Shown here: piece after piece, positions 1 to 64,000 of the stretch | Layout: the number at the start of each line of letters is the position of its first letter | How positions within the stretch are numbered: position 1 is the first letter of the stretch | Assembly (NCBI RefSeq): GCF_014696715.1 | Contig: NZ_JACJQO010000005.1 | Location: forward strand, 930,001 to 994,000 | DNA: 64,000 nt | Reading direction: 5' to 3' | Source of the DNA: Pseudanabaena sp. FACHB-2040 | GTDB lineage: Bacteria > Cyanobacteriota > Cyanobacteriia > Phormidesmidales > Phormidesmidaceae | Program-made: the position numbers and the translations under genes | Notes under the pieces: model-generated | Told to the model about the DNA's origin: nothing | What the model saw: the letters and a program-made list of their open reading frames with translations, nothing else | Databases searched by the model: none

Positions 1-557
1 TTGCTGTAGGCCGTATACATCTCCTGGTAGGTCTGCTTCAGGCTGGTCTCATCTGGGTGAAACGAGTAGCCGTCTTTCATGATGAACTCACGCCCGCGCA
101 TGAGGCCAAAACGGGGCCGAATCTCATCTCTAAACTTGGTCTGAATCTGGTACAGGTGCAGCGGCAGTTGGCGGTACGAGCGGATCATGTCTCGTGCCAC
201 AGCAGTGATGACTTCCTCATGGGTCGGCCCTAGGCCCATTTCCTGCTGCCGCCGATCTACCAGCGAAAACATAATGCCTTCGGCTTTAGTGTAGGTGTTC
301 CAACGGCCCGACTCTTGCCACAGGTCAGCGGGCTGAAGCTGGGGCAGCAGACACTCTTGGGCACCCGTCGCGTTCATTTCTTCGCGGACGATGGCAGAGA
401 CTTTGCTGAGCACTCGCAACAGCAGCGGCAAATAGGCATAGACACCGCTGGCAATGCGGCGAATGTAGCCCGCTCTGAGCATGAGCTTGTGGCTGGGAAT
501 CTCTGCCTCTGCCGGATCTTCCCGCAGGGTCACAAAGAGCATCTGAGACAGTCGCAT
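1..557 (-). CDS. proS: Prolyl-tRNA synthetase, N-terminal part (cut by window edge)
   Basis: Class II aminoacyl-tRNA synthetase that charges tRNA-Pro in the cytoplasm. Reading the minus strand from the ATG at 557 gives [19 protein letters not shown], then GPTHEEVIT and the motif-2 segment [17 protein letters not shown] followed by MKDGYSF, all typical of bacterial ProS. About 185 residues are visible and the frame is open at base 1, so the editing and anticodon-binding parts lie outside the window. A purine-rich ribosome site (AGGAAAGGAA) sits just before the ATG. It is the last gene of a minus-strand series that starts near 4543, but is separated from the preceding sugar nucleotidyltransferase gene by about 225 bp containing a strong hairpin, so it probably has its own promoter. 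Confidence 0.95.
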
Positions 558-634
558 GGGTTCCTTTCCTACGTCGAAAAGCGCCTATTCCGTTAAGTCT
601 AGAGCATTTGGGGGTATTTCCGTAGGCAGTTACT

Positions 635-675
635 AGAAGGCCAGAGGGGCTGTCAAACAACCTCTCTGGCCTTCT
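635..675 (-). terminator. Strong hairpin downstream of the nucleotidyltransferase gene
   Basis: A 15-bp stem (635-649 with 661-675, one G-T wobble) closes an 11-nt loop. The arm reads AGAAGGCCAGAGGGG. It lies 108 bp past the stop of the minus-strand gene at 783 and upstream of proS. No clear T-run follows on the minus strand, so this is either a terminator lacking the classic U-tail or an RNA-stabilising 3' structure. Confidence 0.55.
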
Positions 676-782
676 GGCAATGGGTTAAACGGCAGCGGAT
701 CAGGAAACCTAACCCCCTACACCAAACCAATCTGGAGGGCGCAATTTTGCATCCAATTCAGATGGGTCGCTACAGATCAGAT

Positions 783-1961
783 CTACAGAGGCTGGGCCGA
801 GACGTGCTGGTTGAGCAGTTCGGCGATGGCCCGATGTTCAACCGGCGGCTCTGACGGAAACTCTTGGCGAGTATCGGTGATCAGCCAGTCTAGAGCAGCT
901 GCCTGCATGTCGATAGAAGCGCCAGTCTTATCTACACAGTAGCGGCCAAACACCAGCTTATCAACCAAGCGCACGCCAGGGCCAATGCGGGAGTATTCGA
1001 AGATAACACTATTGTCGACAATCGCACCGCTGCAGATGCTGCAGTTGTTGCCGATAGCGCTGGGGCCAATAATGGTGGCTCCGTCTTCGATGTGGGTCAT
1101 GCCGCCAATGTAGACAGGGCCTTCGATTTTGACTTTGTCCCAATTGGCCTTGACGTTCAAACCGGCATAGACACCAGGGCGAATCTCTTCACCAGGGATA
1201 TCAACCAGGGTGACTTTGCCGGTCAGGACGTCCTGAATGGCCTGCCAGTAGTCGGGGACTTTACCGATGTCCACCCACTCAAAGTCCATCCGGATGCCGT
1301 AGAAGGGCGCGTTGTCGGCCACTAGGCAGGGCAGCAGATCACCGCCGATGTCGAAGGAGGTGCCGGGGGGAATGTACTTGAAGATTTCCGGTTCAAAGAT
1401 ATAGATGCCGGTATTGATGTCGGTGCTGAGGGCTTCTTCAACGGCAGGCTTTTCCTGGAAGGACTTAACCCGTCCGGTCTCGTCGGTAACGACAACACCA
1501 TAGCTGGGCACCTGCTTTAGGGGCACTGCGCGGGTAATAATGGTTGCGATCGAACCCTTCTCCCGATGTCGCCGCACTGCCTCAGTCAGATCTAGATCGA
1601 TCAGCGCATCTCCACAGAGAACGACAAACGTATCGTCGAAGAAAGGATAAAAGTCCTGAATCTTACGCATCCCACCGGCAGAGCCGATGGCTGCGCCCTC
1701 TAACTTGCCGTCTACAATACGTCCTTCAAAGGAGTAGGCAAGCTCCACGCCAAATCGCTGGCCATCTCGGAAATAACCTTCGATTTCGTTGGCTAGATGG
1801 CTGACATTCACCATGATTTGGGTAAAGCCGTGCTGACGCAGCAGTTCCAGCAAGAACTCCATCACTGGCTTTTGCATAATGGGGATCATGGGTTTGGGAA
1901 TCGTGTAGGTAATTGGCCGTACCCGAGTTCCCTTACCCGCAGCCAGGATCATGGCTTTCAT
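783..1961 (-). CDS. NDP-sugar pyrophosphorylase (mannose-1-phosphate guanylyltransferase-like)
   Basis: Nucleotidyltransferase of the GT-A fold that makes an activated sugar (GDP-mannose or another NDP-sugar) from NTP and a sugar 1-phosphate, feeding polysaccharide and glycan synthesis. The N-terminus has the nucleotide-binding signature LAAGKGTRVRP followed by PKPM, and the metal-binding VVLCGDALIDLDL near residue 112. From about residue 265 a left-handed beta-helix pattern (repeated I/V-G/E-x hexapeptides) follows, as in GlmU-like enzymes. Length, 392 residues, fits the family. The start is supported by GAGGAAGAG a few bases upstream of the ATG at 1961. The exact sugar and nucleotide cannot be read from sequence; cyanobacterial relatives are usually annotated as GDP-mannose pyrophosphorylases. 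Confidence 0.85.
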   Translation of the reverse strand: MKAMILAAGKGTRVRPITYTIPKPMIPIMQKPVMEFLLELLRQHGFTQIMVNVSHLANEIEGYFRDGQRFGVELAYSFEGRIVDGKLEGAAIGSAGGMRKIQDFYPFFDDTFVVLCGDALIDLDLTEAVRRHREKGSIATIITRAVPLKQVPSYGVVVTDETGRVKSFQEKPAVEEALSTDINTGIYIFEPEIFKYIPPGTSFDIGGDLLPCLVADNAPFYGIRMDFEWVDIGKVPDYWQAIQDVLTGKVTLVDIPGEEIRPGVYAGLNVKANWDKVKIEGPVYIGGMTHIEDGATIIGPSAIGNNCSICSGAIVDNSVIFEYSRIGPGVRLVDKLVFGRYCVDKTGASIDMQAAALDWLITDTRQEFPSEPPVEHRAIAELLNQHVSAQPL

Positions 1962-2218
1962 AGAGACTCTTCCTCTGTTGTGACAGTAAGTTGTGAAGTA
2001 AAAATATTTCTTCTGCTAACGGAAAAAACACAAAAACCGCAGTGCCCTGACGCTCCGAAGGCCATCAGCGGCACCTCGCCATGCTATCAACGACAACTTT
2101 GAACCGTAGAGGTGCCGGGATAGACTTCAGCAATTCCTTACATGGCTTTCCAAAATATTAACTAATTTGAACATTTCAGGGGCTATCCTTTCCGGATGAG
2201 CAGCGGTAGTCTATGGGC

Positions 2219-3085
2219 TCAATCTGGTAAAACAAAAGAGGGCAGCTCATCGCCTTCCTCTAGGGGCACCCGTTTCAGGTTCTTTACCTTGAGATCTCGG
2301 TAAAACTGCTCCTGAGAAAGCTCGACCTTAGACTGGGCTGACAAAAACAGTAGCCCCCAAAAAACGCCCACCTTCTCATGCACATAGGCGGCCTCGGCGG
2401 TATCAAAATGATGGCTGTCCTTCAGTTCTTCCGGCTGGAACTGGGGCCAGGCAACGAGCAGAGCCTCGAAGTCGAGCCACTGCAGGTCGCCCTCTAGCTC
2501 ATCCCAATACTGATCTAGAAAGGTTTCTAGCGCCGCCGCAATTTCTGACAGGTTTTCCTGGTGAGCCAGTTGGGCAATGGCCCGTACTGCCTGCCGCACG
2601 GGCTGGGGCCGAACTCGGCGAGCCCGGTTGTGGGGAGCTTGATCGGTCATCACCTCGGCCATGGCCTCTAGCTGTTCGATCAGCTCTTTGAGGGTGACTC
2701 GCCGCTGCTTTGGGGGCGCAGCTACGGCACGGCGATGCAGGTGCCGCTCCAGGTTACGGGGCAGCTTGACCTCAGGCCACTCCTCCTCCTCGACCAGTTC
2801 CTCGACTGGTAGGGCGGCTGCATGAGCTTCGACTTCAGCCCGCACTAGGGTATCGGCTTTGAGCAACACCAGCATGGAGGCATATAAGAAAGCCTGCCCT
2901 GACTCTGACAGGTTGGCCTCATAGGGCGAGCGCCCATGAGTCTCCTGGGGCTGGGCCTGAGTCTTGAGGGTGTTGAGAAAGCGATCGATTACGGCGATCA
3001 CCTTGACATCCCAGGGATCAATTTCTCCCTGCTCAGCTAGATCGATGAGAAATGCGATCGCAGTTTGGGCCAAGGAGACAGACAT
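2219..3085 (-). CDS. scpA: Segregation and condensation protein A
   Basis: Kleisin subunit that bridges SMC heads and ScpB in the chromosome condensation complex. The N-terminal part contains the kleisin helix region with FLIDLAEQGEIDPWDVKV, the ScpA hallmark for SMC-neck contact. The C-terminal winged-helix part (about residues 220-288, ending VPLEEGDELPSFVLPD) fits the SMC cap-binding domain. The middle is acidic (VEELVEEEEWPEVKLP) and variable, as expected. At 288 residues it is of usual size. It follows the LapA-like gene after 45 bp on the same strand and could be cotranscribed with it. scpB is not in the window. Confidence 0.88.
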   Translation of the reverse strand: MSVSLAQTAIAFLIDLAEQGEIDPWDVKVIAVIDRFLNTLKTQAQPQETHGRSPYEANLSESGQAFLYASMLVLLKADTLVRAEVEAHAAALPVEELVEEEEWPEVKLPRNLERHLHRRAVAAPPKQRRVTLKELIEQLEAMAEVMTDQAPHNRARRVRPQPVRQAVRAIAQLAHQENLSEIAAALETFLDQYWDELEGDLQWLDFEALLVAWPQFQPEELKDSHHFDTAEAAYVHEKVGVFWGLLFLSAQSKVELSQEQFYRDLKVKNLKRVPLEEGDELPSFVLPD

Positions 3086-3130
3086 GGGTGCAGCCGTCGC
3101 AAAGATTAGTTCACCGAGATTCTCCCGATT

Positions 3131-3493
3131 CTACTGGGCAAAGACCTGATTAGCATCAGCATCACTGGCATTGGCAGAGGCGGGCAGCATCGGCTTTTGC
3201 TCCTCAAGCTCAACTCGGTAGCGCTCTACGTCCTCCTCAAGCTGCTGAATGCGGAGTTCCCGCTGCTCCATCTGCTTGCCGACCGACACGTAGCCCTGCA
3301 CCTGCACCCAGACGCTAAAGACCCAAGCCATCACAGCCCCGACGCCCATAGCCATAATCAGTTCGATACAGAGGGGCGCTTCTAAATCCAGCCCTCTGAC
3401 GATATGAATAATGACAGGCTCAGTATTTTCAATGCCAAACAGCACCAGAGCCAGACAAATCACAAAAATAACGACAAAGTTAACCTGCCGCAT
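3131..3493 (-). CDS. LapA-like (DUF1049) two-helix membrane protein
   Basis: Small inner-membrane protein of the LapA/DUF1049 type. Two hydrophobic helices are visible (residues about 5-22, VNFVVIFVICLALVLFGIEN, and about 43-65, IELIMAMGVGAVMAWVFSVW), with the family-type linker ENTEPVIIHI between them. A charged coiled coil follows (about 72-100, QMEQRELRIQQLEEDVERY). In proteobacteria LapA/B act in lipopolysaccharide assembly; in cyanobacteria the function is unknown, so only the family is claimed. It lies directly upstream of scpA on the same strand. Confidence 0.75.
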   Translation of the reverse strand: MRQVNFVVIFVICLALVLFGIENTEPVIIHIVRGLDLEAPLCIELIMAMGVGAVMAWVFSVWVQVQGYVSVGKQMEQRELRIQQLEEDVERYRVELEEQKPMLPASANASDADANQVFAQ

Positions 3494-3688
3494 GGATCAC
3501 GCCTCAATTCACTACGTCGATTTTGCCAGGGTGGGGATGATCTAAGGACACACAGCGTTTGCTGGACTGCCCTTATTCCCGACCGTTAGCTCCAGACTAA
3601 TATAGCCTCTAGCAACGGCCCAACGAATTCACTAAAACCTAATCTTTAAGGGAAGCCCAGAGGAGATGAAACTTCTCTCTTCTAGCCC

Positions 3689-4543
3689 TTAACCTCCGGA
3701 TTTGGCCTGCCGCCGCCCGCGTCGCAAGCCGTACTTAAAGAAGTATCCCAGCAGTACTAGAGCCGCGATCGCAAGGCCGCCCAAGCCGAGCGGGCTAGGC
3801 ACCCAAAATACCGCATCGATGTGATTGATTTCCCCCGGCTGCAGCAGCCACGTCCGAACCGGGCCAGTCCCCTCTGGAGCCAGAGAATCAGGCCCTAGAG
3901 GGCCGAGACCCCAAGGCGTTTGCAGGGTAAAGTGCAGCTCTAGCCAGTCTGTTGCGCCCCCCAGGAGGCCAGGAATATTTTGCGGCTGCCGAGGCAGGGC
4001 GCGCAGATCCAGATCGCAGACCAGGTGGTTGCGGATCGCGACTACCCGATTTTGCTGGCTGAGGCTGAGGCGGGAGGGCAGGTCGGTCAAATCGGCAATG
4101 GCCGCTCCCGCTGCGGCCTCAGCCTGAAAAAGTTGATTAAACCGCTTGACCAGGTCGCTGCCGTTGCCAAACGGCACGATAAGCCGCAGAGTTTCTGAAT
4201 CGGGTCGGCGCACTTGACCGCCTAGGCTGCGAACTTGAGTTTCTAGCCCAGCCAGCCAGGTCTGAACGGCACTGCCCCCCAAAGCAGCAGCCCGTTCGCT
4301 GAGCCGGATCTGCTGCACAATTTGGCCGTGGGTCTGGCTATCAAACTCAATGCCCAGATCGTACTGAAAGCAGCCAGAAAGCAAGAACATCAATAGGCTC
4401 GACAGCAGTAGCGGTAACCATCGCCGCTGGGGCTTTGCAGCCGGTGCTAAGGCCGCTACGATGATGGCCTGCTCAGGGCTGGCGGGGGGGGTGCCTTTAG
4501 CGGTGGGGGGGGGCTGGTGAGTTGACTCAAATGGCGCTTTCAA
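3689..4543 (-). CDS. DUF3153-type lipoprotein, membrane anchored
   Basis: Conserved cyanobacterial protein of unknown function, 284 residues. After a proline-rich, possibly cytoplasmic head (about 40 residues) comes a hydrophobic stretch ending in the lipobox LLSGC, so the protein is probably a lipoprotein facing the periplasm or lumen. The body (YDLGIEFDSQTHGQIVQQIRLSERA) matches what I know of DUF3153 proteins. A second hydrophobic helix (LAIAALVLLGYFF) and a basic tail end the protein. The start is a TTG preceded by GGAG about 10 bases upstream; the unusually long region before the lipobox makes this start uncertain. It is divergent from the purine permease gene. Confidence 0.7.
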   Translation of the reverse strand: MKAPFESTHQPPPTAKGTPPASPEQAIIVAALAPAAKPQRRWLPLLLSSLLMFLLSGCFQYDLGIEFDSQTHGQIVQQIRLSERAAALGGSAVQTWLAGLETQVRSLGGQVRRPDSETLRLIVPFGNGSDLVKRFNQLFQAEAAAGAAIADLTDLPSRLSLSQQNRVVAIRNHLVCDLDLRALPRQPQNIPGLLGGATDWLELHFTLQTPWGLGPLGPDSLAPEGTGPVRTWLLQPGEINHIDAVFWVPSPLGLGGLAIAALVLLGYFFKYGLRRGRRQAKSGG

Positions 4544-4632
4544 GGGGCAATTTCTCCATTGTGTAGCCTTGAAGACTGCAAACCAGGCTGCTTTTGCTTA
4601 CGACTGATGCAGATGACGGGTGAGGAAAAAAC

Positions 4633-6018
4633 GTGACCGAACATGACAAGACAGGGGTAACTCAGGGCAATGGGGGAGCAGGTGCGATCGCAACCTACTT
4701 TAACTTCGATGCCCTCAAAACTAACCTGCGCACCGAAACTCTAGCCGGGGCCACGACCTTTGTGACGATGGCCTATATCCTTATTGTTAACCCGGCGATT
4801 CTCTCTAACGCGATCTTTTTAAATGAGCCGCAGGATCTCTTTGGTGAGCTTGTGGTGGCAACCGGCATTTCTGCCGCCATTGCCACCCTGGTAATGGGCC
4901 TCTATGCCAAGCTGCCCTTTGCGCTGGCCCCCGGCATGGGCATCAACGCCTACTTCGCTTTTACGGTGGTGCTGGGCCTGGGCATAGATTGGCGGATTGC
5001 CCTAGCGGCAGTGTTTATTGAGGGCATTCTCTTTATTCTGCTGACCCTCACCAACCTGCGCAGCAAAATTGTCACAGCGATCCCAGAGGCGGTGAAGCAC
5101 GCGACAACCGCTGGGATTGGCCTATTTATTTCCTACATTGCGCTTAAAGGGGCTGGCATTATCGTGGCCTCAGAGGCGACGCTGACAACGCTGGGAGATC
5201 TAAGAGAACCCACTGCCGCCATGGCGATTTTGGGGATCTTGATCACGGCGGCGCTATTTGCTCGTCGGGTGACGGGGGCTTTGCTTTGGGGCATTTTTGC
5301 AACGGCGCTGCTGGCCTGGATCTTTGGCGTGTCGCCTTGGCCTACAGGCTTCCTAGCCATTCCCCAAGCTCCGGTAGATCTGTTTGGTCAGGCCTTTGTA
5401 GGGCTAGGCCAACTGTTGCAGACCAGTATTTGGCAGATTGTCAGCATTACCTTTGTCTTTCTGTTTGTCGATTTGTTTGACACCATTGGCACCCTCACTG
5501 GCCTGGGCATTCGCTCGGGCTACATTGATGAGCGGGGCGGTTTCCCGGGGGTAGAAAAAGCCTTTATGGCCGACGCCATTGGCACCACTGCCGGAGCCGT
5601 GATGGGCACCTCTACCGTGACGACCTACATCGAGTCGGCCTCTGGCATCTCTGAAGGGGGGCGCAGCGGTTTTACGGCAGTGGTGGCAGCGCTGCTGTTT
5701 ATTCTGTCGCTGCTGTTTATTCCGCTGTTTGCCGCGATTCCTGGCTTTGCCACCACGCCTGCTCTACTGATTGTGGGCGTGATGATGATGGCCGGAGCCC
5801 GCAACATCAACTGGGATGAACCGGCAGATGCGATCGCAGCGTTTCTCACTATCTTGCTGATGCCGCTGGCGTACTCCATTGCCGAAGGTCTAGCGATGGG
5901 CCTGATCGCCTACCCATTAGTCAAAGCCTTTCAAGGCAAGCTGAACGACACCACAATCGGCATGTGGGTTTTGGCGGTGATCTTTATCCTGCGGTATGTT
6001 TTTGCCGTTGGGGAGTAG
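4633..6018 (+). CDS. NCS2 family purine permease (AzgA-like)
   Basis: Polytopic inner-membrane nucleobase transporter, most like the hypoxanthine/adenine/guanine AzgA branch of NCS2 H+-symporters. Motifs visible are PGMGINAYFAF in the first third, FVDLFDTIGTLTG in the middle, and GTSTVTTYIESASGISEGGR, the AzgA signature near TM10. The 461 residues fit the family. Translation starts at GTG 4633 with GAGGAAAA upstream. Its substrate in cyanobacteria could be guanine, hypoxanthine or xanthine as a nitrogen source; sequence alone does not decide. No purine catabolic genes adjoin it. Confidence 0.88.
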   Translation: MTEHDKTGVTQGNGGAGAIATYFNFDALKTNLRTETLAGATTFVTMAYILIVNPAILSNAIFLNEPQDLFGELVVATGISAAIATLVMGLYAKLPFALAPGMGINAYFAFTVVLGLGIDWRIALAAVFIEGILFILLTLTNLRSKIVTAIPEAVKHATTAGIGLFISYIALKGAGIIVASEATLTTLGDLREPTAAMAILGILITAALFARRVTGALLWGIFATALLAWIFGVSPWPTGFLAIPQAPVDLFGQAFVGLGQLLQTSIWQIVSITFVFLFVDLFDTIGTLTGLGIRSGYIDERGGFPGVEKAFMADAIGTTAGAVMGTSTVTTYIESASGISEGGRSGFTAVVAALLFILSLLFIPLFAAIPGFATTPALLIVGVMMMAGARNINWDEPADAIAAFLTILLMPLAYSIAEGLAMGLIAYPLVKAFQGKLNDTTIGMWVLAVIFILRYVFAVGE

Positions 6019-6112
6019 AGGGCAGGCGCTAATTTTCTCCCCTGAGATACTAGTTATCCCCTCGGTTCATGGTCTACCCTGCGAATCAAGCTTCCGGCAG
6101 GCAGATTGAACA

Positions 6113-7207
6113 ATGACAGCCATACTGGTTATCCTGGGGGCCGCAATTATTTTGTTTGTGGCCCTTGATATTGTGATTACTACCCTTACGGTAGGCGGAG
6201 CAGGGCCGCTCATGAAATGGATTGCTGGCAGTATGTGGTGGCTGGCTTTGAAGATCCATCATCGCCGCCACAATCACACACTGCTGGTAACAACCGGGTG
6301 GACGATTCTAGTGCTGATGGTGGTGGTCTGGCTGCTGTTGACCTGGGTTGGCTGGACTTTGGTTTTCTCCGCCGCTGAGACAGCTGTGGTTAATACCGAC
6401 ACCAGTGTTCCGGCTACCTTGTGGGAACGGATCTACTTCACAGGCTTTACCATTGCCACCTTGGGCATCGGCGACTACAAGCCGCAGTATCCCTTCTGGC
6501 AAATTTCTACAGCAGTGGCTGCTGCTAATGGGTTTTTCTTTGTCACGCTGGGAGTTGCCTATCTACTGCCGGTGTCTTCTGCTGTGGCAGTGAAGCGGGG
6601 ATTGGCCCTATACATTTCAACCCTGGGTGGCACTGGGGATGAAATTCTGTCTCGCAGTTGGAATGGGCAGGACTTTGGTCAGCTTGATCAGCACTTGATC
6701 AACCTGGTTCCGATGATCAGTCAGCTAGGAGAGTCCCACCTAACCTATCCAATTCTCTACTACTTCCACAGTATTGACCGCTCCCGCAGCATGCCACTGA
6801 GCATCGCTGCTCTAGATGAGGCCCTAACCCTGTTGCAGTACGGCGTGCTGGCCGAGTACCGCCCGGATAGCATGGCCCTCGACACTATGCGACGGGCCAA
6901 CGCCGCTTTTCTTAATACGCTCAGAGCCATCTATTTAAACCCCAACCAGGACGCGCCAACGCTGCCTAGTCTAGATTTGTTGCGATCGCACGGCATTCCC
7001 ACTGTCAGTGATGAGGAGTATCATCGTGCCGCCAAACGATTGGGTCAGCGGCGCAAGCTGCTGCTGGCTCTGCTGACCAATGATGGCTGGTCCTGGGATG
7101 CGATCGCCTCTAGCCAAACCACTAACCGCACCAATCATTTGGATGATGAAGTTTCTTTGATCAACGAGGAAAGCCCAAAAAATATGTTTGGGATGCCTCA
7201 TCTTTGA
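6113..7207 (+). CDS. Two-TM-type potassium channel-like protein
   Basis: Ion-channel protein with hydrophobic helices at about residues 5-27 and 60-83, a pore loop with the filter-like sequence TIATLGIGDY at about 113-122, and a further helix at about 130-155. A C-terminal soluble domain of about 200 residues has no motif I recognise. The filter resembles TVGYGD of K+ channels but has Ile in place of the aromatic residue, so selectivity is uncertain. It differs clearly from the KirBac-type channel encoded at 40236-41198. It begins 95 bp after the permease stop on the same strand and ends 60 bp before a convergent regulator gene. Confidence 0.75.
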   Translation: MTAILVILGAAIILFVALDIVITTLTVGGAGPLMKWIAGSMWWLALKIHHRRHNHTLLVTTGWTILVLMVVVWLLLTWVGWTLVFSAAETAVVNTDTSVPATLWERIYFTGFTIATLGIGDYKPQYPFWQISTAVAAANGFFFVTLGVAYLLPVSSAVAVKRGLALYISTLGGTGDEILSRSWNGQDFGQLDQHLINLVPMISQLGESHLTYPILYYFHSIDRSRSMPLSIAALDEALTLLQYGVLAEYRPDSMALDTMRRANAAFLNTLRAIYLNPNQDAPTLPSLDLLRSHGIPTVSDEEYHRAAKRLGQRRKLLLALLTNDGWSWDAIASSQTTNRTNHLDDEVSLINEESPKNMFGMPHL

Positions 7208-7266
7208 CAATTTGCTATATGACGATTGCTATACGACTTGAAGCTGTTTGAGCTGATGTCTGAGTT

Positions 7267-7719
7267 CTACTTGGGCTCCCAGAAATCCTCGGATTTAGGG
7301 CTGTTATCGTACAGTTTGGTTGCCACATTAATATCGGGAATGTGTTGATATGCCCATTCCCCCAAAATAGCAAGTGGTTCAGCCAACGACTCACCAAGAG
7401 CAGTCAACGAATAGTCAACCCGAGGTGGAACAGTAGGAAATACCTCTCGTTCAATCAACCCAGATCGCTCTAGATTCCGAAGATTTTGCACCAGCATCTT
7501 AGGCGATATGCCGGCAATCTGTTGTTTGAGATCGCTGTATCGCTTTTTCCCCTGAGTCAGGGCGTAAATAATTAGAATTGTCCACTTGTTAGCAATTTTT
7601 TCAAGGATCTGATGCCCCTCACAGCTGGTATCGAAGATCCCCATATTGGCAATGCGATCAAGTGCGGGTTGAGGCAGGTAGCTCAATTCAGCTTCACTTG
7701 CATTGAGATTAGGAGCCAT
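7267..7719 (-). CDS. HxlR family transcriptional regulator
   Basis: Winged-helix DNA-binding protein of 150 residues. The HxlR core runs from about residue 30: SCEGHQILEKIANKWTILII, then the recognition region KKRYSDLKQQIAGISPKML, and the wing near PPRVDYSLTALG. The N-terminal Cys in TSCEG occupies the place used as a redox or electrophile sensor in several HxlR proteins (for example YodB and QorR). It is divergent from a quinone-reductase gene across about 105 bp containing a palindrome, the arrangement expected of a local repressor of that oxidoreductase. Confidence 0.87.
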   Translation of the reverse strand: MAPNLNASEAELSYLPQPALDRIANMGIFDTSCEGHQILEKIANKWTILIIYALTQGKKRYSDLKQQIAGISPKMLVQNLRNLERSGLIEREVFPTVPPRVDYSLTALGESLAEPLAILGEWAYQHIPDINVATKLYDNSPKSEDFWEPK

Positions 7720-7725
7720 ATTGAC

Positions 7726-7739
7726 TTACCAAAAGGTAA
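7726..7739. promoter_or_regulatory. Putative HxlR operator
   Basis: A palindrome TTACC-AAAA-GGTAA lies 6 bp upstream of the HxlR start codon, in the divergent gap to the quinone-reductase gene. Position and symmetry suit autorepression and control of the neighbour by the dimeric regulator. This is inferred from position and symmetry only. Confidence 0.5.
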
Positions 7740-7824
7740 CTGATGCACTTTTCCGTAAATCCTTTCAGGTGCTTATTCGCCGATGTTACTTGTTTAATAC
7801 AGTATTTCAGCGAATCAAACAGCT

Positions 7825-8817
7825 ATGAAAGCTATTGTAATCGAACGTTTTGGTGAACCCACCGTTTTCCAAACGGCAGACTTACCCGTGCCTGAAGTTC
7901 TGCCTCATCACATCCTAGTTCGCGTTGCGGCAACTAGCATTAATCCAGTAGACGTGAAGATCCGAGCGGGTGCTGTTGCTGATATTGCACCTGCTTTCCC
8001 AGCAGTTTTGCATGGGGATGTGGCCGGTGTGATTACAGCCATCGGAGACGGTGTTGACAACTTTAAAGTCGGCGATGAGGTCTATGCCTGTGCTGGGGGC
8101 GTAAAAGGAACTGGAGGCGCTTTAGCTGACTATATGCTTGTAGATGCCAACCTAGTTGCTCATAAGCCTCAGTCTCTAACAATGGTGGAGGCTGCTGCAC
8201 TGCCGCTCGTGTCAATTACGGCCTGGGAAGGTCTCATTGATCGCGCCCAAGTTCAATCGGGTCAAAAGGTTTTAGTCTATGGCGGAACTGGGGGCGTAGG
8301 TCATATTGGTGTGCAGTTGGCAAAGTGGGCAGGTGCAACCGTCTATGCATTGGTGTCGAGTGATGAGAAGGCAGCCATTGCCCGCAAACTGGGTGCCGAT
8401 GTTGCTATTAACTACCGTCAAACTCCTGTCGAAGAATTCGTTGCAGAATACACTGATGGACAAGGCTTTGACGTTGTGTTTGACACGGTTGGAGATGATA
8501 ACTTGCAAAACGCCTTCAAAGCAGCAAAGCTCAACGGCACCGTCATTTCTCTCGTCTCTTTATCCCAGCAAGACTTAACTTTACTCCATGCCAAGGGATT
8601 GACCCTGCATCTGGTTTATATGTTGCTCCCCATGCTGTTTGGTGTAAATCGCTCCCGCCACGGCGAGATTCTTTCAAAGATTGCCCGTCTCGTGGATGAG
8701 GCTCACGTGCGTCCCCTTTTAGATGCTAAATCGTTTACCTTCACGGATATTGCTGCTGCCCACGCCCATGCTGAGTCAGGAGCCGCCATCGGCAAAATCG
8801 CTTTAAAGGCTGTCTGA
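7825..8817 (+). CDS. NADPH:quinone reductase-like MDR oxidoreductase
   Basis: Medium-chain dehydrogenase/reductase of the zinc-free quinone oxidoreductase (zeta-crystallin) branch, 330 residues. The catalytic N-domain contains INPVDVKIRAG and VLHGDVAGVI; the Rossmann domain has YGGTGGVGHIGVQLAKWAGA near residue 152. Zinc-binding cysteines of alcohol dehydrogenases are absent. Such enzymes reduce quinones or conjugated enones with NADPH in the cytoplasm, and pairing with a divergent HxlR regulator suggests induction by electrophilic or oxidative stress. Confidence 0.87.
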   Translation: MKAIVIERFGEPTVFQTADLPVPEVLPHHILVRVAATSINPVDVKIRAGAVADIAPAFPAVLHGDVAGVITAIGDGVDNFKVGDEVYACAGGVKGTGGALADYMLVDANLVAHKPQSLTMVEAAALPLVSITAWEGLIDRAQVQSGQKVLVYGGTGGVGHIGVQLAKWAGATVYALVSSDEKAAIARKLGADVAINYRQTPVEEFVAEYTDGQGFDVVFDTVGDDNLQNAFKAAKLNGTVISLVSLSQQDLTLLHAKGLTLHLVYMLLPMLFGVNRSRHGEILSKIARLVDEAHVRPLLDAKSFTFTDIAAAHAHAESGAAIGKIALKAV

Positions 8818-8980
8818 TTAGAGCAGTTATCTAAGGGCATTTAGAGGGAAATAGACCTCATGCTTTAACTTCCAGTCACCGCAAGAATTGGAGCTTACTT
8901 CGGCTCTAAAGCAGCTTTTCACTAAGCCCTATCAGTTAATTCCGCCTACTCTAAGGAAGGGAGTAAACGGGTGCAGGTGA

Positions 8981-10540
8981 ATGCAGGATGCAGACATAGT
9001 TGTGATTGGCGGCGGCATTGGTGGGCTAGTGGCAGCGGGGTTGCTGGCCCGTTATGGTCGCCAGGTTATTGTCTGTGAAAGCCATTCAGTGCCGGGTGGG
9101 GCGGCTCATGACTTTACCCGTAGCGGCTTTCGGTTTGACTCGGGGCCTTCGTTTTACTGTGGGTTGAGCGATCCCAACTCTCTCAACCCGGTGCGGCAGG
9201 TGCTAGCGGTGCTGGGGGAGTCGATTGAGGCTATTCCCTACGATCCGCTGGGCTATTACCACCTGCCGGAGGGCACGCTGCCGATCTATGGCAACGGTGA
9301 GCAGTATAGGCGTGCGATCGCACAGTTTAGCCCCCAGGGAGCCAAAGAACTGGCCGACTTAGAGCGGCGCTTTTTGGGCCTGTACGAAGCCCTGCGGGGA
9401 GTGCCACTGCTGGCTCTGCGCTCAGACTGGCAACTACTGCCGCTGCTGCTGCGCCGCTATCCCCAACAGCTGCTCAAGCTGCTGCCCCAGCTGCCCCTAC
9501 TGGGAGCCTCTGCCGGACAGGTGCTAGACCAGAGCGTGCGCGATCCTTGGGTACGACGGCTGTTTGACCTAGAGTGCTTTCTGCTCTCAGGCATGAAAGC
9601 CCATGAAACCGTAGCGCCAGAAATGGCCTTTATGTTTGGTGAGCGCCATGCCTCAGTGGTGGACTACCCGGTGGGCGGCAGCGGGGCCATCATTGCCGCC
9701 CTAGTGCGAGGACTGGAGCGGTGGGGGGGTGAGCTGCGGCTCAATGCCCACGTTGAGCAAATTCTAGTGGAATCAGGCCGGGTCGCTGGGGTGCGGCTGC
9801 GGCAAGGAGAAGTGCTGCGGGCCCCGATCGTAATTTCCAACGCGACTGTATGGGACACCCTAACTCAGCTGCTTAAGCCAGAGGACGTACCCGCCGAGTA
9901 TCGCCAGTCATCGCTACAGACGCCAGCGGTAAACAGCTTTATGCATCTGCACTTGGGGATTCGTTCTGAGGGGCTAGAAGATTTGGCTGTTCATCATGTG
10001 GTGCTGCACGATGGCGATCGCGATCTCACAGAGCCGGGCAACACCTGCATGATTTCTATCCCCTCGGTGCTGGATCCGTCCCTGGCCCCGCCGGGGCACC
10101 ATGTTATCCACGCCTATACTCTGGAACCTTGGGTCGGCTGGCGGCGCGATCGCACCTACAAGCAGCGTAAGCGTGAGCGGGCAGAACCTCTCTATCGGGC
10201 TCTAGAGCGGGTGATTCCAGACTTGCGATCGCCCCAGTTTGCGGGAGAATCGCGCGTAGTGCTAGAGCTAATCGGTACGCCGCTAACTCACCAGCGATAT
10301 CTCAGGCGCTATCGGGGGACCTATGGCCCGGCCATTGCAGCGGGTCAGGGGGTGTTTCCTGGCTGCGTCACACCGATTGCCGGCCTGTATCGAGTGGGAG
10401 ACTCGACCCGGCCTGGAATTGGAGTGCCTGCGGTCGCCGCTTCGGGCATTCTGTGCGCTAACTCATTGGTGTCGGCTGCACAGTCTTGGGGTTTGGTGAG
10501 CGACTTGGCAGCAGGGGCAGCGGCAATGGGCAGCCGCTGA
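8981..10540 (+). CDS. CrtISO-like FAD-dependent oxidoreductase
   Basis: Flavoprotein of the phytoene desaturase/carotenoid isomerase superfamily, 519 residues. The FAD-binding dinucleotide fold is at the start (VVIGGGIGGLVAAGLLARYG), followed by PGGAAHDFTRSGFRFDSGPS, a family feature. The C-terminal FAD segment reads YRVGDSTRPGIGVPAVAASG. These motifs are closest to CrtISO and retinol-saturase-like proteins; the substrate could be a carotenoid or another polyene, and the true crtH gene may lie elsewhere. Its 3' end overlaps the convergent lipoprotein gene by 196 bp. Confidence 0.8.
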   Translation: MQDADIVVIGGGIGGLVAAGLLARYGRQVIVCESHSVPGGAAHDFTRSGFRFDSGPSFYCGLSDPNSLNPVRQVLAVLGESIEAIPYDPLGYYHLPEGTLPIYGNGEQYRRAIAQFSPQGAKELADLERRFLGLYEALRGVPLLALRSDWQLLPLLLRRYPQQLLKLLPQLPLLGASAGQVLDQSVRDPWVRRLFDLECFLLSGMKAHETVAPEMAFMFGERHASVVDYPVGGSGAIIAALVRGLERWGGELRLNAHVEQILVESGRVAGVRLRQGEVLRAPIVISNATVWDTLTQLLKPEDVPAEYRQSSLQTPAVNSFMHLHLGIRSEGLEDLAVHHVVLHDGDRDLTEPGNTCMISIPSVLDPSLAPPGHHVIHAYTLEPWVGWRRDRTYKQRKRERAEPLYRALERVIPDLRSPQFAGESRVVLELIGTPLTHQRYLRRYRGTYGPAIAAGQGVFPGCVTPIAGLYRVGDSTRPGIGVPAVAASGILCANSLVSAAQSWGLVSDLAAGAAAMGSR

Positions 10541-11868
10541 TTGAGGTTAACAGCCCTAGGCGATGACGATGCTGCAGGCAGGTCTTCGGTAGCTTCTTCA
10601 CAGCGGGCGGGCGCTTGAGTCGAGGGCCGCGCTGTCAGCGGCAGCCTCTCCTGGAGGGGCAGGCTGTCAGGGAAAACCGCTTGTCTCAACGCCACCGACA
10701 GAGGCCGATTAATGGTTTGGCGAGCGTCAGAGGCAGCCGTTGAACTGTGAGCCTCTCCTGCGGCGGGTAAGATGGGGCCTGGCACCTCAGATGTAGAGAA
10801 GTGAGGCATTGCCTCGCCATGAATGGTGGGTGTGAGGGTGGCCGGAGCGACAGTGGCCGGGGGCACCAGAAAGGGATTGATCCCAGAAGACTGGTGAGGC
10901 AGACTGACGGGTTGGGTTGGAGCCGTGGCGGTTTGGGCTGCTGTCTGCCTGCCTGCGGGGCTCTCGGAGCGCAGCAAATTGGGGCTCACCTCGCTCTGGC
11001 GGGCGGGAGCGGCCGGGGCAGCCTGACTCGTCTCTGATGAAATGGTGCCCATTGAGCTGATGTGTCTCCCCGGCTGCACTGCTGGGTCAACGGCAGCGGT
11101 TACAGGCTGCAAGGAAAGGCCGTTGGGCCGCGCAGCTAGGACTTGCGAGCGATGGGGCGGAGTTTCCCGGGTTGCTGGGGTGATGGCGGTAGGTGCAGTC
11201 GCAACAGTGCTTTGGTTGACCGAAGCAGTGACAGCACTAGTGGGGGCACTACCGACTGCTCCGTTACTCGCAGGCTGCCGAACTGGCTGTAGAGGCGCAC
11301 CAGGGCTGGGGGCTTGTGAGGGCGTTAGAGGCGCTTGATAGGTTGATGTGGGTTCTAGAGGGCGGGCAGCCAGGTCTGGCAGCGCTGCTTCAGGCTGGGC
11401 AGCTGCTGGAGGCTGGGGCAGGGTGGAGCTGGCCTGAGCCTGGGGCGGCTGTGGCTGCACGCGACTGGGGGTGGCGGCGCTGGGGCGCACAGCAATTTGG
11501 GGCAGGGTGGGCCGATCCTGACGACTAAAGGAGGGGCCTGGCTGCAGTCGAGGCGTGGTGCTGGCGCGCCGGGTTCGAATTTGATTAAGATTTTGCTGGA
11601 GTAAGGCCTGAGCCTGAGTCGAAGGGCGAGGGCGCGCTGTGAGATCGATACTTTCTGTTTTAGGTTGGGAAACGATACTTTCTGTTTCGGGTTGAGAAAC
11701 GGTCTTTTCTACCCGCCGCTCTAGTGTGTCCTGCTGTTTTTCGATGATGGAGTCATTGCCTTCTGGAGAAGGACCCTCCTTAACCAGGTCTTGGGTGACC
11801 TGTTGATTTGCTGTGCAGGCGGCAAGAGTAACCAGAGTACCGCAGGAAGCAAGCGCCCAAACACGCAT
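10345..11868 (-). CDS. Proline/glutamine-rich lipoprotein, function unknown
   Basis: A 507-residue ORF starting MRVWALASCGTLVTLAACTAN: a signal peptide with lipobox LAAC, so probably a lipoprotein anchored in the outer or plasma membrane. The remainder is low complexity, rich in Pro, Ala, Ser, Thr and Gln, with recurring short blocks such as TARPRPSTQA, SLPLQ and LAARP, suggesting a disordered wall- or surface-associated spacer. Two 27-bp tandem repeats at 11646-11699 encode two versions of the block around ESIVSQP. No catalytic domain is visible. Its last 196 bp run antisense through the oxidoreductase gene, so the true C-terminus may be shorter in related strains. The lipobox and length make it likely to be real. 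Confidence 0.6.
   Translation of the reverse strand: MRVWALASCGTLVTLAACTANQQVTQDLVKEGPSPEGNDSIIEKQQDTLERRVEKTVSQPETESIVSQPKTESIDLTARPRPSTQAQALLQQNLNQIRTRRASTTPRLQPGPSFSRQDRPTLPQIAVRPSAATPSRVQPQPPQAQASSTLPQPPAAAQPEAALPDLAARPLEPTSTYQAPLTPSQAPSPGAPLQPVRQPASNGAVGSAPTSAVTASVNQSTVATAPTAITPATRETPPHRSQVLAARPNGLSLQPVTAAVDPAVQPGRHISSMGTISSETSQAAPAAPARQSEVSPNLLRSESPAGRQTAAQTATAPTQPVSLPHQSSGINPFLVPPATVAPATLTPTIHGEAMPHFSTSEVPGPILPAAGEAHSSTAASDARQTINRPLSVALRQAVFPDSLPLQERLPLTARPSTQAPARCEEATEDLPAASSSPRAVNLNQRLPIAAAPAAKSLTKPQDCAADTNELAHRMPEAATAGTPIPGRVESPTRYRPAIGVTQPGNTP
11646..11699. repeat. 27-bp in-frame tandem duplication in the lipoprotein gene
   Basis: Two adjacent 27-bp copies, 11646-11672 and 11673-11699, differ at only a few positions (for example TTTTAGG against TTTCGGG). 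Each encodes nine residues around (V/I)SQPxTESI. This is a recent duplication in a low-complexity coding region. Confidence 0.85.
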
Positions 11869-12091
11869 AAAATCAAACTCCGTGATTGACAGAGGACTCA
11901 GACGAACAGATCAATTCCCTTTACAAAGAAAGACGAAGATTATCAGGCTTAAGTTCATGAAGATTCTGTAGAGAATACCTTTGCCTTTTTCCTAAACCTT
12001 TTTAGGGTGCTGTTGAGCAGCTGGGAAAGACACTCTGCGCGAAGATAGGAAAGTCTGGTTTTACCTTCATTATCTACCCTCGAGGCAATCT

Positions 12092-13000
12092 GTGATCGAC
12101 TCTATACTGGCTGTTCAAGGAGAGCTGGCGGCCTTGACAGCCGCTTTTTTGTGGGCAGCCTCAGCGGTGATTTTTGGCCGCTTAGGGAAGTTTCTCTCAC
12201 CCTTGGTGCTGAATATTACCAAAGGGCTGATAGCTCTCGTATTTATCAGTTTAACGCTGAGCCTGCAACAGCGCCAGACCACCGGGCTAGGCCAAGGAGA
12301 AGTTGTCCTACTGCTGGCCAGCGGGGTAATCGGCATTGGTTTGGGCGATACCGCTTATTTTGCCGCTCTCAATCACCTAGGGCCACGTCGGGCCTTGCTG
12401 ATGGAAACCCTAGCTCCACCCTTGTCGGCGGTGCTGGCCCTATTTTTTTTACAGGAACAGCTCTCGCTGCAGGCCTGGACTGGAATTTTACTGACGCTGA
12501 TCGGAGTGTGCTGGGTAGTTTCAGAGCGGGTGCCAACGGCCCATCAGCCCATCGGGGGTGAGCTGGGGCGCGGTATTTTCTATGGCGGCATGGCGGCCAT
12601 CGGGCAGGCGGCTGGCGCAGTCATGTCGCGGGCGGCCTTGGCAAATACGGCGGTGGACCCGCTGTGGAGTACGCTGCTGCGGTTAGGGGGCGGCCTGGTG
12701 ATCATGGTGGGGATGCTGGCTAGCCAAGGCAATCTTGTGCCCCGGCTGCAGCCGCTACGGTCGGGGCGGCTATTAGGGCTGGTTGCGATCGCAGCCTTTT
12801 TCGGCACTTACCTGGGCATCTGGCTGCAGCAAACGGCGCTAAAGTTTGCCCCCACCGGCATTGCCCAGGCTCTAATTTCTACCAGTCCCCTATTTATCCT
12901 GCCGATTGCAGCTTTGTTGGGAGAACGCATTAGTTTTCGGGCGGTTCTGGGGGTCTTAGTCACCTTGGGCGGCATCTGGCTGCTGGTGGGCTATCGCTAA
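12092..13000 (+). CDS. EamA/DMT family transporter
   Basis: Ten-helix membrane protein of the drug/metabolite transporter superfamily, 302 residues, with two EamA repeats. The first (about 8-135) includes LTAAFLWAASAVIFGRLGK and the second (about 155-300) includes FYGGMAAIGQAAGAVMSRAA and GIWLLVGYR at the end. EamA proteins export amino acids or other metabolites; the substrate cannot be inferred. The start is GTG at 12092. A second, distantly similar EamA gene lies at 39260-40159. Confidence 0.85.
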   Translation: MIDSILAVQGELAALTAAFLWAASAVIFGRLGKFLSPLVLNITKGLIALVFISLTLSLQQRQTTGLGQGEVVLLLASGVIGIGLGDTAYFAALNHLGPRRALLMETLAPPLSAVLALFFLQEQLSLQAWTGILLTLIGVCWVVSERVPTAHQPIGGELGRGIFYGGMAAIGQAAGAVMSRAALANTAVDPLWSTLLRLGGGLVIMVGMLASQGNLVPRLQPLRSGRLLGLVAIAAFFGTYLGIWLQQTALKFAPTGIAQALISTSPLFILPIAALLGERISFRAVLGVLVTLGGIWLLVGYR

Positions 13001-13104
13001 GCGAGCCCATCCGGCAGAATAGTTTTAAGCCCAGTGCTGGAGCAAGGGCCACGTATCTTTCAAGCCAGCGTTTACTCTAGAGTCAAGCCTGTTCACGCAT
13101 TTCT

Positions 13105-14682
13105 ATGGCTTCTATTCTGGATCCGGCCATTCCTGTCAAAATTACCAAGATGAAGGCTCGGGTGTGCTGGCAGCACCCAGCCATTCGCGATCGCAAAATC
13201 GATCAAACCCGCCTAGCGCTAGAAACCCCTGACTCAGACCAGAGCGAATTTTCCTTTTTGGTCATTGGCGACAGCGGCTCGGGGCCTCATACCGACTACA
13301 ATCCCCAGCGGCGAATAGCCCAAGCCATGCTGCCCCATCTGCAGGATTGCCGCTTCTTGCTGCACACAGGTGATGTGGTGTACCAAGTCGGCTCCAGCGA
13401 GCAATATCCCCAGAACTTCATTGAGCCCTACCGGGAGTGGCTGGTCGGCGGTGAACGTCCAGAGAGGATCGCCTACGACAAGATGGTGTTTCAATTTCCT
13501 TTTTTGGCGGTCCCTGGCAATCACGACTACTACAATCTGCCCTGGGCCTATGGCCTGTTGACTCAGGTCATGCGACCCCTGCGGCGATTGTTGGGAACCA
13601 ACCTCAATCCCAATATTGGCTGGCACGGCTCCCACGAAGGCGACGCTTACGCCCGAGCTTTCCTAGATTACCTAAAAGCCATCCCGCCCGAGCAGCTGCC
13701 GGCCCACCTCGATGCGCACTACACCGGCCAAACTGAAACCGGGCGCTGCCTCCAGTACCGAGTAGGAGAGTTTACCCGCCTGCCCAACCGCTACTACAGC
13801 TTTCGCTCTGGCGGCATCGACTTTTTTGCCCTCGACTCCAGCACCTTTAATGCGCCTTCGCCACTGCCCCAAGGGCCGTTGGGCTCTGACTACCGCCACC
13901 TACTGCGTTCCCAGCGAGAGGCAGTTGAGGCAGAAAAACGGGCAGTCGTAGAAGAAGCGATTCAGCTTAGAGAGCAAGCACCCCACGCCCAAGAGCGGCT
14001 CGATGACCTGCAGGGCAAGATTGAGCAGCTTGATGAGGTGCTGCTTGATATTGAAAAGCAGTTAACCGCCTCGCCCATGATGTCGATTGATGCGGAGCAG
14101 CTGCTCTGGCTGAAGGACTCTCTAGTGAGCTCTTGGCGCAACCCTGAGGTGCGAGGGCGAGTGCTGTTTTTCCATCACCCGCCCTACGTGACTGAGGTGA
14201 CTAAGTGGCATCAGGGGCAAACCCTGGCAGTACGCCATCACCTGCGCTGGGTTTTGAACGAAGCGACTAAGGAACTAGGAAGAGAAGCCGGGGATCGGCC
14301 CGTGGTCGATCTGGTTCTCTGCGGCCATGCCCATTGCTTTGAGTATCTCAGAACCTTAGATACTGGCCATGCCGACTCCCATATCAACTGGCTGGTCTGT
14401 GGCGGCAGCGGCCTCAGCCTGCGGCGGCAGCGGCCCGACGGGCCAGAGCTGTTCGAAACCTTTCTAGGCGCAGACAGACAAACCTCAGAAAGTCGGCTGG
14501 TGGCCAAATCTCAGCTGTACATGGGCCTGATCGGCCATAAAAGCGAACGCCGCAGACCCTATTCCTTCTTACGCATCGACGTTAAAGCCGGGACACCGCC
14601 TCGCTTTGAGGTGAAGCTGCACGTCTCAGAGCGGTATCACCAAGACTGGGAGGAGTATGCCTTAGATCCCCTGATGCTTTGA
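13105..14682 (+). CDS. Metallophosphoesterase with coiled-coil insert
   Basis: Calcineurin-like metallophosphoesterase of 525 residues. All blocks of the dimetal centre are present: GDSGSG (55-60), HTGDVVY (about 87-93), PGNHDYYN (137-144), FFHHPPY (about 353) and LCGHAHCFEY (about 411). A charged helical insert lies between the GNHD and HHPP blocks (EAVEAEKRAVVEEAIQLREQ onward), predicted to form a coiled coil. There is no signal peptide, so a cytoplasmic role is likely. The closest general type is the purple-acid-phosphatase-like metallophosphoesterase; the substrate is unknown. It lies 180 bp upstream of the two-gene membrane pair at 14863-16172. Confidence 0.83.
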   Translation: MASILDPAIPVKITKMKARVCWQHPAIRDRKIDQTRLALETPDSDQSEFSFLVIGDSGSGPHTDYNPQRRIAQAMLPHLQDCRFLLHTGDVVYQVGSSEQYPQNFIEPYREWLVGGERPERIAYDKMVFQFPFLAVPGNHDYYNLPWAYGLLTQVMRPLRRLLGTNLNPNIGWHGSHEGDAYARAFLDYLKAIPPEQLPAHLDAHYTGQTETGRCLQYRVGEFTRLPNRYYSFRSGGIDFFALDSSTFNAPSPLPQGPLGSDYRHLLRSQREAVEAEKRAVVEEAIQLREQAPHAQERLDDLQGKIEQLDEVLLDIEKQLTASPMMSIDAEQLLWLKDSLVSSWRNPEVRGRVLFFHHPPYVTEVTKWHQGQTLAVRHHLRWVLNEATKELGREAGDRPVVDLVLCGHAHCFEYLRTLDTGHADSHINWLVCGGSGLSLRRQRPDGPELFETFLGADRQTSESRLVAKSQLYMGLIGHKSERRRPYSFLRIDVKAGTPPRFEVKLHVSERYHQDWEEYALDPLML

Positions 14683-14862
14683 GCCTCCTGAGGTTCTAAG
14701 CAATGGTTTGCCCGAACCGCCAGCCCCTGCAAGCATGGACTGGCTACAAACATACCTGAGGCAGACGCTACTGCGGGGATCAACTGGTTAACCTGTTCTT
14801 TACCTGAATGGGCAGTTCGTCTGCTCAGGGTCTGCTCAGATCGGCTCTCAAAGACGGGTTCT

Positions 14863-15756
14863 ATGGCAAGGCGTATTGTTTTTCCGACTGCCCAGGCGTG
14901 GCAGTTTGAGCTAGAGGATTTCATTCGAGGTATATCCGGCGGTTTTTTGTTTGGCATTCCGCTGCTCTACACCATGGAAGCCTGGTGGATTGGGTCAATT
15001 ACTGAACCGCCGCAGATGCTGGCCTTACTGGGGGTGACCTATCTGATTGTGTTTCTGCTAAACCGGACAGACGGCTTTCGGCAGGTGCGGCCAGACTCGG
15101 TTCGGCAGGCGGCGATGGATAGTGTGGAGGCACTTGCGATCGCAGTTTTCTGCGCCGTTTTGATGCTGATTTTGCTGCGCCAAATCACGCCCTCAACGCC
15201 TCTCAATGAAGCCGTTGGCAAAATTGTCATAGAGGGCATGCCCTTTGCCCTGGGAGTTGCCCTAGCCCGTTCGATTCTGCAAGAGGAGGATGAACCCGAT
15301 ACCCACTCTGATGCGTTGGATTGTTCGCCACCCCCGCCCCCACCCCCACACGAGGTAGCCAAGGAACTGCTGAAGGACGTTGGAGCCACGCTGGTTGGGG
15401 CCATTATTATCGGCTTTAGTATCGCGCCCACCGATGAAATTCCCATGCTAGAAGCGGCGATTTCGCCCCTCTGGCTGCTGGCGCTGCTTCTTGTTTCCCT
15501 GGTGCTGTCTTACTGCATCGTGTTTGTAGCGGGGTTCACTGCCCAGCGGCAGCGGCGGCAGCAAATCGGGCTGTTTCAGCGCCCGCTGACAGAAACGGTG
15601 CTCACCTACCTAGTGTCGCTGCTGACGGCAGCCTGTATGCTGTGGTTTTTTCACCGGCTAGGCTTGCGCGACCCCTGGTTCCTCTGGTTTAAAGAAACTC
15701 TAATTTTGGGCCTGCCTGCCACCCTAGGCGGAGCCGCCGGACGGTTAGTTCTATGA
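14863..15756 (+). CDS. TIGR02587 (DUF2391) family membrane protein
   Basis: Integral membrane protein, 297 residues, with about seven to eight hydrophobic helices. N-terminal FELEDFIRGISGGFLFGIPLLY and the later GATLVGAIIIGFSIAPTDEIP are characteristic of the TIGR02587/DUF2391 family as I know it. A cytoplasmic loop of seven consecutive prolines (SPPPPPPPHEV, about residues 154-164) is distinctive. Function is unknown. Its stop overlaps the next start by four bases (ATGA at 15753-15756), so the two genes are translationally coupled. Confidence 0.8.
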   Translation: MARRIVFPTAQAWQFELEDFIRGISGGFLFGIPLLYTMEAWWIGSITEPPQMLALLGVTYLIVFLLNRTDGFRQVRPDSVRQAAMDSVEALAIAVFCAVLMLILLRQITPSTPLNEAVGKIVIEGMPFALGVALARSILQEEDEPDTHSDALDCSPPPPPPPHEVAKELLKDVGATLVGAIIIGFSIAPTDEIPMLEAAISPLWLLALLLVSLVLSYCIVFVAGFTAQRQRRQQIGLFQRPLTETVLTYLVSLLTAACMLWFFHRLGLRDPWFLWFKETLILGLPATLGGAAGRLVL

Positions 15757-16172
15757 AACCTATTTCCCAAACAAAATCACCCCGTCGCCAGCGACCGCTG
15801 CACATCTCTGCAGAAGTCGTGACGTTTGCGATCGCTTCTCTCATCGTTGCCATTCTAGTGGGCCTAGTGCTCTTTATCTGGGCTACCCAGAGCAACGAAG
15901 ACCCCATTCTCGCCGTCAACCGCAACGGCGACGTCCACGCCGAACGGGGCTATTACTACGTGCCCTTTAGCGTCACCAACGTCGGGGGTGGCACTGCAGA
16001 AGCCGTAGAAGTTGTGGCCGAGCTGCGCCGCAACGGCGAAATCGAAGAAGAAGGCCAGCAGCAGATCGACTTCCTCTCCAGCCAGGAAGAACAGGAGGGC
16101 GTCTTTATCTTCGAGCACGACCCAGGGCAGGGGGAGCTGACTCTGCGGGCGTCGGGGTATCGGTTGCCATAA
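15753..16172 (+). CDS. TIGR02588 family protein
   Basis: A 139-residue protein with one N-terminal membrane helix (ASLIVAILVGLVLFIWATQS, about 29-48) and a small beta-rich extracytoplasmic domain with RNGDVHAERGYYYVPFSVTN and GGTAEAVEVVAELR. This matches the TIGR02588 family, found next to TIGR02587 genes in several bacteria. The four-base overlap with the preceding gene suggests the two products form one membrane complex. Function is unknown. Confidence 0.8.
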   Translation: MKPISQTKSPRRQRPLHISAEVVTFAIASLIVAILVGLVLFIWATQSNEDPILAVNRNGDVHAERGYYYVPFSVTNVGGGTAEAVEVVAELRRNGEIEEEGQQQIDFLSSQEEQEGVFIFEHDPGQGELTLRASGYRLP

Positions 16173-16210
16173 GACTGGCGGGGAAAGGCCGCGTCCCTCC
16201 TACGTCTCTC

Positions 16211-17083
16211 TTAATAGGAAGTAATCAACAGCTCCGTAATCTTCCCCCGACGACAAGCTTTAGAGTTAATCGCTCTAGTGGCCTGGATCGTGTGGATGTT
16301 AAATCCGGCGTAAAGGTCTCGAATGAAGGGACAGTCGGAATTGGAGAGCATCACCTGGACACCGCGCTCGGCTAGGGTAGCAAACACCTGGCTAAGCTGC
16401 TCTTGGTCGGCTGTGGTGAAGCCGTAGCGACTGTAGCCTGTAAAGTTGCTGGTGGCGCTGATGGGATAGTAGGGAGGGTCGAAGTAGACAAGGTCGTAGC
16501 GGCTGGTGGCTCGCTGTAAAACGAAGTCAAAAGATGCCTGCCTTATATGGGCTGACTGTAGGGCCAAAGCTGCCGATCTGAGCAGGTCTGGGTCACAAAT
16601 TGCTGGTTTTTTGTAGCGACCCATCGGCACATTAAAGTGCCCCTTGGAGTTTTCCCGATATAGGCCGTTGTAGCAAGTTTTGTTTAAATAAATTAGTCGG
16701 GCGGCGCGCTGCACCGAGCAACTTAACTCGGTTTGCGATCGCACTGCATAGTAATGCGTTTGGCTGTGCTGCTGCCTGTGTTCCTGGAGTAGCGCAATCA
16801 GGTCTTCTACCTGGTTGCGCACACACTGATAGACATTGACCAATTCAGGATTGATATCGGCCAAAACGGCGGTGCGAAAACGGCCCGTCAGGTGGAAGAA
16901 AATTGCGCCTCCCCCTAAGAAAGGCTCGTAATAGGTATCAAACGACTTGGGAAAGTAGGGGTAGTACTGCTCTAAAAGCCGCCCTTTACCGCCTGCCCAC
17001 TTAAGGAAGGGACGGGGCCAGGTCTGAGTCGAGAGGGCAGCAATCACCATGATGGCGTCGAGAGAATTGTAGGGACGACCCAT
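16211..17083 (-). CDS. dam: DNA adenine methylase (D12 class, Dam/DmtA-like)
   Basis: N6-adenine DNA methyltransferase, 290 residues. Motif X FLKWAGGK (26-33), SAM-binding motif I EPFLGGGAIFF (53-63) and catalytic motif IV DPPYYP (202-207) are all intact and in Dam order. No restriction endonuclease gene adjoins, so it is a solitary methylase. By family, GATC is the most likely target, as for the cyanobacterial DmtA enzymes. GATC lies inside the HIP1 octamer that is dense here. The start is uncertain: ATG 17083 is immediately behind GGGGAG, and ATG 17050 (MVIAAL) is an alternative that would still keep motif X. Confidence 0.88.
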   Translation of the reverse strand: MGRPYNSLDAIMVIAALSTQTWPRPFLKWAGGKGRLLEQYYPYFPKSFDTYYEPFLGGGAIFFHLTGRFRTAVLADINPELVNVYQCVRNQVEDLIALLQEHRQQHSQTHYYAVRSQTELSCSVQRAARLIYLNKTCYNGLYRENSKGHFNVPMGRYKKPAICDPDLLRSAALALQSAHIRQASFDFVLQRATSRYDLVYFDPPYYPISATSNFTGYSRYGFTTADQEQLSQVFATLAERGVQVMLSNSDCPFIRDLYAGFNIHTIQATRAINSKACRRGKITELLITSY

Positions 17084-17193
17084 CTCCCCCTGTGGAGATC
17101 AAGATCAAATGTACGCGTCTGTTGAAACTCACTATATCAAAAGCTTGAGAAAGCGGGGTTTTTTCGTCGTAGGCTAGGATATTGAAAAGGTTA

Positions 17194-17216
17194 AATCCTG
17201 TTTTTTTGGCAGGATT
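17194..17216 (+). other. Hairpin upstream of the Ycf33-like gene
   Basis: A perfect 7-bp inverted repeat AATCCTG / CAGGATT closes a loop containing seven T residues. It lies 37 bp before the ATG of the DUF751 gene, so it is probably in the 5' leader. The function is unknown; it could influence translation or be incidental. Confidence 0.35.
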
Positions 17217-17252
17217 GCTCTCTCAAATTGCTAGGGAACGCTGGCCTGATCC

Positions 17253-17456
17253 ATGAAAGAATTTTTTGAAAACGTCATTCGCTATCCGCGCTACCTCATC
17301 TCGTTCACGCTGGGGATTCTCTTCAACGCAATTCAGCCCCTTGTTCCTCTGCTGCAGCGGCCTACGACGGCAGTTGCGCTGATTGGAGCCTTGGTGGCAG
17401 GATTTTTATTTCTCACCTTTACCCTGCGGGCAATGCTGGGCCTCAACATTGCTTAA
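17253..17456 (+). CDS. DUF751 (Ycf33-like) small membrane protein
   Basis: A 67-residue protein starting MKEFFENVIRYPRYLISF, the signature of the DUF751/Ycf33 family, known from cyanobacteria and plastids only. Two hydrophobic helices are visible (about 15-33 and 43-60). It presumably sits in the thylakoid or plasma membrane; the role is unknown, with a photosynthesis link inferred only from its taxonomic distribution. It is 43 bp upstream of rbfA on the same strand. Confidence 0.85.
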   Translation: MKEFFENVIRYPRYLISFTLGILFNAIQPLVPLLQRPTTAVALIGALVAGFLFLTFTLRAMLGLNIA

Positions 17457-17499
17457 GCTGAAGCTGTGAACGGCGATAACGCCTGAAAGGAGAAACAAT

Positions 17500-17952
17500 A
17501 TGCCTAATGACCGTCGGATGGCGCGAGTAGCGTCACTGATCAAACGGGAAGTAAGCCAAATGCTGGTAGACGGCATCAAAGATGACCGGGTAGGGGCAGG
17601 GATGGTCAGCGTCACCGACGTAGATGTTTCGGGCGATCTGCAGCACGCCAAGATCTTTGTCAGTATCTACGGCACTGATGAGGCCCGAGCCGAGACGATG
17701 GAGGGGCTTGGTGCGGCAACGGGCTTTGTGCGCAGTGAGATAGGCAAGCGCATTCGTCTGCGCCGTACGCCTGAAATCTTGTTTAAGGAAGACCGCTCGG
17801 TAGAACGCGGCACCCAAGTGCTGTCGCTGCTAAATCAGCTGAGCCAAGAGCGGGCTGAAAAGGGCGATCCAGACCTGGAGAGCGATGCTGAAAACGGCCT
17901 ACAAGACAGCGGCGGCACAGAAGAGGACTTGTTCCTGAGCGAGGAAGAGTAG
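17500..17952 (+). CDS. rbfA: Ribosome-binding factor A
   Basis: KH-like protein that helps maturation of the 30S subunit and 16S rRNA 5' end. The 150 residues begin [20 protein letters not shown] and include [23 protein letters not shown] and [18 protein letters not shown] text ([16 protein letters not shown]), all characteristic. The acidic tail after residue 115 ([20 protein letters not shown]) is typical of cyanobacterial forms. A strong AAGGAG lies 7 bases before the ATG. Two bases separate its stop from the next gene, implying an operon. Confidence 0.93.
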
Positions 17953-17954
17953 CC

Positions 17955-19634
17955 TTGGTTAGCACGCTGACCCCCTCAATTCTGCCCCCTGCCGAAAGCC
18001 TATCGCTGGCTGAGCAGGTGGCGCAGATGGTAGTTGTTCGCACTACCGGCCATCTGTTTGACCACGAAATTCGCTACCCGGCTTGGGAAGCCACTCAGGC
18101 GCAGCTGCACCGCTACCTGCAGTTGGGGGTAGGCGGCGTAATTTTGCTGGGGGGCAGTGCGGCAGAGGTGGGAGTGCGATCGCAAACTCTGCAGTCGCTA
18201 TCGGCCATTCCGCTGCTGATGGCGGCTGATATTGAAGAGGGGGTGGGCCAGCGCTTCAGTGGGGCCACCTGGTTTCCGCCGCCCATGGCGCTAGAGGCCA
18301 TCGCCCAGCAAGACTTACCTCGGGCGCTAGAGCTGGCCGAGCAGTTCGGTGCCGTGACAGCCCAGGAAGCGCTGGCGATTGGGCTGAACTGGGTGCTGGC
18401 TCCGGTAGTAGATGTCAACAACAACCCGGCCAACCCGGTGATCAACGTGCGCGCCTTCGGTCGGTCATCGCAGCTGGTTTGTGATCTTACCCGCGCCTTT
18501 ATTCGCGGGGCCAAGCGCCAGCCGGTGCTGACGGCCGCCAAGCATTTTCCAGGACATGGCGATACTGCCGTTGATTCTCACCTGGCGCTGCCGCTGATTC
18601 CCCATGATCGGCAGCGGTTGGAGCAGGTTGAGCTTGAGCCTTTTCGAGCTGCGATCGCAGCCGGGGTTGATACCGTCATGACGGCCCACCTGCAGGTACC
18701 CGCGCTCGATGCCCAATACCCAACCACGCTCTCTCGGGCCACACTGACCGATACCCTACGGCAAGATCTTGGCTTTGACGGGCTGATTGTCACCGATGCG
18801 CTGATCATGGGAGCCATCACCCGGACCTACGGCCCCTACGAAGCCGCTGTGCTGGCCGTCGAAGCCGGAGCCGACATTCTGCTAATGCCGGTTGACCCTG
18901 AGGGCGCAATCAATGCTGTCTGCGAAGCCGTGGCCGTTGGTCGCATTTCTGAGGAGCGAATTTTGGCCTCAGTAGAGCGCCTATGGCGAGCTAAGCAAAA
19001 GGCCACCTCACCGCTGGGTCTGCCGCCAGCATCTGGCCATGCTTGGGAGCATTTGCCGCCGCCACCGATCCAGCTGGATCTGCTGGCCCAGCCGTCTTCC
19101 CGTCAAGCAGCGGTTGCCATCCTGCGCGAATCTGCCACAGTGCAGGGCCGCCTCGATTTGACTGGGTTAAACAGCTCAGATGAGCCTGGGCAAGACAACA
19201 TTGTGGTTGTGGAAGATGGCGTGAACTGCCCTTTCTTAGGACGGACGGCCAGTGCGATCGCATTGCCCCAGCAGTACGGCTATCGGCTCAAGCTGATTGA
19301 TAGCCAAGGCTGCTGCCAGTTTCCCGATCCAGCCTCTCTGCGACCCAGCCTGCTGCAACTCTTCATTCGCGGCAACCCCTTTCGAGGCTCTGCTAGTCTC
19401 ACTGAGATTGCCGATGCCTGGTTCCGTGCCCTGCTAGAGGCTGAGTGTCTACAGGGGGTGGTCATCTACGGCAGCCCCTATGCCTTTGAGCAGTTCCGGG
19501 CTGACCTGCCGGAGGGCATTCCCTATGCCTTCACCTACGGGCAAATGCCGGAAGCTCAAACCCAGATTTTGTCAGCACTGTTTGGCCTGCCAGATCAAGA
19601 TCTTGCAGCTAGAGATCAAGACTTCACAGATTAA
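17955..19634 (+). CDS. Glycoside hydrolase family 3 (beta-N-acetylhexosaminidase NagZ-like)
   Basis: Family 3 glycosidase of 559 residues. The NagZ-type loop KHFPGHGDTAVDSHLALP (about 195-212), which carries the His-Asp acid/base pair, and the nucleophile block GFDGLIVTDALIMGA (about 272) are both present. Function is probably cleavage of N-acetylglucosamine from muropeptides or other beta-glycosides during wall recycling. An additional C-terminal domain (about 370-559) is longer than in minimal NagZ. The start is TTG 17955, two bases after rbfA and next to GAGGAAGAG in the rbfA 3' end. Confidence 0.83.
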   Translation: MVSTLTPSILPPAESLSLAEQVAQMVVVRTTGHLFDHEIRYPAWEATQAQLHRYLQLGVGGVILLGGSAAEVGVRSQTLQSLSAIPLLMAADIEEGVGQRFSGATWFPPPMALEAIAQQDLPRALELAEQFGAVTAQEALAIGLNWVLAPVVDVNNNPANPVINVRAFGRSSQLVCDLTRAFIRGAKRQPVLTAAKHFPGHGDTAVDSHLALPLIPHDRQRLEQVELEPFRAAIAAGVDTVMTAHLQVPALDAQYPTTLSRATLTDTLRQDLGFDGLIVTDALIMGAITRTYGPYEAAVLAVEAGADILLMPVDPEGAINAVCEAVAVGRISEERILASVERLWRAKQKATSPLGLPPASGHAWEHLPPPPIQLDLLAQPSSRQAAVAILRESATVQGRLDLTGLNSSDEPGQDNIVVVEDGVNCPFLGRTASAIALPQQYGYRLKLIDSQGCCQFPDPASLRPSLLQLFIRGNPFRGSASLTEIADAWFRALLEAECLQGVVIYGSPYAFEQFRADLPEGIPYAFTYGQMPEAQTQILSALFGLPDQDLAARDQDFTD

Positions 19635-19685
19635 GCACCGGGCGCTCTCTGCCAAATCAACAGGCCCAAAGCTATGGAAGACCTC

Positions 19686-19703
19686 GTCATTGCGAGCAAA
19701 GCG
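19686..19703 (+). repeat. Dispersed repeat unit, copy A
   Basis: The 18-mer GTCATTGCGAGCAAAGCG is found here between convergent genes and again in inverse orientation at 52231-52248. It resembles the GTCATTGCGAG...GCAATCTC palindromic intergenic repeats seen in many bacteria; the GCAATCTC half follows at 19706-19713. Confidence 0.7.
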
Positions 19704-19733
19704 CGGCAATCTCTAGAGAGAGCACGCCTATAA

Positions 19734-19748
19734 AAACTGCCGCAGTTT
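19734..19748. terminator. Small palindrome between convergent genes
   Basis: AAACTGC-C-GCAGTTT is a perfect palindrome between the GH3 gene and glsA, which converge. It could act as a weak bidirectional terminator. No long T-run follows on either strand, so confidence is low. Confidence 0.3.
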
Positions 19749-19773
19749 GCCCTCCACGAGAAGCAAGCACGCA

Positions 19774-20757
19774 CTAAGATGCCGTCAATTCTGAGCTGTC
19801 TCGAATTGCTGCCTCAAACCGGCAGCGGCCCATCGACAGATCCATCAGATGCAGGCCAAACTCTTGAGATAACTCCTCAAACACGCGCAGGCCGCGGACA
19901 CTGTTGCCGTGCCCATCTAGCAGTGGTGAAAAGACCGCAATGCCAACCTGATTGGGCACCACGGCTAAAATTCCTCCAGAAACACCGCTCTTTGCCGGAA
20001 TGCCCACCCGATAAGCCCATTCTCCAGCAAAGTTGTACATGCCGCAGGTGTACATAATGCTGAGGACATCTCGCACATACTCAGGATGGAGGGCCTGCTC
20101 TCCGGTCAGCGGGTTTTCGCCCTGATTGGCTAGGGTAGCCGCCATCACCGCCAGGTCGCGGCAAGTCACAAGAATGGCACACTGCTGGAAATACAGGTCC
20201 AGGGCTTCGTCTACTTTCTGGTCAATCATGCCGAAGTTGAGCATGAGGTGGGCCATTGCCCGATTGCGGTGCCCGGTCGAACGCTCAGACACAAACACCG
20301 GCACATCAATAAAAACTTCGTGCCCCACATACCGCTGAAACAGAGTCAGCAGGCGGTTGAGCCGCTCGGTGGGGCCATCACCCTTGATCAGGCTAGTAGT
20401 TGCGATCGCACCCGCATTCACCATCGGATTATCGGGGCGTTTTGAGTCCTCATCCAGCCGAATTAAGGAGTTAAACGGGTCTCCGGTTGGCTCCACACCT
20501 ACCTTTTGCAGCAAGCGCTCCCGCCCGTGCTCTTCTAGCGCCAGTCCATAGACAAAAACCTTTGAGATAGATTGAATCGTGAACTTCTGGTCTACATCGC
20601 CTGCCTGAAAGACCCGTCCATCGCGGGTAACGGCGCAAATGGCAAACGAGTCTGAGTTGGCCTTGGCCAGTTCAGGAATGTAAGAGGCAACTTTGCCCTC
20701 ATTCACATCCCGGTATTTCCAGTACAGCTTTTCTAGAAAGGCCTGAAAATCAACCAT
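19774..20757 (-). CDS. glsA: Glutaminase A
   Basis: Serine-dependent glutaminase that hydrolyses L-glutamine to glutamate and ammonia, 327 residues. The penicillin-binding-protein-like SxxK motif is in [10 protein letters not shown] (Ser63, Lys66). Conserved blocks [35 protein letters not shown] and the glycine-rich [14 protein letters not shown] are all present. It is divergent from nrtA across a 784-bp region with NtcA-type sites, so nitrogen status could affect its expression, although the complete NtcA promoter there points the other way. Confidence 0.93.
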
Positions 20758-20981
20758 CAGAGCACCTTTGCCAGCGCAGAAAATAGCCCAATCTCTCTCA
20801 ACTTTACCGGAATGTAAGGCATCCTACGCATCGCCAAAGCCCCGACTCTACGGCAGGACTTGCTGGGCGAGATTTAGTGGATGCGATCGCAATTTGAGTG
20901 TGGCATTTTGCCATTTATCCCAACAAAAATGCAGTTAGTGCATAGTCAGAATCCCCTTTTCGCATCGCCTCTTAAGATAAT

Positions 20982-21023
20982 GTGACTAGATTTACAAAAC
21001 CTCACCTTTTCTATTCATAAATT
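20982..21023 (+). promoter_or_regulatory. NtcA-activated promoter (box plus -10)
   Basis: GTG-ACTAGATT-TAC at 20982-20995, flanked as tGTG...TACa, fits the NtcA consensus GTA-N8-TAC with one common variant base. A -10 element TAAATT (TAN3T) begins at 21018, exactly 22 bp after the box. That is the spacing of class II NtcA-activated cyanobacterial promoters. Transcription would start near 21030, about 510 nt before nrtA. Confidence 0.72.
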
Positions 21024-21130
21024 GATATGCATCGCAACCAGCACTTTAGTTAAGACAGCAATTTGCAAGCATAGATACTTTCGGAGTTTTTAAAGTCCAG
21101 GTTTTTGTTTTGAGGTTGACTGCCTCTTTA

Positions 21131-21156
21131 GCCTTATCGCTAAGGCAGGGAGTTTT
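21131..21156 (+). terminator. Hairpin with T-run inside the nrt leader
   Basis: GCCTTA-TCGC-TAAGGC (21131-21146) is followed by AGGGAG and TTTT at 21153-21156. An alternative, overlapping pairing uses TGCCT (21121-21125) and AGGCA (21143-21147). It sits about 110-125 nt downstream of the predicted NtcA start site. It could be an attenuator or the terminator of a short RNA. Confidence 0.4.
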
Positions 21157-21236
21157 AAGCAAGGTATTACTAGCTCAATGCTCCAGGCAAAAAATACCTC
21201 AAGACCGCTCCGTAATTTGAAGAAGCGATCTATTTT

Positions 21237-21250
21237 GTAAATTTAAATAC
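21237..21250. promoter_or_regulatory. Exact NtcA box GTA-N8-TAC
   Basis: GTA-AATTTAAA-TAC matches the NtcA consensus without mismatch and is flanked by T and A as preferred. No TAN3T element appears at the canonical 20-24 bp downstream, so it may be a distal NtcA site or a promoter with a degenerate -10. It lies about 290 bp upstream of nrtA. Confidence 0.6.
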
Positions 21251-21541
21251 AGAAAAGGTCAAATCTTCTGAGGCTTCTAGAAGAGCTTCGAGTTTTTCCT
21301 GTGAGCAATGGCTGATATTTCCCCGTCAACCTGCATTGTTTAATTGATAACAACCAACGTAAGAATTTACAGATTTAATATCAGTAAATTCTGTTATCAG
21401 CCAGACAGCAAATTATTTAAGCCAGCCCTTAACCCCCGTTGCCCTGTTCTATCTTCGTTGCTTTTGGCTCACCCCAAAATGCACCCCGGATGCATTCCTA
21501 GTTCAATCCACGCAGTTTCATTCAAAGGACTCTACTGAACT

Positions 21542-22876
21542 ATGTCTAACCTGTCTCGCCGCAAATTCATCGTTACTGCTGGGGCAACCACCGCTGCAAC
21601 CCTGTTCCTGCATGCCTGTAGCTCTAACAATCAGGGCGGATCTGGCCAGGCAGACACCAGTGCCTCAACGGCTGCACCGGGTCCAGTAGCGGCAGCTGAT
21701 ACGCCAGAAGTCACCGGGGCTAAGCTCGGATTCATTGCCCTGACCGATGCCGCTCCTCTGATTATTGCTAGGGAGAAGGGACTGTTTGCCAAATATGGCA
21801 TGCCCGAAACCACGGTTGAGAAGCAGGCTTCTTGGGGCGCTACCCGCGACAACCTGGTGCTAGGCTCGGGCGGCGGCGGCATTGATGGGGCGCACATTCT
21901 CACGCCCATGCCTTACCTGATCAGCAGCGGCAAGGTGACCGACGGCAAGCCCGTACCGATGTACATTCTGGCCCGCCTCAACGTTAACGGCCAAGGCATT
22001 CAAATTGCCAATACCTATAAAGACGTCAACGTTTCCCTCGACAGTACACCGCTCAAGGCAGCCTTTGCCCAGCAGAAGTCAAGCGGCCGGGACATCAAGG
22101 TAGCAATGACCTTCCCCGGCGGCACCCACGATATGTGGCTTCGCTACTGGCTGGCAGCAGGCGGCATTAACCCCGATACCGACGTTTCAACAATTACTGT
22201 ACCCCCGCCTCAGATGGTTGCCAACGTTAAGGTTGGGGCGATGGAAGCGTTCTGTGTGGGCGAACCCTGGCCGCTGCAAACCGTTAACCAGAACGTAGGC
22301 TACAACGCCCTGACCACTGGCGAACTCTGGCGCGATCACCCTGAGAAGGCGTTTGCCATGCGGGCCGACTGGGTAGATCAAAACCCCAATGCCGCCAAAG
22401 CACTCACAATGGCGGTGCAGGAGGCCCAAATCTGGTGCGACCAGATGGAAAACAAGGAAGAAATGTGCGACATCTTAGCTAAGCGGGAGTGGTTCAAGGT
22501 GCCCGTCGCCGACATTTTGGACCGTTCTAAGGGTATTTTCGACTTCGGCAATGGCCGTACCCTAGAAGACACCACCCTGATGCAGACCTACTGGGATCGG
22601 GCTGCCTCCTATCCCTTCAAGAGCCATGACCTGTGGTTCCTCACTGAGAATATTCGGTGGGGGTATCTCAGCCCCGATGAAGACATTACAGCCCTGGTAG
22701 ACCAGGTGAACCGAGAAGATATTTGGCGCGAAGCTGCCAAGGCGCTTGGTCAAGAGGCCGCCATTCCGGCCAGCACCTCGCGAGGCGTTGAGACGTTCTT
22801 TGACGGGGTCAGCTTTGATCCAGAAGATCCGATGGGCTATCTCAAGAGCCTTGAGATTAAAAAGGTTCAGGTCTAG
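21542..22876 (+). CDS. nrtA: Nitrate/nitrite-binding protein of ABC transporter
   Basis: Solute-binding lipoprotein of the high-affinity nitrate/nitrite importer, 444 residues. The N-terminus MSNLSRRKFIVTAGATTAA has a Tat-like RR and a lipobox LHAC, so it is anchored on the periplasmic face. Blocks GGIDGAHILTPMPYL, TFPGGTHDMW and FCVGEPWPLQTVNQ are NrtA-like. In HPEKAFAMRADWVD the residue after HPE is Lys, the nitrate-contacting position; from memory, the bicarbonate paralogue CmpA has Glu there. Together with the upstream NtcA boxes this favours nitrate over bicarbonate. First gene of nrtABCD. Confidence 0.93.
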   Translation: MSNLSRRKFIVTAGATTAATLFLHACSSNNQGGSGQADTSASTAAPGPVAAADTPEVTGAKLGFIALTDAAPLIIAREKGLFAKYGMPETTVEKQASWGATRDNLVLGSGGGGIDGAHILTPMPYLISSGKVTDGKPVPMYILARLNVNGQGIQIANTYKDVNVSLDSTPLKAAFAQQKSSGRDIKVAMTFPGGTHDMWLRYWLAAGGINPDTDVSTITVPPPQMVANVKVGAMEAFCVGEPWPLQTVNQNVGYNALTTGELWRDHPEKAFAMRADWVDQNPNAAKALTMAVQEAQIWCDQMENKEEMCDILAKREWFKVPVADILDRSKGIFDFGNGRTLEDTTLMQTYWDRAASYPFKSHDLWFLTENIRWGYLSPDEDITALVDQVNREDIWREAAKALGQEAAIPASTSRGVETFFDGVSFDPEDPMGYLKSLEIKKVQV

Positions 22877-22891
22877 AGAAATTAGCTGTTT

Positions 22892-22925
22892 CGTCGGAGC
22901 CTGACTGTCTAAAAAGACACCGACG
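22892..22925 (+). other. Intercistronic stem-loop nrtA-nrtB
   Basis: An outer stem CGTCGG / CCGACG (22892-22897, 22920-22925) encloses an inner stem GTCT-AAAA-AGAC (22907-22918). It lies just after the nrtA stop in a 179-bp gap. Such structures often protect the abundant binding-protein mRNA or reduce read-through to the permease genes; that role is inferred here. Confidence 0.5.
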
Positions 22926-23055
22926 CACCGAAGGTTACCTGGTCTGAGCAGGTTTAGCCTGAAGCCCATCTCGATATCTCAATAAGCTCTGGCTCAACCT
23001 GCTCTTTCTCTGACTCCGATTAACGCTTGTTGTCTTCACCTACTTCGATACTGAT

Positions 23056-23892
23056 ATGGCTTCTTCTTCTTACCGTCGCCCGCGCACCCGTTCTGCCCCA
23101 CCGCTTGTTTTGAAACTGCTTCAGGGATCGAAACGCTGGCTGACCTCTGCGATCGCACTGTTTCTCTTTCTCGCCATTTGGGAGCTGCTCACCCTCAGCC
23201 CCGACGCCAACCTGCCCGGTCCCATCCGCGTTCTGCAGGAAACCTGGCCGCTGATTATCGACCCTTTCTTTGACAACGGCGGCACCGACAAAGGACTCTT
23301 CTGGCAGATCTTGGCGAGCCTCAAGCGAGTCGCTATTGGCTTCTCCCTATCTGCTGTGGTTGGCATTGCCACCGGCATGATCATTGGCAGCAGCCGCCTG
23401 ATCTACGACGCCCTCGACCCGATCTTCCAGGTGCTGCGGACAGTGCCGCCGCTGGCCTGGCTACCGATTTCTCTAGCGGCGTTTCAAGATAGTGAGCCTT
23501 CCGCTATCTTCGTTATCTTCATCACCGCCATTTGGCCCATCATCATCAACACCGCTGTCGGCGTTCACCAAATCCCCCAGGATTATAAAAACGTTGCCCA
23601 GGTGCTGCAGCTTTCTCGCACCAAGTACTTTACAGACGTACTTTTTCCGGCCACAGTCCCCTATGTCTTTACCGGCCTACGGATCGGCGTCGGTCTCTCC
23701 TGGCTAGCCATCGTTGCCGCTGAAATGCTGATTGGCGGCGTCGGTATCGGCTTCTTCATCTGGGATGCCTGGAACAGCTCTCTCATCAGCGAAATCATTT
23801 TGGCCCTGGTCTACGTCGGCCTAGTAGGACTTCTGTTAGACAAGCTCATGACCCTCGTTGGGAACCGAGTTGTTAAGGGCTCTCAGCAGTAG
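23056..23892 (+). CDS. nrtB: Nitrate ABC transporter permease
   Basis: Inner-membrane permease of 278 residues with about six helices. The BPD_transp_1 features are present: LFLAIWELLTLSP at the first helix, the loop ISLAAFQDSEPSAIF, and the EAA-like coupling segment TDVLFPATVPYVFTGLRIGVG. It forms the pore for nitrate with the NrtC and NrtD ATPases. It is separated from nrtA by 179 bp containing a stem-loop and from nrtC by 110 bp of purine/pyrimidine-skewed sequence. Confidence 0.93.
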   Translation: MASSSYRRPRTRSAPPLVLKLLQGSKRWLTSAIALFLFLAIWELLTLSPDANLPGPIRVLQETWPLIIDPFFDNGGTDKGLFWQILASLKRVAIGFSLSAVVGIATGMIIGSSRLIYDALDPIFQVLRTVPPLAWLPISLAAFQDSEPSAIFVIFITAIWPIIINTAVGVHQIPQDYKNVAQVLQLSRTKYFTDVLFPATVPYVFTGLRIGVGLSWLAIVAAEMLIGGVGIGFFIWDAWNSSLISEIILALVYVGLVGLLLDKLMTLVGNRVVKGSQQ

Positions 23893-24002
23893 AAGGCAGA
23901 AGAGACGCGGGTAGCGGGAGACACCTTCAAGTTCTCCTCCTTCTCGATTTTCCCCGCGTTCCCAGGTCTCCCCCGCTCCTCACCCTCATTCCTCAAAAAG
24001 CC

Positions 24003-26018
24003 ATGTCAGTTTTCGTCGAAGTCGATCACGTCGATAAAGTCTTTAACCTGCCGGATGGCGGTCAGTATATTGCGCTGAAGAACATTGAGCTAAAGGTGCG
24101 CCAGGGTGAGTTTGTCTCCCTCATCGGCCACTCCGGCTGCGGTAAGTCTACGCTGCTTAATATCATTGCAGGGCTAGACAAGCCCAGTACAGGCGGCGTC
24201 ATTTTAGAGGGGCGGGAAGTGCGTCGCCCTGGCCCTGACCGCATGGTGGTGTTTCAAAACTACTCTCTGCTGCCCTGGAAAACGGTGCGTCAGAACGTGG
24301 CCCTAGGCGTCGAGTCGGCGCTAGGAAATCTGCCCAAGGGTGAGCAGCGCAGCATCATTGAGCACCACATCAATATGGTGGGGCTGAAACGCGCGGCAGA
24401 CAAATACCCCCATGAACTGTCGGGGGGGATGAAGCAGCGGGTTGCGATCGCACGTGCCCTCGCTATCCGGCCCAAGCTACTGCTGCTAGATGAACCCTTT
24501 GGCGCACTCGATGCGCTGACGCGGGGCAACCTGCAGGAACAGCTAATGCAGATTTGCCAAGAAAGCCAGGTCACAGCCATCATGGTGACCCACGATGTGG
24601 ATGAGGCGCTGCTGCTCTCCGATCGGGTAGTGATGCTGACCAACGGCCCCGAAGCCCGCATCGGTCAAATCCTCGAAGTACCGATTCCCCGACCTCGCCA
24701 CCGCATGGAGGTGGTCAACCATCCTCGCTACTACGCCCTGCGCAACGAGATTATTTACTTCCTCAACCAGCAGAAGCGATCTAAGCAGCGGCAGGCCAAG
24801 CCCACGGTTGCAGTTGCCCGCCACGGTCTAGAAAAAGTTAATCTTGATATTGGCTTTATTCCCCTGACCGATTGCGCGCCCCTGGTTGTGGCTCAGGAAA
24901 AAGGCTTTTTCAAGAAATACGGCCTGGAAGAAGTCACCCTGTCGCGCGAGCCGAGCTGGCAGGCAATTGCCGATGGCGTAGCTGCTGGCCGCCTAGATGG
25001 AGCCCAGATGGTGGCTGGTATGCCCCTGGGCATGACCCTGGGCATGGGCGGCAAAGCCCCGCTGCCGATTATCACCGCCCTAGTACTAAGCCGCAACGGC
25101 AACGCCATTACCTTCTCTCGCCGCCTCTATGACCAGGGCGTGCGCTCTTTGGCTGACTTTAAGGCCATCTTGAGCCAGACCCCAGACAAGGTCCATACGC
25201 TGGGCATGGTTCACCCCGCCTCGATGCACAACCTGATGCTGCGCTACTGGCTGGCCTCCGGCGGCATCGATCCCGATAGTGATGTGAGCCTGACCGTGAT
25301 TCCCCCGGCCCAGATGTTCTCGACCCTCAAGGCAGGCACAATTGACGGCTACTGCGTCGGCGAACCCTGGAACTCGCGGGCTGTCAGCGAAGGGCAGGGC
25401 GTGGTCATGGCTACCGACCTAGATCTGTGGGCCGGGCACCCCGAGAAAGTCTTGGGCGTGCGGGAAGACTGGGTCAACCAGCACCCCGAAACCCACCTGG
25501 CTCTGGTCAAGGCCCTGATGGAAGCCTGTGAATACTGCGACGACCGCCGCAACCGGGAGAGCGTGCTGGAGCTAATCTGCCGCCCCGAATATGTCGGCTC
25601 AGACCCAGCCTACACGCGCCCCGGCTTTATCGACCCCTACCGCTGGAGCCTCGACGAGCCGCCCGCTAGCATGCTGCGGTTTAACCAGTTCTACGTCGAC
25701 AGATCTACTTGCCCAGGCCGTAGTGAAGGGCTGTGGATTCTCACTCAGCTAGCTCGCTGGGGCATCACCCCCTTCCCCAAAAACTGGATTGAAATTCTGG
25801 AGCGGGTGCGGCGCGTGGATCTCTTTGGTGAAGCAGCGCGGCAGCTGGGCTGGCCCGATCTAGAGGCCGACCGTGAGCCCTTTGCCCTGTTTGATGGGGT
25901 GGTCTTTAACCCCGACGATCCGTTGGGCTACCTGGAGCGCCTAACCCTGGGCCGTCGCCCGGTTCAGGTTGAGGAAATTTTGCTTCAGCCCCCAGCGGAA
26001 ACGCTGTCTTCCCGCTAA
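24003..26018 (+). CDS. nrtC: Nitrate ABC transporter ATPase fused to NrtA-like sensor domain
   Basis: Two-domain protein, 671 residues. Residues 1-260 are an ABC ATPase: Walker A GHSGCGKST, signature LSGGMKQRVAIARAL, Walker B LLLLDEPFGALD, H-loop VTHDVDEALLL. From about 285 onward it resembles NrtA (NLDIGFIPLTDCAPLVVAQEKG; CVGEPWNSRAVSEG; HPEKVLGVREDWV). In Synechococcus the C-domain of NrtC is needed for ammonium-promoted inhibition of uptake, so the same role is likely. The full-length fusion is retained without frameshift. Confidence 0.94.
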   Translation: MSVFVEVDHVDKVFNLPDGGQYIALKNIELKVRQGEFVSLIGHSGCGKSTLLNIIAGLDKPSTGGVILEGREVRRPGPDRMVVFQNYSLLPWKTVRQNVALGVESALGNLPKGEQRSIIEHHINMVGLKRAADKYPHELSGGMKQRVAIARALAIRPKLLLLDEPFGALDALTRGNLQEQLMQICQESQVTAIMVTHDVDEALLLSDRVVMLTNGPEARIGQILEVPIPRPRHRMEVVNHPRYYALRNEIIYFLNQQKRSKQRQAKPTVAVARHGLEKVNLDIGFIPLTDCAPLVVAQEKGFFKKYGLEEVTLSREPSWQAIADGVAAGRLDGAQMVAGMPLGMTLGMGGKAPLPIITALVLSRNGNAITFSRRLYDQGVRSLADFKAILSQTPDKVHTLGMVHPASMHNLMLRYWLASGGIDPDSDVSLTVIPPAQMFSTLKAGTIDGYCVGEPWNSRAVSEGQGVVMATDLDLWAGHPEKVLGVREDWVNQHPETHLALVKALMEACEYCDDRRNRESVLELICRPEYVGSDPAYTRPGFIDPYRWSLDEPPASMLRFNQFYVDRSTCPGRSEGLWILTQLARWGITPFPKNWIEILERVRRVDLFGEAARQLGWPDLEADREPFALFDGVVFNPDDPLGYLERLTLGRRPVQVEEILLQPPAETLSSR

Positions 26019-26025
26019 GCCCCGT

Positions 26026-26045
26026 TGGGTGGGCAAGCTCACCCA
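26026..26045 (+). other. Intercistronic hairpin nrtC-nrtD
   Basis: TGGGTG-N8-CACCCA forms a 6-bp stem eight bases after the nrtC stop. There is no T-run, so read-through into nrtD is expected. It is probably an mRNA-stability element. Confidence 0.4.
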
Positions 26046-26089
26046 CAATCTGCTCAAATTGCCACTTTAGAGAGCTCGTTGCGATCGCT

Positions 26090-26923
26090 ATGCAAACCCT
26101 CACTCCCCAGACAACCCCGGCACCTGAGATGCAGGCAGACTTTCTGCAAATTAAGCAGGTCTCCAAGGTATACCCCACCTCAAAGGGCCCCTACACCGTT
26201 CTAGAAGACATCAACCTGACGGTAAAAGAAGGCGAATTTGTCTGCCTAATTGGCCACTCTGGCTGCGGCAAAACCACGCTGCTCAACATGGTGGCAGGCT
26301 TTAACCAGCCGACCGTGGGCGACATTTATCTGAAGCATGAACCCGTAGTGCGCCCTGGTCTAGATCGCATGATGGTGTTCCAAAACTACTCTCTGCTGCC
26401 CTGGAAGACCGCCTTTGAGAACGTGTATCTGGCAGTGGAGTCGGCTAACCCCAACCTGTCTCGGGCGCAGCGGGTAGACATCGTCAATGAGCACCTGGCG
26501 ATGGTGGGGCTGACCGAGGCGGCCAAAAAGCGGCCCAGCGAACTCTCTGGTGGGATGAAGCAGCGAGTTGCGATCGCACGCGCCCTAGCCATTCGCCCCC
26601 AGGTGCTGATCCTAGACGAACCCTTCGGCGCACTCGATGCCATCACCAAAGAAGAGCTACAGGAAGAGCTGCTCAATATCTGGCGAAGCCACCGAGCCAC
26701 CGTCTTGATGATCACCCACGATATCGATGAAGCTCTCTTTCTAGCGGACCGAATCGTGATGATGACCAACGGCCCATCTGCCAAAATCGGCGAAATCGTA
26801 GAGGTGCCCTTCCCCCGGCCCCGCAACCGCGCCCGCATCATGGAAGACCCACGCTACTACGAGCTACGCAACTTTGCACTAGACTTCCTCTTTCGCCGGT
26901 TTGCCCACCACGAGGAAGACTAA
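26090..26923 (+). CDS. nrtD: Nitrate ABC transporter ATPase
   Basis: Second ATPase subunit of the nitrate importer, 277 residues, without the NrtA-like C-domain. Walker A GHSGCGKTT, signature LSGGMKQRVAIARAL, Walker B VLILDEPFGALD and H-loop ITHDIDEALFL are intact. It is close in sequence to the ATPase half of NrtC, as expected for the NrtC/NrtD pair. A HIP1 site (GCGATCGC) overlaps the region just before the ATG. It is the last gene before a strong terminator; no narB follows. Confidence 0.94.
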   Translation: MQTLTPQTTPAPEMQADFLQIKQVSKVYPTSKGPYTVLEDINLTVKEGEFVCLIGHSGCGKTTLLNMVAGFNQPTVGDIYLKHEPVVRPGLDRMMVFQNYSLLPWKTAFENVYLAVESANPNLSRAQRVDIVNEHLAMVGLTEAAKKRPSELSGGMKQRVAIARALAIRPQVLILDEPFGALDAITKEELQEELLNIWRSHRATVLMITHDIDEALFLADRIVMMTNGPSAKIGEIVEVPFPRPRNRARIMEDPRYYELRNFALDFLFRRFAHHEED

Positions 26924-26930
26924 TAGCCTT

Positions 26931-26955
26931 AGGGGTGCCGCTGCAGGGCACCCCT
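26931..26955 (+). terminator. First hairpin after nrtD
   Basis: A perfect 9-bp stem AGGGGTGCC / GGCACCCCT with a 7-nt loop begins 8 bases after the nrtD stop. No T-run follows it directly. It precedes the intrinsic terminator at 26978. Confidence 0.6.
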
Positions 26956-26977
26956 CCAGACTTAGACATCTCGCTCT

Positions 26978-27010
26978 AATAGGACGCAAACGCCTGCGTC
27001 CTATTTTCTT
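26978..27010 (+). terminator. Intrinsic terminator of the nrt operon
   Basis: A perfect 11-bp stem AATAGGACGCA / TGCGTCCTATT with loop AACGCC is followed by TTCTT and, further on, TTTT. This is a canonical Rho-independent terminator ending nrtABCD. On the other strand it ends close to the stop of the convergent stress-protein gene. Confidence 0.85.
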
Positions 27011-27046
27011 GCTTTTACGCCTGGATTAGCGGACTAAATTGCCTAA

Positions 27047-27586
27047 TTAATAGACGCTCCAATCCTTGATCTCATACTGGCTCAAGGCCTGCGTAGCCTG
27101 GTTCAGCTCATCTTCAGAGCCTTCGACAATCACCAGGTACTGCCCGGCCAATAGCGCATCGCCATAGTCGCTGGCCTTGTCTTCAGGAATACCTAAAGAT
27201 GAGAGCGCCTGATAGAGATTATTTGAAGCTACGGCGCTGACTCCGGTTGCAGCGGCAGTCGCAGACAACGCGCCTACTAGAGATCCTGCTGCCAAGATCG
27301 GCCCCAGGCCCGGGATGACTAGGCTAGTCAGACCAAATAGAACCACTCCAGCGGCGCTGTTGCTAACCGTATCGGCAACAGCGGTCGCTGCGGGCTTGAT
27401 TTTGTCTTCACCAACTCGGTCATGGGCCGTAGCCCCGCTAACGTCGGCTCCCTGCTGAGCATCCTTGCCAATCACGGAAACCTTGTCCATGGAGAACCCG
27501 GACGACTGTAGCTCCTGGCAAGCTTTCTCAACCGTTTGGGCATTGGAAAAGAAGCCAACGCCTCGTTTCTGCTGGCTAGTTACCAT
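27047..27586 (-). CDS. General stress protein 17M/YflT-like protein
   Basis: Protein of 179 residues with an N-terminal ferredoxin-like YflT domain (GVGFFSNAQTVEKACQELQSSGFSMDKVSVIG). A glycine/alanine-rich hydrophobic middle (VVLFGLTSLVIPGLGPILAAGSLVGALSAT) and a second small alpha/beta part (QYLVIVEGSEDELNQA) follow. This is the common cyanobacterial arrangement of general stress domain proteins, often desiccation- or salt-induced. The ATG at 27586 is preceded by AGGAG; two codons of upstream GTG-initiated frame are less likely. It converges on the nrt operon. Confidence 0.75.
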   Translation of the reverse strand: MVTSQQKRGVGFFSNAQTVEKACQELQSSGFSMDKVSVIGKDAQQGADVSGATAHDRVGEDKIKPAATAVADTVSNSAAGVVLFGLTSLVIPGLGPILAAGSLVGALSATAAATGVSAVASNNLYQALSSLGIPEDKASDYGDALLAGQYLVIVEGSEDELNQATQALSQYEIKDWSVY

Positions 27587-27731
27587 ATTCACTCCTGCTA
27601 GGTAAGTTAATTACTTACACCCTAAGGCAGCAAACGCTTACCTTCCTTTTCCCTAGGGCAGATTCAAGCAGCGAGTTTTTTAGATGTTTAATGCCTCACG
27701 GAGTATACAGGCTGTAGGCATTCAATCACCT

Positions 27732-28325
27732 TTAACAAGGTTTTTGCCAGACCAGCGAATAACGCCAGAGCAGATGCCTTTTGAAACAAAATCCAGGAAC
27801 AACAGTGCCTGCAACCACTTTAATCTGCTCAACCGTTAGCCGAGCAGGCCGAGTGGGTGCGATCGCAGTTGACCCGGTGATTGATGCCCGATGCCATTGC
27901 AAAAACAAAAAGTTAAGCGGAATAGAGGCGAGACTGTAAGCATAGTCAACGAGGGTTTTCTCTCGATAAAGCCCAAGAATTAACAGCTTTCCAGAAGGGC
28001 GCAACAGCAGCTTCATCTTCTTCAAAGCCGCTTCCATATCCATGTGATGTACAGCAGCAATTGACACAATTACGTCGTAGGCTGCCTCAGGTAAGTCCGC
28101 TGTCAGAAAGTCAGCTTTTAAGTAAGCAATATTAGGAGAACAGTTAATAGTGGAGGCCCCTGTGAGGGTAGCATCGTCAACATCCAAGGCATCCACAAAG
28201 TCGCATTGCTCTGCTAGCTTCCGAGCAAAATGACCTAGACCGCAACCGACATCCAACGCACGGTCAACTCTTTTAGGAATTCGGTGCAATAGATAGCTAT
28301 GGTAGTGGGTGTTGTGGTTCCACAT
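27732..28325 (-). CDS. Class I SAM-dependent methyltransferase
   Basis: Small methyltransferase of 197 residues. The SAM-binding motif I is RALDVGCGLGHFARKLAEQ (about 22-40), with the acidic motif II end DALDVD. Motif IV region is YDVIVSIAAVHHMD. The substrate is unknown; the C-terminal part (HRASITGSTAIAPTRPARLTVEQI) resembles Methyltransf_11-type small-molecule enzymes. It is preceded by the rlmN gene about 50 bp upstream on the same strand and could be cotranscribed with it. Confidence 0.8.
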   Translation of the reverse strand: MWNHNTHYHSYLLHRIPKRVDRALDVGCGLGHFARKLAEQCDFVDALDVDDATLTGASTINCSPNIAYLKADFLTADLPEAAYDVIVSIAAVHHMDMEAALKKMKLLLRPSGKLLILGLYREKTLVDYAYSLASIPLNFLFLQWHRASITGSTAIAPTRPARLTVEQIKVVAGTVVPGFCFKRHLLWRYSLVWQKPC

Positions 28326-28374
28326 TGCTTACCCTGATAAACCCAGGTACCAACTCCAGGTACCAACTTGATTG

Positions 28375-29454
28375 TTACCCAGCCACTTTTGAGGCTCTCA
28401 ATTGGCCGCAAGCAGCGTCTTTTTCTAGCCCACGAGAATAGCGAACGCTGACAGCGATGTGCTGATCCTCTAGGGCTTTGACGAAGGCCCGAATGCGGCT
28501 TTCGCTGGGGCGCTGGTAATCTACTTCGCTGATAGGGTTGTAGGGAATCAGGTTGACGTGGCTCTGAAAGCCGCGCAGATGACGGGCCAGTTCCAAAGCG
28601 TGTTCGGGGGTGTCGTTAAGTTCGGCTAGCAAAATGTACTCAAAGGACACGCGCCGCCCTGTCTGCTTGACGTAGTCGCGGCATTCTTCCAGGAGCCCCT
28701 CTAGGGGGTAAGCCTGGGCGCTGGGGATTAGCTTCGTTCGTAGGGCTTGGTTAGAGGCGTGCAGGCTGACGGCCAGCGTAACCTGGAGCTGTTCTGCCGC
28801 TAGTCGCCGGATGCGGCCTGGAATGCCGACTGTAGAGAGGGTTATGGTGCGCTGACTGATGCCAACGTCCTGATTGAGGCAGCGAATGGCGGCAACCACG
28901 TTGTCACTATTTAGCAGAGGTTCGCCCATACCCATGAAGACGATATGGCTAACCCGTTGATCAAAGTCTTCCTGCACCGTCAGCACCTGATCCACAATTT
29001 CGTGGGTGGCTAGGTTTCGCAGAAAGCCGCCTTTGCCTGTGGCACAGAAGTCGCAGGCCATCGGGCAGCCCACCTGGGAAGACACGCACACCGTTAGCCG
29101 TCGGGGCGAAGGCATGCCAACTGTCTCGATGATGTGACCATCGGCCAGCTTCAGCAAATATTTGACTGTACCGTCGGGAGCTTCTGAGCGGTGATGGATT
29201 TGGGCGCGACCCACCGGCACATCGGCAATTTGCTCTCGCCAAGCTTTTGAGAAGACCGTAACTTCTGCTAGGGAGTGAATGCCCTTGTAATAGAGCCAGT
29301 CGTGTAGCTGCTTGGCTCTAAAGGTGGGCTGGTTTTGCGATCGCACCCACTCCGTCAGCGCCTCCAAAGATTGTCCCAGCAGCGGCGTCTGAGAAACAGG
29401 CCCAGCAGCGTCTGTGAGGATTGCAGATTCAGGAGTGGTCGGCGTGACAGTCAT
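28375..29454 (-). CDS. rlmN: 23S rRNA (adenine(2503)-C2)-methyltransferase
   Basis: Radical-SAM enzyme that methylates A2503 of 23S rRNA and A37 of some tRNAs. The cluster motif [14 protein letters not shown] gives Cys130, Cys134 and Cys137. GMGEPLLN binds SAM, and the C-terminal Cys in DAACGQL is the methyl-carrier pair partner. I place the start at ATG 29454 ([10 protein letters not shown], 359 residues). The frame stays open a further 43 codons upstream, but that extension has no family similarity. Strong family match. Confidence 0.93.
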
Positions 29455-29761
29455 GGCCCTGTGCTCAATGCCCAAAACTCCATCGTAATCTCGAATTCTC
29501 TTTCCTGACCACAGACTTCTGTAGGGATTTTTTTCTTCTATAAAAGCCTTCTGAAAGATCGCTGCCATATTCAGACCCACCAAAGTTCACCTGCGGTCTC
29601 TGCCTTTCGACCGAAGTAACCGGGAAATTGAGATTTTAGGCTGACAGCAAGAGTATTCATCCCTGCCTATATGTCTAGAGGTCGCCGATAAAGACCTTGA
29701 TAACGGACTTATTAGACAGGTTGAGCAGCAAGACGTGACGCATTGAGAACGCAAGGATTTT

Positions 29762-30454
29762 ATGGAAAATACCATGAGTACGCGGACCGAGGCAGACCAG
29801 CAGCCAGGCGATCTGGAGCGATGGGCTTCCGTGATTGGTGGCGGAGCGATGGTGTTGATGGGCCTGCAGCAGCGGTCTCTGCGCGGGGTTTTGACGGCCC
29901 TAGCCGGGGGCGGGCTGGTATATCAGGGCGCTAGCAACAAAAGCACCCTAAAACAGGTTGAAGAAGCCGTGGGCATAGACAAGGCCATCCGGGTTGAAAA
30001 GACGGTGACCATCAATCGCCCTGCCTCAGAACTCTACAATTTCTGGCACAACTTCGAAAACCTGCCCCGATTTATGCGCCACCTGGAATCGGTAACGGTG
30101 CTCGATGGCAACCGCTCCCACTGGGTCAGCAAGGCTCCTCTAGACAACCGAGTGGAGTGGGATGCCGAGGTCGTCACCGACGAACCCGACCATCTGATCG
30201 CTTGGCGCTCTCTAGACGGTGCTGACATCGAAAATTCTGGCTTTGTTCGCTTCCAGCCTGCCACTGGCAATCGTGGCACCGAGGTCAAAGTGGTGATGGA
30301 GTACAGCCCGCCGGGTGGAGCGCTGACGGCTGCGATCGCAAAACTCTTCGGCGAAGAACCCGAGCAGCAGATTGGTGACGAGCTAGCCCGCTTCAAGCAG
30401 CTAATGGAAGTCGGCGAAATTGCCACCACAGAAGGTCAGCCCCGAGGCGCGTAA
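29762..30454 (+). CDS. SRPBCC (polyketide cyclase/START-like) membrane-linked protein
   Basis: A 230-residue protein. The N-terminal 55 residues include a glycine-rich hydrophobic hairpin (WASVIGGGAMVLMGLQQRSLRGVLTALAGGGLVYQG) like the YgaP-type/DUF2892 segment. The SRPBCC domain follows (about 75-215): VTINRPASELYNFWHNFENLPRF..., VVTDEPDHLIAWRS and EVKVVMEYSPPGG. These proteins may bind lipids or act in stress tolerance; no ligand is inferred. The ATG at 29762 follows AAGGA; ATG 29774 is possible. The next gene, 58 bp downstream, encodes a secreted protein and may be co-expressed. Confidence 0.75.
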   Translation: MENTMSTRTEADQQPGDLERWASVIGGGAMVLMGLQQRSLRGVLTALAGGGLVYQGASNKSTLKQVEEAVGIDKAIRVEKTVTINRPASELYNFWHNFENLPRFMRHLESVTVLDGNRSHWVSKAPLDNRVEWDAEVVTDEPDHLIAWRSLDGADIENSGFVRFQPATGNRGTEVKVVMEYSPPGGALTAAIAKLFGEEPEQQIGDELARFKQLMEVGEIATTEGQPRGA

Positions 30455-30511
30455 TCAGCCTGCCCCCATCCATTCCTTAGTAATTTGCCCACCGTGCATT
30501 TTCGTGATCCT

Positions 30512-30958
30512 ATGAAATCTCATCTATCTAACCTAAAAAGCTCCCTGAGTCGGCTGGCCCTGATTGGCCTACTGCAGCTTGCCCTATGGCTAGGGGTCAG
30601 CCTAATGCCGATGGCTCCAGCCCTAGCTGCCGCCACACCAGAAGCCGAAGCCTATCAAGCCGGACCCAACCGCCAGTCCTACAACCCGCTCAGCGGCGAA
30701 AGCACTCAGGGCGGCGTTGATCTAGAAAAGGCTGCCGAGAAAGCCGAACAGCTTTCTAAGGATGTGTTTAGCGGTCAGGAGACCACTATGCGCATTAAGG
30801 GCAAAACCCCGCAGCGCAACGAGGCCATTTTGCATGGCCGCGAAACTGCTAGCCAAAAGCTGAGGGACATGGCCGAGCGGGCCCGCAGCGTCGACGCCCC
30901 GGCCGACCTCTCGCCCAAAGAGAGCCGGGTCTTAAAGAATTACCAGGGACAGCAGTAA
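30512..30958 (+). CDS. Secreted protein of unknown function
   Basis: A 148-residue protein with a signal peptide ([20 protein letters not shown], then [17 protein letters not shown]), cleaved near ALA-A. The mature part is hydrophilic, rich in Glu, Gln and Ala ([20 protein letters not shown]), and probably helical. ATG 30512 fits the signal peptide better than the nine-codon upstream TTG extension. No family is recognised. It lies between the SRPBCC gene and a zinc alcohol dehydrogenase gene 16 bp downstream, a grouping that I believe recurs in stress-related cyanobacterial clusters, but this is not verified. Confidence 0.6.
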
Positions 30959-30974
30959 ACCAGGAGAAGCATAC

Positions 30975-32171
30975 ATGAAGGCAGTTTGTTGGCACGGTGC
31001 CCAAGACGTTCGGGTAGATAACGTTCCCGATCCCAAAATTCTCAATCCCCAGGATGCCATTATTAAGGTCACGTCCACGGCCATCTGCGGCTCAGACCTT
31101 CATCTATACGATGGCTATATTCCCACCATGAAGTCAGGAGATATCCTGGGCCATGAGTTTATGGGCGAAGTGGTCGAAGTTGGCCCCGAGGTGAAAAAGC
31201 TGAAGGTAGGCGATCGCGTGGTCGTGCCCTTCACGATTTCCTGCGGCCACTGCTTCTTCTGCAATCGCGACCTTTGGTCTCTGTGCGACAACTCCAACCC
31301 CAACGCCTGGATGGCTGAAAAGCTCTGGGGCCATTCTCCAGCAGGCCTATTTGGCTACTCTCACCTGCTGGGTGGCTATGCCGGAGGCCAGGCTGAGTAT
31401 GCTCGCGTCCCCTTCGCCGACGTGGGTCCGCTGAAGGTGCCCGATGGCCTATCTGATGAAAAGGTGCTGTTTCTGACAGACATTTTCCCCACGGGCTACA
31501 TGGGCGCTGAGAACTGCGACATTGAGCCAGGAGATACGATTGCCGTGTTTGGCTGCGGTCCGGTGGGTCTGTTTGGCATCGCCAGCGCCTTTATGCTGGG
31601 AGCCGAGCGGGTGATCGCTATCGATCGCTTTCCAGAACGTCTGGCCTTGGCCCAATCACTAGGGGCAGAAATTATCAACTACGAGGAGATGGATGCCGGG
31701 GTTGCCCTGAAGGAAATGACCGGCGGACGTGGCCCCGACGCCTGTATGGATGCGGTTGGCTTAGAAGCCCACGGCACTGGGGTTGTCGCCCTTTACGACA
31801 CAGTAAAGCAGGCAGTTCGCATGGAGACCGGCCGGGCCATGGTGCTGCGTCAGGCGATTGCTGCCGTTCGTAAAGGCGGTCGAGTCTCGGTACCGGGAGT
31901 CTACGGTGGCTTTATCGACAAAATGCCGATGGGCTCATTCGTGAACAAAGCCCTGACGATGAAGTCAGGCCAAACCCACGTTCAGAAGTACCTGCGCCCT
32001 CTGCTAGAGCGCATTCAAAATGGAGAGATTGATCCTTCCTTTGTGATCAGCCATAGGCTGCCGCTGGAAGAGGCTCCTCACGCCTACAAGATCTTCCGCG
32101 ATAAGCAGGAAAACTGCACCAAGGTTGTGCTCAAACCCTTTAGTCAACCTGCAGAAGCGGCGGCGGTCTAG
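30975..32171 (+). CDS. Zinc-dependent alcohol dehydrogenase (formaldehyde dehydrogenase-like)
   Basis: MDR dehydrogenase of 398 residues. The catalytic zinc block is [10 protein letters not shown] and [12 protein letters not shown]; the structural-zinc region is [16 protein letters not shown]. The NAD fold is [20 protein letters not shown], and an acidic AIDRF end favours NAD(H). Length and the insertion after the structural zinc site resemble the glutathione-independent formaldehyde dehydrogenase / threonine dehydrogenase-like branch. Substrate not assigned. AGGAG sits eight bases before the ATG. It ends before a branched hairpin terminator. Confidence 0.87.
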
Positions 32172-32224
32172 TCGTCTAGTCGGGTCAAGGTTCTGCTAGA
32201 CAAGGGCCGGGGTAAGAGAGACTC

Positions 32225-32270
32225 AGAGACGCGGGGATTGCTCAGATTGAGCTCATCGCGTCTCTCTGTT
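32225..32270 (+). terminator. Terminator after the alcohol dehydrogenase gene
   Basis: Perfect 9-bp arms AGAGACGCG / CGCGTCTCT (32225-32233, 32257-32265) enclose an inner palindrome GCTCA-GAT-TGAGC. CTGTTTT follows. This is a branched intrinsic terminator for the upstream unit. Confidence 0.7.
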
Positions 32271-32344
32271 TTCCAGTTCCGGGTTTGCTTTGAAGCACTC
32301 AGTCAGCTCAGAAATAAGGAGTCTAATCTAAGAAAACGGCTCTC

Positions 32345-32378
32345 GTAGGTTGGCCTCAAGCGCAGCGTGACCCAACAA
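32345..32378. repeat. GTTGG...CCAAC intergenic repeat
   Basis: A unit with the ends GTAGGTTGG and CCCAAC around a GCGCAGCG centre, typical of short palindromic intergenic repeats seen in cyanobacteria and proteobacteria. Only one copy was seen in this window. Confidence 0.45.
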
Positions 32379-32419
32379 ACCGGCCAAGGATCGAGAGCAG
32401 TTTCAGGGTCATCTCAGTT

Positions 32420-33238
32420 TTGCCCTCTGCCCAAGTCGTAAGATCAAAAGGCATTTTTCCGTTAGACAATGCCTTGATCTCTGTTGTCTTGCCCTGTCTC
32501 AATGAGATGCGCCACGGCTATCTAGAGCGCATCTTGGTCAATCTCGCTGCCCAAGCCGGAGCCAAGGAACTGATTGCTGTTGTCAGCCCTTGCAATGACG
32601 ACACGCTGCAAACGCTGCGCCAACATCCCCAGTGGCGAATTTTGGAAACCGATGCCCAGAATCGGGCGCAGCGCCTAACCGCCGGCATTTACGCCAGTAG
32701 CGGCGAAATTGTGTTGCTGCATCATCCAGCGACGCTGCTGCCAGAAGGAACCGCTCTGATACAGATTGAGGCACTGATGGCCGATCCTAAAGTAGCTTGG
32801 GGCGGCTTTCACCATAGCTTTGACCTGGATCACTGGCTGCTGCGGTTTACCTCCTGGTACTCCAATCGGGTGCGATCGCACTACAGCCAAATTCTCTACC
32901 TAGACCACTGCATTTTTGCGCGTCGCTCGTTGCTAGAAAAAATTGGTGGCGTCCCCGATATGGATATTTTTGAAGACACGGTGCTGAGCCAGCAGCTCAG
33001 CCAGTTTGGAGCCCCGGTGCTGCTGCCAGACAAGATTATTACCTCAGCCCGTCGCTTTCGGCAGCGAGGGGTTTATCGGCAGGCCCTAGTAAATCAGCTC
33101 TTGAAGGGGATGTATCACGCCCGCCTCGACCCAAGCTGGATGAATTGGCTTTACGAGCGGCAGAGCCAGATCAACGTGGCCTACGAAGCTCAAGAGCAGC
33201 AGAGAACTAAGCCAGAACCAGAAGAAAAAAAAGGATAA
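32420..33238 (+). CDS. Glycosyltransferase, family 2-like
   Basis: GT-A-fold transferase of 272 residues. The N-terminal strand is ISVVLPCLNEMRHGYLERIL, followed by VVSPCNDDTLQTL and an EIVLLHHPATLLPEG segment at the position of the usual DxD region, here without a clear DxD. The C-terminal CIFARRSLLEKIGGVPDMDIFEDTVLS is typical of TIGR04283-type GT2 proteins. Acceptor unknown. The start, TTG 32420, is uncertain because no ATG lies early in the frame. It has no obvious operon partner. Confidence 0.68.
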   Translation: MPSAQVVRSKGIFPLDNALISVVLPCLNEMRHGYLERILVNLAAQAGAKELIAVVSPCNDDTLQTLRQHPQWRILETDAQNRAQRLTAGIYASSGEIVLLHHPATLLPEGTALIQIEALMADPKVAWGGFHHSFDLDHWLLRFTSWYSNRVRSHYSQILYLDHCIFARRSLLEKIGGVPDMDIFEDTVLSQQLSQFGAPVLLPDKIITSARRFRQRGVYRQALVNQLLKGMYHARLDPSWMNWLYERQSQINVAYEAQEQQRTKPEPEEKKG

Positions 33239-33241
33239 AAA

Positions 33242-33267
33242 AATTCCCCAGCCGAAGCCAGGGAATT
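33242..33267. other. Stem-loop after the glycosyltransferase gene
   Basis: AATTCCC / GGGAATT arms enclose a 12-nt loop immediately after the glycosyltransferase stop. The A-run lies upstream, which would make a T-tail only for minus-strand transcripts, so it is an imperfect terminator for the plus-strand gene. Confidence 0.4.
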
Positions 33268-33368
33268 AATCAGGGTGCATCTACCAATCCACTCTTCCCC
33301 ACTTACAGCTGCCATCCGGAAACTCTTTGGCAAACAAACCAAGGTCTAATTTTTTTAACGCCCTGTCA

Positions 33369-33404
33369 GGCTAGGAAAGGCCCCCTAAAGCGCCTTCCCT
33401 AGCC
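33369..33404. other. Long inverted repeat before the ABC exporter genes
   Basis: Arms GGCTAGGAAAGGC (33369-33381) and GCCTTCCCTAGCC (33392-33404) pair at 12 of 13 positions around a 10-nt loop. It lies 120 bp before the ABC ATPase start, in a 285-bp gap otherwise without features. It could be a terminator without T-run or a leader structure. Confidence 0.5.
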
Positions 33405-33523
33405 CTAGAACACTCGACCGCATATAGGTTCTCAGGGTATGGCTGAGCCTGCCTCTGTCAAAGGTCGTATTCCTGGCTTTGCTTACCCATGCCAAAATGA
33501 ACTATTGCTGATTCGTTGCTCCC

Positions 33524-34459
33524 ATGACGACCTCATCTACGCCGTTGAACGCAACGTTAACCGCCTACGACCTGTGGAAATGCTATGGCGATAGTGCGGT
33601 GGTGCAGGGCATCAACTTCGTGCTAGAGCCGGGGGAAATTGTTGGCCTGCTTGGGCCTAATGGGGCCGGAAAAACAACCACCGTTGGGATGCTCTATGGG
33701 TCGGTAGTGCCCTCGCGAGGGTTTGTTCAGTTTGGGCCTTGGCAGATGCCGGCTCAAGGCCCGCAGGCCCGCACCCAAATGGGCATTGTCACCCAGGAAG
33801 ACAACCTCGACCCTGACTTTACAGTTTTTGAGAATCTGACCCACTTTGCCCATCACTATCGCATCCGGGGACAGGCAGCCCGTCAACGTGCTGGGGAACT
33901 GCTGGATCTGGTCAACCTGCGGGACAAGGGGCATTACCAGATCGATGAACTTTCAGGCGGCATGAAGCGGCGGCTAGTGCTGGCCCGAGCGTTGCTCAAC
34001 CATCCTCGGCTGGTTTTTCTAGACGAACCCACCACTGGGCTAGACCCCGATGCCCGGCAAGACTTTTGGCGACTGGTGCTGCACCTAAAGTCGGAGGGCT
34101 GCGGCGTGCTGCTAACCACTCATTACATGGATGAGGCGCAGCGGCTGTGCGATCGCATTCTCCTCCTGCAGCAGGGCAAAGTCATTGACGAAGGTCAGCC
34201 CCTGGATCTAATTGCGCGAGTTGTAGGGCGAGAAGTAGCCGAGATAGAAGGCATTGCTCCCGAAAAGCTGCAGGCCCTAGCCGATCAGTTTGGTGTCTGG
34301 AGTCGCCCCTTTGGCAACGCCACCCTGATGACCCTACCGTTAGAGCAGCCCGACACCCTTTGGCAGCAGATAGAAGCCCTCCATCCCCAGCGGTTGGCGC
34401 GGCGTCAGGCCAATTTAGAAGATGTATTCCTGCGTTTGACTGGGACTTTGTTGGAATGA
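33524..34459 (+). CDS. ABC-2 type exporter, ATP-binding subunit
   Basis: ABC ATPase of 311 residues in the DrrA/NodI branch. Walker A GPNGAGKTT, Q-loop VTQEDNLD, signature LSGGMKRRLVLARAL, Walker B LVFLDEPTTGLDPD and H-loop LLTTHYMDEAQRL are intact. The C-terminal 80 residues form the usual DrrA-type regulatory tail (ANLEDVFLRLTG). NodI-like proteins with the partner below export polyketides, lipids or oligosaccharides; the substrate is unknown. The stop overlaps the permease start by four bases. Confidence 0.9.
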   Translation: MTTSSTPLNATLTAYDLWKCYGDSAVVQGINFVLEPGEIVGLLGPNGAGKTTTVGMLYGSVVPSRGFVQFGPWQMPAQGPQARTQMGIVTQEDNLDPDFTVFENLTHFAHHYRIRGQAARQRAGELLDLVNLRDKGHYQIDELSGGMKRRLVLARALLNHPRLVFLDEPTTGLDPDARQDFWRLVLHLKSEGCGVLLTTHYMDEAQRLCDRILLLQQGKVIDEGQPLDLIARVVGREVAEIEGIAPEKLQALADQFGVWSRPFGNATLMTLPLEQPDTLWQQIEALHPQRLARRQANLEDVFLRLTGTLLE

Positions 34460-35244
34460 CTGGAGTTAAGCGAGTTGCCGTTACCCCTTGGGGCGTTTAT
34501 TCCGTTTGGTGGCGGCACTTTCAGGTATATCGCAGTACTTGGCTGGTGAACTTTTTACCGCCTATTTCTGAGCCCATTATCTATCTGGTGGCCTTTGGCT
34601 ACGGGCTGACACCGCTGATCGGCGATGTGGTTTACCTAGATCAGCCAGTTTCCTACCCCCAGTTCATCGCCCCCGGCATGATCGCCATTGGGGTGCTGTT
34701 TCAATCCTTTTTTGAAGGAGCTTACAGCAGCTTTATTCGACTCAACTTTCAAAAGACCTGGCAGGCGCTGCTGACTGCTCCCCTTAGCTTCACCGACGTT
34801 TTCTTGGGTGACTGGCTCTGGGCTGCTACCAAAGGCAGCATTGCTGGGACACTGACCGGACTCGTTTCGGTTGTAGCTGGCCTATACGCCTTGCCCCACC
34901 TGCTATTGTCGCTGCCCCTGATTGTGCTCGGCAGTCTTTTGTTTGGAGCCTTTGGCCTGTTCATAGCAGGACTGGTTCGCAAAGTCGATCAGGTCAATGT
35001 CCCGATCTTCCTCGTGATCATTCCGATGTTCACCCTTTGCGGCACCTACTTCCCCCGCGACACCTTGCCCCGTGTGCTGCAGGGCATTGCTGGAGTCTTG
35101 CCGTTGGCCTCGCTAACGGATTTATTGCGCTGGCCGATGGGCCTGCCAGCCTGGTGGCCGTTTTCCCTGCTCTGGCTGGTGGTGGCTACTGTAATCATGG
35201 CGCGGCTGGCCGCCCTAAAAATCTACCCCAAGCTGTTTTCGTAA
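34456..35244 (+). CDS. ABC-2 type exporter, permease subunit
   Basis: Membrane subunit of 262 residues (NodJ/DrrB type) with six helices. Features include WWRHFQVYRSTWLVNFLPPI at the N-terminus, FIAPGMIAIGVLFQSFFEGAY, and FLVIIPMFTLCGTYFPRDTLP in the family's last third. The start is ATG 34456, inside the ATGA overlap with the ATPase stop; an ORF open further upstream in this frame is only antiphase reading of the ATPase gene. The pair forms a complete half-transporter homodimer set. Confidence 0.9.
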   Translation: MTGVKRVAVTPWGVYSVWWRHFQVYRSTWLVNFLPPISEPIIYLVAFGYGLTPLIGDVVYLDQPVSYPQFIAPGMIAIGVLFQSFFEGAYSSFIRLNFQKTWQALLTAPLSFTDVFLGDWLWAATKGSIAGTLTGLVSVVAGLYALPHLLLSLPLIVLGSLLFGAFGLFIAGLVRKVDQVNVPIFLVIIPMFTLCGTYFPRDTLPRVLQGIAGVLPLASLTDLLRWPMGLPAWWPFSLLWLVVATVIMARLAALKIYPKLFS

Positions 35245-35305
35245 GCTGCAGGCTAAGCTGTGTGCTTAAGCGGATGATTGAGTTCGGTTAACCCATTTTT
35301 CAACT

Positions 35306-35569
35306 ATGCCCAAGCTAGAATCCGCTTCTGCCCCTTCTCAACCCCCCAGCCCCTGGCAATACAAGCCCTGGTGGTGCCAGCCCTGGTCCATCGCCCTCAC
35401 GGGTGTGGGTCTAATTGGCGGTAGCTGGATTCTCCTAGAGCGCTGGTGGCTCACCCTCCTCATCGGCATCCCCGTCACTGTCTGGATGGCTTTTTTCCTG
35501 CTGCTCTGGCCCCGGTTGATGGTTGAGTCGGGTTTGCTGGATTCGCTGGGTGAGGGGAAGGATTTGTAG
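35306..35569 (+). CDS. Small two-helix membrane protein (DUF6737-like)
   Basis: An 87-residue protein with SPWQYKPWWCQPWSIALTGV followed by two hydrophobic segments (about 28-46 and 50-68). It looks like a small conserved cyanobacterial/plant membrane protein of the DUF6737 kind, though I cannot verify this. It follows the exporter permease by 61 bp on the same strand. Confidence 0.65.
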   Translation: MPKLESASAPSQPPSPWQYKPWWCQPWSIALTGVGLIGGSWILLERWWLTLLIGIPVTVWMAFFLLLWPRLMVESGLLDSLGEGKDL

Positions 35570-36028
35570 GGGAAGTGGGTAGATGAGTGGATGGGGCTTC
35601 AGGGAAGGCTTGACGGCTCGTACCCAATTTTTAGGCTCATGCAGTGCAGAAACCTCGCTTCCCCATCTCCCCTATCTCCCTCACCTTTTCTGCCATGCTC
35701 GACTGCTCCCCCGCTCCTCCACGTCCTACTTCTCCGGCGGCTTCAACACCTGATAGGCGATAAACGTCAAAAAAGTGACGTAGCCAATCGTCAGAGCCCA
35801 ATCCTGCCAGCTGCCGTAAGTATCCATTGAAGGCCGATCTCTAGGGTAGATTTTCATTGTCTCCGATGGGAGGGGCTTGCTCCTGGTATCAACGGCTATG
35901 TTGCCGGGAGCTGAGATGCGCTATTGATGGAGACATGGCAAAACATCGGGTTCAGTAGCCCCCTTATGGTTTGGCTAATGGCTCAGGGCGCGGGGGATAG
36001 CGCTTTTACAAGGAAAGGGGGCAGTTAA
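35570..36028. other. Intergenic stretch with purine/pyrimidine skew
   Basis: The first 150 bp are G-rich then C/T-rich (GGGGAAGTGGG, later CCCCATCTCCCCTATCTCC). The middle contains the minus-strand short ORF at 35726-35827, and the end contains a probable promoter and the AAGGAAAGGGGG ribosome site for the BASS-type gene. Nothing else was seen. Confidence 0.5.
35726..35827 (-). CDS. 33-residue single-helix membrane peptide (candidate)
   Basis: A short minus-strand ORF from ATG 35827 to TAG 35726. It begins MDTYGSWQDWALTIG and continues with a hydrophobic helix YVTFLTFIAYQVL and a basic end KPPEK. One amphipathic/aromatic N-terminal turn plus one membrane helix is the layout of small cyanobacterial photosynthetic and respiratory subunits (PetN, NdhP-like). 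I do not recognise it as any of them. The upstream ribosome site is weak, so it remains a candidate. Confidence 0.45.
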   Translation of the reverse strand: MDTYGSWQDWALTIGYVTFLTFIAYQVLKPPEK

Positions 36029-36913
36029 ATGAGATTTAGCCTTAAACGGTTGCCGCTGCGATCGCAACTTCTATTTGTCAGCATTGCGGTGGGGATGCTG
36101 CTGCCGGGGGGCTACGTCTACGCCTTTTTGATTCGCTATGCCGTGATGGCAATGCTGTTTCTGTCGCTGCTAGACTGCCGCGTTTCGCTAAAGCTGCTGC
36201 TGCATCCTCATCTGTGGCGGCTTTTGGCGATGATGGGGGGAATTGCGATCGCAACCTTTGCCCTGTTTCGCCTAATCAATACAGACTTGGCGCTGATTGC
36301 TTTTCTACTGGCCGTTACGCCGACCGCCACTGCCGCGCCTGTAGTCACCCGATTTCTTAGAGGCCGGGTGGACTACGTTACGGCCTCCGTCATTTTGACC
36401 AATGGCCTGATGGCGTTAGCTATTCCGCTGCTGCTGCCGCTGCTCAGTGACAGCAGTTCAGCCAGCATGGGGCAAATCCTAAACGCCACTCTATTAGTGA
36501 TTGCCGCGCCGCTGGTGCTCTCTCAAATCTTGATCCGGACCTCTCCTAAGGTCAGCCAGCAACTCACTGCAATCAAGGATCTGTCTTTTTACCTCTGGCT
36601 GCTGGCCCTGCTGCTGGCCTCTTCTAGAACCAGTCACTTCATCCTGTACGAATCCGGCAACTGGAACTCTCTGCCAGGCATGGCTTTAGTCGCCCTCGTT
36701 CTCTGTGCCCTTAATTTTGGGGTGGGTCACTGGCTAGGGAAACCCACAATGGCTCAAGAAACCAGCCAGTCCCTCGGCCAAAAAAATACCATGCTTGCCA
36801 TCTGGCTCTGTCTGACCTTTCTCAATCCCCAAATGGCCCTAGGGCCAATGTTCTACGTTCTGTTTCAGAACCTATATAACTCGTATCTAATAGCCGGGGT
36901 AGCTAAATCGTGA
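36029..36913 (+). CDS. BASS-like (bile acid:Na+ symporter) membrane transporter
   Basis: Polytopic membrane protein of 294 residues with about nine to ten helices. The central stretch AVTPTATAAPVVTRFLRGRVDYVTASVILTN, interrupted here between residues, resembles the GxxxAP discontinuous helix of the BASS fold, and the C-terminal half ends QKNTMLAIWLCLTFLNPQMA, similar to the second repeat. Substrates of BASS proteins in cyanobacteria include bicarbonate (SbtA-unrelated BicA excluded) and organic anions; none is inferred. GGAAAGGGGG precedes the ATG. Confidence 0.65.
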   Translation: MRFSLKRLPLRSQLLFVSIAVGMLLPGGYVYAFLIRYAVMAMLFLSLLDCRVSLKLLLHPHLWRLLAMMGGIAIATFALFRLINTDLALIAFLLAVTPTATAAPVVTRFLRGRVDYVTASVILTNGLMALAIPLLLPLLSDSSSASMGQILNATLLVIAAPLVLSQILIRTSPKVSQQLTAIKDLSFYLWLLALLLASSRTSHFILYESGNWNSLPGMALVALVLCALNFGVGHWLGKPTMAQETSQSLGQKNTMLAIWLCLTFLNPQMALGPMFYVLFQNLYNSYLIAGVAKS

Positions 36914-37004
36914 AGGGAGCGGGGAGCAGGGAGTAGAGGAGATGAGCATTAGGACAGTACAGACACGCATTAACTTATGCTTTTTCTCCCCTGCCCCTTC
37001 TGCC

Positions 37005-38072
<1,068 letters not shown>

Positions 38073-38358
38073 GGAATTGGCTAGAGTGCGGGGATGGTCT
38101 CGGAAACGGGCTGAAATAATTCTTACCTGTAGGCCAGGTTGCTTTTCCTATTGTGACGGCTACCTGGCCCATTATGGGAGGAGCCAGTTAGAAATCCAAA
38201 CGGTTGCAGAGTTTCTCAATATTCTCAGCCCAATGTTCTCACTTTTCTCACGGCCCTAGTCTGCAAATGCCTACAGCTCAGTAGCAGGGGAGTTAAACAC
38301 TAGAACCCCCAAAAACCTCTGTATGATCAGGGCAGATTTGTCTGGGAGAAACCCGCCG

Positions 38359-38907
38359 ATGTCTTCTCTAAATCGCCCCCTTCGCCTCATCATCAGCTTC
38401 ATTGCAGCGATAGCCTTGGCCCTGGGTGTAGCGCCAGCCGCCTGGGCTGCTACGGGAGGGACTGCTCAGGCCGTTCTTTACAGCACCACCGATGAAAACC
38501 TGGCTCTAGGCGTAGCTCACTTAGAAGAAACCGCTGAGGGTCTCGACATTCAGGTCAGCTTTTTAGGTGCGCCCACCGGCACCCACGGCTTTCATATCCA
38601 TGCGGGGGATAGCTGTGAGGATGCGGGCAATGCGGCAGGCGGCCATTACAACCCCGATGACGTAGAGCACGGCTACCTAATCGAAGATGGGTTTGCCGCT
38701 GCCCACGCGGGTGACTTGGGCAACGTCGTGATTGGGGAAGACGGCACCGCCCTTTATACAGCTCTCGTTCCAGGGCTGACATTGGCAGCAGGAGAGCATC
38801 CAGTAACCAATCATGCCTTCATTCTGCATGCCAATCCCGACGATTTTAGCCAGCCTGTCGGCAATGCGGGCAGTCGAGTAGGCTGCGGCCTTATTGTCCA
38901 GGACTAG
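38359..38907 (+). CDS. sodC: Cu/Zn superoxide dismutase
   Basis: Secreted copper-zinc superoxide dismutase of 182 residues. A signal peptide (SFIAAIALALGVAPAAWA) directs it to the periplasm or lumen. All metal ligands are visible: HGFHIH (Cu), GGHYNP (bridging His), VEHG and HAGD (Zn), and the last Cu His in FILHANPDDF. The disulfide pair is in GDSCEDAG and RVGCGLI. I choose ATG 38359 because it starts a normal signal peptide and has GGGAG ten bases upstream; ATG 38323 would add 12 residues. Cu/Zn enzymes are uncommon in cyanobacteria compared with Fe, Mn or Ni types. Confidence 0.88.
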   Translation: MSSLNRPLRLIISFIAAIALALGVAPAAWAATGGTAQAVLYSTTDENLALGVAHLEETAEGLDIQVSFLGAPTGTHGFHIHAGDSCEDAGNAAGGHYNPDDVEHGYLIEDGFAAAHAGDLGNVVIGEDGTALYTALVPGLTLAAGEHPVTNHAFILHANPDDFSQPVGNAGSRVGCGLIVQD

Positions 38908-38930
38908 CGGCTGCAAAGCCTGAAGCACAG

Positions 38931-39119
38931 CTACTCAAGGCGAAAATAGAAAATTAGCGCCACGACTCCAGCCAGGGTTGCCGCCTGCATCAGGTCTAGC
39001 TGTAGGCCTAGGCTCAGCCCGTAGTACAGCCCAGACCAAAGCATTAGAGAGAGCCCCAGGGCAGACGTTAAAAATTCTAGAAATGCCAGGATCTCAAGCA
39101 GGGCGGCGAGCCAAACCAT
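38931..39119 (-). CDS. Small hydrophobic membrane protein, unknown
   Basis: A 62-residue, almost wholly hydrophobic protein (MVWLAALLEILAFLEFLTSA, then LMLWSGLYYGLSLGL and AATLAGVVALIFYF), giving two to three membrane helices. GGAGG lies eight bases before the ATG on the minus strand, which supports translation. No family recognised. It converges on the superoxide dismutase gene. Confidence 0.55.
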   Translation of the reverse strand: MVWLAALLEILAFLEFLTSALGLSLMLWSGLYYGLSLGLQLDLMQAATLAGVVALIFYFRLE

Positions 39120-39259
39120 CGAGACTGCCTCCAGGGGGGCGAGATGACTTAATTATGGTGAGTTCGTCGGTTGGCGAACGGAACATATAGTTAAGAAATC
39201 ACGGGCTGAAGCGGGGTTTACGGTTAGCGTGCAAAATACTTAGCCCAGGAGTGCTTCCC

Positions 39260-40159
39260 TTGACCCAGCTAAACGCTCAATCCCACCGGCTGTCTTACCT
39301 GAAGCTGGTTTTAACAATGTTTTTGTGGGGCGGCACTTTTATTGCCGGACGTTTGGCGGTGCGGGAGGTAGGGCCTTTTACTGCTGCATTTTGCCGCTTT
39401 GCCATTGCTTCTCTCTGCCTGCTGCTGCTCACCTACCGCTTTCAAGGCTCGCTGCCTCGGCTCAAGCGCCCCCAAGTTTTACCCATACTGCTGCTGGGGT
39501 TGACCGGCATCTTTGCCTACAATGTCTTTTTCTTCTCGGGGCTGAAGACGATTCCGGCGGGTCGGGCTTCTTTGATCATTGCTTTGAACCCGGTTGCGAT
39601 CGCACTCGGCTCGGCCCTGGTCTACCGAGAAAAGCTATCGCTGCTAAAGCTGGCAGGTATTGGCCTGTCTCTGCTGGGGGCAGCTTTGGTGATTGGCAAC
39701 GGCAACCCGCTAAACCTGCTGGCGGGCGGTGTTGGCATTGGCGATTTGTTTATGCTGGGCTGCGTCCTGAGCTGGATGGGCTATACCCTAGTGGGCAAGT
39801 CGGTCATGGGTCAGCTCTCGCCTTTTGTAGCCACGACCTATGCCTGCCTAGTGGGGGCGCTTTTGCTGCTGCTGCCCGCGATTGCAGAAGGGTTGGCGGG
39901 AGCTGTCACTCAAATGTCTACAGTCACTTGGTTGGGCGTTTCCTATTTGGGCATCTTTGGCTCTGCCGTTGGCTTTGTCTGGTACTACCAGGGCATCCAG
40001 GCACTGGGGCCAGCCCGAGCCGGGGTTTTTATCAATCTGGTGCCGGTGTTTGCGATCGCGCTAGCAGCTCTAGTTCTAGCGGAGCCAATCGCGCCTTCGC
40101 TGCTGTTGGGAGGCAGCCTAGTGATCGCGGGCGTCACCCTGACCAATCGAGCCAAGTAA
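39260..40159 (+). CDS. EamA/DMT family transporter
   Basis: Ten-helix drug/metabolite transporter with two EamA repeats, 299 residues from TTG 39260. The first repeat begins YLKLVLTMFLWGGTFIAGRLAV, a typical DMT opening; the second includes GDLFMLGCVLSWMGYTLVGK and ends with SLVIAGVTLTNRAK. I prefer TTG 39260 because AGGAG (39247-39251) is eight bases upstream; GTG 39251 overlaps the ribosome site. Substrate unknown; often amino acid or metabolite efflux. Confidence 0.85.
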   Translation: MTQLNAQSHRLSYLKLVLTMFLWGGTFIAGRLAVREVGPFTAAFCRFAIASLCLLLLTYRFQGSLPRLKRPQVLPILLLGLTGIFAYNVFFFSGLKTIPAGRASLIIALNPVAIALGSALVYREKLSLLKLAGIGLSLLGAALVIGNGNPLNLLAGGVGIGDLFMLGCVLSWMGYTLVGKSVMGQLSPFVATTYACLVGALLLLLPAIAEGLAGAVTQMSTVTWLGVSYLGIFGSAVGFVWYYQGIQALGPARAGVFINLVPVFAIALAALVLAEPIAPSLLLGGSLVIAGVTLTNRAK

Positions 40160-40235
40160 ACTACACCTCAAAAATTTCTTCAGCTCTACAATTGGGGAAA
40201 CTTTTTAGTCCCCTTTAGCAGTACTCAAAAATCGT

Positions 40236-41198
40236 ATGGTGCTAAAGCCAAAAGGTCGCCCCTCATCGCGCATTGCTTCACGGGCAGGCGAATTTTCTGA
40301 CGTGGTGCGCTATGGAGAGACTCACTTACCCTGGAAGGACATCTATCACCACCTGCTGAAGATCTCCTGGCCCGGTTTTATTGGGCTGATGGGTCTGGTT
40401 TATCTAGCGATTAATGCCCTCTTTGCCTTGGCCTATCTCCTGGGGGGCGAGGGTGCGATCGCAAATACCCGCCCCGGCTCCTTTACCGACCTGTTCTTCT
40501 TCAGCGTGCAGACTCTGGCCTCAATTGGCTACGGGGCCATGTATCCCCAAACCCTCTATGCCCACGGGCTGGTCGTGATCGAAGCTTTTATCGGACTGCT
40601 GTTTATTGCGATAACGACCGGCATCAGCTTTGCCCGCTTTTCCCTACCCAGCGCCCGCATTTTGTTTAGCAACTACGCCGTGATCGCTCCCCAAAATGGC
40701 GTGCCGACGCTGATGTTTCGCACCGCCAACAAGCGGCGTAACCGCATTCTAGAAGCGCAACTTTGGGTCACGCTAGTGCGCGATGAGATAACTGCCGAGG
40801 GGGAGTTTTTCCGGCGTTTCTACGACCTCAAACTGAGCCGTTCCCATACGCCGCTGTTTGCCCTATCTTGGACGGCAATGCACCCAATTGAGGCCAGCAG
40901 CCCTCTCTACGGCGAAACAGCAGAGTCTCTGGCTGAAGCAAATGGTGAAATCGTTGTGATTCTAACCGGCATTGACGAGACCATCTCTCAGACCATCCAC
41001 GCCCGCCACTCCTTCTTAGCCCAGGAAATTTTCTGGAATTACCGGCTGCGCGACATTTTCTGCTGGACTAAAGACGGGCGACGGGCCATCGACTACTCAA
41101 GCTTCGATCTGGTTGAACCGATCGCACCCGCACCCGCATCGCCCACTGATGCTGACAGCGACCTGCCTCACCCAACCGCCGGAATTGAGCGGGGGTAG
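40236..41198 (+). CDS. Inward-rectifier-type potassium channel (KirBac-like)
   Basis: Two-helix K+ channel with a cytoplasmic Kir domain, 320 residues. M1 spans about 53-73, the pore contains TLASIGYG at 93-100, and M2 follows at about 105-130 ([22 protein letters not shown]). The C-terminal domain (about 140-300) has the immunoglobulin-like Kir fold pattern, with [18 protein letters not shown] and [11 protein letters not shown]. The N-terminal slide-helix region contains [19 protein letters not shown]. Its last 31 bases overlap the convergent lipA gene. Confidence 0.9.
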
Positions 41199-42073
41199 CG
41201 CTCCATCAAGCCTCGCACCTGCTCAGCGTGGTAAGAACTGCGAGTCAGCGGCGACGACACCACCTGCAAAAAGCCCATCTCCTCGCCCGCCTGCCGCCAC
41301 GCCTCAAATTGCTCCGGCGTCACAAAAGTCTGTACCTGTAAGTGCTTGGCGCTGGGCTGCAGGTATTGACCAATGGTGAGAATGTCGCAGTGGTGCGATC
41401 GCAAGTCCGTCATCACCTGGCGCACCTCCTCATCGGTTTCGCCCAAGCCCACCATAATGCCAGACTTGGTGTAAACCCAGGGAGCCAATTCGCGGGTTCG
41501 CTGCAGCAGTTCCAAAGTGCGATCGTAGTTGCCCTGAGGCCTGACTCGTCGGTACAGTCGGGGCACCGTTTCTGTGTTGTGGTTCAAGACCTCAGGGTTG
41601 GCCGAGAGAATCACGGCCAGAGCCTCCCAGTTACCACACAGGTCAGGAATCAACACCTCAATCGTAGTGCCAGGAGAAGCCTGACGCACCGCTTCAATAC
41701 AGCGAACAAACTGCAAAGCACCGCCATCGGGCAAGTCATCCCGGTTAACCGAGGTAATCACCACATGGTTCAGCTTCATTCGCTGCACCGCCTGGGCCAG
41801 CCGTAGCGGCTCTGTCGGATCTAGCGCCTGGGGCTTTTTCTCAAAGTCAATATCGCAGTAGGGGCAGGCCCGCGTGCAGGCCGGACCCATAATCAAAAAG
41901 GTGGCCGTTCCAGCATTAAAGCACTCGCCAATGTTGGGGCAAGAGGCCTCTTCACAGACAGTATTTAAGCCCAGATCCTGCAGAATCGCTTTGACATTGC
42001 CAACTCGCTCCCACTGAGGCGCTTTTACCCGTAACCAATCTGGTTTTACTGCCACGCTGCCTACCTGTCCCAT
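41168..42073 (-). CDS. lipA: Lipoyl synthase
   Basis: Radical-SAM enzyme that inserts two sulfurs into octanoyl groups on lipoyl domains. Both clusters are represented: auxiliary cysteines Cys40, Cys45 and Cys51 in [12 protein letters not shown], and the SAM cluster CTRACPYC (Cys66, Cys70, Cys73). The C-terminal RSSYHAEQV block contains the conserved Ser. Length, 301 residues, is normal. It ends inside the last codons of the KirBac-like gene; the overlap is 31 bp. Confidence 0.95.
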
Positions 42074-42185
42074 GCTGTCTAGGACTTATCTTAACAAGAC
42101 TTGGGAGGGCAGTCAGGCCGGGTTTAAGCGGTTATCCTAGGGGAAAGAGAATCTCATTGCCGAGGCCGGTTTACAGGTTAGACCC

Positions 42186-42764
42186 ATGACTTCCCAATCG
42201 CCCATAAAGCGATGTTTTATGGCGCTTTGCTACACAGCAGCCGGACTATTAGCGACGGGGGCATGGCAAGGCTACCTAACCGGTGCCAACGTTCCCAACG
42301 ACTCGCTGTTTCAATCTAGCGGCACATTGCGGCTGGCCTTTGCCCTAGAGCACATTCCCACTGCCCTGACCGGCAGAAACCAGCAGATTGTAATCGACCT
42401 GGGCCAGCGGCGGCTAGAGCTATACCGGGAAGACGAAGTCATTCTCAGCTACGACGTTGCCATTGGCCAAGACGATTGGCAAACTCCCGCAGGCAACTTC
42501 ATTGTCCGAGACATGCGGCAAAATCCCGCGTGGCTCCACCCGATTACCCAAGAACCCGTTGGCCCCGGCCCTGACAACCCTCTAGGCTCCCGCTGGATCG
42601 GTTTTTGGACCGATGGCGAGCACCACATTGGGCTACACGGCACCAACGAGGAAGACTTAATTGGCGAGGCGGTTTCCCATGGCTGCGTGCGAATGCGGGA
42701 GTCTGACATTCAAGCTCTCTACACTCAGATCAGCCTGGGCACTCCCGTTCTAGTTAAGCCATAG
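42186..42764 (+). CDS. L,D-transpeptidase (YkuD domain)
   Basis: Secreted YkuD-domain peptidase that forms 3-3 cross-links or attaches proteins to peptidoglycan. It has an N-terminal membrane/signal segment (MALCYTAAGLLATGAWQGYL) and the domain from about residue 63 (IVIDLGQRRLELYRED). The catalytic block is HIGLHGTNEEDLIGEAVSHG, continuing with CVRM, where the Cys is nucleophilic. Length, 192 residues, suits a minimal enzyme without LysM. It lies next to the Gfo/Idh gene on the opposite strand, 13 bp away. Confidence 0.88.
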   Translation: MTSQSPIKRCFMALCYTAAGLLATGAWQGYLTGANVPNDSLFQSSGTLRLAFALEHIPTALTGRNQQIVIDLGQRRLELYREDEVILSYDVAIGQDDWQTPAGNFIVRDMRQNPAWLHPITQEPVGPGPDNPLGSRWIGFWTDGEHHIGLHGTNEEDLIGEAVSHGCVRMRESDIQALYTQISLGTPVLVKP

Positions 42765-42777
42765 CGCCTATAGCAAG

Positions 42778-43857
42778 CTACACAGAAACAGCGATATCCA
42801 GATCCATTGAAGCCAGGTCAATCGACTGCCAGCTCTTGCCATCTAGCGCCATCTGCTCAATCAGGCTGGCCAACCGTAGAGCTTTAAGGGCTTGCTCCCC
42901 GCCAACTGAGGGCTGCTCGCCCCCTCGCACGCAGTTAACAAAGTGCTCTAGCTCAGCGTGGAGAGGCTCAATGTTACTGGTGTAGACCTTTTCAATCAAA
43001 CCGTCTTGGCGGTAGAGTACTTGGCCGTAATCGGTCAAACAGTTGGCCGTAGTCTGACGGTGAATCAGAATTTCGTTGTTGAGAAAGTCAGCTTCTGTCA
43101 AAGACTGCTTGCAGTGAGCCGTAATAGTGCGAATTTTCCGGTGAGTTACCTTACTCGAGGTCAAGGTGGCAACAATGCCGTTAGCAAACCCTAGTGTGGC
43201 CGTTACATAGTCTAGATATCCAGAACTAGAGGCTCGACTGCCTCGCGCTGTCAACGTCACCACAGACGATCCAGCCAATTCCAGTAGCAGGTCAATGTCG
43301 TGGATCATCAGATCCAATACGACAGATACATCGTTAGCCCGCTGAGAATAAGGGCTCATGCGACGAGCTTCTAAAGCCAGTAGCTCTTCAGTTTTGAGAA
43401 CCTTGTGCAGTTCTTGAAAAGCCGGATTAAACCGCTCGATATGGCCTACCTGCAAAATGCAGTTAGAGGCAGCAGCAGCATTCACCAAAGACTCCGCTTC
43501 AGTAATGCTGGCAGCAATCGGCTTCTCAATCAGCACGTGTACCCCTGCCTGCAGACAGGCCATGCCGACAGCATGGTGGAGCCGCGTAGGAACAGCAATA
43601 CAAACAGCATCTACATGCTTAATCAGATCGAGATAATCCTCGAAAAATCGAATGCGATACTTGCCTGCGGTATCTAAACCCCGCTCAACATTGACATCAG
43701 AAACGCCAACTAGCTCTACATCCTTCAAGCGGCTCAAGACCCGAGCATGGTGCTGGCCCATATTGCCAATACCAATCACGCCAACTCGAATAGGCTCTGG
43801 GAGATTTCGGTGTAAATGCATTTCTTCGGAACTTACGGAAGCCATCTGATCCTGCAC
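42778..43857 (-). CDS. Gfo/Idh/MocA family oxidoreductase
   Basis: NAD(P)-dependent sugar-type oxidoreductase, 359 residues. The Rossmann fold starts IRVGVIGIGNMGQHHARVLS; the family catalytic block is VLIEKPIAAS, with the Lys-Pro motif. The C-terminal domain includes HIERFNPAFQELHKVL and MIHDIDLLLEL, as in cyanobacterial inositol/sugar dehydrogenase-like enzymes. Translation starts at GTG 43857 with AAGGAGG six bases upstream, a decisive ribosome site. Probably acts in sugar-nucleotide or polyol metabolism; substrate unknown. Confidence 0.85.
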   Translation of the reverse strand: MQDQMASVSSEEMHLHRNLPEPIRVGVIGIGNMGQHHARVLSRLKDVELVGVSDVNVERGLDTAGKYRIRFFEDYLDLIKHVDAVCIAVPTRLHHAVGMACLQAGVHVLIEKPIAASITEAESLVNAAAASNCILQVGHIERFNPAFQELHKVLKTEELLALEARRMSPYSQRANDVSVVLDLMIHDIDLLLELAGSSVVTLTARGSRASSSGYLDYVTATLGFANGIVATLTSSKVTHRKIRTITAHCKQSLTEADFLNNEILIHRQTTANCLTDYGQVLYRQDGLIEKVYTSNIEPLHAELEHFVNCVRGGEQPSVGGEQALKALRLASLIEQMALDGKSWQSIDLASMDLDIAVSV

Positions 43858-44069
43858 GCCTGTCCCTCCTTATACGGGATTCAGGGGGTTTTACTTGGAA
43901 AGAGTCGTGTGTGCTAGCGGAAAGTCAAACAGATATTACCACAATGCTTTGCTCTGTAAAGATTCTATGCGGCTCTTTAAGCTAGACCTCAAGCAGCTTG
44001 AGCAGAGGGGTTTCTGTTGCCAGTATGTTAGGCAGAATATTGACCGCCTTTTGGCTCTGTGGCAGTTTC

Positions 44070-45530
44070 TTAAGCGTCCCTAAAGGGCTCTGGAAACAAT
44101 AAGGGCTGCTCAGATGCGGTCGAAAGTGCAGGCTCTTCTAGAGCCGCTGCCGCATCTGGTCCCTCTAAACGACGGGCTCGAATGTCCTGCAAACGAGGGC
44201 CATCTACCGACAACACTACCCACTCAAACCCTTCGTAGATGAGACAGTCTCCCTCCGTAGGAATTTTTTGCATTTGGTAGATCAAAAATCCTCCTAGAGT
44301 TTGATATTCTTCGGCAAAGGGAAGATTGACTCTCAACAGCTCGTTGACCGTTTCAATATTGGTCTGTGCCTTTACTAAAAACGACTGATAATCCAACATT
44401 TTGACAAGGACTTCAGCCTCATCATCCGCTTCGTAAATGTCCCCAACGATCTCGGAGGTTACATCTCGCAACGTTACAAGCCCAGCAGTGCCGCCAAACT
44501 CATCGACGACCATCACCATTTCCTGGCCAGTGCGCTGCATGGTGTGTAGCAGCTCATGGAGCGGCATATACTCTGCGACAAATCGGGCCGGGCGAATGCT
44601 GGTCTGAATTGAGCTGTCGAGGTCTAGCTGATCTCGGGCCAAAAGCTGCAGCAGATCCCGCAGGTCAATAATGCCGCGAATATCATCTAAGGATTCGCCA
44701 ATAGCAGGGTAGCGGGAATGGCCAGCTTCAGCAATGAGCGCCAGCACCTCTTGCAGGGAAGCCTCTTGAGGAACCGAGTCAATTTGGGTACGGGGAATCA
44801 TAATTTCCCCAGCAGTGACATCTCGAAATTCAAAAACGTTGTTCAGCAGTTCCCGCTCATCTGCCTCTAGGCCGGGAGATTCAGCAGAGGTGCTAATAAT
44901 TAGCTGCAGTTCCTCCGGGGTGAGACGGCTATAGCCAAACTGATTGCTGTACTTGATGCCAACTAGACCCAAAAGCCATCGAGTAGATTGATTGAGAATC
45001 CAAATAAAGGGGTTGAATAAGCGGGCAATGGTGAGACTAGGCGGCCCCAAAAACCGGGCCAGCTGCTCTGGGTAGAGAATCGCGACGGATTTGGGACAGA
45101 GCTCACCTAGCACGATTTGCAGGTAAGCAATTAGAAAAAAGGCGAGCGGAATCGACAGGGAGTGAGACATTCCCTGAATCACAGTAGGGGGCAGCGGCAG
45201 GCGAGCAATCCAAAAGGACAGGATAACGGCTAGGGTGCTCTCACCAATCCAGCCTAGAGCCAAACTGGCCAGGGTGATCCCTAGTTGGGTGGTTGACAGT
45301 AACCGATCCAGGCTGCGCTGGAGCCGCTGCACGGTTTTCGCCTGAGCATCTCCTTGAGAAACGAGCTGGCTTACCCGAGAACGGCGCACCGAGACAATGG
45401 AAAACTCGGCTGTTACAAAAAAAGCGTTTAAGCCAATGAGGAGCAGCACCGCCAGCAATCGGGTCGAGATATCTGCAGCTGTTAGTTCGGGGGAGATTAC
45501 CACAAGCAGTACGTCGAACCAGGGGCACAT
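44070..45530 (-). CDS. HlyC/CorC (CNNM) family membrane protein with CBS domains
   Basis: Membrane protein of 486 residues. An N-terminal DUF21/CNNM domain with four helices (about 15-190; LLLIGLNAFFVTAEFSIVSV, family ExxF-like) is followed by a CBS pair (about 220-345; VMIPRTQID-like MIPRTQIDSVP and VDEFGGTAGLVTLRD) and a C-terminal CorC/HlyC (TPA/PCMH-like) domain ending near residue 440. Such proteins take part in Mg2+/Co2+ efflux; older names include hemolysin C. The proline- and acid-rich tail is variable. Monocistronic in this context. Confidence 0.9.
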   Translation of the reverse strand: MCPWFDVLLVVISPELTAADISTRLLAVLLLIGLNAFFVTAEFSIVSVRRSRVSQLVSQGDAQAKTVQRLQRSLDRLLSTTQLGITLASLALGWIGESTLAVILSFWIARLPLPPTVIQGMSHSLSIPLAFFLIAYLQIVLGELCPKSVAILYPEQLARFLGPPSLTIARLFNPFIWILNQSTRWLLGLVGIKYSNQFGYSRLTPEELQLIISTSAESPGLEADERELLNNVFEFRDVTAGEIMIPRTQIDSVPQEASLQEVLALIAEAGHSRYPAIGESLDDIRGIIDLRDLLQLLARDQLDLDSSIQTSIRPARFVAEYMPLHELLHTMQRTGQEMVMVVDEFGGTAGLVTLRDVTSEIVGDIYEADDEAEVLVKMLDYQSFLVKAQTNIETVNELLRVNLPFAEEYQTLGGFLIYQMQKIPTEGDCLIYEGFEWVVLSVDGPRLQDIRARRLEGPDAAAALEEPALSTASEQPLLFPEPFRDA

Positions 45531-45757
45531 CCTCTAGCAGGGCTAACACTAGCCGTGAAAGGAGAGAAGGCAAAAACCCAGAGCAAAGAACAGTGGGAAT
45601 AACTGCTCAAGTTAAGTGACTGCTGTTAGCAGGCTAGGTGCGATCAGACCAAGCTGCAATTGCGACGCTCCTAGACTGAGCTAATACCTCTCATCCGTCA
45701 TTGTAGTGGCATATTTTTCATCCTGAACCAGGAGATGCTGAGCCTGCCTCAGAAAAC

Positions 45758-46021
45758 TCAGTTGCTTGAGGCCGACCCCCCACTTTGAATGCGGGACTTG
45801 ACCTCTTGAAGAATGTCCGCTTCGCTGAGAAATGCCGCTGTTCCGTCGCCCCCAGCGCCACTCTCTCGCGTTACTGGGGTGCCGCTTGTAGGTCGGGTCT
45901 CTGGCTGCCGGACTCCCGTCAGCGCCTGGCTCCCCAGCGTATATCCCCAGGAAGCACTCACAACCCCTCCCCCAATCATGAGGGACAGCAGAATGAGCGT
46001 AAATGCAACAGCAGGATTCAC
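45758..46021 (-). CDS. Small single-helix membrane protein
   Basis: A conserved-looking 87-residue protein: an N-terminal helix (AFTLILLSLMIGGGVVSASWGYTLGS, about 6-31), a Thr/Pro/Gly-rich stretch and a polar C-terminus FLSEADILQEVKSRIQSG. Translation from GTG 46021 is supported by AAGGAG six bases upstream. I do not recognise a named family. It is divergent from the tRNA gene region. Confidence 0.6.
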   Translation of the reverse strand: MNPAVAFTLILLSLMIGGGVVSASWGYTLGSQALTGVRQPETRPTSGTPVTRESGAGGDGTAAFLSEADILQEVKSRIQSGGSASSN

Positions 46022-46211
46022 AGAGAACTCCTTTTCATATAAGCAGGGGATGAGAGTGAATAAACAGGGAAGAGTCAGGTGAAATGGCTGAGCCGCCAGA
46101 AAATTTGCCGGAAAATTATTGGGCCAGCGTGCTCTTCTGCGAAGATTTGGCTATAGTATTGCGACAAAGGATGCACCTTTGGTTCTTAGTAATAGAATAA
46201 TAGAAACAAAC

Positions 46212-46284
46212 CCAGGGTTGGCCGAGCGGATTAGGCAGCGAACTCATAATTCGCCCCAGACAGGTTCGATTCCTGTACCCTGGA
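46212..46284 (+). tRNA. tRNA with anticodon CAU (Ile2 or elongator Met)
   Basis: A complete 73-nt cloverleaf. The acceptor stem CCAGGGT / ACCCTGG has seven pairs; the D-arm is GCCGAGCGGATTAGGC; the anticodon stem GCGAA / TTCGC closes the loop CTCATAA (anticodon CAT); a 5-nt variable loop and T-arm ACAGG-TTCGATT-CCTGT follow. CCA is not encoded. The loop and its flanks (AACTCATAATT) and the D-arm resemble plastid trnI-CAU, the tilS-lysidinylated Ile2, more than initiator Met. Elongator Met cannot be excluded. Confidence 0.85.
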
Positions 46285-46325
46285 TCTGCCTCGTTAGTCT
46301 TACCCAAACCCTTTGCTCCAGAGCA

Positions 46326-46736
46326 CTAGCGTCTGGGAACGGTTTCGAAGATGAACTGGCTGCCTACAACGCCGCCTGAGCTTTGGTAAGTGGGCAGCAG
46401 CAGCAGGGTTGTGTTAAAGGGGTTAGCTAGATCGGGAACCCGAATTGTGGGATCAATGGTATTTTGCACAGTCAGCTGATCTTGAATGATGGCGCTGACT
46501 GAGTTGGAGTCCCAAGCAATTTGCTGCTCGGAGAACCCTCCTAAACCCAATATTGAGCCGGCGCGCCCCGTAATCGACATATTCTGGAAGAAGTCGCCTG
46601 AGTAGTTGAAGAAAGCTTCATCAACGGCTTCTGGAATAGTTGGGGCATTTTGGGCAAAGGCGGCTGGCGCAGCGGCTAGGCAGGCAGCGGCCAAAGCAAC
46701 GGTGATGCCGGTGATGCGCTTAAGTGGGATACCCAT
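46326..46736 (-). CDS. Secreted protein of unknown function
   Basis: A 136-residue protein with a typical signal peptide (MGIPLKRITGITVALAAACL, cleaved after AAFA). The mature chain includes DEAFFNYSGDFFQNMSITGR and ends FIFETVPRR. GAGGAG lies seven bases before ATG 46736, favouring this start over one six codons upstream. I believe similar small exported proteins are common in filamentous cyanobacteria, with no function assigned. It lies after the tRNA on the opposite strand. Confidence 0.65.
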   Translation of the reverse strand: MGIPLKRITGITVALAAACLAAAPAAFAQNAPTIPEAVDEAFFNYSGDFFQNMSITGRAGSILGLGGFSEQQIAWDSNSVSAIIQDQLTVQNTIDPTIRVPDLANPFNTTLLLLPTYQSSGGVVGSQFIFETVPRR

Positions 46737-46910
46737 GAATTGACTCCTCAACACTGCTCACGTAAATGTTATTGGCGGTTTTGGCAGACCTCTAGGGCAT
46801 TCAACTTTAGCCGTTCGATCGCGGCGGCGTGAGTCGGTCTGGCTGGAGGGTCTGTTTGCTAGTCCTTTATACCTCAAACCTTCGAAAAAAGCTCAAGTAC
46901 AAGGAATTTC

Positions 46911-47531
46911 ATGACCATGAATCATCTGCTGGAGATTGACCTGGGTGCGTTGAAACAGGCAAGTAAGCCAACGCTACGCCAGCACCTACTGAATTTGTTG
47001 TGCCAGGTGGCCTACAAGGAAGGAGATTTTGTCCTCTCTTCAGGGCAGCGCAGTTCGTACTACATCAATGGTAAACAGGTAACGCTGCACCCTCAAGGAG
47101 CCTGGATGGTGGGCTGGCTGCTGCTGGAGCAGTTACCGGCAGAGGCCCAGGCCGTAGCGGGGCTGACGCTGGGGGCTGATCCGATGGTGACGGCTGTGAG
47201 TATGGCGGGGGCTGACTGCGATCGCACTCTCTTTCCTCTAATCATTCGCAAGGAGGCCAAAGGCCACGGCACCCAGGCCTATATTGAAGGCGTAGCTCTG
47301 CCCGAGGGCACCCCAGTTGTGGTGCTGGAGGACGTCGTTACCACGGGGCAGTCGGCGTTAAAGGCGGTAGAACGGTTGCGGGGCGCAGGCTACCAAGTTA
47401 ATCAGGTGCTGGCCTTGGTAGATCGACTGCAGGGTGGCGCAGAGCTCTATCAGCAGCAGGGGCTAACCTTTGAGGCTCTCTTTACAATTAAAGATCTTCA
47501 GTCCCGCTGGGCTGAGATCAACCCGGCTTAG
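46911..47531 (+). CDS. pyrE: Orotate phosphoribosyltransferase
   Basis: Pyrimidine biosynthesis enzyme converting orotate and PRPP to OMP, 206 residues. The PRPP-binding loop is VVVLEDVVTTGQSALKAVERL (read in two parts, VVVLEDVVTTG and QSALKAVE), and the N-terminal FVLSSGQRSSYYINGKQVT and GLTLGADPM are diagnostic. Two in-frame ATGs begin the gene; the first (46911) is preceded by AAGGAA. The following methyltransferase gene, 24 bp downstream, could be in the same operon. Confidence 0.93.
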   Translation: MTMNHLLEIDLGALKQASKPTLRQHLLNLLCQVAYKEGDFVLSSGQRSSYYINGKQVTLHPQGAWMVGWLLLEQLPAEAQAVAGLTLGADPMVTAVSMAGADCDRTLFPLIIRKEAKGHGTQAYIEGVALPEGTPVVVLEDVVTTGQSALKAVERLRGAGYQVNQVLALVDRLQGGAELYQQQGLTFEALFTIKDLQSRWAEINPA

Positions 47532-47554
47532 CAGGCCATACAGCCAGAACTCTC

Positions 47555-48067
47555 ATGTCATTGCCCCCATCGCGGCCCGATATTGCCTTCATTCCCACCC
47601 CAGCAGATGCCATTGAGGCCATGCTGGATCTAGCTCAGGTTACGGCAGCCGATCGGTTCTACGACCTGGGCTGTGGGGATGGGCGGCTGCTGATCCGGGC
47701 GGCTCAGCGGTGTGGCTGCCGGGGCGTAGGCATTGATATCGATCCGGTTCAGATTGAAGCTGCGATCGCATCTGCCCAACAAGCAGGGGTGGGCGATCGC
47801 ATCGGCTTCCGCCAGGAAAATCTCTATGCCAGCGACTTCGCTGATGCCACGGTCGTAGCGATCTATCTGTTGCCCCACCTAAATTTGCGGCTGCGGCCCC
47901 GGCTGCTGAGCCAGCTGCGGCCCGGTACTCGCATTGTCTCGCATCAGTTTGATATGGGGGATTGGCAGCCCGACCGGGTGGTTAGGCTAGAGCCCTCAGA
48001 AGAAGACTCAACCCTGTACCTCTGGATTGTGCCTTTTGACATCCCTTCTAACCTGGCAACGACTTGA
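47555..48067 (+). CDS. Class I SAM-dependent methyltransferase
   Basis: A 170-residue methyltransferase. SAM motif I is DRFYDLGCGDGRLLIRAAQ (about 30-48), followed by GIDIDPVQIEAA for motif II. The C-terminal VAIYLLPHLNLRLRPRLLSQ and a final His-rich segment (SHQFDMGDW) follow. It is similar to small cyanobacterial and algal methyltransferases of unknown substrate. Probably cotranscribed with pyrE. Confidence 0.8.
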   Translation: MSLPPSRPDIAFIPTPADAIEAMLDLAQVTAADRFYDLGCGDGRLLIRAAQRCGCRGVGIDIDPVQIEAAIASAQQAGVGDRIGFRQENLYASDFADATVVAIYLLPHLNLRLRPRLLSQLRPGTRIVSHQFDMGDWQPDRVVRLEPSEEDSTLYLWIVPFDIPSNLATT

Positions 48068-48077
48068 GCTAACCCGA

Positions 48078-48278
48078 TCAAAGCTCAGACTCTAGGGAAA
48101 GCTCAACCAGTGCTCGCCCCGCGGCCAGGGCCATCTGGCTTGTCTCGTAGTCTTCTCCATCGTTGAGCACGACCAGTTCAGGGGTAATTACCCAGCAGCG
48201 GTAGAGGCCCCAGTTCAGGCTGACCCCCACAATCCACCCCGGGAACGCTACGATTTCTATCAGCCTGCCTTCATTCAT
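48078..48278 (-). CDS. Small conserved protein, function unknown
   Basis: A 66-residue soluble protein (MNEGRLIEIVAFPGWIVGVS, then NWGLYRCWVITPELVVLNDG). A GTGAGG ribosome site precedes ATG 48278; an upstream GTG three codons earlier is less likely. Beta-rich composition suggests a small barrel. It converges on the methyltransferase gene and lies in the 5' region of recA on the other strand. Confidence 0.55.
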   Translation of the reverse strand: MNEGRLIEIVAFPGWIVGVSLNWGLYRCWVITPELVVLNDGEDYETSQMALAAGRALVELSLESEL

Positions 48279-48287
48279 GGCCCTCAC

Positions 48288-48580
48288 CTTGCGATCGCAC
48301 TTACGACTATCACAGCCGTTAATTTGAATGGCTTGCCAGCCCCCTGGGAAAGATTAGGGCAGCAGAGCACAGCCCACTGGCAAAATAAAATCTATTAATT
48401 TAGTTCAAGTGTACTATACTTGAGCTTATAAGTGTAAAAGACAGGCAAGTTCAAGTTTTCCCAACGTGAATTCCTTGCCTGCCTGGCCCTGTTGTTGTGG
48501 GGTAGCGGTTCTGACCCAAGGTCGGCAACCGCCCTCGGCTGACCTTGCCCGCCCTCTGTTATCCCAGTTATCTCAGGATT
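48288..48580 (+). promoter_or_regulatory. recA upstream region
   Basis: This 293-bp region carries the palindrome described at 48405-48423, a GCGATCGC site near its left edge and AT-rich promoter-like sequence (TCTATTAATTTAG and GCTTATAAG). No exact cyanobacterial LexA box GTAC-N4-GTWC was seen. Confidence 0.5.
48405..48423. promoter_or_regulatory. Palindrome in the recA promoter region
   Basis: TCAAGT-GTACTAT-ACTTGA has perfect 6-bp arms around 7 bp, overlapping a possible -10 TATACT (48415-48420). The position, about 160 bp before the recA ATG, and the operator-like symmetry suggest control by a dimeric repressor. It does not fit the usual cyanobacterial LexA consensus. Confidence 0.55.
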
Positions 48581-49654
48581 ATGGCCACTAAAAACGAGTC
48601 TAAAAACGAATCTTCAGAGAAGCAAAAGGCACTCTCTCTGGTAATGAACCAGATTGAGCGCAACTTTGGCAAAGGCTCGATCATGCGTCTCGGAGAAGCT
48701 AACCGAATGCAGATCGAGACCATTCCCACCGGAGCCCTAACCCTTGATTTGGCGCTAGGCGGTGGACTGCCCAAAGGCCGGGTAATCGAAATTTACGGGC
48801 CAGAAAGTTCCGGTAAAACCACTGTCGCGCTCCATGCCCTAGCAGAAGTGCAGAAGCGCGGTGGCGTTGCTGCCTTTGTCGATGCCGAGCATGCTCTCGA
48901 CCCAGTCTATGCCCAAGCTCTAGGCGTCGACATTGATGAACTGCTGATAGCCCAACCTGACACTGGGGAAATGGGCCTAGAGGTCGTCGATCAGCTGGTG
49001 CGCTCCTCTGCGGTTGATGTGATCGTTGTAGACTCGGTGGCGGCTCTGGTGCCCCGCGCAGAGATCGAAGGAGAAATGGGTGATGTCCACGTAGGTCTGC
49101 AGGCGCGCTTGATGAGTCAGGCCCTACGAAAAATCACTGGCAACATCGGCAAATCTCAGTGCACCGTTATCTTTTTAAACCAGCTGCGGCAGAAAATTGG
49201 GGTTTCCTACGGCAACCCGGAGACTACTACCGGCGGCAATGCCCTCAAGTTCTATGCCTCCGTTCGCCTCGACATTCGCCGCATCCAGACGCTTAAGAAG
49301 GGCACCGAGGAGTACGGAATTCGGGCCAAGGTGAAGGTGGCGAAGAACAAGGTAGCTCCGCCCTTCCGCATCGCTGAATTCGACATTCTCTTCGGCCACG
49401 GCATCTCCACCCTAGGCTGTCTGATTGACCTAGCTGAGCAGACCGGCGTCGTCAGCCGCAAGGGAGCCTGGTACAGCTATGAAGGTGACAACATCGGCCA
49501 AGGCCGCGACAACACTATTCAGCGAATGCAGGAAGACCCAGCCTTTGCCCAAAAGGTTGAAGATCAGGTCAAGGAAAAGCTGCAGATGGGAGCCTTGCCC
49601 CTAGCCACCACCAGCATTGAGGTAGAGGATGAAGTTCTAGAGGATGAGGAATAA
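48581..49654 (+). CDS. recA: Recombinase A
   Basis: DNA strand-exchange ATPase, 357 residues from ATG 48581 ([10 protein letters not shown]). Walker A is [11 protein letters not shown], preceded by [20 protein letters not shown]. Walker B is [12 protein letters not shown], and the DNA-binding loop contains [40 protein letters not shown] and the acidic tail complete the protein. A 12-codon longer reading upstream is not similar to RecA. A palindrome in the promoter region suggests regulation. Confidence 0.95.
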
Positions 49655-49754
49655 CCCCCTAAATCCCTCATAAGTCAGACGGTACAGGAGCGAATGTTCG
49701 ACACACTGGGAGTAAGTTTCAACCGCAAACCCAGCAACAGCAACCTTCGCTCCT

Positions 49755-50597
49755 ATGGCTTCTACTGTTCTAATTACCGGCGCATCCCAAGGAATTGGTC
49801 GTGCGATCGCATCTCTCTTTGCCCGCCACGGCTATAACCTGATTTTGGCAGCTCGCAATTGCGATCGCCTCAATCAGTTTGCAGAAGAGCTTGTTGCCAA
49901 CAACCATTCTGTTTTAGTAGTCCCCACAGACGTAAAAGACGCTGCCCAAGTCGAGGCACTGGTTCAAAAAGCCCTAGCGGAATTTGGCACCATTGATGTC
50001 TTAGTCAACAACGCCGGCATTTACATCTCTGGCCCAGCCGATGAATTTTCTCTAGAAGACTGGCACCAAGCCATCGACACCAATCTGTGGGGCTACATCC
50101 ACACCATTCATGCCCTGCTGCCTCACTTTGTAGCGCGGCGGGCAGGCACAATCGTCAACCTTGGGTCCATTGGCGGCAAGGTGCCTCTGCCTTATCTAGT
50201 GCCCTACAGCACCAGTAAATTTGCCGTCACTGGCCTCACTCGCTCTCTCCACGCAGAGCTAGCCCCCAAAGGCATCCACGTCTGCGGCGTTTACCCCAAC
50301 ATAATCAAAACCAGCTTCTTAGAGCGGGCCATTTTTAGCGGCAACAGCGAGGCCGACAGAGAAGCCCGTAGAAAGCAGGTAGAGCAGGTAGTCCAAGTTC
50401 CCTTTGTAGAAAAACCTGAAAAAGTAGCTGCAGCCGTCTGGAAGGCCGTTACTCAACGCCGCCGAGAAATTGTCGTTGGCTCTGCAAAACTATCCGCCGC
50501 AAGCTACCGCCTCCTTCCCCAAGGTATGGAGTGGATGATCCGTAGAGTTTTTCAGAACAAAGACCCCATGGGGCAGAGCAGCCCTGCTCCAGACTAA
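49755..50597 (+). CDS. Short-chain dehydrogenase/reductase
   Basis: Classical SDR of 280 residues: cofactor motif ITGASQGIGRAIASLF at the N-terminus, NNAG at about 90, a catalytic Ser in IVNLGSIGGK and Tyr-x-x-x-Lys in PYSTSKFAV. The C-terminal stretch is longer than minimal, including VGVYPNIIKTSFLERAIF-like text, which suits the SDR branch acting on lipids or oxoacyl substrates. Substrate not assigned. It is downstream of recA by 100 bp. Confidence 0.88.
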   Translation: MASTVLITGASQGIGRAIASLFARHGYNLILAARNCDRLNQFAEELVANNHSVLVVPTDVKDAAQVEALVQKALAEFGTIDVLVNNAGIYISGPADEFSLEDWHQAIDTNLWGYIHTIHALLPHFVARRAGTIVNLGSIGGKVPLPYLVPYSTSKFAVTGLTRSLHAELAPKGIHVCGVYPNIIKTSFLERAIFSGNSEADREARRKQVEQVVQVPFVEKPEKVAAAVWKAVTQRRREIVVGSAKLSAASYRLLPQGMEWMIRRVFQNKDPMGQSSPAPD

Positions 50598-50639
50598 AAC
50601 TCCTGAGTCAACACAGGGCGATAGCGCCTTGGAAAACTG

Positions 50640-51926
50640 TCACGCAACTGGCCTTCTCACGTCGTGCAAAGGAGTGGGTAACTCAATTTCAGAGAAGTCA
50701 GCATTGACCAACTCAACAAGATCTTTGAGCTTTTCCTTCCGACGCTGCAGTGGCAGGGTCAAAGCCAGGTTGGCATCCTCCAGGATGTGCTTCCAGGTGT
50801 AAAGCCAATCGTATCTTTTCAAAACATTGACCAAATTATCGCGGCGAATTTGGGCTACCCGCTCCGGCTGACTGTCCAGCTCAGCCAACACGTCGGCAAT
50901 GTTCTCCATGTCAAAAGGCAGGCGAATAACGGCATCAGGCCAATCGAAGTACTGCTCAAAGATTTCTGTATCTGGTGGAGTGCCTAAAACAACTGTACCT
51001 GCTGCCAAGCCTTCAAAAAAACGCCAGCCAAATTCTGGGGGGCGTCCCGCTGTAGACGAGTCGTTAATCTTACTGCGGTTAGCAAAAAAATAAGTGGTGC
51101 GCTTGAGCTGATTAGCCAGTAAACTCCGGTGCTCACGGTGGTTAGGAGTGCGGAACACCTTAGCCGTATCGTATAAGTAGAAAAACGATTCCTTTTCAGC
51201 CAGCTCCATCAGAGCTGCATGGGTGACTTGGGAGCGCCGCCCAATATAGCTAACTTTAATAAACCTTTCTGGCGGGTTGGGATAGGGGCAAAACTTCACT
51301 GCATCTATCGTAAAAGGCAGGTATTCGCAGGGGCGTCCTGTCGCTTCCGTGATCTCCTCTGTGGTGTAGAACGTATTTGAGTAGATCTTGTCAAACTCAG
51401 CATATTCTCTATGCAGAATTTTCAGATCGTCAATCTCCTTCTGCCACAGCTCAACAAAGTGAGCTACTGCATAGCGGCATTTCTCACGCCAGTTAGGAAT
51501 AGCCTGCAGGCTGAGAATCTCCCAAGGCTCTGTCAAAATAACGTAGAGCAGATCGTACTCCTGATCTAGCGGAGTTGCACTGACTTTAGGGGCTACAAAG
51601 CGCTTGAACGATGTTGTCCAGGCTATCTTTCGCATCAGTTTAAAGACGCCCTTTGTCAACCTATTTGATTGCAGCTTAGTTTTCAGCCACTCCTTGAGAG
51701 ATCTCTTCAAACCCGTAGTTTCTCTGGCGGCACCAACTTTAGAAGCCTCAGTAGAAGCACGTCCTAGCAAGTGCTGAGGGGTGACAATGTCAGCTGAGTC
51801 CATTTCAATAATCCAGTCTTCGAACTCGAAGGGAACTGAATTGGCAACTAGATCCTTACCGGGATTATCTCGCTGAGAGATAACCAGCACACGTTTTCGG
51901 TTGTTGACTCGGCGACTGGATTGCAT
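50640..51926 (-). CDS. Glycosyltransferase, CgeB/GT4-like
   Basis: A 428-residue protein starting MQSSRRVNNRKRVLVISQRD. The N-terminal half has features of the CgeB/Glyco_trans_4-like Rossmann domain, and the C-terminal half has ANRSKINDSSTAGRPPEFGW, then RFFEGLAAGTVVLGTPPDTE, the conserved EGxAxG-type donor-binding region, and DWLYTWKHILEDA. Activity is transfer of a sugar from a nucleotide donor, probably to a surface glycan or flagellin-like target; acceptor unknown. A GTG-started frame nine codons longer exists but lacks a ribosome site. No clear operon partner. Confidence 0.7.
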   Translation of the reverse strand: MQSSRRVNNRKRVLVISQRDNPGKDLVANSVPFEFEDWIIEMDSADIVTPQHLLGRASTEASKVGAARETTGLKRSLKEWLKTKLQSNRLTKGVFKLMRKIAWTTSFKRFVAPKVSATPLDQEYDLLYVILTEPWEILSLQAIPNWREKCRYAVAHFVELWQKEIDDLKILHREYAEFDKIYSNTFYTTEEITEATGRPCEYLPFTIDAVKFCPYPNPPERFIKVSYIGRRSQVTHAALMELAEKESFFYLYDTAKVFRTPNHREHRSLLANQLKRTTYFFANRSKINDSSTAGRPPEFGWRFFEGLAAGTVVLGTPPDTEIFEQYFDWPDAVIRLPFDMENIADVLAELDSQPERVAQIRRDNLVNVLKRYDWLYTWKHILEDANLALTLPLQRRKEKLKDLVELVNADFSEIELPTPLHDVRRPVA

Positions 51927-52464
51927 AAGACTTAGTGAATAGCTGAAGGACACTGAAAAACAACATCTAAGGATGTCATCTCAGCTACTCTAATCGGCTG
52001 ATACTAACAGCAAGTTGGAGCAGCTAACCCTAGTAGATCCCCTCGTGCTCGCTTTGTTAGTAACACAATACCTGGATTCACAAACTTCGGCTGAAGTGAT
52101 ATCTGCATGCTTCACAAAGACTTTGCATAGAAACGTATTTTCTTAACTCTAATTGGAGTAAATTGCTGTTTTAAGTCGTGGTATTTATATAGAAAAATTA
52201 ACCCCACAACCCTTAGCCTCTTGGCTTATACGCTTTGCTCGCAATGACTAGTTCTGGCTACCTACTTACCAAAAGACTGCTGCGCTTCACAGTCCACAAA
52301 AAGCAAGTAGCGCAGTGACAATTTGTTTGACTTGGGCCGCTTGCCTAACAAAGTGAAGCTCTCTCTGGTTTAGCCTGTGGTTTTACAGTATGGTTTTGCT
52401 GTAGGTCTTGGGTCTTGCCTAAGACCATTTCCCACAAATAGACTCGACAGCAAAGTGCAGCCCT
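51927..52464. other. AT-rich intergenic region with dispersed repeat
   Basis: A gene-free stretch of about 540 bp between the glycosyltransferase and SH3-domain genes, which are divergent. It is clearly AT-richer than its surroundings, with GTATTTATATAG-like stretches that may be promoters. It also contains copy B of the GTCATTGCGAG repeat at 52231-52248. No other structure stands out. Confidence 0.55.
52231..52248 (-). repeat. Dispersed repeat unit, copy B
   Basis: CGCTTTGCTCGCAATGAC is the exact reverse complement of the 18-mer at 19686-19703. It lies in an AT-rich intergenic region, as expected for a dispersed palindromic repeat. Confidence 0.7.
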
Positions 52465-53178
52465 ATGTCAGCCCCCTTGAACTCCAACGCTTTCGTCAAA
52501 CTAAAAACGGCGTGGCTAATAGCCATTCCCGCTGTGATCATGCTGCCCCTAGGTTCCGTCCTCGCTGCAACCACAGCTCCCCCTGCGACCTCAAACTTGG
52601 GCAGGACTGAGCTTCTGCTGGCCCAAGAATCTATCACTGAAACCGTGCTGTACTTCGAAACCGCTAGTAGGGCGGTGCGCATCTATCGGCGCGGCAGTGA
52701 CCTATTTATGAACCTCTACAACCGTAGAACAGACGTGGTTGAGGTCAACAGCACCCCCGCAGAACTGGTACCCAGCACTCGCGATCAGACAGTGTATAAA
52801 AACAGTCTGGGAGAGGTAGATCGGATGGCTCGAGTCACCATTCGGGGCGAAGCTGAACTCGAGATTGTGGCTGCTGATGGAGAAGTCATCTTAAGCGAGC
52901 CCGGCAGCAGCACCGTTGTGGGGGTACCTTCGGGAGAAACAGACTTCCAGGGCAACAACTTTGCCCCAGGGACTGGAGCTATTGTCTTAGCCTCACGTTA
53001 TGCCAATCTTCGCCAAAGTCCTAATGGAGGTAGCAATGTGATTACGACCGTACCTCGCCGGGAATTTGTTGACGTGCTAGATCGGGTGGGCAGCCTCCGC
53101 GACGGCTTTATCTGGTATCAGGTGCTTTACAACGGGCAAACTGGCTGGGTGCGTGGCGACCTGCTACAGCCTACCTAG
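52465..53178 (+). CDS. Secreted SH3-domain protein
   Basis: A 237-residue exported protein with a signal peptide (WLIAIPAVIMLPLGSVLA). The middle region (TETVLYFETASRAVRIYRRG) is a beta-rich domain of unknown function. The C-terminal part (about 175-237) is a bacterial SH3 domain with ASRYANLRQSPNGGSNVITT and a WYQVLYNGQTGWVRGDLL end, which usually binds peptidoglycan. Probably a periplasmic protein with a wall link. It converges on the next gene with a 9-bp gap. Confidence 0.75.
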   Translation: MSAPLNSNAFVKLKTAWLIAIPAVIMLPLGSVLAATTAPPATSNLGRTELLLAQESITETVLYFETASRAVRIYRRGSDLFMNLYNRRTDVVEVNSTPAELVPSTRDQTVYKNSLGEVDRMARVTIRGEAELEIVAADGEVILSEPGSSTVVGVPSGETDFQGNNFAPGTGAIVLASRYANLRQSPNGGSNVITTVPRREFVDVLDRVGSLRDGFIWYQVLYNGQTGWVRGDLLQPT

Positions 53179-53187
53179 GGAGGCAGC

Positions 53188-53871
53188 CTACTGCGATGCT
53201 CCGCTGATGACTAGCTGGCCTTCTTGAATCTGGATATCTTGTAGGGTAATGCCGCTTTGGGCCAGTGCTTGGCCTAGCTGTGCCTCTAGCTGCTCTTGAG
53301 ATAGCCCTACTTGACTAGCCAGTTCGGCCAGCGGGAGTTGAAAGCGCCCAATCGTAACAACCGTATTCTCATCTAGCACCAAGCGGCCCGCGTCTATTCG
53401 GGGGCTGCCTTTGACCCCGATATAAATATCGCGATCGGCAAGAACCGGAAATCTTTGGGTCAGCTGCGAGAGGGCCTGCTGACCCTGGGCCGGTAGGGCA
53501 CCTGGAGGAATATCAGATAGGTTGACTACCATGCCGCTCTCAATCTGATTATTTTCTAGAGAAGTATTAATCCCTTTGGCGGCTTCTAGAAGCTGGGCGG
53601 TGCTGGGCTCCTGTGCGATCGCACCCAGCACCACCTGATTGACCTCAGCCTCGGTGAGCGTAATAGATAGAGGCGCGTCAGCGGAGTCGGTTGTAACCAT
53701 TTTGCTGACCAGCAGGTCATTGGCAGTGCCAACCTGCTCAGGCAGAGGCTGGCTCGCTGCAGTGTACCAAGTAGGCAGATGAGTCGCCCGAGTCCACGAA
53801 TAGGCAGCAACGCCCCCAACAACCCCAAACACAACAGCGACGCTCAGAAAAAATGCCTTGTTCACAGTCAA
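53188..53871 (-). CDS. Membrane-anchored protein of unknown function
   Basis: A 227-residue protein with an N-terminal membrane helix (AFFLSVAVVFGVVGGVAAYSW) and a hydrophilic extracytoplasmic part. Blocks such as SITLTEAEVNQVVLGAIAQE and GRFQLPLAELASQVGLSQEQ suggest an alpha/beta domain with a helical C-terminus. No family is recognised. The ORF starts TTG at 53871, but GTG 53865 (MNKAFF) is as likely. Confidence 0.55.
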   Translation of the reverse strand: MTVNKAFFLSVAVVFGVVGGVAAYSWTRATHLPTWYTAASQPLPEQVGTANDLLVSKMVTTDSADAPLSITLTEAEVNQVVLGAIAQEPSTAQLLEAAKGINTSLENNQIESGMVVNLSDIPPGALPAQGQQALSQLTQRFPVLADRDIYIGVKGSPRIDAGRLVLDENTVVTIGRFQLPLAELASQVGLSQEQLEAQLGQALAQSGITLQDIQIQEGQLVISGASQ

Positions 53872-54013
53872 AAGGTGCAGAGTGTATCGGGCCTACTGTA
53901 GCTTAAGCAGGAGAAGATTGACACTAGTAGAGCCAAGGCACCCCACTGCCTGCCTGCTTAGGTGAAGCCTTAAGCTTTCCTTCTGCCCTCTGCTTTTCTC
54001 CTTCTGCCTTAAA

Positions 54014-54922
54014 CTAAACCACCTTCAAAACCATACCTTCACGGGCCAAATAGGCATTGGGAAAATGGCCTTGAATCTTAAGCTCTAACTGATCCAAGCA
54101 GTCATCGTCGTGGCGAGGATCGTGGTGAAACAGGATCAGTTCTTTGACGTTGGCACTCTTGGCCGTTTCAACCCCAACCTCCCAAGGCACAACACCTTGA
54201 GCTCCGTGACCATAGTAATCAGGGTCAGCGTAGGTGCCATCTAAAATCAAAACATCTGCCCCAGCCGCCAAATACATCAAATTAGGGTCAACCCGATGCT
54301 GGCTATGGTCAGTATCAGTTGCATATACCAGCGAATGGCCTTGCCAGGAGACCCGATACCCCAAAGCACCCGTACAGTGATTCAGGCCAATCGTCTCTAT
54401 TACCACTTCGGCTAAAGGAATAACGCTGCCTGCATTGATATTGTGGAAAACAAGCTGGGCCTGCATCTGCTGAAGCGGAGTAAAGAAGTTGGGCCGCAGC
54501 ATTTGCTCAGTCAAGGACTGTTTAATAGAAGCGCCGTTGTGGGCAGGGGCCCCGTAGATATGGAACGAGTTGCCCGTCTTAAAAGCAGGTAGGAAAAAAG
54601 GGAATCCCTGAATTCGATCCCAGTGAGTATGGGTGAAGAAAATTCGAGCCTCCACGTCCGAAGGCTGTCGGGCAAGGTGCTTACCCAGGCTTCGTAGGCC
54701 CGTACCGCCGTCAAAGATAAGGCGTTGCCCGCCCACTAAAACTTCGACACAGGACGTGTTGCCGCCATATTTGAGGGTATCTGCACCGGGAGTTGGAACA
54801 CTGCCACGCACTCCCCAAAAGCGAGCTGTAAAACCGCCAGGAACTTCTAAATCCCTGGTCTCTTTGTCAAAGACCACTGCAGATTTATTCTCTTTTAAGG
54901 GTGCGATTTCAGACTCAGTCAT
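54014..54922 (-). CDS. Metallo-beta-lactamase-fold hydrolase
   Basis: MBL-fold protein of 302 residues. The metal motif is FFTHTHWDRIQGFPFF, a variant HxHxD-like site in which the usual third His is replaced by the surrounding Asp. YATDTDHSQHR, LILDGTYAD and FHHDPRHDDD supply further metal ligands. The N-terminal part contains GSVPTPGADTLKYGGNTSCV, a hallmark of RNase Z/phosphorylcholine-esterase-like MBL proteins. This family includes predicted phosphodiesterases; substrate not assigned. Confidence 0.83.
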   Translation of the reverse strand: MTESEIAPLKENKSAVVFDKETRDLEVPGGFTARFWGVRGSVPTPGADTLKYGGNTSCVEVLVGGQRLIFDGGTGLRSLGKHLARQPSDVEARIFFTHTHWDRIQGFPFFLPAFKTGNSFHIYGAPAHNGASIKQSLTEQMLRPNFFTPLQQMQAQLVFHNINAGSVIPLAEVVIETIGLNHCTGALGYRVSWQGHSLVYATDTDHSQHRVDPNLMYLAAGADVLILDGTYADPDYYGHGAQGVVPWEVGVETAKSANVKELILFHHDPRHDDDCLDQLELKIQGHFPNAYLAREGMVLKVV

Positions 54923-55315
54923 TTCCTAGCAGGCAGGTCGAGTGGGGGTGGAAGATCACAAGTTAGCGTAAATGCCCTTGCATCTTTAGAGGCAGCAAGT
55001 GAATTGGCTAGAGTTAGCGGCTACCAGCCCCTTGAGTAAGCCGTAAGGGCCTAGGGAACTCAACACCCGTAATGGACAACAGCTAGATCAATAGACTACT
55101 GATATTTCGTATATTCAGCAACGCTGCCACGGGTCGGGACGATTGCCGTTAAAAAGGGCAAGACATTTCTAGTAAAACCCGCCACGGTTTCGGCTAGAAT
55201 GCCCGGCCCTCAAGCGGTTAGAGCTTGTAGAACGCACTTTAAATTTAGGGCTCTGATGACAGATCCTAGCTTTAAGAGTACCCAACCCTGGAATCAAACG
55301 CTGCTTTAAGCCGAA
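54923..55315. other. Intergenic stretch of about 390 bp
   Basis: Both flanking genes are on the minus strand, so this is the 3' side of ppa and the 5' side of the MBL gene. I found no ORF, and no T-run hairpin, that is convincing. A tRNA-like fragment (GGTTAGAGC at about 55216) is not a tRNA. Confidence 0.5.
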
Positions 55316-55828
55316 CTACTTTTGACCTGCTGCCACACAAGCTTCTACCAGGGGATTAACGTGCTCCACATTCTTCCAGCCCAGGATTTCGGTCACCTTT
55401 TTCTCTAGATTCTTGTAAGTCCGGAAAAACTCGGCAATCTCATCTAGGCGATGGGGGGCAACGTCGTCTAGGGTCTTGACTTGGGTATAGCGCGGATCAG
55501 CAGCAGGCACGCAAAGAATTTTCTCGTCGCGATCGCCGCCGTCAATCATCTCCAGCATCCCAATGGGGCGGGCTGTAATGACGCAGCCCGGAAAGGTCGG
55601 CTGATCCATAATGACCATACCATCGAGCGGGTCCCCATCATCGGCTAGGGTGTTGGGCACGAACCCATAGTCGTAGGGGTACTGAACCGAGGCAAACAAG
55701 ACCCGGTCTAGAGCAAAGGCATTCATATCCTTGTCAAATTCGTACTTATTCTTGCTGCCGCCTGGGATTTCGATCAGCACGTTTAGTAGCCCAGGTTTAG
55801 GCTGAGCAGGAATTCTAGAAAGATCCAC
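55316..55828 (-). CDS. ppa: Inorganic pyrophosphatase
   Basis: Family I pyrophosphatase that drives biosynthetic reactions by hydrolysing PPi, 170 residues. The start is GTG 55828 (translated [16 protein letters not shown]), with GGAG seven bases upstream; a frame extended 13 residues lacks similarity. Active-site blocks [39 protein letters not shown] and [13 protein letters not shown] are all present. The protein closely follows other cyanobacterial Ppa sequences as I remember them. Confidence 0.94.
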
Positions 55829-56147
55829 AACGCTTCTCCAAGTTGATTCATCCAAGACACAAGTCAAGGCAGGCCAACAGACCGCAGGACCGACTTAGAC
55901 AGCCGATCAGAAGAACCTCGAGAAATCGCTTTTTCGGGGAGTCTCTGCCGTTTGGCCCAGCCTTTGACACTTAGCATTGTACGAGGAATTGACCCCTGCC
56001 CTTCAAGGCAGACAGCCCAAGTAACACCGACCCTTTAAAGAGGATCTGGCAGTGGGCAGCAAAAGCTGCCCTATCCACCAAGTGCCTAGACTTAAACTCT
56101 GCCGCAAAACCTGCAAGTGGTCTCTAAAGGCCCGGGGTCAGCAGTTG

Positions 56148-56336
56148 CTACTCTCGTCGAGGCTGGCTAAAAGCTGCCGGAGGCGGTTCTAGGGCATCGA
56201 TTTGGGCAGAGGAAAAGTGCGCGATCGCAAAAATGGGCAATGTTAACGTCAAAAGCGCAACCACTATTCCGAGCAAACTAGACGAACGACTAGGAGGTTC
56301 TTGCGGAGGGTTGTCAGATTGACTGGCAGATTCCAT
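56148..56336 (-). CDS. Small single-helix protein, unknown
   Basis: A 62-residue protein: a polar head (MESASQSDNPPQEPPSRSSS), one membrane helix (LLGIVVALLTLTLPIFAIAHF) and a short polar tail. ATG 56336 lacks a clear ribosome site, so the call is tentative. No family recognised. Confidence 0.45.
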   Translation of the reverse strand: MESASQSDNPPQEPPSRSSSLLGIVVALLTLTLPIFAIAHFSSAQIDALEPPPAAFSQPRRE

Positions 56337-56591
56337 ACAAAAATAGTTGAGAGCAATAACCCGTTGAGACGCCAACTCCAAAGCCAAGGGCTGTGGGTGT
56401 GCCCCAGACTAACTCAGGGAGCAAAACCCGACGCCTACCTTATCAAACAATCTTAAGGTTCTTCCAACGGCTGGCTGTCTTCAGGGCAACAAAGTGGCCA
56501 AAACCACTTCATGAAAACCTAATATTTCACCTTCAACCCTAGCATCTCCTACCCGGAGTGGCACCGTAAAAACCGAACAACTTTGTATTTC

Positions 56592-56984
56592 TCAAGAGCG
56601 AGATTTTAGCAGCTCATGGATGCTCTGAAGCTCTAATAGGATGGCCCGCAGCAGCTCTTGAGTGACGGTTTCAGGGGGCGTTTGTACTTCAATTGTCGGG
56701 TTTAGCCCCAAGACATCGCGGGCAAATCGCCTCACTTCTTTGGGGTGAAACAGCAGGGGATCCTCTCGGTTAGTGCGAACTTCGGGATTGAGCTTTTGGG
56801 GATCAAAAGGGGGGTTGAGCAGTTCGGAGTCGGTGTTGGCGTAGCGGTAAACTGAGGCTCGCGAACGCTTCAGCTGCTTTTGGACATCTTCGACGGTGAG
56901 CAGGGCGGGCTCATCATTGGGAACAGAGGGGGCCGCTTGGGAGACTATAGATTGAAGGCTAGATTGAGTTGAATCGGGGTTCAT
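56592..56984 (-). CDS. Helix-turn-helix DNA-binding protein
   Basis: A 130-residue soluble protein with an HTH of the MerR/AlpA-like (excisionase) type: LLTVEDVQKQLKRSRASVYR, followed by the linker PPFDPQKLNPEVR and FHPKEVRRFARDVLG. The helix-turn-helix is preceded by 30 polar residues. A C-terminal helix (TQELLRAILLELQSIHELLK) could mediate dimerisation. The start is ATG 56984; ATG 57005 adds seven residues. Target and function unknown. Confidence 0.6.
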   Translation of the reverse strand: MNPDSTQSSLQSIVSQAAPSVPNDEPALLTVEDVQKQLKRSRASVYRYANTDSELLNPPFDPQKLNPEVRTNREDPLLFHPKEVRRFARDVLGLNPTIEVQTPPETVTQELLRAILLELQSIHELLKSRS

Positions 56985-57199
56985 CGATGAGCAGTACCCT
57001 GGCATACATGGCTACTTTATCAGGTCTCGGGTCTCAGGCGTCTCAAGCCGGTTCTGCCTGCCTTCACCCCTCTGTTGAGGCCTCTGATCTTCCAAAATCA
57101 ATCCTTTTGATAAAAAAACGAATGCTTAAGGGCAGGCTGTGGTAAAACACGTGGCAGGCATCGGGCAGGCATGAACAGAGATCATATGGATGGGGAAGC

Positions 57200-59143
57200 G
57201 TGAGGGGTTCTAAACGGCGTTTACTGCAAAAATACTTGACGGTGCTGGGGCTGAGCACGTTTGGCGTCGGCATGTTGGCGGGATTGGCCGCCTACCGACT
57301 CGCTCCCAAAAATACTCAGTCTATCGATCCTAAAACGGCTGATCTAGAGCCCGCCTTGACACTAGGACAGGGCATCGCCCAACCGCTCCAGTTCAACGGT
57401 CGGCCTCGGCTCCATCCCTTACCGGCCGCGCAGGAGGTGTGGGAGTGCGAAGTGGCAGTCGTTGGCGGGTCTTTAGGAGGGATTGCCGCTGCCGCTCACG
57501 CTATGCAGTCGGGAGCCCAGATCTGCCTGATTGAAGCCGCTCCGTGGCTGGGAGGGCAAATCAGCTCTCAGGGCGTCTCGGCTCTAGACGAGTCGCTCCT
57601 GATGCGGCGACAGCAAAATTTTTCTAACAGTTGGGTTCGCTTTAGAAATTTGCTGGAGCGGCAGCCAGTTCAGCTGCCCGACTGGAGCCCTGGCGCTTTA
57701 AATCGGCAGGTAGCTGACATTAACCAGTGCTGGGTCGGCACTCTGTGTTTTCCGCCTAAGGCTGGAGCGACTGCCGCAGAAGAACTGCTGCAGAGCTTTG
57801 CGGCAGAAGCTCCCGGCAGCCGGTGGGGCAGTGCGATCGCATTTAAAGGAGCGACTTTTGACACCACAGGGCAGACGATTACAGCCCTCCATGCGGTCAA
57901 GCGAACTCCTAAAGATCCCAACTACCTGCCCAAGGGACGGCTCTCCGAAGAGCTGGCTGAGTGGTATAGCTGGTCGCCCACAGATACCTTCGATCGGGTG
58001 CCCATTCGGCTACAGCCCCCGCCTGGTAAGCAGATGCTGGTAATTGATGCCACCGATACAGGAGAGCTGGTTGCTTGGGCCAGGGTGCCTTATCGGGTTG
58101 GCTCGGAGTCGAACCGGACTACGGGCGAAGTTCACGGGGCTCGGTTTGACAATCCGCAGTGTACTCAAGCCTTTACCTATCCATTTGCGATCGCAATTCA
58201 CGATGACGGCGGAGACAGCCTAGCGACGCTCTCACGCCTTAAAACCACCTTCGCCCTCCACGAACATCAGGCGGAGTATGACCTGGAAGGCTTTCCTATG
58301 TTCCAGGAAAAGAGCGTTTTTCACTATCGCCGCATTGTCAGCCATAGCCGCAATAACCCCTATTACGGCACTCCAGCTCTGGGCGACATCTCCATGATCA
58401 ACTGGAACCGGGGCAATGACTGGAACTGGATGAATCCGCCCCTGATCCTGCAGGATCAGGAACTGGCTGACTCGGGGCAATACCAGAACTGGATGGGAGG
58501 TTTGTCTCAGTCGGCCCTCAAGTTTGGCGAAGAACATGCCCTCAAATTTGCCCGCTGGCTGATGGAGACCCAGGCCACACCCGAATATCCCTTGGCCTAT
58601 CTCTATGGCCCTGACAGCCCTATGGGCACCCTTTCCGGCCTCAGCATGGTGCCCTATTTTCGAGAAGGGCGGCGCATTGTTGGCCGCCCTTCTTACAATC
58701 AAGAGGAGTTCCAGATCCGGGAGAATGACCTGCGCTACGACTTCCCCAATCAGCGCAGCTTCGGCCCTTCCGCGGTGGGCCTAGTTCACTACGCCATTGA
58801 CATTCACGGCTGTCGCTACCGCAACTGGCTGCCCTCAGGAGAAGCCGTTAGTGCTCCCGCTGAAGAACCCCAAGTGAGGCCTCTGCAGGTTCCGCTTGAG
58901 AGCCTGGTTCCTCAGGGGGTGGAAAACCTACTGATCGGGGGTAAAGCGCTAGCAGTGACGCACATCGCTAATGCAGTCACCCGCATTCACTACAACGAAT
59001 GGCAGATTGGCGCTGCCGCCGGAGCCACCGCAGGCTGGTTAGTTCGGCAAGACAGTACCCTTGCCCCGGCAGAGATTATTCCCAGCGGTCAAATGAGTCC
59101 GCTCCAGGAGCACTTGGGGCAGCAAGGACTGCGACTGAATTAA
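57200..59143 (+). CDS. FAD-dependent oxidoreductase, exported or membrane-anchored
   Basis: A 647-residue flavoprotein beginning with a hydrophobic helix (YLTVLGLSTFGVGMLAGLAAY) and a linker. The FAD site is VAVVGGSLGGIAAAAHAMQS, followed by the FAD_oxidored-type APWLGGQISSQGVSALDES. The C-terminal end has LVPQGVENLLIGGKALAVTH and GAAAGATAGWLV, which complete the FAD-binding fold. Substrate unknown. The GTG 57200 start follows GGGGAAGC; no ATG lies near. It faces the DUF2243 gene with an 11-bp gap. Confidence 0.75.
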   Translation: MRGSKRRLLQKYLTVLGLSTFGVGMLAGLAAYRLAPKNTQSIDPKTADLEPALTLGQGIAQPLQFNGRPRLHPLPAAQEVWECEVAVVGGSLGGIAAAAHAMQSGAQICLIEAAPWLGGQISSQGVSALDESLLMRRQQNFSNSWVRFRNLLERQPVQLPDWSPGALNRQVADINQCWVGTLCFPPKAGATAAEELLQSFAAEAPGSRWGSAIAFKGATFDTTGQTITALHAVKRTPKDPNYLPKGRLSEELAEWYSWSPTDTFDRVPIRLQPPPGKQMLVIDATDTGELVAWARVPYRVGSESNRTTGEVHGARFDNPQCTQAFTYPFAIAIHDDGGDSLATLSRLKTTFALHEHQAEYDLEGFPMFQEKSVFHYRRIVSHSRNNPYYGTPALGDISMINWNRGNDWNWMNPPLILQDQELADSGQYQNWMGGLSQSALKFGEEHALKFARWLMETQATPEYPLAYLYGPDSPMGTLSGLSMVPYFREGRRIVGRPSYNQEEFQIRENDLRYDFPNQRSFGPSAVGLVHYAIDIHGCRYRNWLPSGEAVSAPAEEPQVRPLQVPLESLVPQGVENLLIGGKALAVTHIANAVTRIHYNEWQIGAAAGATAGWLVRQDSTLAPAEIIPSGQMSPLQEHLGQQGLRLN

Positions 59144-59154
59144 TCTCCTAAGCT

Positions 59155-59640
59155 CTACACCTGCTCTTGATGAGGCTGCCGCATTAAAAGCCAGCCCGAT
59201 ATAGCAATTAACCCACTGATCACTAAAAACCCGATGTCGTAGGTGGCTTCGTAGGGGCCCGACTTGACGTGGTGAATGCCGAGGAGATGGTGGTCAATCA
59301 TCCCCTCAAAAATATTAAAAAGGCCAAACCCTAGCAGCAGTGCCCCTACAAATAATGGAGTAGAGCGGACAACTTCGTCCCGCTTAGCCACCTGCCAGAG
59401 CAGAAAAATGCCCAGCAGCGTCATCAGCCAGTCAAACAAGTGAAAGAGCCCATCTCCAAACGTATTGAGCTCCAGACCGGCGACGGTAGCATCTGTTTCG
59501 ACACTGGAAAACATGTGATGCCACTGCAGCAGCTGATGGATCACAATGCCATCAAAAAAACCAGCCTGACCAATTCCTAGGGTGATGCCAGCCGCTATTA
59601 ATAGACCGCTGTTTGCCGTTTTCAGCTGATCGACAGCCAT
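59155..59640 (-). CDS. DUF2243 membrane protein
   Basis: A 161-residue four-helix membrane protein of the DUF2243 family. The N-terminal part GITLGIGQAGFFDGIVIHQL and LQWHHMFSSVETD has the conserved His-rich signature, with further LFDWLMTLLGIFLLW and DHHLLGIHHV. The function of DUF2243 is not known; histidines suggest metal or haem binding. ATG 59640 is chosen over a TTG nine codons upstream. Confidence 0.83.
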   Translation of the reverse strand: MAVDQLKTANSGLLIAAGITLGIGQAGFFDGIVIHQLLQWHHMFSSVETDATVAGLELNTFGDGLFHLFDWLMTLLGIFLLWQVAKRDEVVRSTPLFVGALLLGFGLFNIFEGMIDHHLLGIHHVKSGPYEATYDIGFLVISGLIAISGWLLMRQPHQEQV

Positions 59641-59729
59641 AGCCTGACAGTAAACACTGCACTCCAAACTAGGCTGGATTTTGCCATAGAAAATCTGCCT
59701 TCAGTAGGAGTTCCCAAGTCAAGATTTTT

Positions 59730-60755
59730 TCAAATACCGACTGCTAGTTGCTTGAGCTGCTGGTTCTCCAACTGTAGCCTTTGATTTTCTACCAGCAGTC
59801 TTTGATTCTCGACCTGAAGGTGCTGTAATAAATCGGCTAGAGTCGCCGGGTTGTTCTCCGGGCTCTGCTCCAGAGGCTGTCCAAATAAGAGGCTTGAATT
59901 ATGGAATTCCTCGACTAAGCTTGAGAATTTCTTCTTGAAGTATTTAGCCAGAAACTGAATATAGAGATTGGTGGTGTTGATCATGGACTGGGAATGTACC
60001 CGGTAGGCGCTGAGCACTTGAGGCACCAGCTTGACGGGTTGCTGGGCGTTAGCCAGCTTCAGCCACATGTCGTAATCTTCCCAACCAAACCATCCGTACT
60101 GAATCAGTTCTGTTGAGTACCCGCCCAGGCTTAGCAGTACATCCCGCTTGAGCATGGCCATCGCATCAATGTAGTTGCCGTGAAGCAGATCTGGAATGCT
60201 CCATTCATAGAAGGAAAGCAGCCCAATTCCCTCCCCAGTTTCGCTATCAAAGCGATTGATGATGCCGTAGGCAGCTGTATAGTCAGACTCTGCGATCGCA
60301 CCATACAAAACGCTGAGGCAGTTAGGATAGATCCAGTTGTCGGCATCTAAAATAAAGACATAAGGGGCTCGGGCCAACTTCAAGCCCAAGTTACGAGCAT
60401 CGGCCAACCCCGTATTGAACAGCTTTTTTACGAGCGCAATAGGCACATCAGATCGCTGGTTTAGATAGTCCTCAGTCACCTGAATCGAGTTATCTGAGGA
60501 GCAATCATCAATCACTAAAATCTCTAGCCCGCCCGGTAGATTCTCTGTAATGGCAGCGCAGACACTGTCGAGACAGCCCGTGATGTAGTTAGCGTAGTTA
60601 AATAACGTCACGATCACGGTTACAGTGGGAGCAGTCTGAGCTTCGTAGGCCGAGTTCGAGGCTACCTGCCAGGGATTTTTACCCAGACTTTCGGAGAGCT
60701 TGGAAAGCTCTACCCGATTCATGACCGCAATTCTGGCTAGTTCGATAGATTGCAT
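59730..60755 (-). CDS. Family 2 glycosyltransferase with C-terminal coiled coil
   Basis: GT-A transferase of 341 residues. The domain begins VTVIVTLFNYANYITGCLDS and continues with EILVIDDCSSDNSIQ and the metal-binding VFILDADNWIYP. The C-terminus is a regular heptad coiled coil, with HLQVENQRLLVENQRLQLE (about 313-331) as the core, repeating VENQRL at seven-residue intervals; this could be an oligomerisation tag. The gene overlaps the preceding glycosyltransferase by 19 bp, implying translational coupling. Sugar and acceptor unknown. Confidence 0.82.
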   Translation of the reverse strand: MQSIELARIAVMNRVELSKLSESLGKNPWQVASNSAYEAQTAPTVTVIVTLFNYANYITGCLDSVCAAITENLPGGLEILVIDDCSSDNSIQVTEDYLNQRSDVPIALVKKLFNTGLADARNLGLKLARAPYVFILDADNWIYPNCLSVLYGAIAESDYTAAYGIINRFDSETGEGIGLLSFYEWSIPDLLHGNYIDAMAMLKRDVLLSLGGYSTELIQYGWFGWEDYDMWLKLANAQQPVKLVPQVLSAYRVHSQSMINTTNLYIQFLAKYFKKKFSSLVEEFHNSSLLFGQPLEQSPENNPATLADLLQHLQVENQRLLVENQRLQLENQQLKQLAVGI

Positions 60756-61690
60756 ATCACTGGGGATTTAACTGCAAATTTTTCCAGCAGGGGAGCTGCC
60801 AGCAGGGCTGAGGTATGTTCGCGCTTCAAGAACTCGTAAGCTCGATTAACAATCGAGAGTCTTTCTTCTTCGTGTTTGAGGTAGTACTCACAAGCCGCCG
60901 GGATTTCGTCTAGATCGCACATTATAAAATGCTGACCGCTCACCAATGGCTCGATGGCCTCGCTTGTTTCTGAGACTACTAAGCAGCGATTTGCCAGCGC
61001 TACCAGCACTCGGTGCCATTCCAGATAGGTGCGATCGCTGGAATGAACATTCACCAGAATTTTGCTAGAAGCTAACAGCTCATTGCGCGCTTTGCCGGTA
61101 TAAAAACCGGGAGTATTGACTGACCTAGGTTTTTCTAGGCGCGTGATGATCAGCTGGGAGCGAAAGGCATTGAAAAAGCTGGCGTACTTGGAGATAAAAC
61201 GCTCTCTTTTATTAGACCAAACTCCCATAAAGAGCAGGTCGATTTCCTGGCTTTTGGTCTCAGCACAATGTCCTTTTAGTTCCAGGCAAGGGCTTAACCC
61301 TAGCGGAGCATAAACAGCTTCAATACCACGCTGCTTAAATTCTGAAACACCCTGAGCGTTAATATCAAATACGCCTCGGGTGTAGCGGGCATAGTTATAG
61401 GCAATTTCAAACCAGCTACTGCCCGGTTGCTCTACGGTTAAGAAATAGACCGATTGAGTAAGATCAATAATCTCATCGTCGCTCTTTTCTTCCTCGAAAA
61501 ACAAGGGATAAAACTCATGGGGAGCGACGATAACCTGGGGAGATTTATCGGTTTTTGAAGGAAGAACGTCAATCAGCAGTTCTGCCTCTATGCCAGACTG
61601 CCTAATGCCCTCTATAAAGATCTGGGCAATTTCAATCATGAACCAGTTGCCCAGGGAAGTTGCGAAAAACTTAATGGGATGAGACTGCAT
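60737..61690 (-). CDS. CgeB-like glycosyltransferase family protein
   Basis: A 317-residue protein with HEFYPLFFEEEKSDDEIIDL in the N-half and LASSKILVNVHSSDRTYLEW, then HRVLVALANRCLVVSETSEAIEPL, in the C-half. The latter resembles the nucleotide-sugar site of CgeB/GT1-type proteins. The internal VGQHFIMCDLDEIPAACEYYL-like block fits this family. It overlaps the GT2 gene by 19 bp, so the two probably act on the same glycan. It begins the minus-strand pair; the 646-bp region upstream is divergent toward the transketolase gene. Confidence 0.65.
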   Translation of the reverse strand: MQSHPIKFFATSLGNWFMIEIAQIFIEGIRQSGIEAELLIDVLPSKTDKSPQVIVAPHEFYPLFFEEEKSDDEIIDLTQSVYFLTVEQPGSSWFEIAYNYARYTRGVFDINAQGVSEFKQRGIEAVYAPLGLSPCLELKGHCAETKSQEIDLLFMGVWSNKRERFISKYASFFNAFRSQLIITRLEKPRSVNTPGFYTGKARNELLASSKILVNVHSSDRTYLEWHRVLVALANRCLVVSETSEAIEPLVSGQHFIMCDLDEIPAACEYYLKHEEERLSIVNRAYEFLKREHTSALLAAPLLEKFAVKSPVICNLSN

Positions 61691-62336
61691 CCTAATGCTC
61701 TGGTCCTAACGCTTTTGGAAAAACTGGGACGCGCTGATACAGGATGATATCACTTCAGAGCATTTTGGACAACGCTTTCAAATACACTTTCCAGCTCAAC
61801 AAATGCACAGTAAATCAAGGGACAGTAGGTAGAATTCTGCTGGCTTAAGGGAAAAGCTCTAAAGTGGGGCAAATTGTTTTCCATGAGTTTAGACTCAGGT
61901 TTTGTCAAAATGTGCCCGCTGCGATCGCAAATAATCCCTCTGGTCTAGCTGGAGATAAATCGCTGAATTCTCACGCTCCGCTCGACCGCCAATCCATAGC
62001 GATACATTTGGGCTAATGACCACCGCACCCAATTCTCAATTCGTTACCGCCGCTACCGAGTATGGGTCAATAAGGCGTGCTTATTGGTGAGGAAGTGCGA
62101 TCGCACAAACAAGGCGCTGATCCCCGGTACGCTGCCGCGTTTGCTCGGGATCAGGCAGCAAGCAGGTAACTTTTAACCTGCTCTTACTGAATTGCTTCAC
62201 AAGCATCACAGAATATTTAAGGATAGAGGTAGGCAGATATTAATACCCTGTATTAATGAGCTGGGCCGTTTTCCTGGCAAAATCGTTTGCCCCTATATTT
62301 TTACCTTCTGTAGCCAGCCGATAGGACACCGACACC
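61691..62336. promoter_or_regulatory. Divergent control region before the transketolase gene
   Basis: A 646-bp gene-free interval with two HIP1 sites (near 61921 and 62099). Three inverted repeats lie in the last 270 bp: CAATAAG-GCGTG-CTTATTG (62068-62086), AGCAGGT-N8-ACCTGCT (62161-62182) and a near-perfect palindrome at 62239-62257. I saw no ORF. Confidence 0.6.
62239..62257. promoter_or_regulatory. Operator-like palindrome before the transketolase gene
   Basis: ATTAATAC-CCT-GTATTAAT has perfect 8-bp arms around 3 bp. It lies 80 bp before the transketolase ATG, in the usual position of an activator or repressor site. No known cyanobacterial regulator can be named. Confidence 0.6.
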
Positions 62337-64000
62337 ATGACGAGTTTTCCCATTGATCTGGGCGCATACCAGCGGATCTCCCTCGATGCGTCAAACCCCA
62401 CCCTCACCGACGAGCAGCGGAATGCTCTCAAGGCCAACATTCAGCTCTGCCGCGATGCGATCGTGTTCTTCACAGCAACGGGAGCAGCCAGAGGCGTTGG
62501 CGGTCATACCGGCGGCCCCTACGACACTGTGCCCGAAGTGGTGATTTTAGATGCGCTGTTCCGGGGCAAGCCTGATGCCTACGTGCCCATCTACTTTGAT
62601 GAGGCAGGACACCGCGTTGGCACCCAGTACCTAATGGCAGCCTTAGCTGGAGATATCCCCGCCGAACAGCTCATGCACTACCGGGAAGCCCACCACGATC
62701 TCCCCGGACACCCCGAACTCGGCCTCACCCCCGGTGTGAAGTTTAGTTCTGGGCGGCTGGGCCACATGTGGCCCTACGTCAACGGCGTCGCCCTGGCAAA
62801 CCCCGGCAAAACTGCCTTCTGCCTTGGCTCCGATGGTGCTCAGCAGGAAGGCAACGATGCCGAAGCAGCCCGTCTAGCGGTGGCTCAGCACATCAACGTC
62901 AAACTGCTGATCGACGATAACGATGTCACCATTGCCGGTCACCCGTCGGAGTACCTGGGCGGTTTCAACGTTCGCAAAACCCTGGAAGGCCACGGTCTGA
63001 AGGTGCTAGAGGGCGACGGCGAAGATGTCGATGGCCTCTATACTCGCATTTGCGAAGCGATCAACACCCCTGGCCCCGTTGCCGTGATCAACAAGCGCCC
63101 CATGTGCCCCGGCATTGAAGGGCTAGAAGGCTCTAACCACGGTCACGATGTGATTTCGGTGAAGGGTGCGATTCAGTACCTAGAATCCAAGGGCTTGACT
63201 GAAGCGGTAGAAATTCTCAAGGGCATTTCCGGACGCAAGAATGATTACACCTTCCTGGGTGCTAGCGACAAGCAAGGCTCTAACCGCAACGTCTTTGGTG
63301 AAGCGGTGGTCGAAGTCCTCGGCACCATGAGCGAAGAAGACCGCAAGAACAACGTTCTGGTGGTCGATAGCGACCTGGAGGGCTCCTGCGGCCTTACCCA
63401 GATCCGCAAGGCTCACCCCGAAGTCTTCATCAGCGGCGGCATCATGGAGCGGGGCAACATTTCGGCAGCGGCAGGCTTTGGCATGGCCGAAGGCAAGCAG
63501 GGCATCTTTGCCACCTTCAGCGCTTTCCTAGAGATGTGTATCTCTGAAATCACGATGGCGCGGCTTAACAGATCCAACCTGCTGTGCCACTTCTCCCACG
63601 CCGGGATTGACGACATGGCCGACAACACCTGCCACTTCGGCATGAACAACATGTTCGCCGACAACGGGCTGGATGACGGCTATGAAACTCGCCTGTACTT
63701 CCCTGCCGATGCCAACCAAATGCGGGCCTGCGTGAAAGCTGTCTTCCACAACCCCGGTCTGCGGTTTATCTTCTCTACCCGCTCCAAGGTGCCCATTCTG
63801 CTGAACTCAGAGGGCGGTGAGCTGTTTGGCGGTGACTACACCTTCACCCCAGGCAAAGATGAAGTTCTGCGCGAAGGATCAGCAGGCTACATCGTGACCT
63901 ATGGTGACTCGGTCTATCGCGCCTTGGATGCGGTAGAGCGGTTAAAGCAGGAAGGCCTTGATGTCGGCCTGATCAACAAGGCCACTCTCAACGTTGTAGA
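62337..64000 (+). CDS. Transketolase-family protein, atypical (cut by window edge)
   Basis: About 555 residues are visible from ATG 62337 and the frame is open at the right edge. The TPP site is LGSDGAQQEGNDAEAAR, then VKLLIDDNDVTIAGHPSEY. The Pyr domain contains GGIMERGNISAAAGFGMAEG, with the catalytic Glu in GGIMERGN, where most transketolases have GIxEQxM. The N-terminus (FFTATGAARGVGGHTGGPYD) differs from standard cyanobacterial TktA, which begins with SIRFLAVDAVEKAKSGHPG. It is a separate transketolase-like branch; substrates may be sugar phosphates, but the reaction is inferred from family only. Confidence 0.85.
   Translation, partial: MTSFPIDLGAYQRISLDASNPTLTDEQRNALKANIQLCRDAIVFFTATGAARGVGGHTGGPYDTVPEVVILDALFRGKPDAYVPIYFDEAGHRVGTQYLMAALAGDIPAEQLMHYREAHHDLPGHPELGLTPGVKFSSGRLGHMWPYVNGVALANPGKTAFCLGSDGAQQEGNDAEAARLAVAQHINVKLLIDDNDVTIAGHPSEYLGGFNVRKTLEGHGLKVLEGDGEDVDGLYTRICEAINTPGPVAVINKRPMCPGIEGLEGSNHGHDVISVKGAIQYLESKGLTEAVEILKGISGRKNDYTFLGASDKQGSNRNVFGEAVVEVLGTMSEEDRKNNVLVVDSDLEGSCGLTQIRKAHPEVFISGGIMERGNISAAAGFGMAEGKQGIFATFSAFLEMCISEITMARLNRSNLLCHFSHAGIDDMADNTCHFGMNNMFADNGLDDGYETRLYFPADANQMRACVKAVFHNPGLRFIFSTRSKVPILLNSEGGELFGGDYTFTPGKDEVLREGSAGYIVTYGDSVYRALDAVERLKQEGLDVGLINKATLNVV

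Follow-up and report, generated by a model that had tools for sequence, protein, structure and literature searches.

The window analysed here, a 64-kb stretch of the genome designated G000, carries the nitrate transporter genes nrtABCD, with the glutaminase gene glsA as their divergent neighbour (Table 1). An NCBIfam equivalog above cut-off was not found for the nrtA protein. In this genome nrtABCD is separate from nirA, which lies elsewhere on the same contig.

Table 1. Features of the glsA-nrtD region, in positions of the 64-kb window.
Feature	Position	Strand	Remark
glsA, glutaminase	19774-20757	-	divergent neighbour of nrt; profile matches
NtcB-like (LysR-type) box, TGCA-N5-TGCA, TGCAGTTAGTGCA	20930-20942	+	start-to-start 52 bp upstream of the NtcA site
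NtcA-type site, GTG-N8-TAC, GTGACTAGATTTAC	20982-20995	+	identical in G001
-10 box, TAAATT (TAN3T)	21018-21023	+	exactly 22 bp past the NtcA site
nrtABCD untranslated leader, 512 nt	21030-21541	+	predicted start point
Three-way-junction RNA, 99 nt	21107-21205	+	common to G000 and G001
Helix P1	21107-21116/21196-21205	+	both species' own folds
Helix P2	21121-21125/21185-21189	+	both species' own folds
Helix P3	21131-21136/21141-21146	+	both species' own folds; hairpin of the sequence-only reading
Helix P4	21149-21160/21173-21184	+	5' arm holds TTTT
Hairpin GCCTTA-TCGC-TAAGGC, then TTTT	21131-21146, 21153-21156	+	P3 and part of the P4 5' arm
nrtA, nitrate ABC transporter substrate-binding protein	21542-22876	+	NMT1_2; name from operon context
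nrtB, permease	23056-23892	+	TIGR01183 above cut-off
nrtC, ATPase with NrtA-like domain	24003-26018	+	TIGR01184 above cut-off
nrtD, ATPase	26090-26923	+	TIGR01184 above cut-off

A reading made from the sequence alone had taken GTG-N8-TAC at 20982, with TAAATT 22 bp further on, for an NtcA promoter; its letters were confirmed, and the arrangement is conserved in relatives, as set out below. The NtcA consensus GTAN8TAC and the canonical structure of the promoters it belongs to are described in PMC3898017. The site upstream of nrtA retains five of the six fixed bases of this consensus, with a single mismatch (GTG), and is followed at the distance of ~22 bp by a TAN3T box, so that both elements of a class II NtcA promoter are present. 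The combined pattern GTR-N8-TAC-N22-TAN3T occurs once in the window, where 0.17 occurrences are expected on both strands, and at least one was found in 15 of 100 shuffles of the window; restricted to a single strand of the 784 bp between glsA and nrtA, the expectation comes by arithmetic to ~0.001. The box further upstream, which the sequence-only reading did not mention, was called NtcB-like on the basis of the NtcB consensus TGCA-N5-TGCA. Two such boxes were observed in the window (2.04 expected) and the box alone is therefore no evidence, whereas its position is. Class II NtcA promoters have the site centred near -41.5, and RNA synthesis from this promoter would be expected to begin near 21030. 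At 204 bp before nrtA there is a weaker match to the promoter pattern (GTTTAATTGATAAC, 24 bp, TAATAT), which could give rise to a second, shorter transcript. A role of the NtcA site in transcribing the divergent glsA was considered and rejected, as the minus strand, inspected by eye, carries no -10 box at the proper distance.

Among the genomes compared, the genus is represented by two species only, that of the window (G000) and a sister species (G001), which are 76% identical across 612 bp. The NtcB-like box is unchanged in G001, as is everything between the start of the NtcA site and the end of the -10 box. At the window genome's own nirA gene, TGCAGGAATTGCA is followed 51 bp later by GTGCTTACAGATAC and then, after 22 bp, by TAACGT, placing this promoter some 340 bp ahead of the likely GTG start. 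The GTG variant of the GTA half-site recurs at own nirA and at two nrtA sites of the sister genus.

Of 28 additional nrtA loci in the family, 21 have the promoter, 20 of them from the sister genus and one from G011. All 20 sister-genus promoters have the 22-bp spacing; the NtcB-like box, whose second half reads TACA, is 51 bp away on the upstream side at 19 of them and 52 bp away at the other, within 1 bp of the spacing in the window in 20/20. The G011 promoter (locus L015) has a 23-bp spacing and an NtcB-to-NtcA distance of 30 bp. At three of the seven loci without the promoter, nirA is directly upstream (L007, L112 and L117), two have no upstream sequence (L018 and L125), and the remaining two, L021 and L124 (genomes G026 and G085), have neither the promoter nor nirA in the 1500 bp upstream of nrtA. 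G084 has a promoter match but no locus and is outside these counts. Thus, where upstream sequence is present and nirA is not directly before nrtA, 23 of 25 family loci combine an NtcB/NtcA promoter with a long nrtA leader.

Outside the family, the comparisons of named records used 21 and 20 of 48 loci, the other 27 being non-cyanobacterial by title. In the 20 loci where nirA precedes nrtA, an NtcA promoter lies ahead of nirA in 18, and in 8/20 it is preceded by an NtcB-like box at a distance of exactly 51 bp; most of the 18 have nirA leaders of ~240-360 nt, as counted from estimated nirA starts. Locus L006 has nirA upstream and, in addition, a promoter match at -68 of nrtA, and two loci in which nirA is not within 1500 bp (L003 and L016) have matches at -376 and -143 of nrtA. 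Taken together, operons beginning with nirA mostly carry the promoter at nirA, and nrt genes split off from nirA usually have a promoter of their own at nrtA. The same NtcB-NtcA-TAN3T layout at own nirA, at nrtA of the sister genus and at other nirA genes identifies it as the usual promoter of nitrate assimilation. The predicted promoter before nrtABCD is of this ordinary type, an assignment made firm by the comparison with relatives. As a separate observation, NtcB-to-NtcA distances of 30 bp (G011), ~40 bp (L003) and 51-52 bp differ by steps of about one helical turn; the NtcB-type box of L003 reads TGCG-N5-TGCA and its distance was counted by eye.

In Anabaena, the nir operon has a leader of roughly 460 nt. 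At nirA of Anabaena and Nostoc, the NtcA/NtcB nir promoter has, like that in the window, an NtcA site followed after 22 bp by TAN3T (PMC3898017), and NtcB is named as a nir co-activator in PMC7699953. The promoter in the window differs in driving nrtABCD split from nirA, in its GTG half-site, and in the 512-nt leader with a junction. In Synechococcus elongatus UTEX 2973, PMC6091082 describes nitrate-assimilation genes read from one mapped start, as would apply to nrt in the window, but these form a single nirA-nrtABCD operon, unlike the split nrtABCD here; the median leader in that strain is given as 52 nt, as against 512 nt at nrtA in the window. The small RNA NsiR4 is described as being under NtcA-type control (PMC4734099), as would be the case for the promoter in the window; the same source describes its transcription in Nostoc as tail to tail with that of alr3725, whereas the RNA discussed here is the leader of an mRNA and has no recognised terminator.

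The long nrt leader that the sequence-only reading had allowed for is borne out by the comparison, since the family has 23 nrtA leaders that bear the promoter, including those of G000 and G001, and these range from 368 to 600 nt; the promoter matches counted lie -900 to -350 from nrtA. Matches beyond that range occur at -96 in G069 and at -204 in G000. Identity between the two species in 60-nt windows of the leader is 0.87 at 21102-21161 and 0.73 at 21147-21206, and 0.58-0.70 just beyond. A leader peptide was rejected, as none of the four ORFs of at least 12 aa in G000 retains both its start codon and its stop in G001. No conserved expression platform was recognised in the leader.

According to the sequence-only reading, a hairpin followed by TTTT about 385 bp before nrtA marks either the attenuator of a long leader or the 3' end of a discrete RNA at 21156. 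The letters are as described, 386 bp ahead of the nrtA ATG (21542), but the interpretation as a terminator did not hold. The T-run starts six bases off the stem instead of directly following a GC-rich stem, and a terminator consensus scan did not report the hairpin at 21131-21156, its sole reported site being 21269-21290 (0.8 expected in shuffles). In G001 the stem is kept, the loop is altered and GAGTTTT is replaced by GA-TTTC. Since the T-run is lost in the sister species and lies within the next helix (P4), the hairpin lacks credibility as a terminator. It is also unlikely that a separate small RNA ends at 21156, the T-run being part of a fold that reaches ~50 nt further.

Attenuation, in which the hairpin and TTTT would stop most transcripts near 21156 until a nitrogen signal relieved the block, draws on the folding of the window species: when 21030-21156 is folded, the best structure contains CUCUUUAGC...GCUAAGGCAGGGAG with UUUU after it, and a variant of this hairpin is among the suboptimal folds of 21095-21215. 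The longer hairpin does not, however, occur among the eight lowest-energy folds given for the sister species, where the T-run is missing, and the hairpin obtained no score in the scan. In the 23 family leaders, terminator-like sites number 9 as against 7.3 in shuffled sequences (12 per leader) and share no common place; at this chance level, attenuation by intrinsic termination is unsupported as a family trait. We consider it very improbable at nrtA.

The hairpin belongs instead to a larger RNA fold common to both species. A fold scan of 81 windows gave its best 120-nt signal at 21087-21206 (z -4.1), with another at 21177-21293 (120 nt, z -3.8), and G000 and G001 each fold singly into the same three-way-junction shape. 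Alifold of the junction core gave z -5.0, an energy reached by 0/2000 column shuffles, and single sequences gave z -4.3 (0/1000) for G000 and z -3.2 (4/1000) for G001, all core z values being uncorrected for the choice of the core after the 81-window scan. In antisense, the alifold of the core gave z -3.1 (9/2000); the single fold of G000 is nearly as stable as in sense (z -4.14, 0/1000), and that of G001 has z -0.1.

Eight of the 31 junction pairs differ between the species. Six of these stay standard in both, one of them changed on both sides, and one pair is absent from each species. P4 in G001 has lost one base from each arm and has C-G in place of U-A, and the helix is retained. With P3 invariant and a single variable pair in P2, these two helices are nearly uninformative. 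In slid controls the paired fraction fell from 96.8% to 29.5-50.8%, a comparison that leans in favour of the structure because the structure was derived from the same two sequences. A control with shuffled 3' letters, which is powerless with two rows, gave 255/500.

Of 95 relatives searched with the covariance model R1 under stricter filters, G000 and G001 had one match each and the other 93 had none; nor was there a match in the other 61 of 63 family genomes, which largely overlap the 95, with stricter filters that lose weak matches. Over 59 sources, which took in part of the loci, R1 matched the window, L001 and L002, and a match in L053 at E 9.6 was taken as chance. A DNA search of 388 genomes of the class matched only G000 and none of the 387 others; G001 therefore cannot have been in that sample. 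The sequence-only reading did not recognise a known NtcA-controlled small RNA here. The Rfam search returned no match in the junction region and, for 20758-21560, three weak matches far under the gathering scores (best E 0.36). As far as the searches used can reach, the junction appears to be restricted to the genus; as it was not found in the sister genus, nrt control does not generally require it. Within 21024-21160, where conservation had been raised as a mark of a genuine element, part of the leader is kept at genus level, but as a three-way junction and not as a terminator.

That the likeness is due to chance between two recently diverged leaders, the leader being an unstructured spacer, would fit a comparison of two species at their overall level of identity, a core chosen from a scan, and the lack of R1 matches in the 61 other genomes. 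This explanation is nevertheless improbable, since the energy of the common fold was not reached by column shuffles, each species alone folds alike, and P4 persists despite the loss of a base per arm and the U-A to C-G change. A structured leader element is thus a plausible new find, predicted from two species.

Overall, the region is best read as the NtcB/NtcA promoter of nrtABCD followed by a read-through leader of ~512 nt with a cis-acting junction, and with no small RNA end at 21156 (probability roughly 70%). Recruitment of RNA polymerase by NtcA and NtcB is established for nir promoters. Here, 2-oxoglutarate-bound NtcA and NtcB are assumed to do likewise under nitrogen limitation with nitrate present. 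The RNA would begin near 21030 and transcription would pass 21156 into nrtA. Leader nucleotides ~+78 to +176 would then fold into the three-way junction P1-P4, and this may have a cis effect on the nrt mRNA: it could stabilise the 5' region, direct RNase processing, or bind a protein or small molecule. The modelled junction most likely serves as a cis-acting element within the leader of the nrt mRNA.

The same promoter could also yield a stable small RNA processed from the nrt leader (~21030-21205 or longer) and acting in trans, in addition or instead. The compactness of the junction, the better folding of the alignment in the sense strand and the lack of a conserved leader ORF are compatible with such a product. 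It is unlikely, given that no conserved terminator was seen downstream of the junction, that a scan of 20750-21600 found no sigma-70-type promoter, and that the element is present as a single copy in each of the two genomes alone. The leader with a cis-acting junction is therefore preferred.

Compact junctions between the RNA start and the first gene are also a feature of riboswitch-like leaders. Unlike these, the junction in the window has no recognised platform or Rfam family and is found in one genus only, and a structured or riboswitch-like leader of a nitrate transporter in cyanobacteria was not found by title or abstract in a limited library. On a rather unlikely extension of the preferred reading, the junction would be a new lineage-restricted RNA that senses a ligand or protein and adds post-transcriptional control beyond NtcA/NtcB, and other genera may have analogous, unrelated folds. 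What had been suspected to be a small RNA becomes a testable mRNA leader, and the long nrtA leaders of the family, together with a fold shared in one genus, would point to control of nitrate uptake at the RNA level in addition to NtcA/NtcB. Should the fold be functionless, the case reduces to an ordinary promoter and a long leader.

A candidate for an analogous, unrelated fold in the same long nrtA leader is a 5'-terminal hairpin in the sister genus, AAATRCCG...CGGYRTTT, just past the expected RNA start (e.g. L111:1087-1142). Leaders of this type were aligned for 20 of the 21 promoter-bearing loci, L015 being left out, and a sliding alifold used 11 of the 20; of two further leader comparisons, one aligned 17/21 and another used 20/21. 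Support for the hairpin is mixed. Paired cells amount to 80.1%, as against 76.4% in shuffled alignments (3/500 reach it), the covariation score was reached by 19/500 shuffles, two-sided pair changes number 7 as against 4.5 (26/500), and further pair types were matched in 104/500. The sliding alifold gave z values from +0.9 to -4.2 over 12 windows, with 60 shuffles each. Conservation of the sister-genus leaders peaks at the promoter, falls, and rises again at a mid-leader patch and ahead of the start codon. The mid-leader patch (TGTTCTGCCAACGTTGCCACAG..., consensus columns ~320-375) is possibly a second promoter or a protein site.

Several further sequences in and around the leader were inspected. 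A similarity to GAGGTTGAC in G011, at a comparable distance, was rejected, as it has no fold in common and no R1 match. A second NtcA-like site, GTAAATTTAAATAC (21237-21250), lies inside the leader in the palindrome TTTTGTAAATTTAAATACAGAAA (21229-21256); it was rejected as a second NtcA promoter, as it has no -10 box and its half-site is lost in G001 (GTC). Its repeated BLAST matches in the family are similar boxes at other genes, and at least four boxes like TTTTGTAAATTTAAATACAGAAA lie upstream of one small related ORF (L087, L088, L098 and L100).

Elsewhere in the window, a single match to the Rfam family NsiR1 (RF02399) scored above cut-off (59.7 bits; 33237-33286, minus strand). It is flanked by one ORF resembling a glycosyltransferase and another for an ABC transporter, both named by eye, and no direct repeats of at least 20 bases were found around it within 33000-33700. 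NsiR1 is called heterocyst-specific in the title of PMC9045159. In the nrtA leader itself, a second fold signal common to the two species lies near the start codon, at 21448-21507 (60-nt window, z -3.9, 0/200 shuffles).
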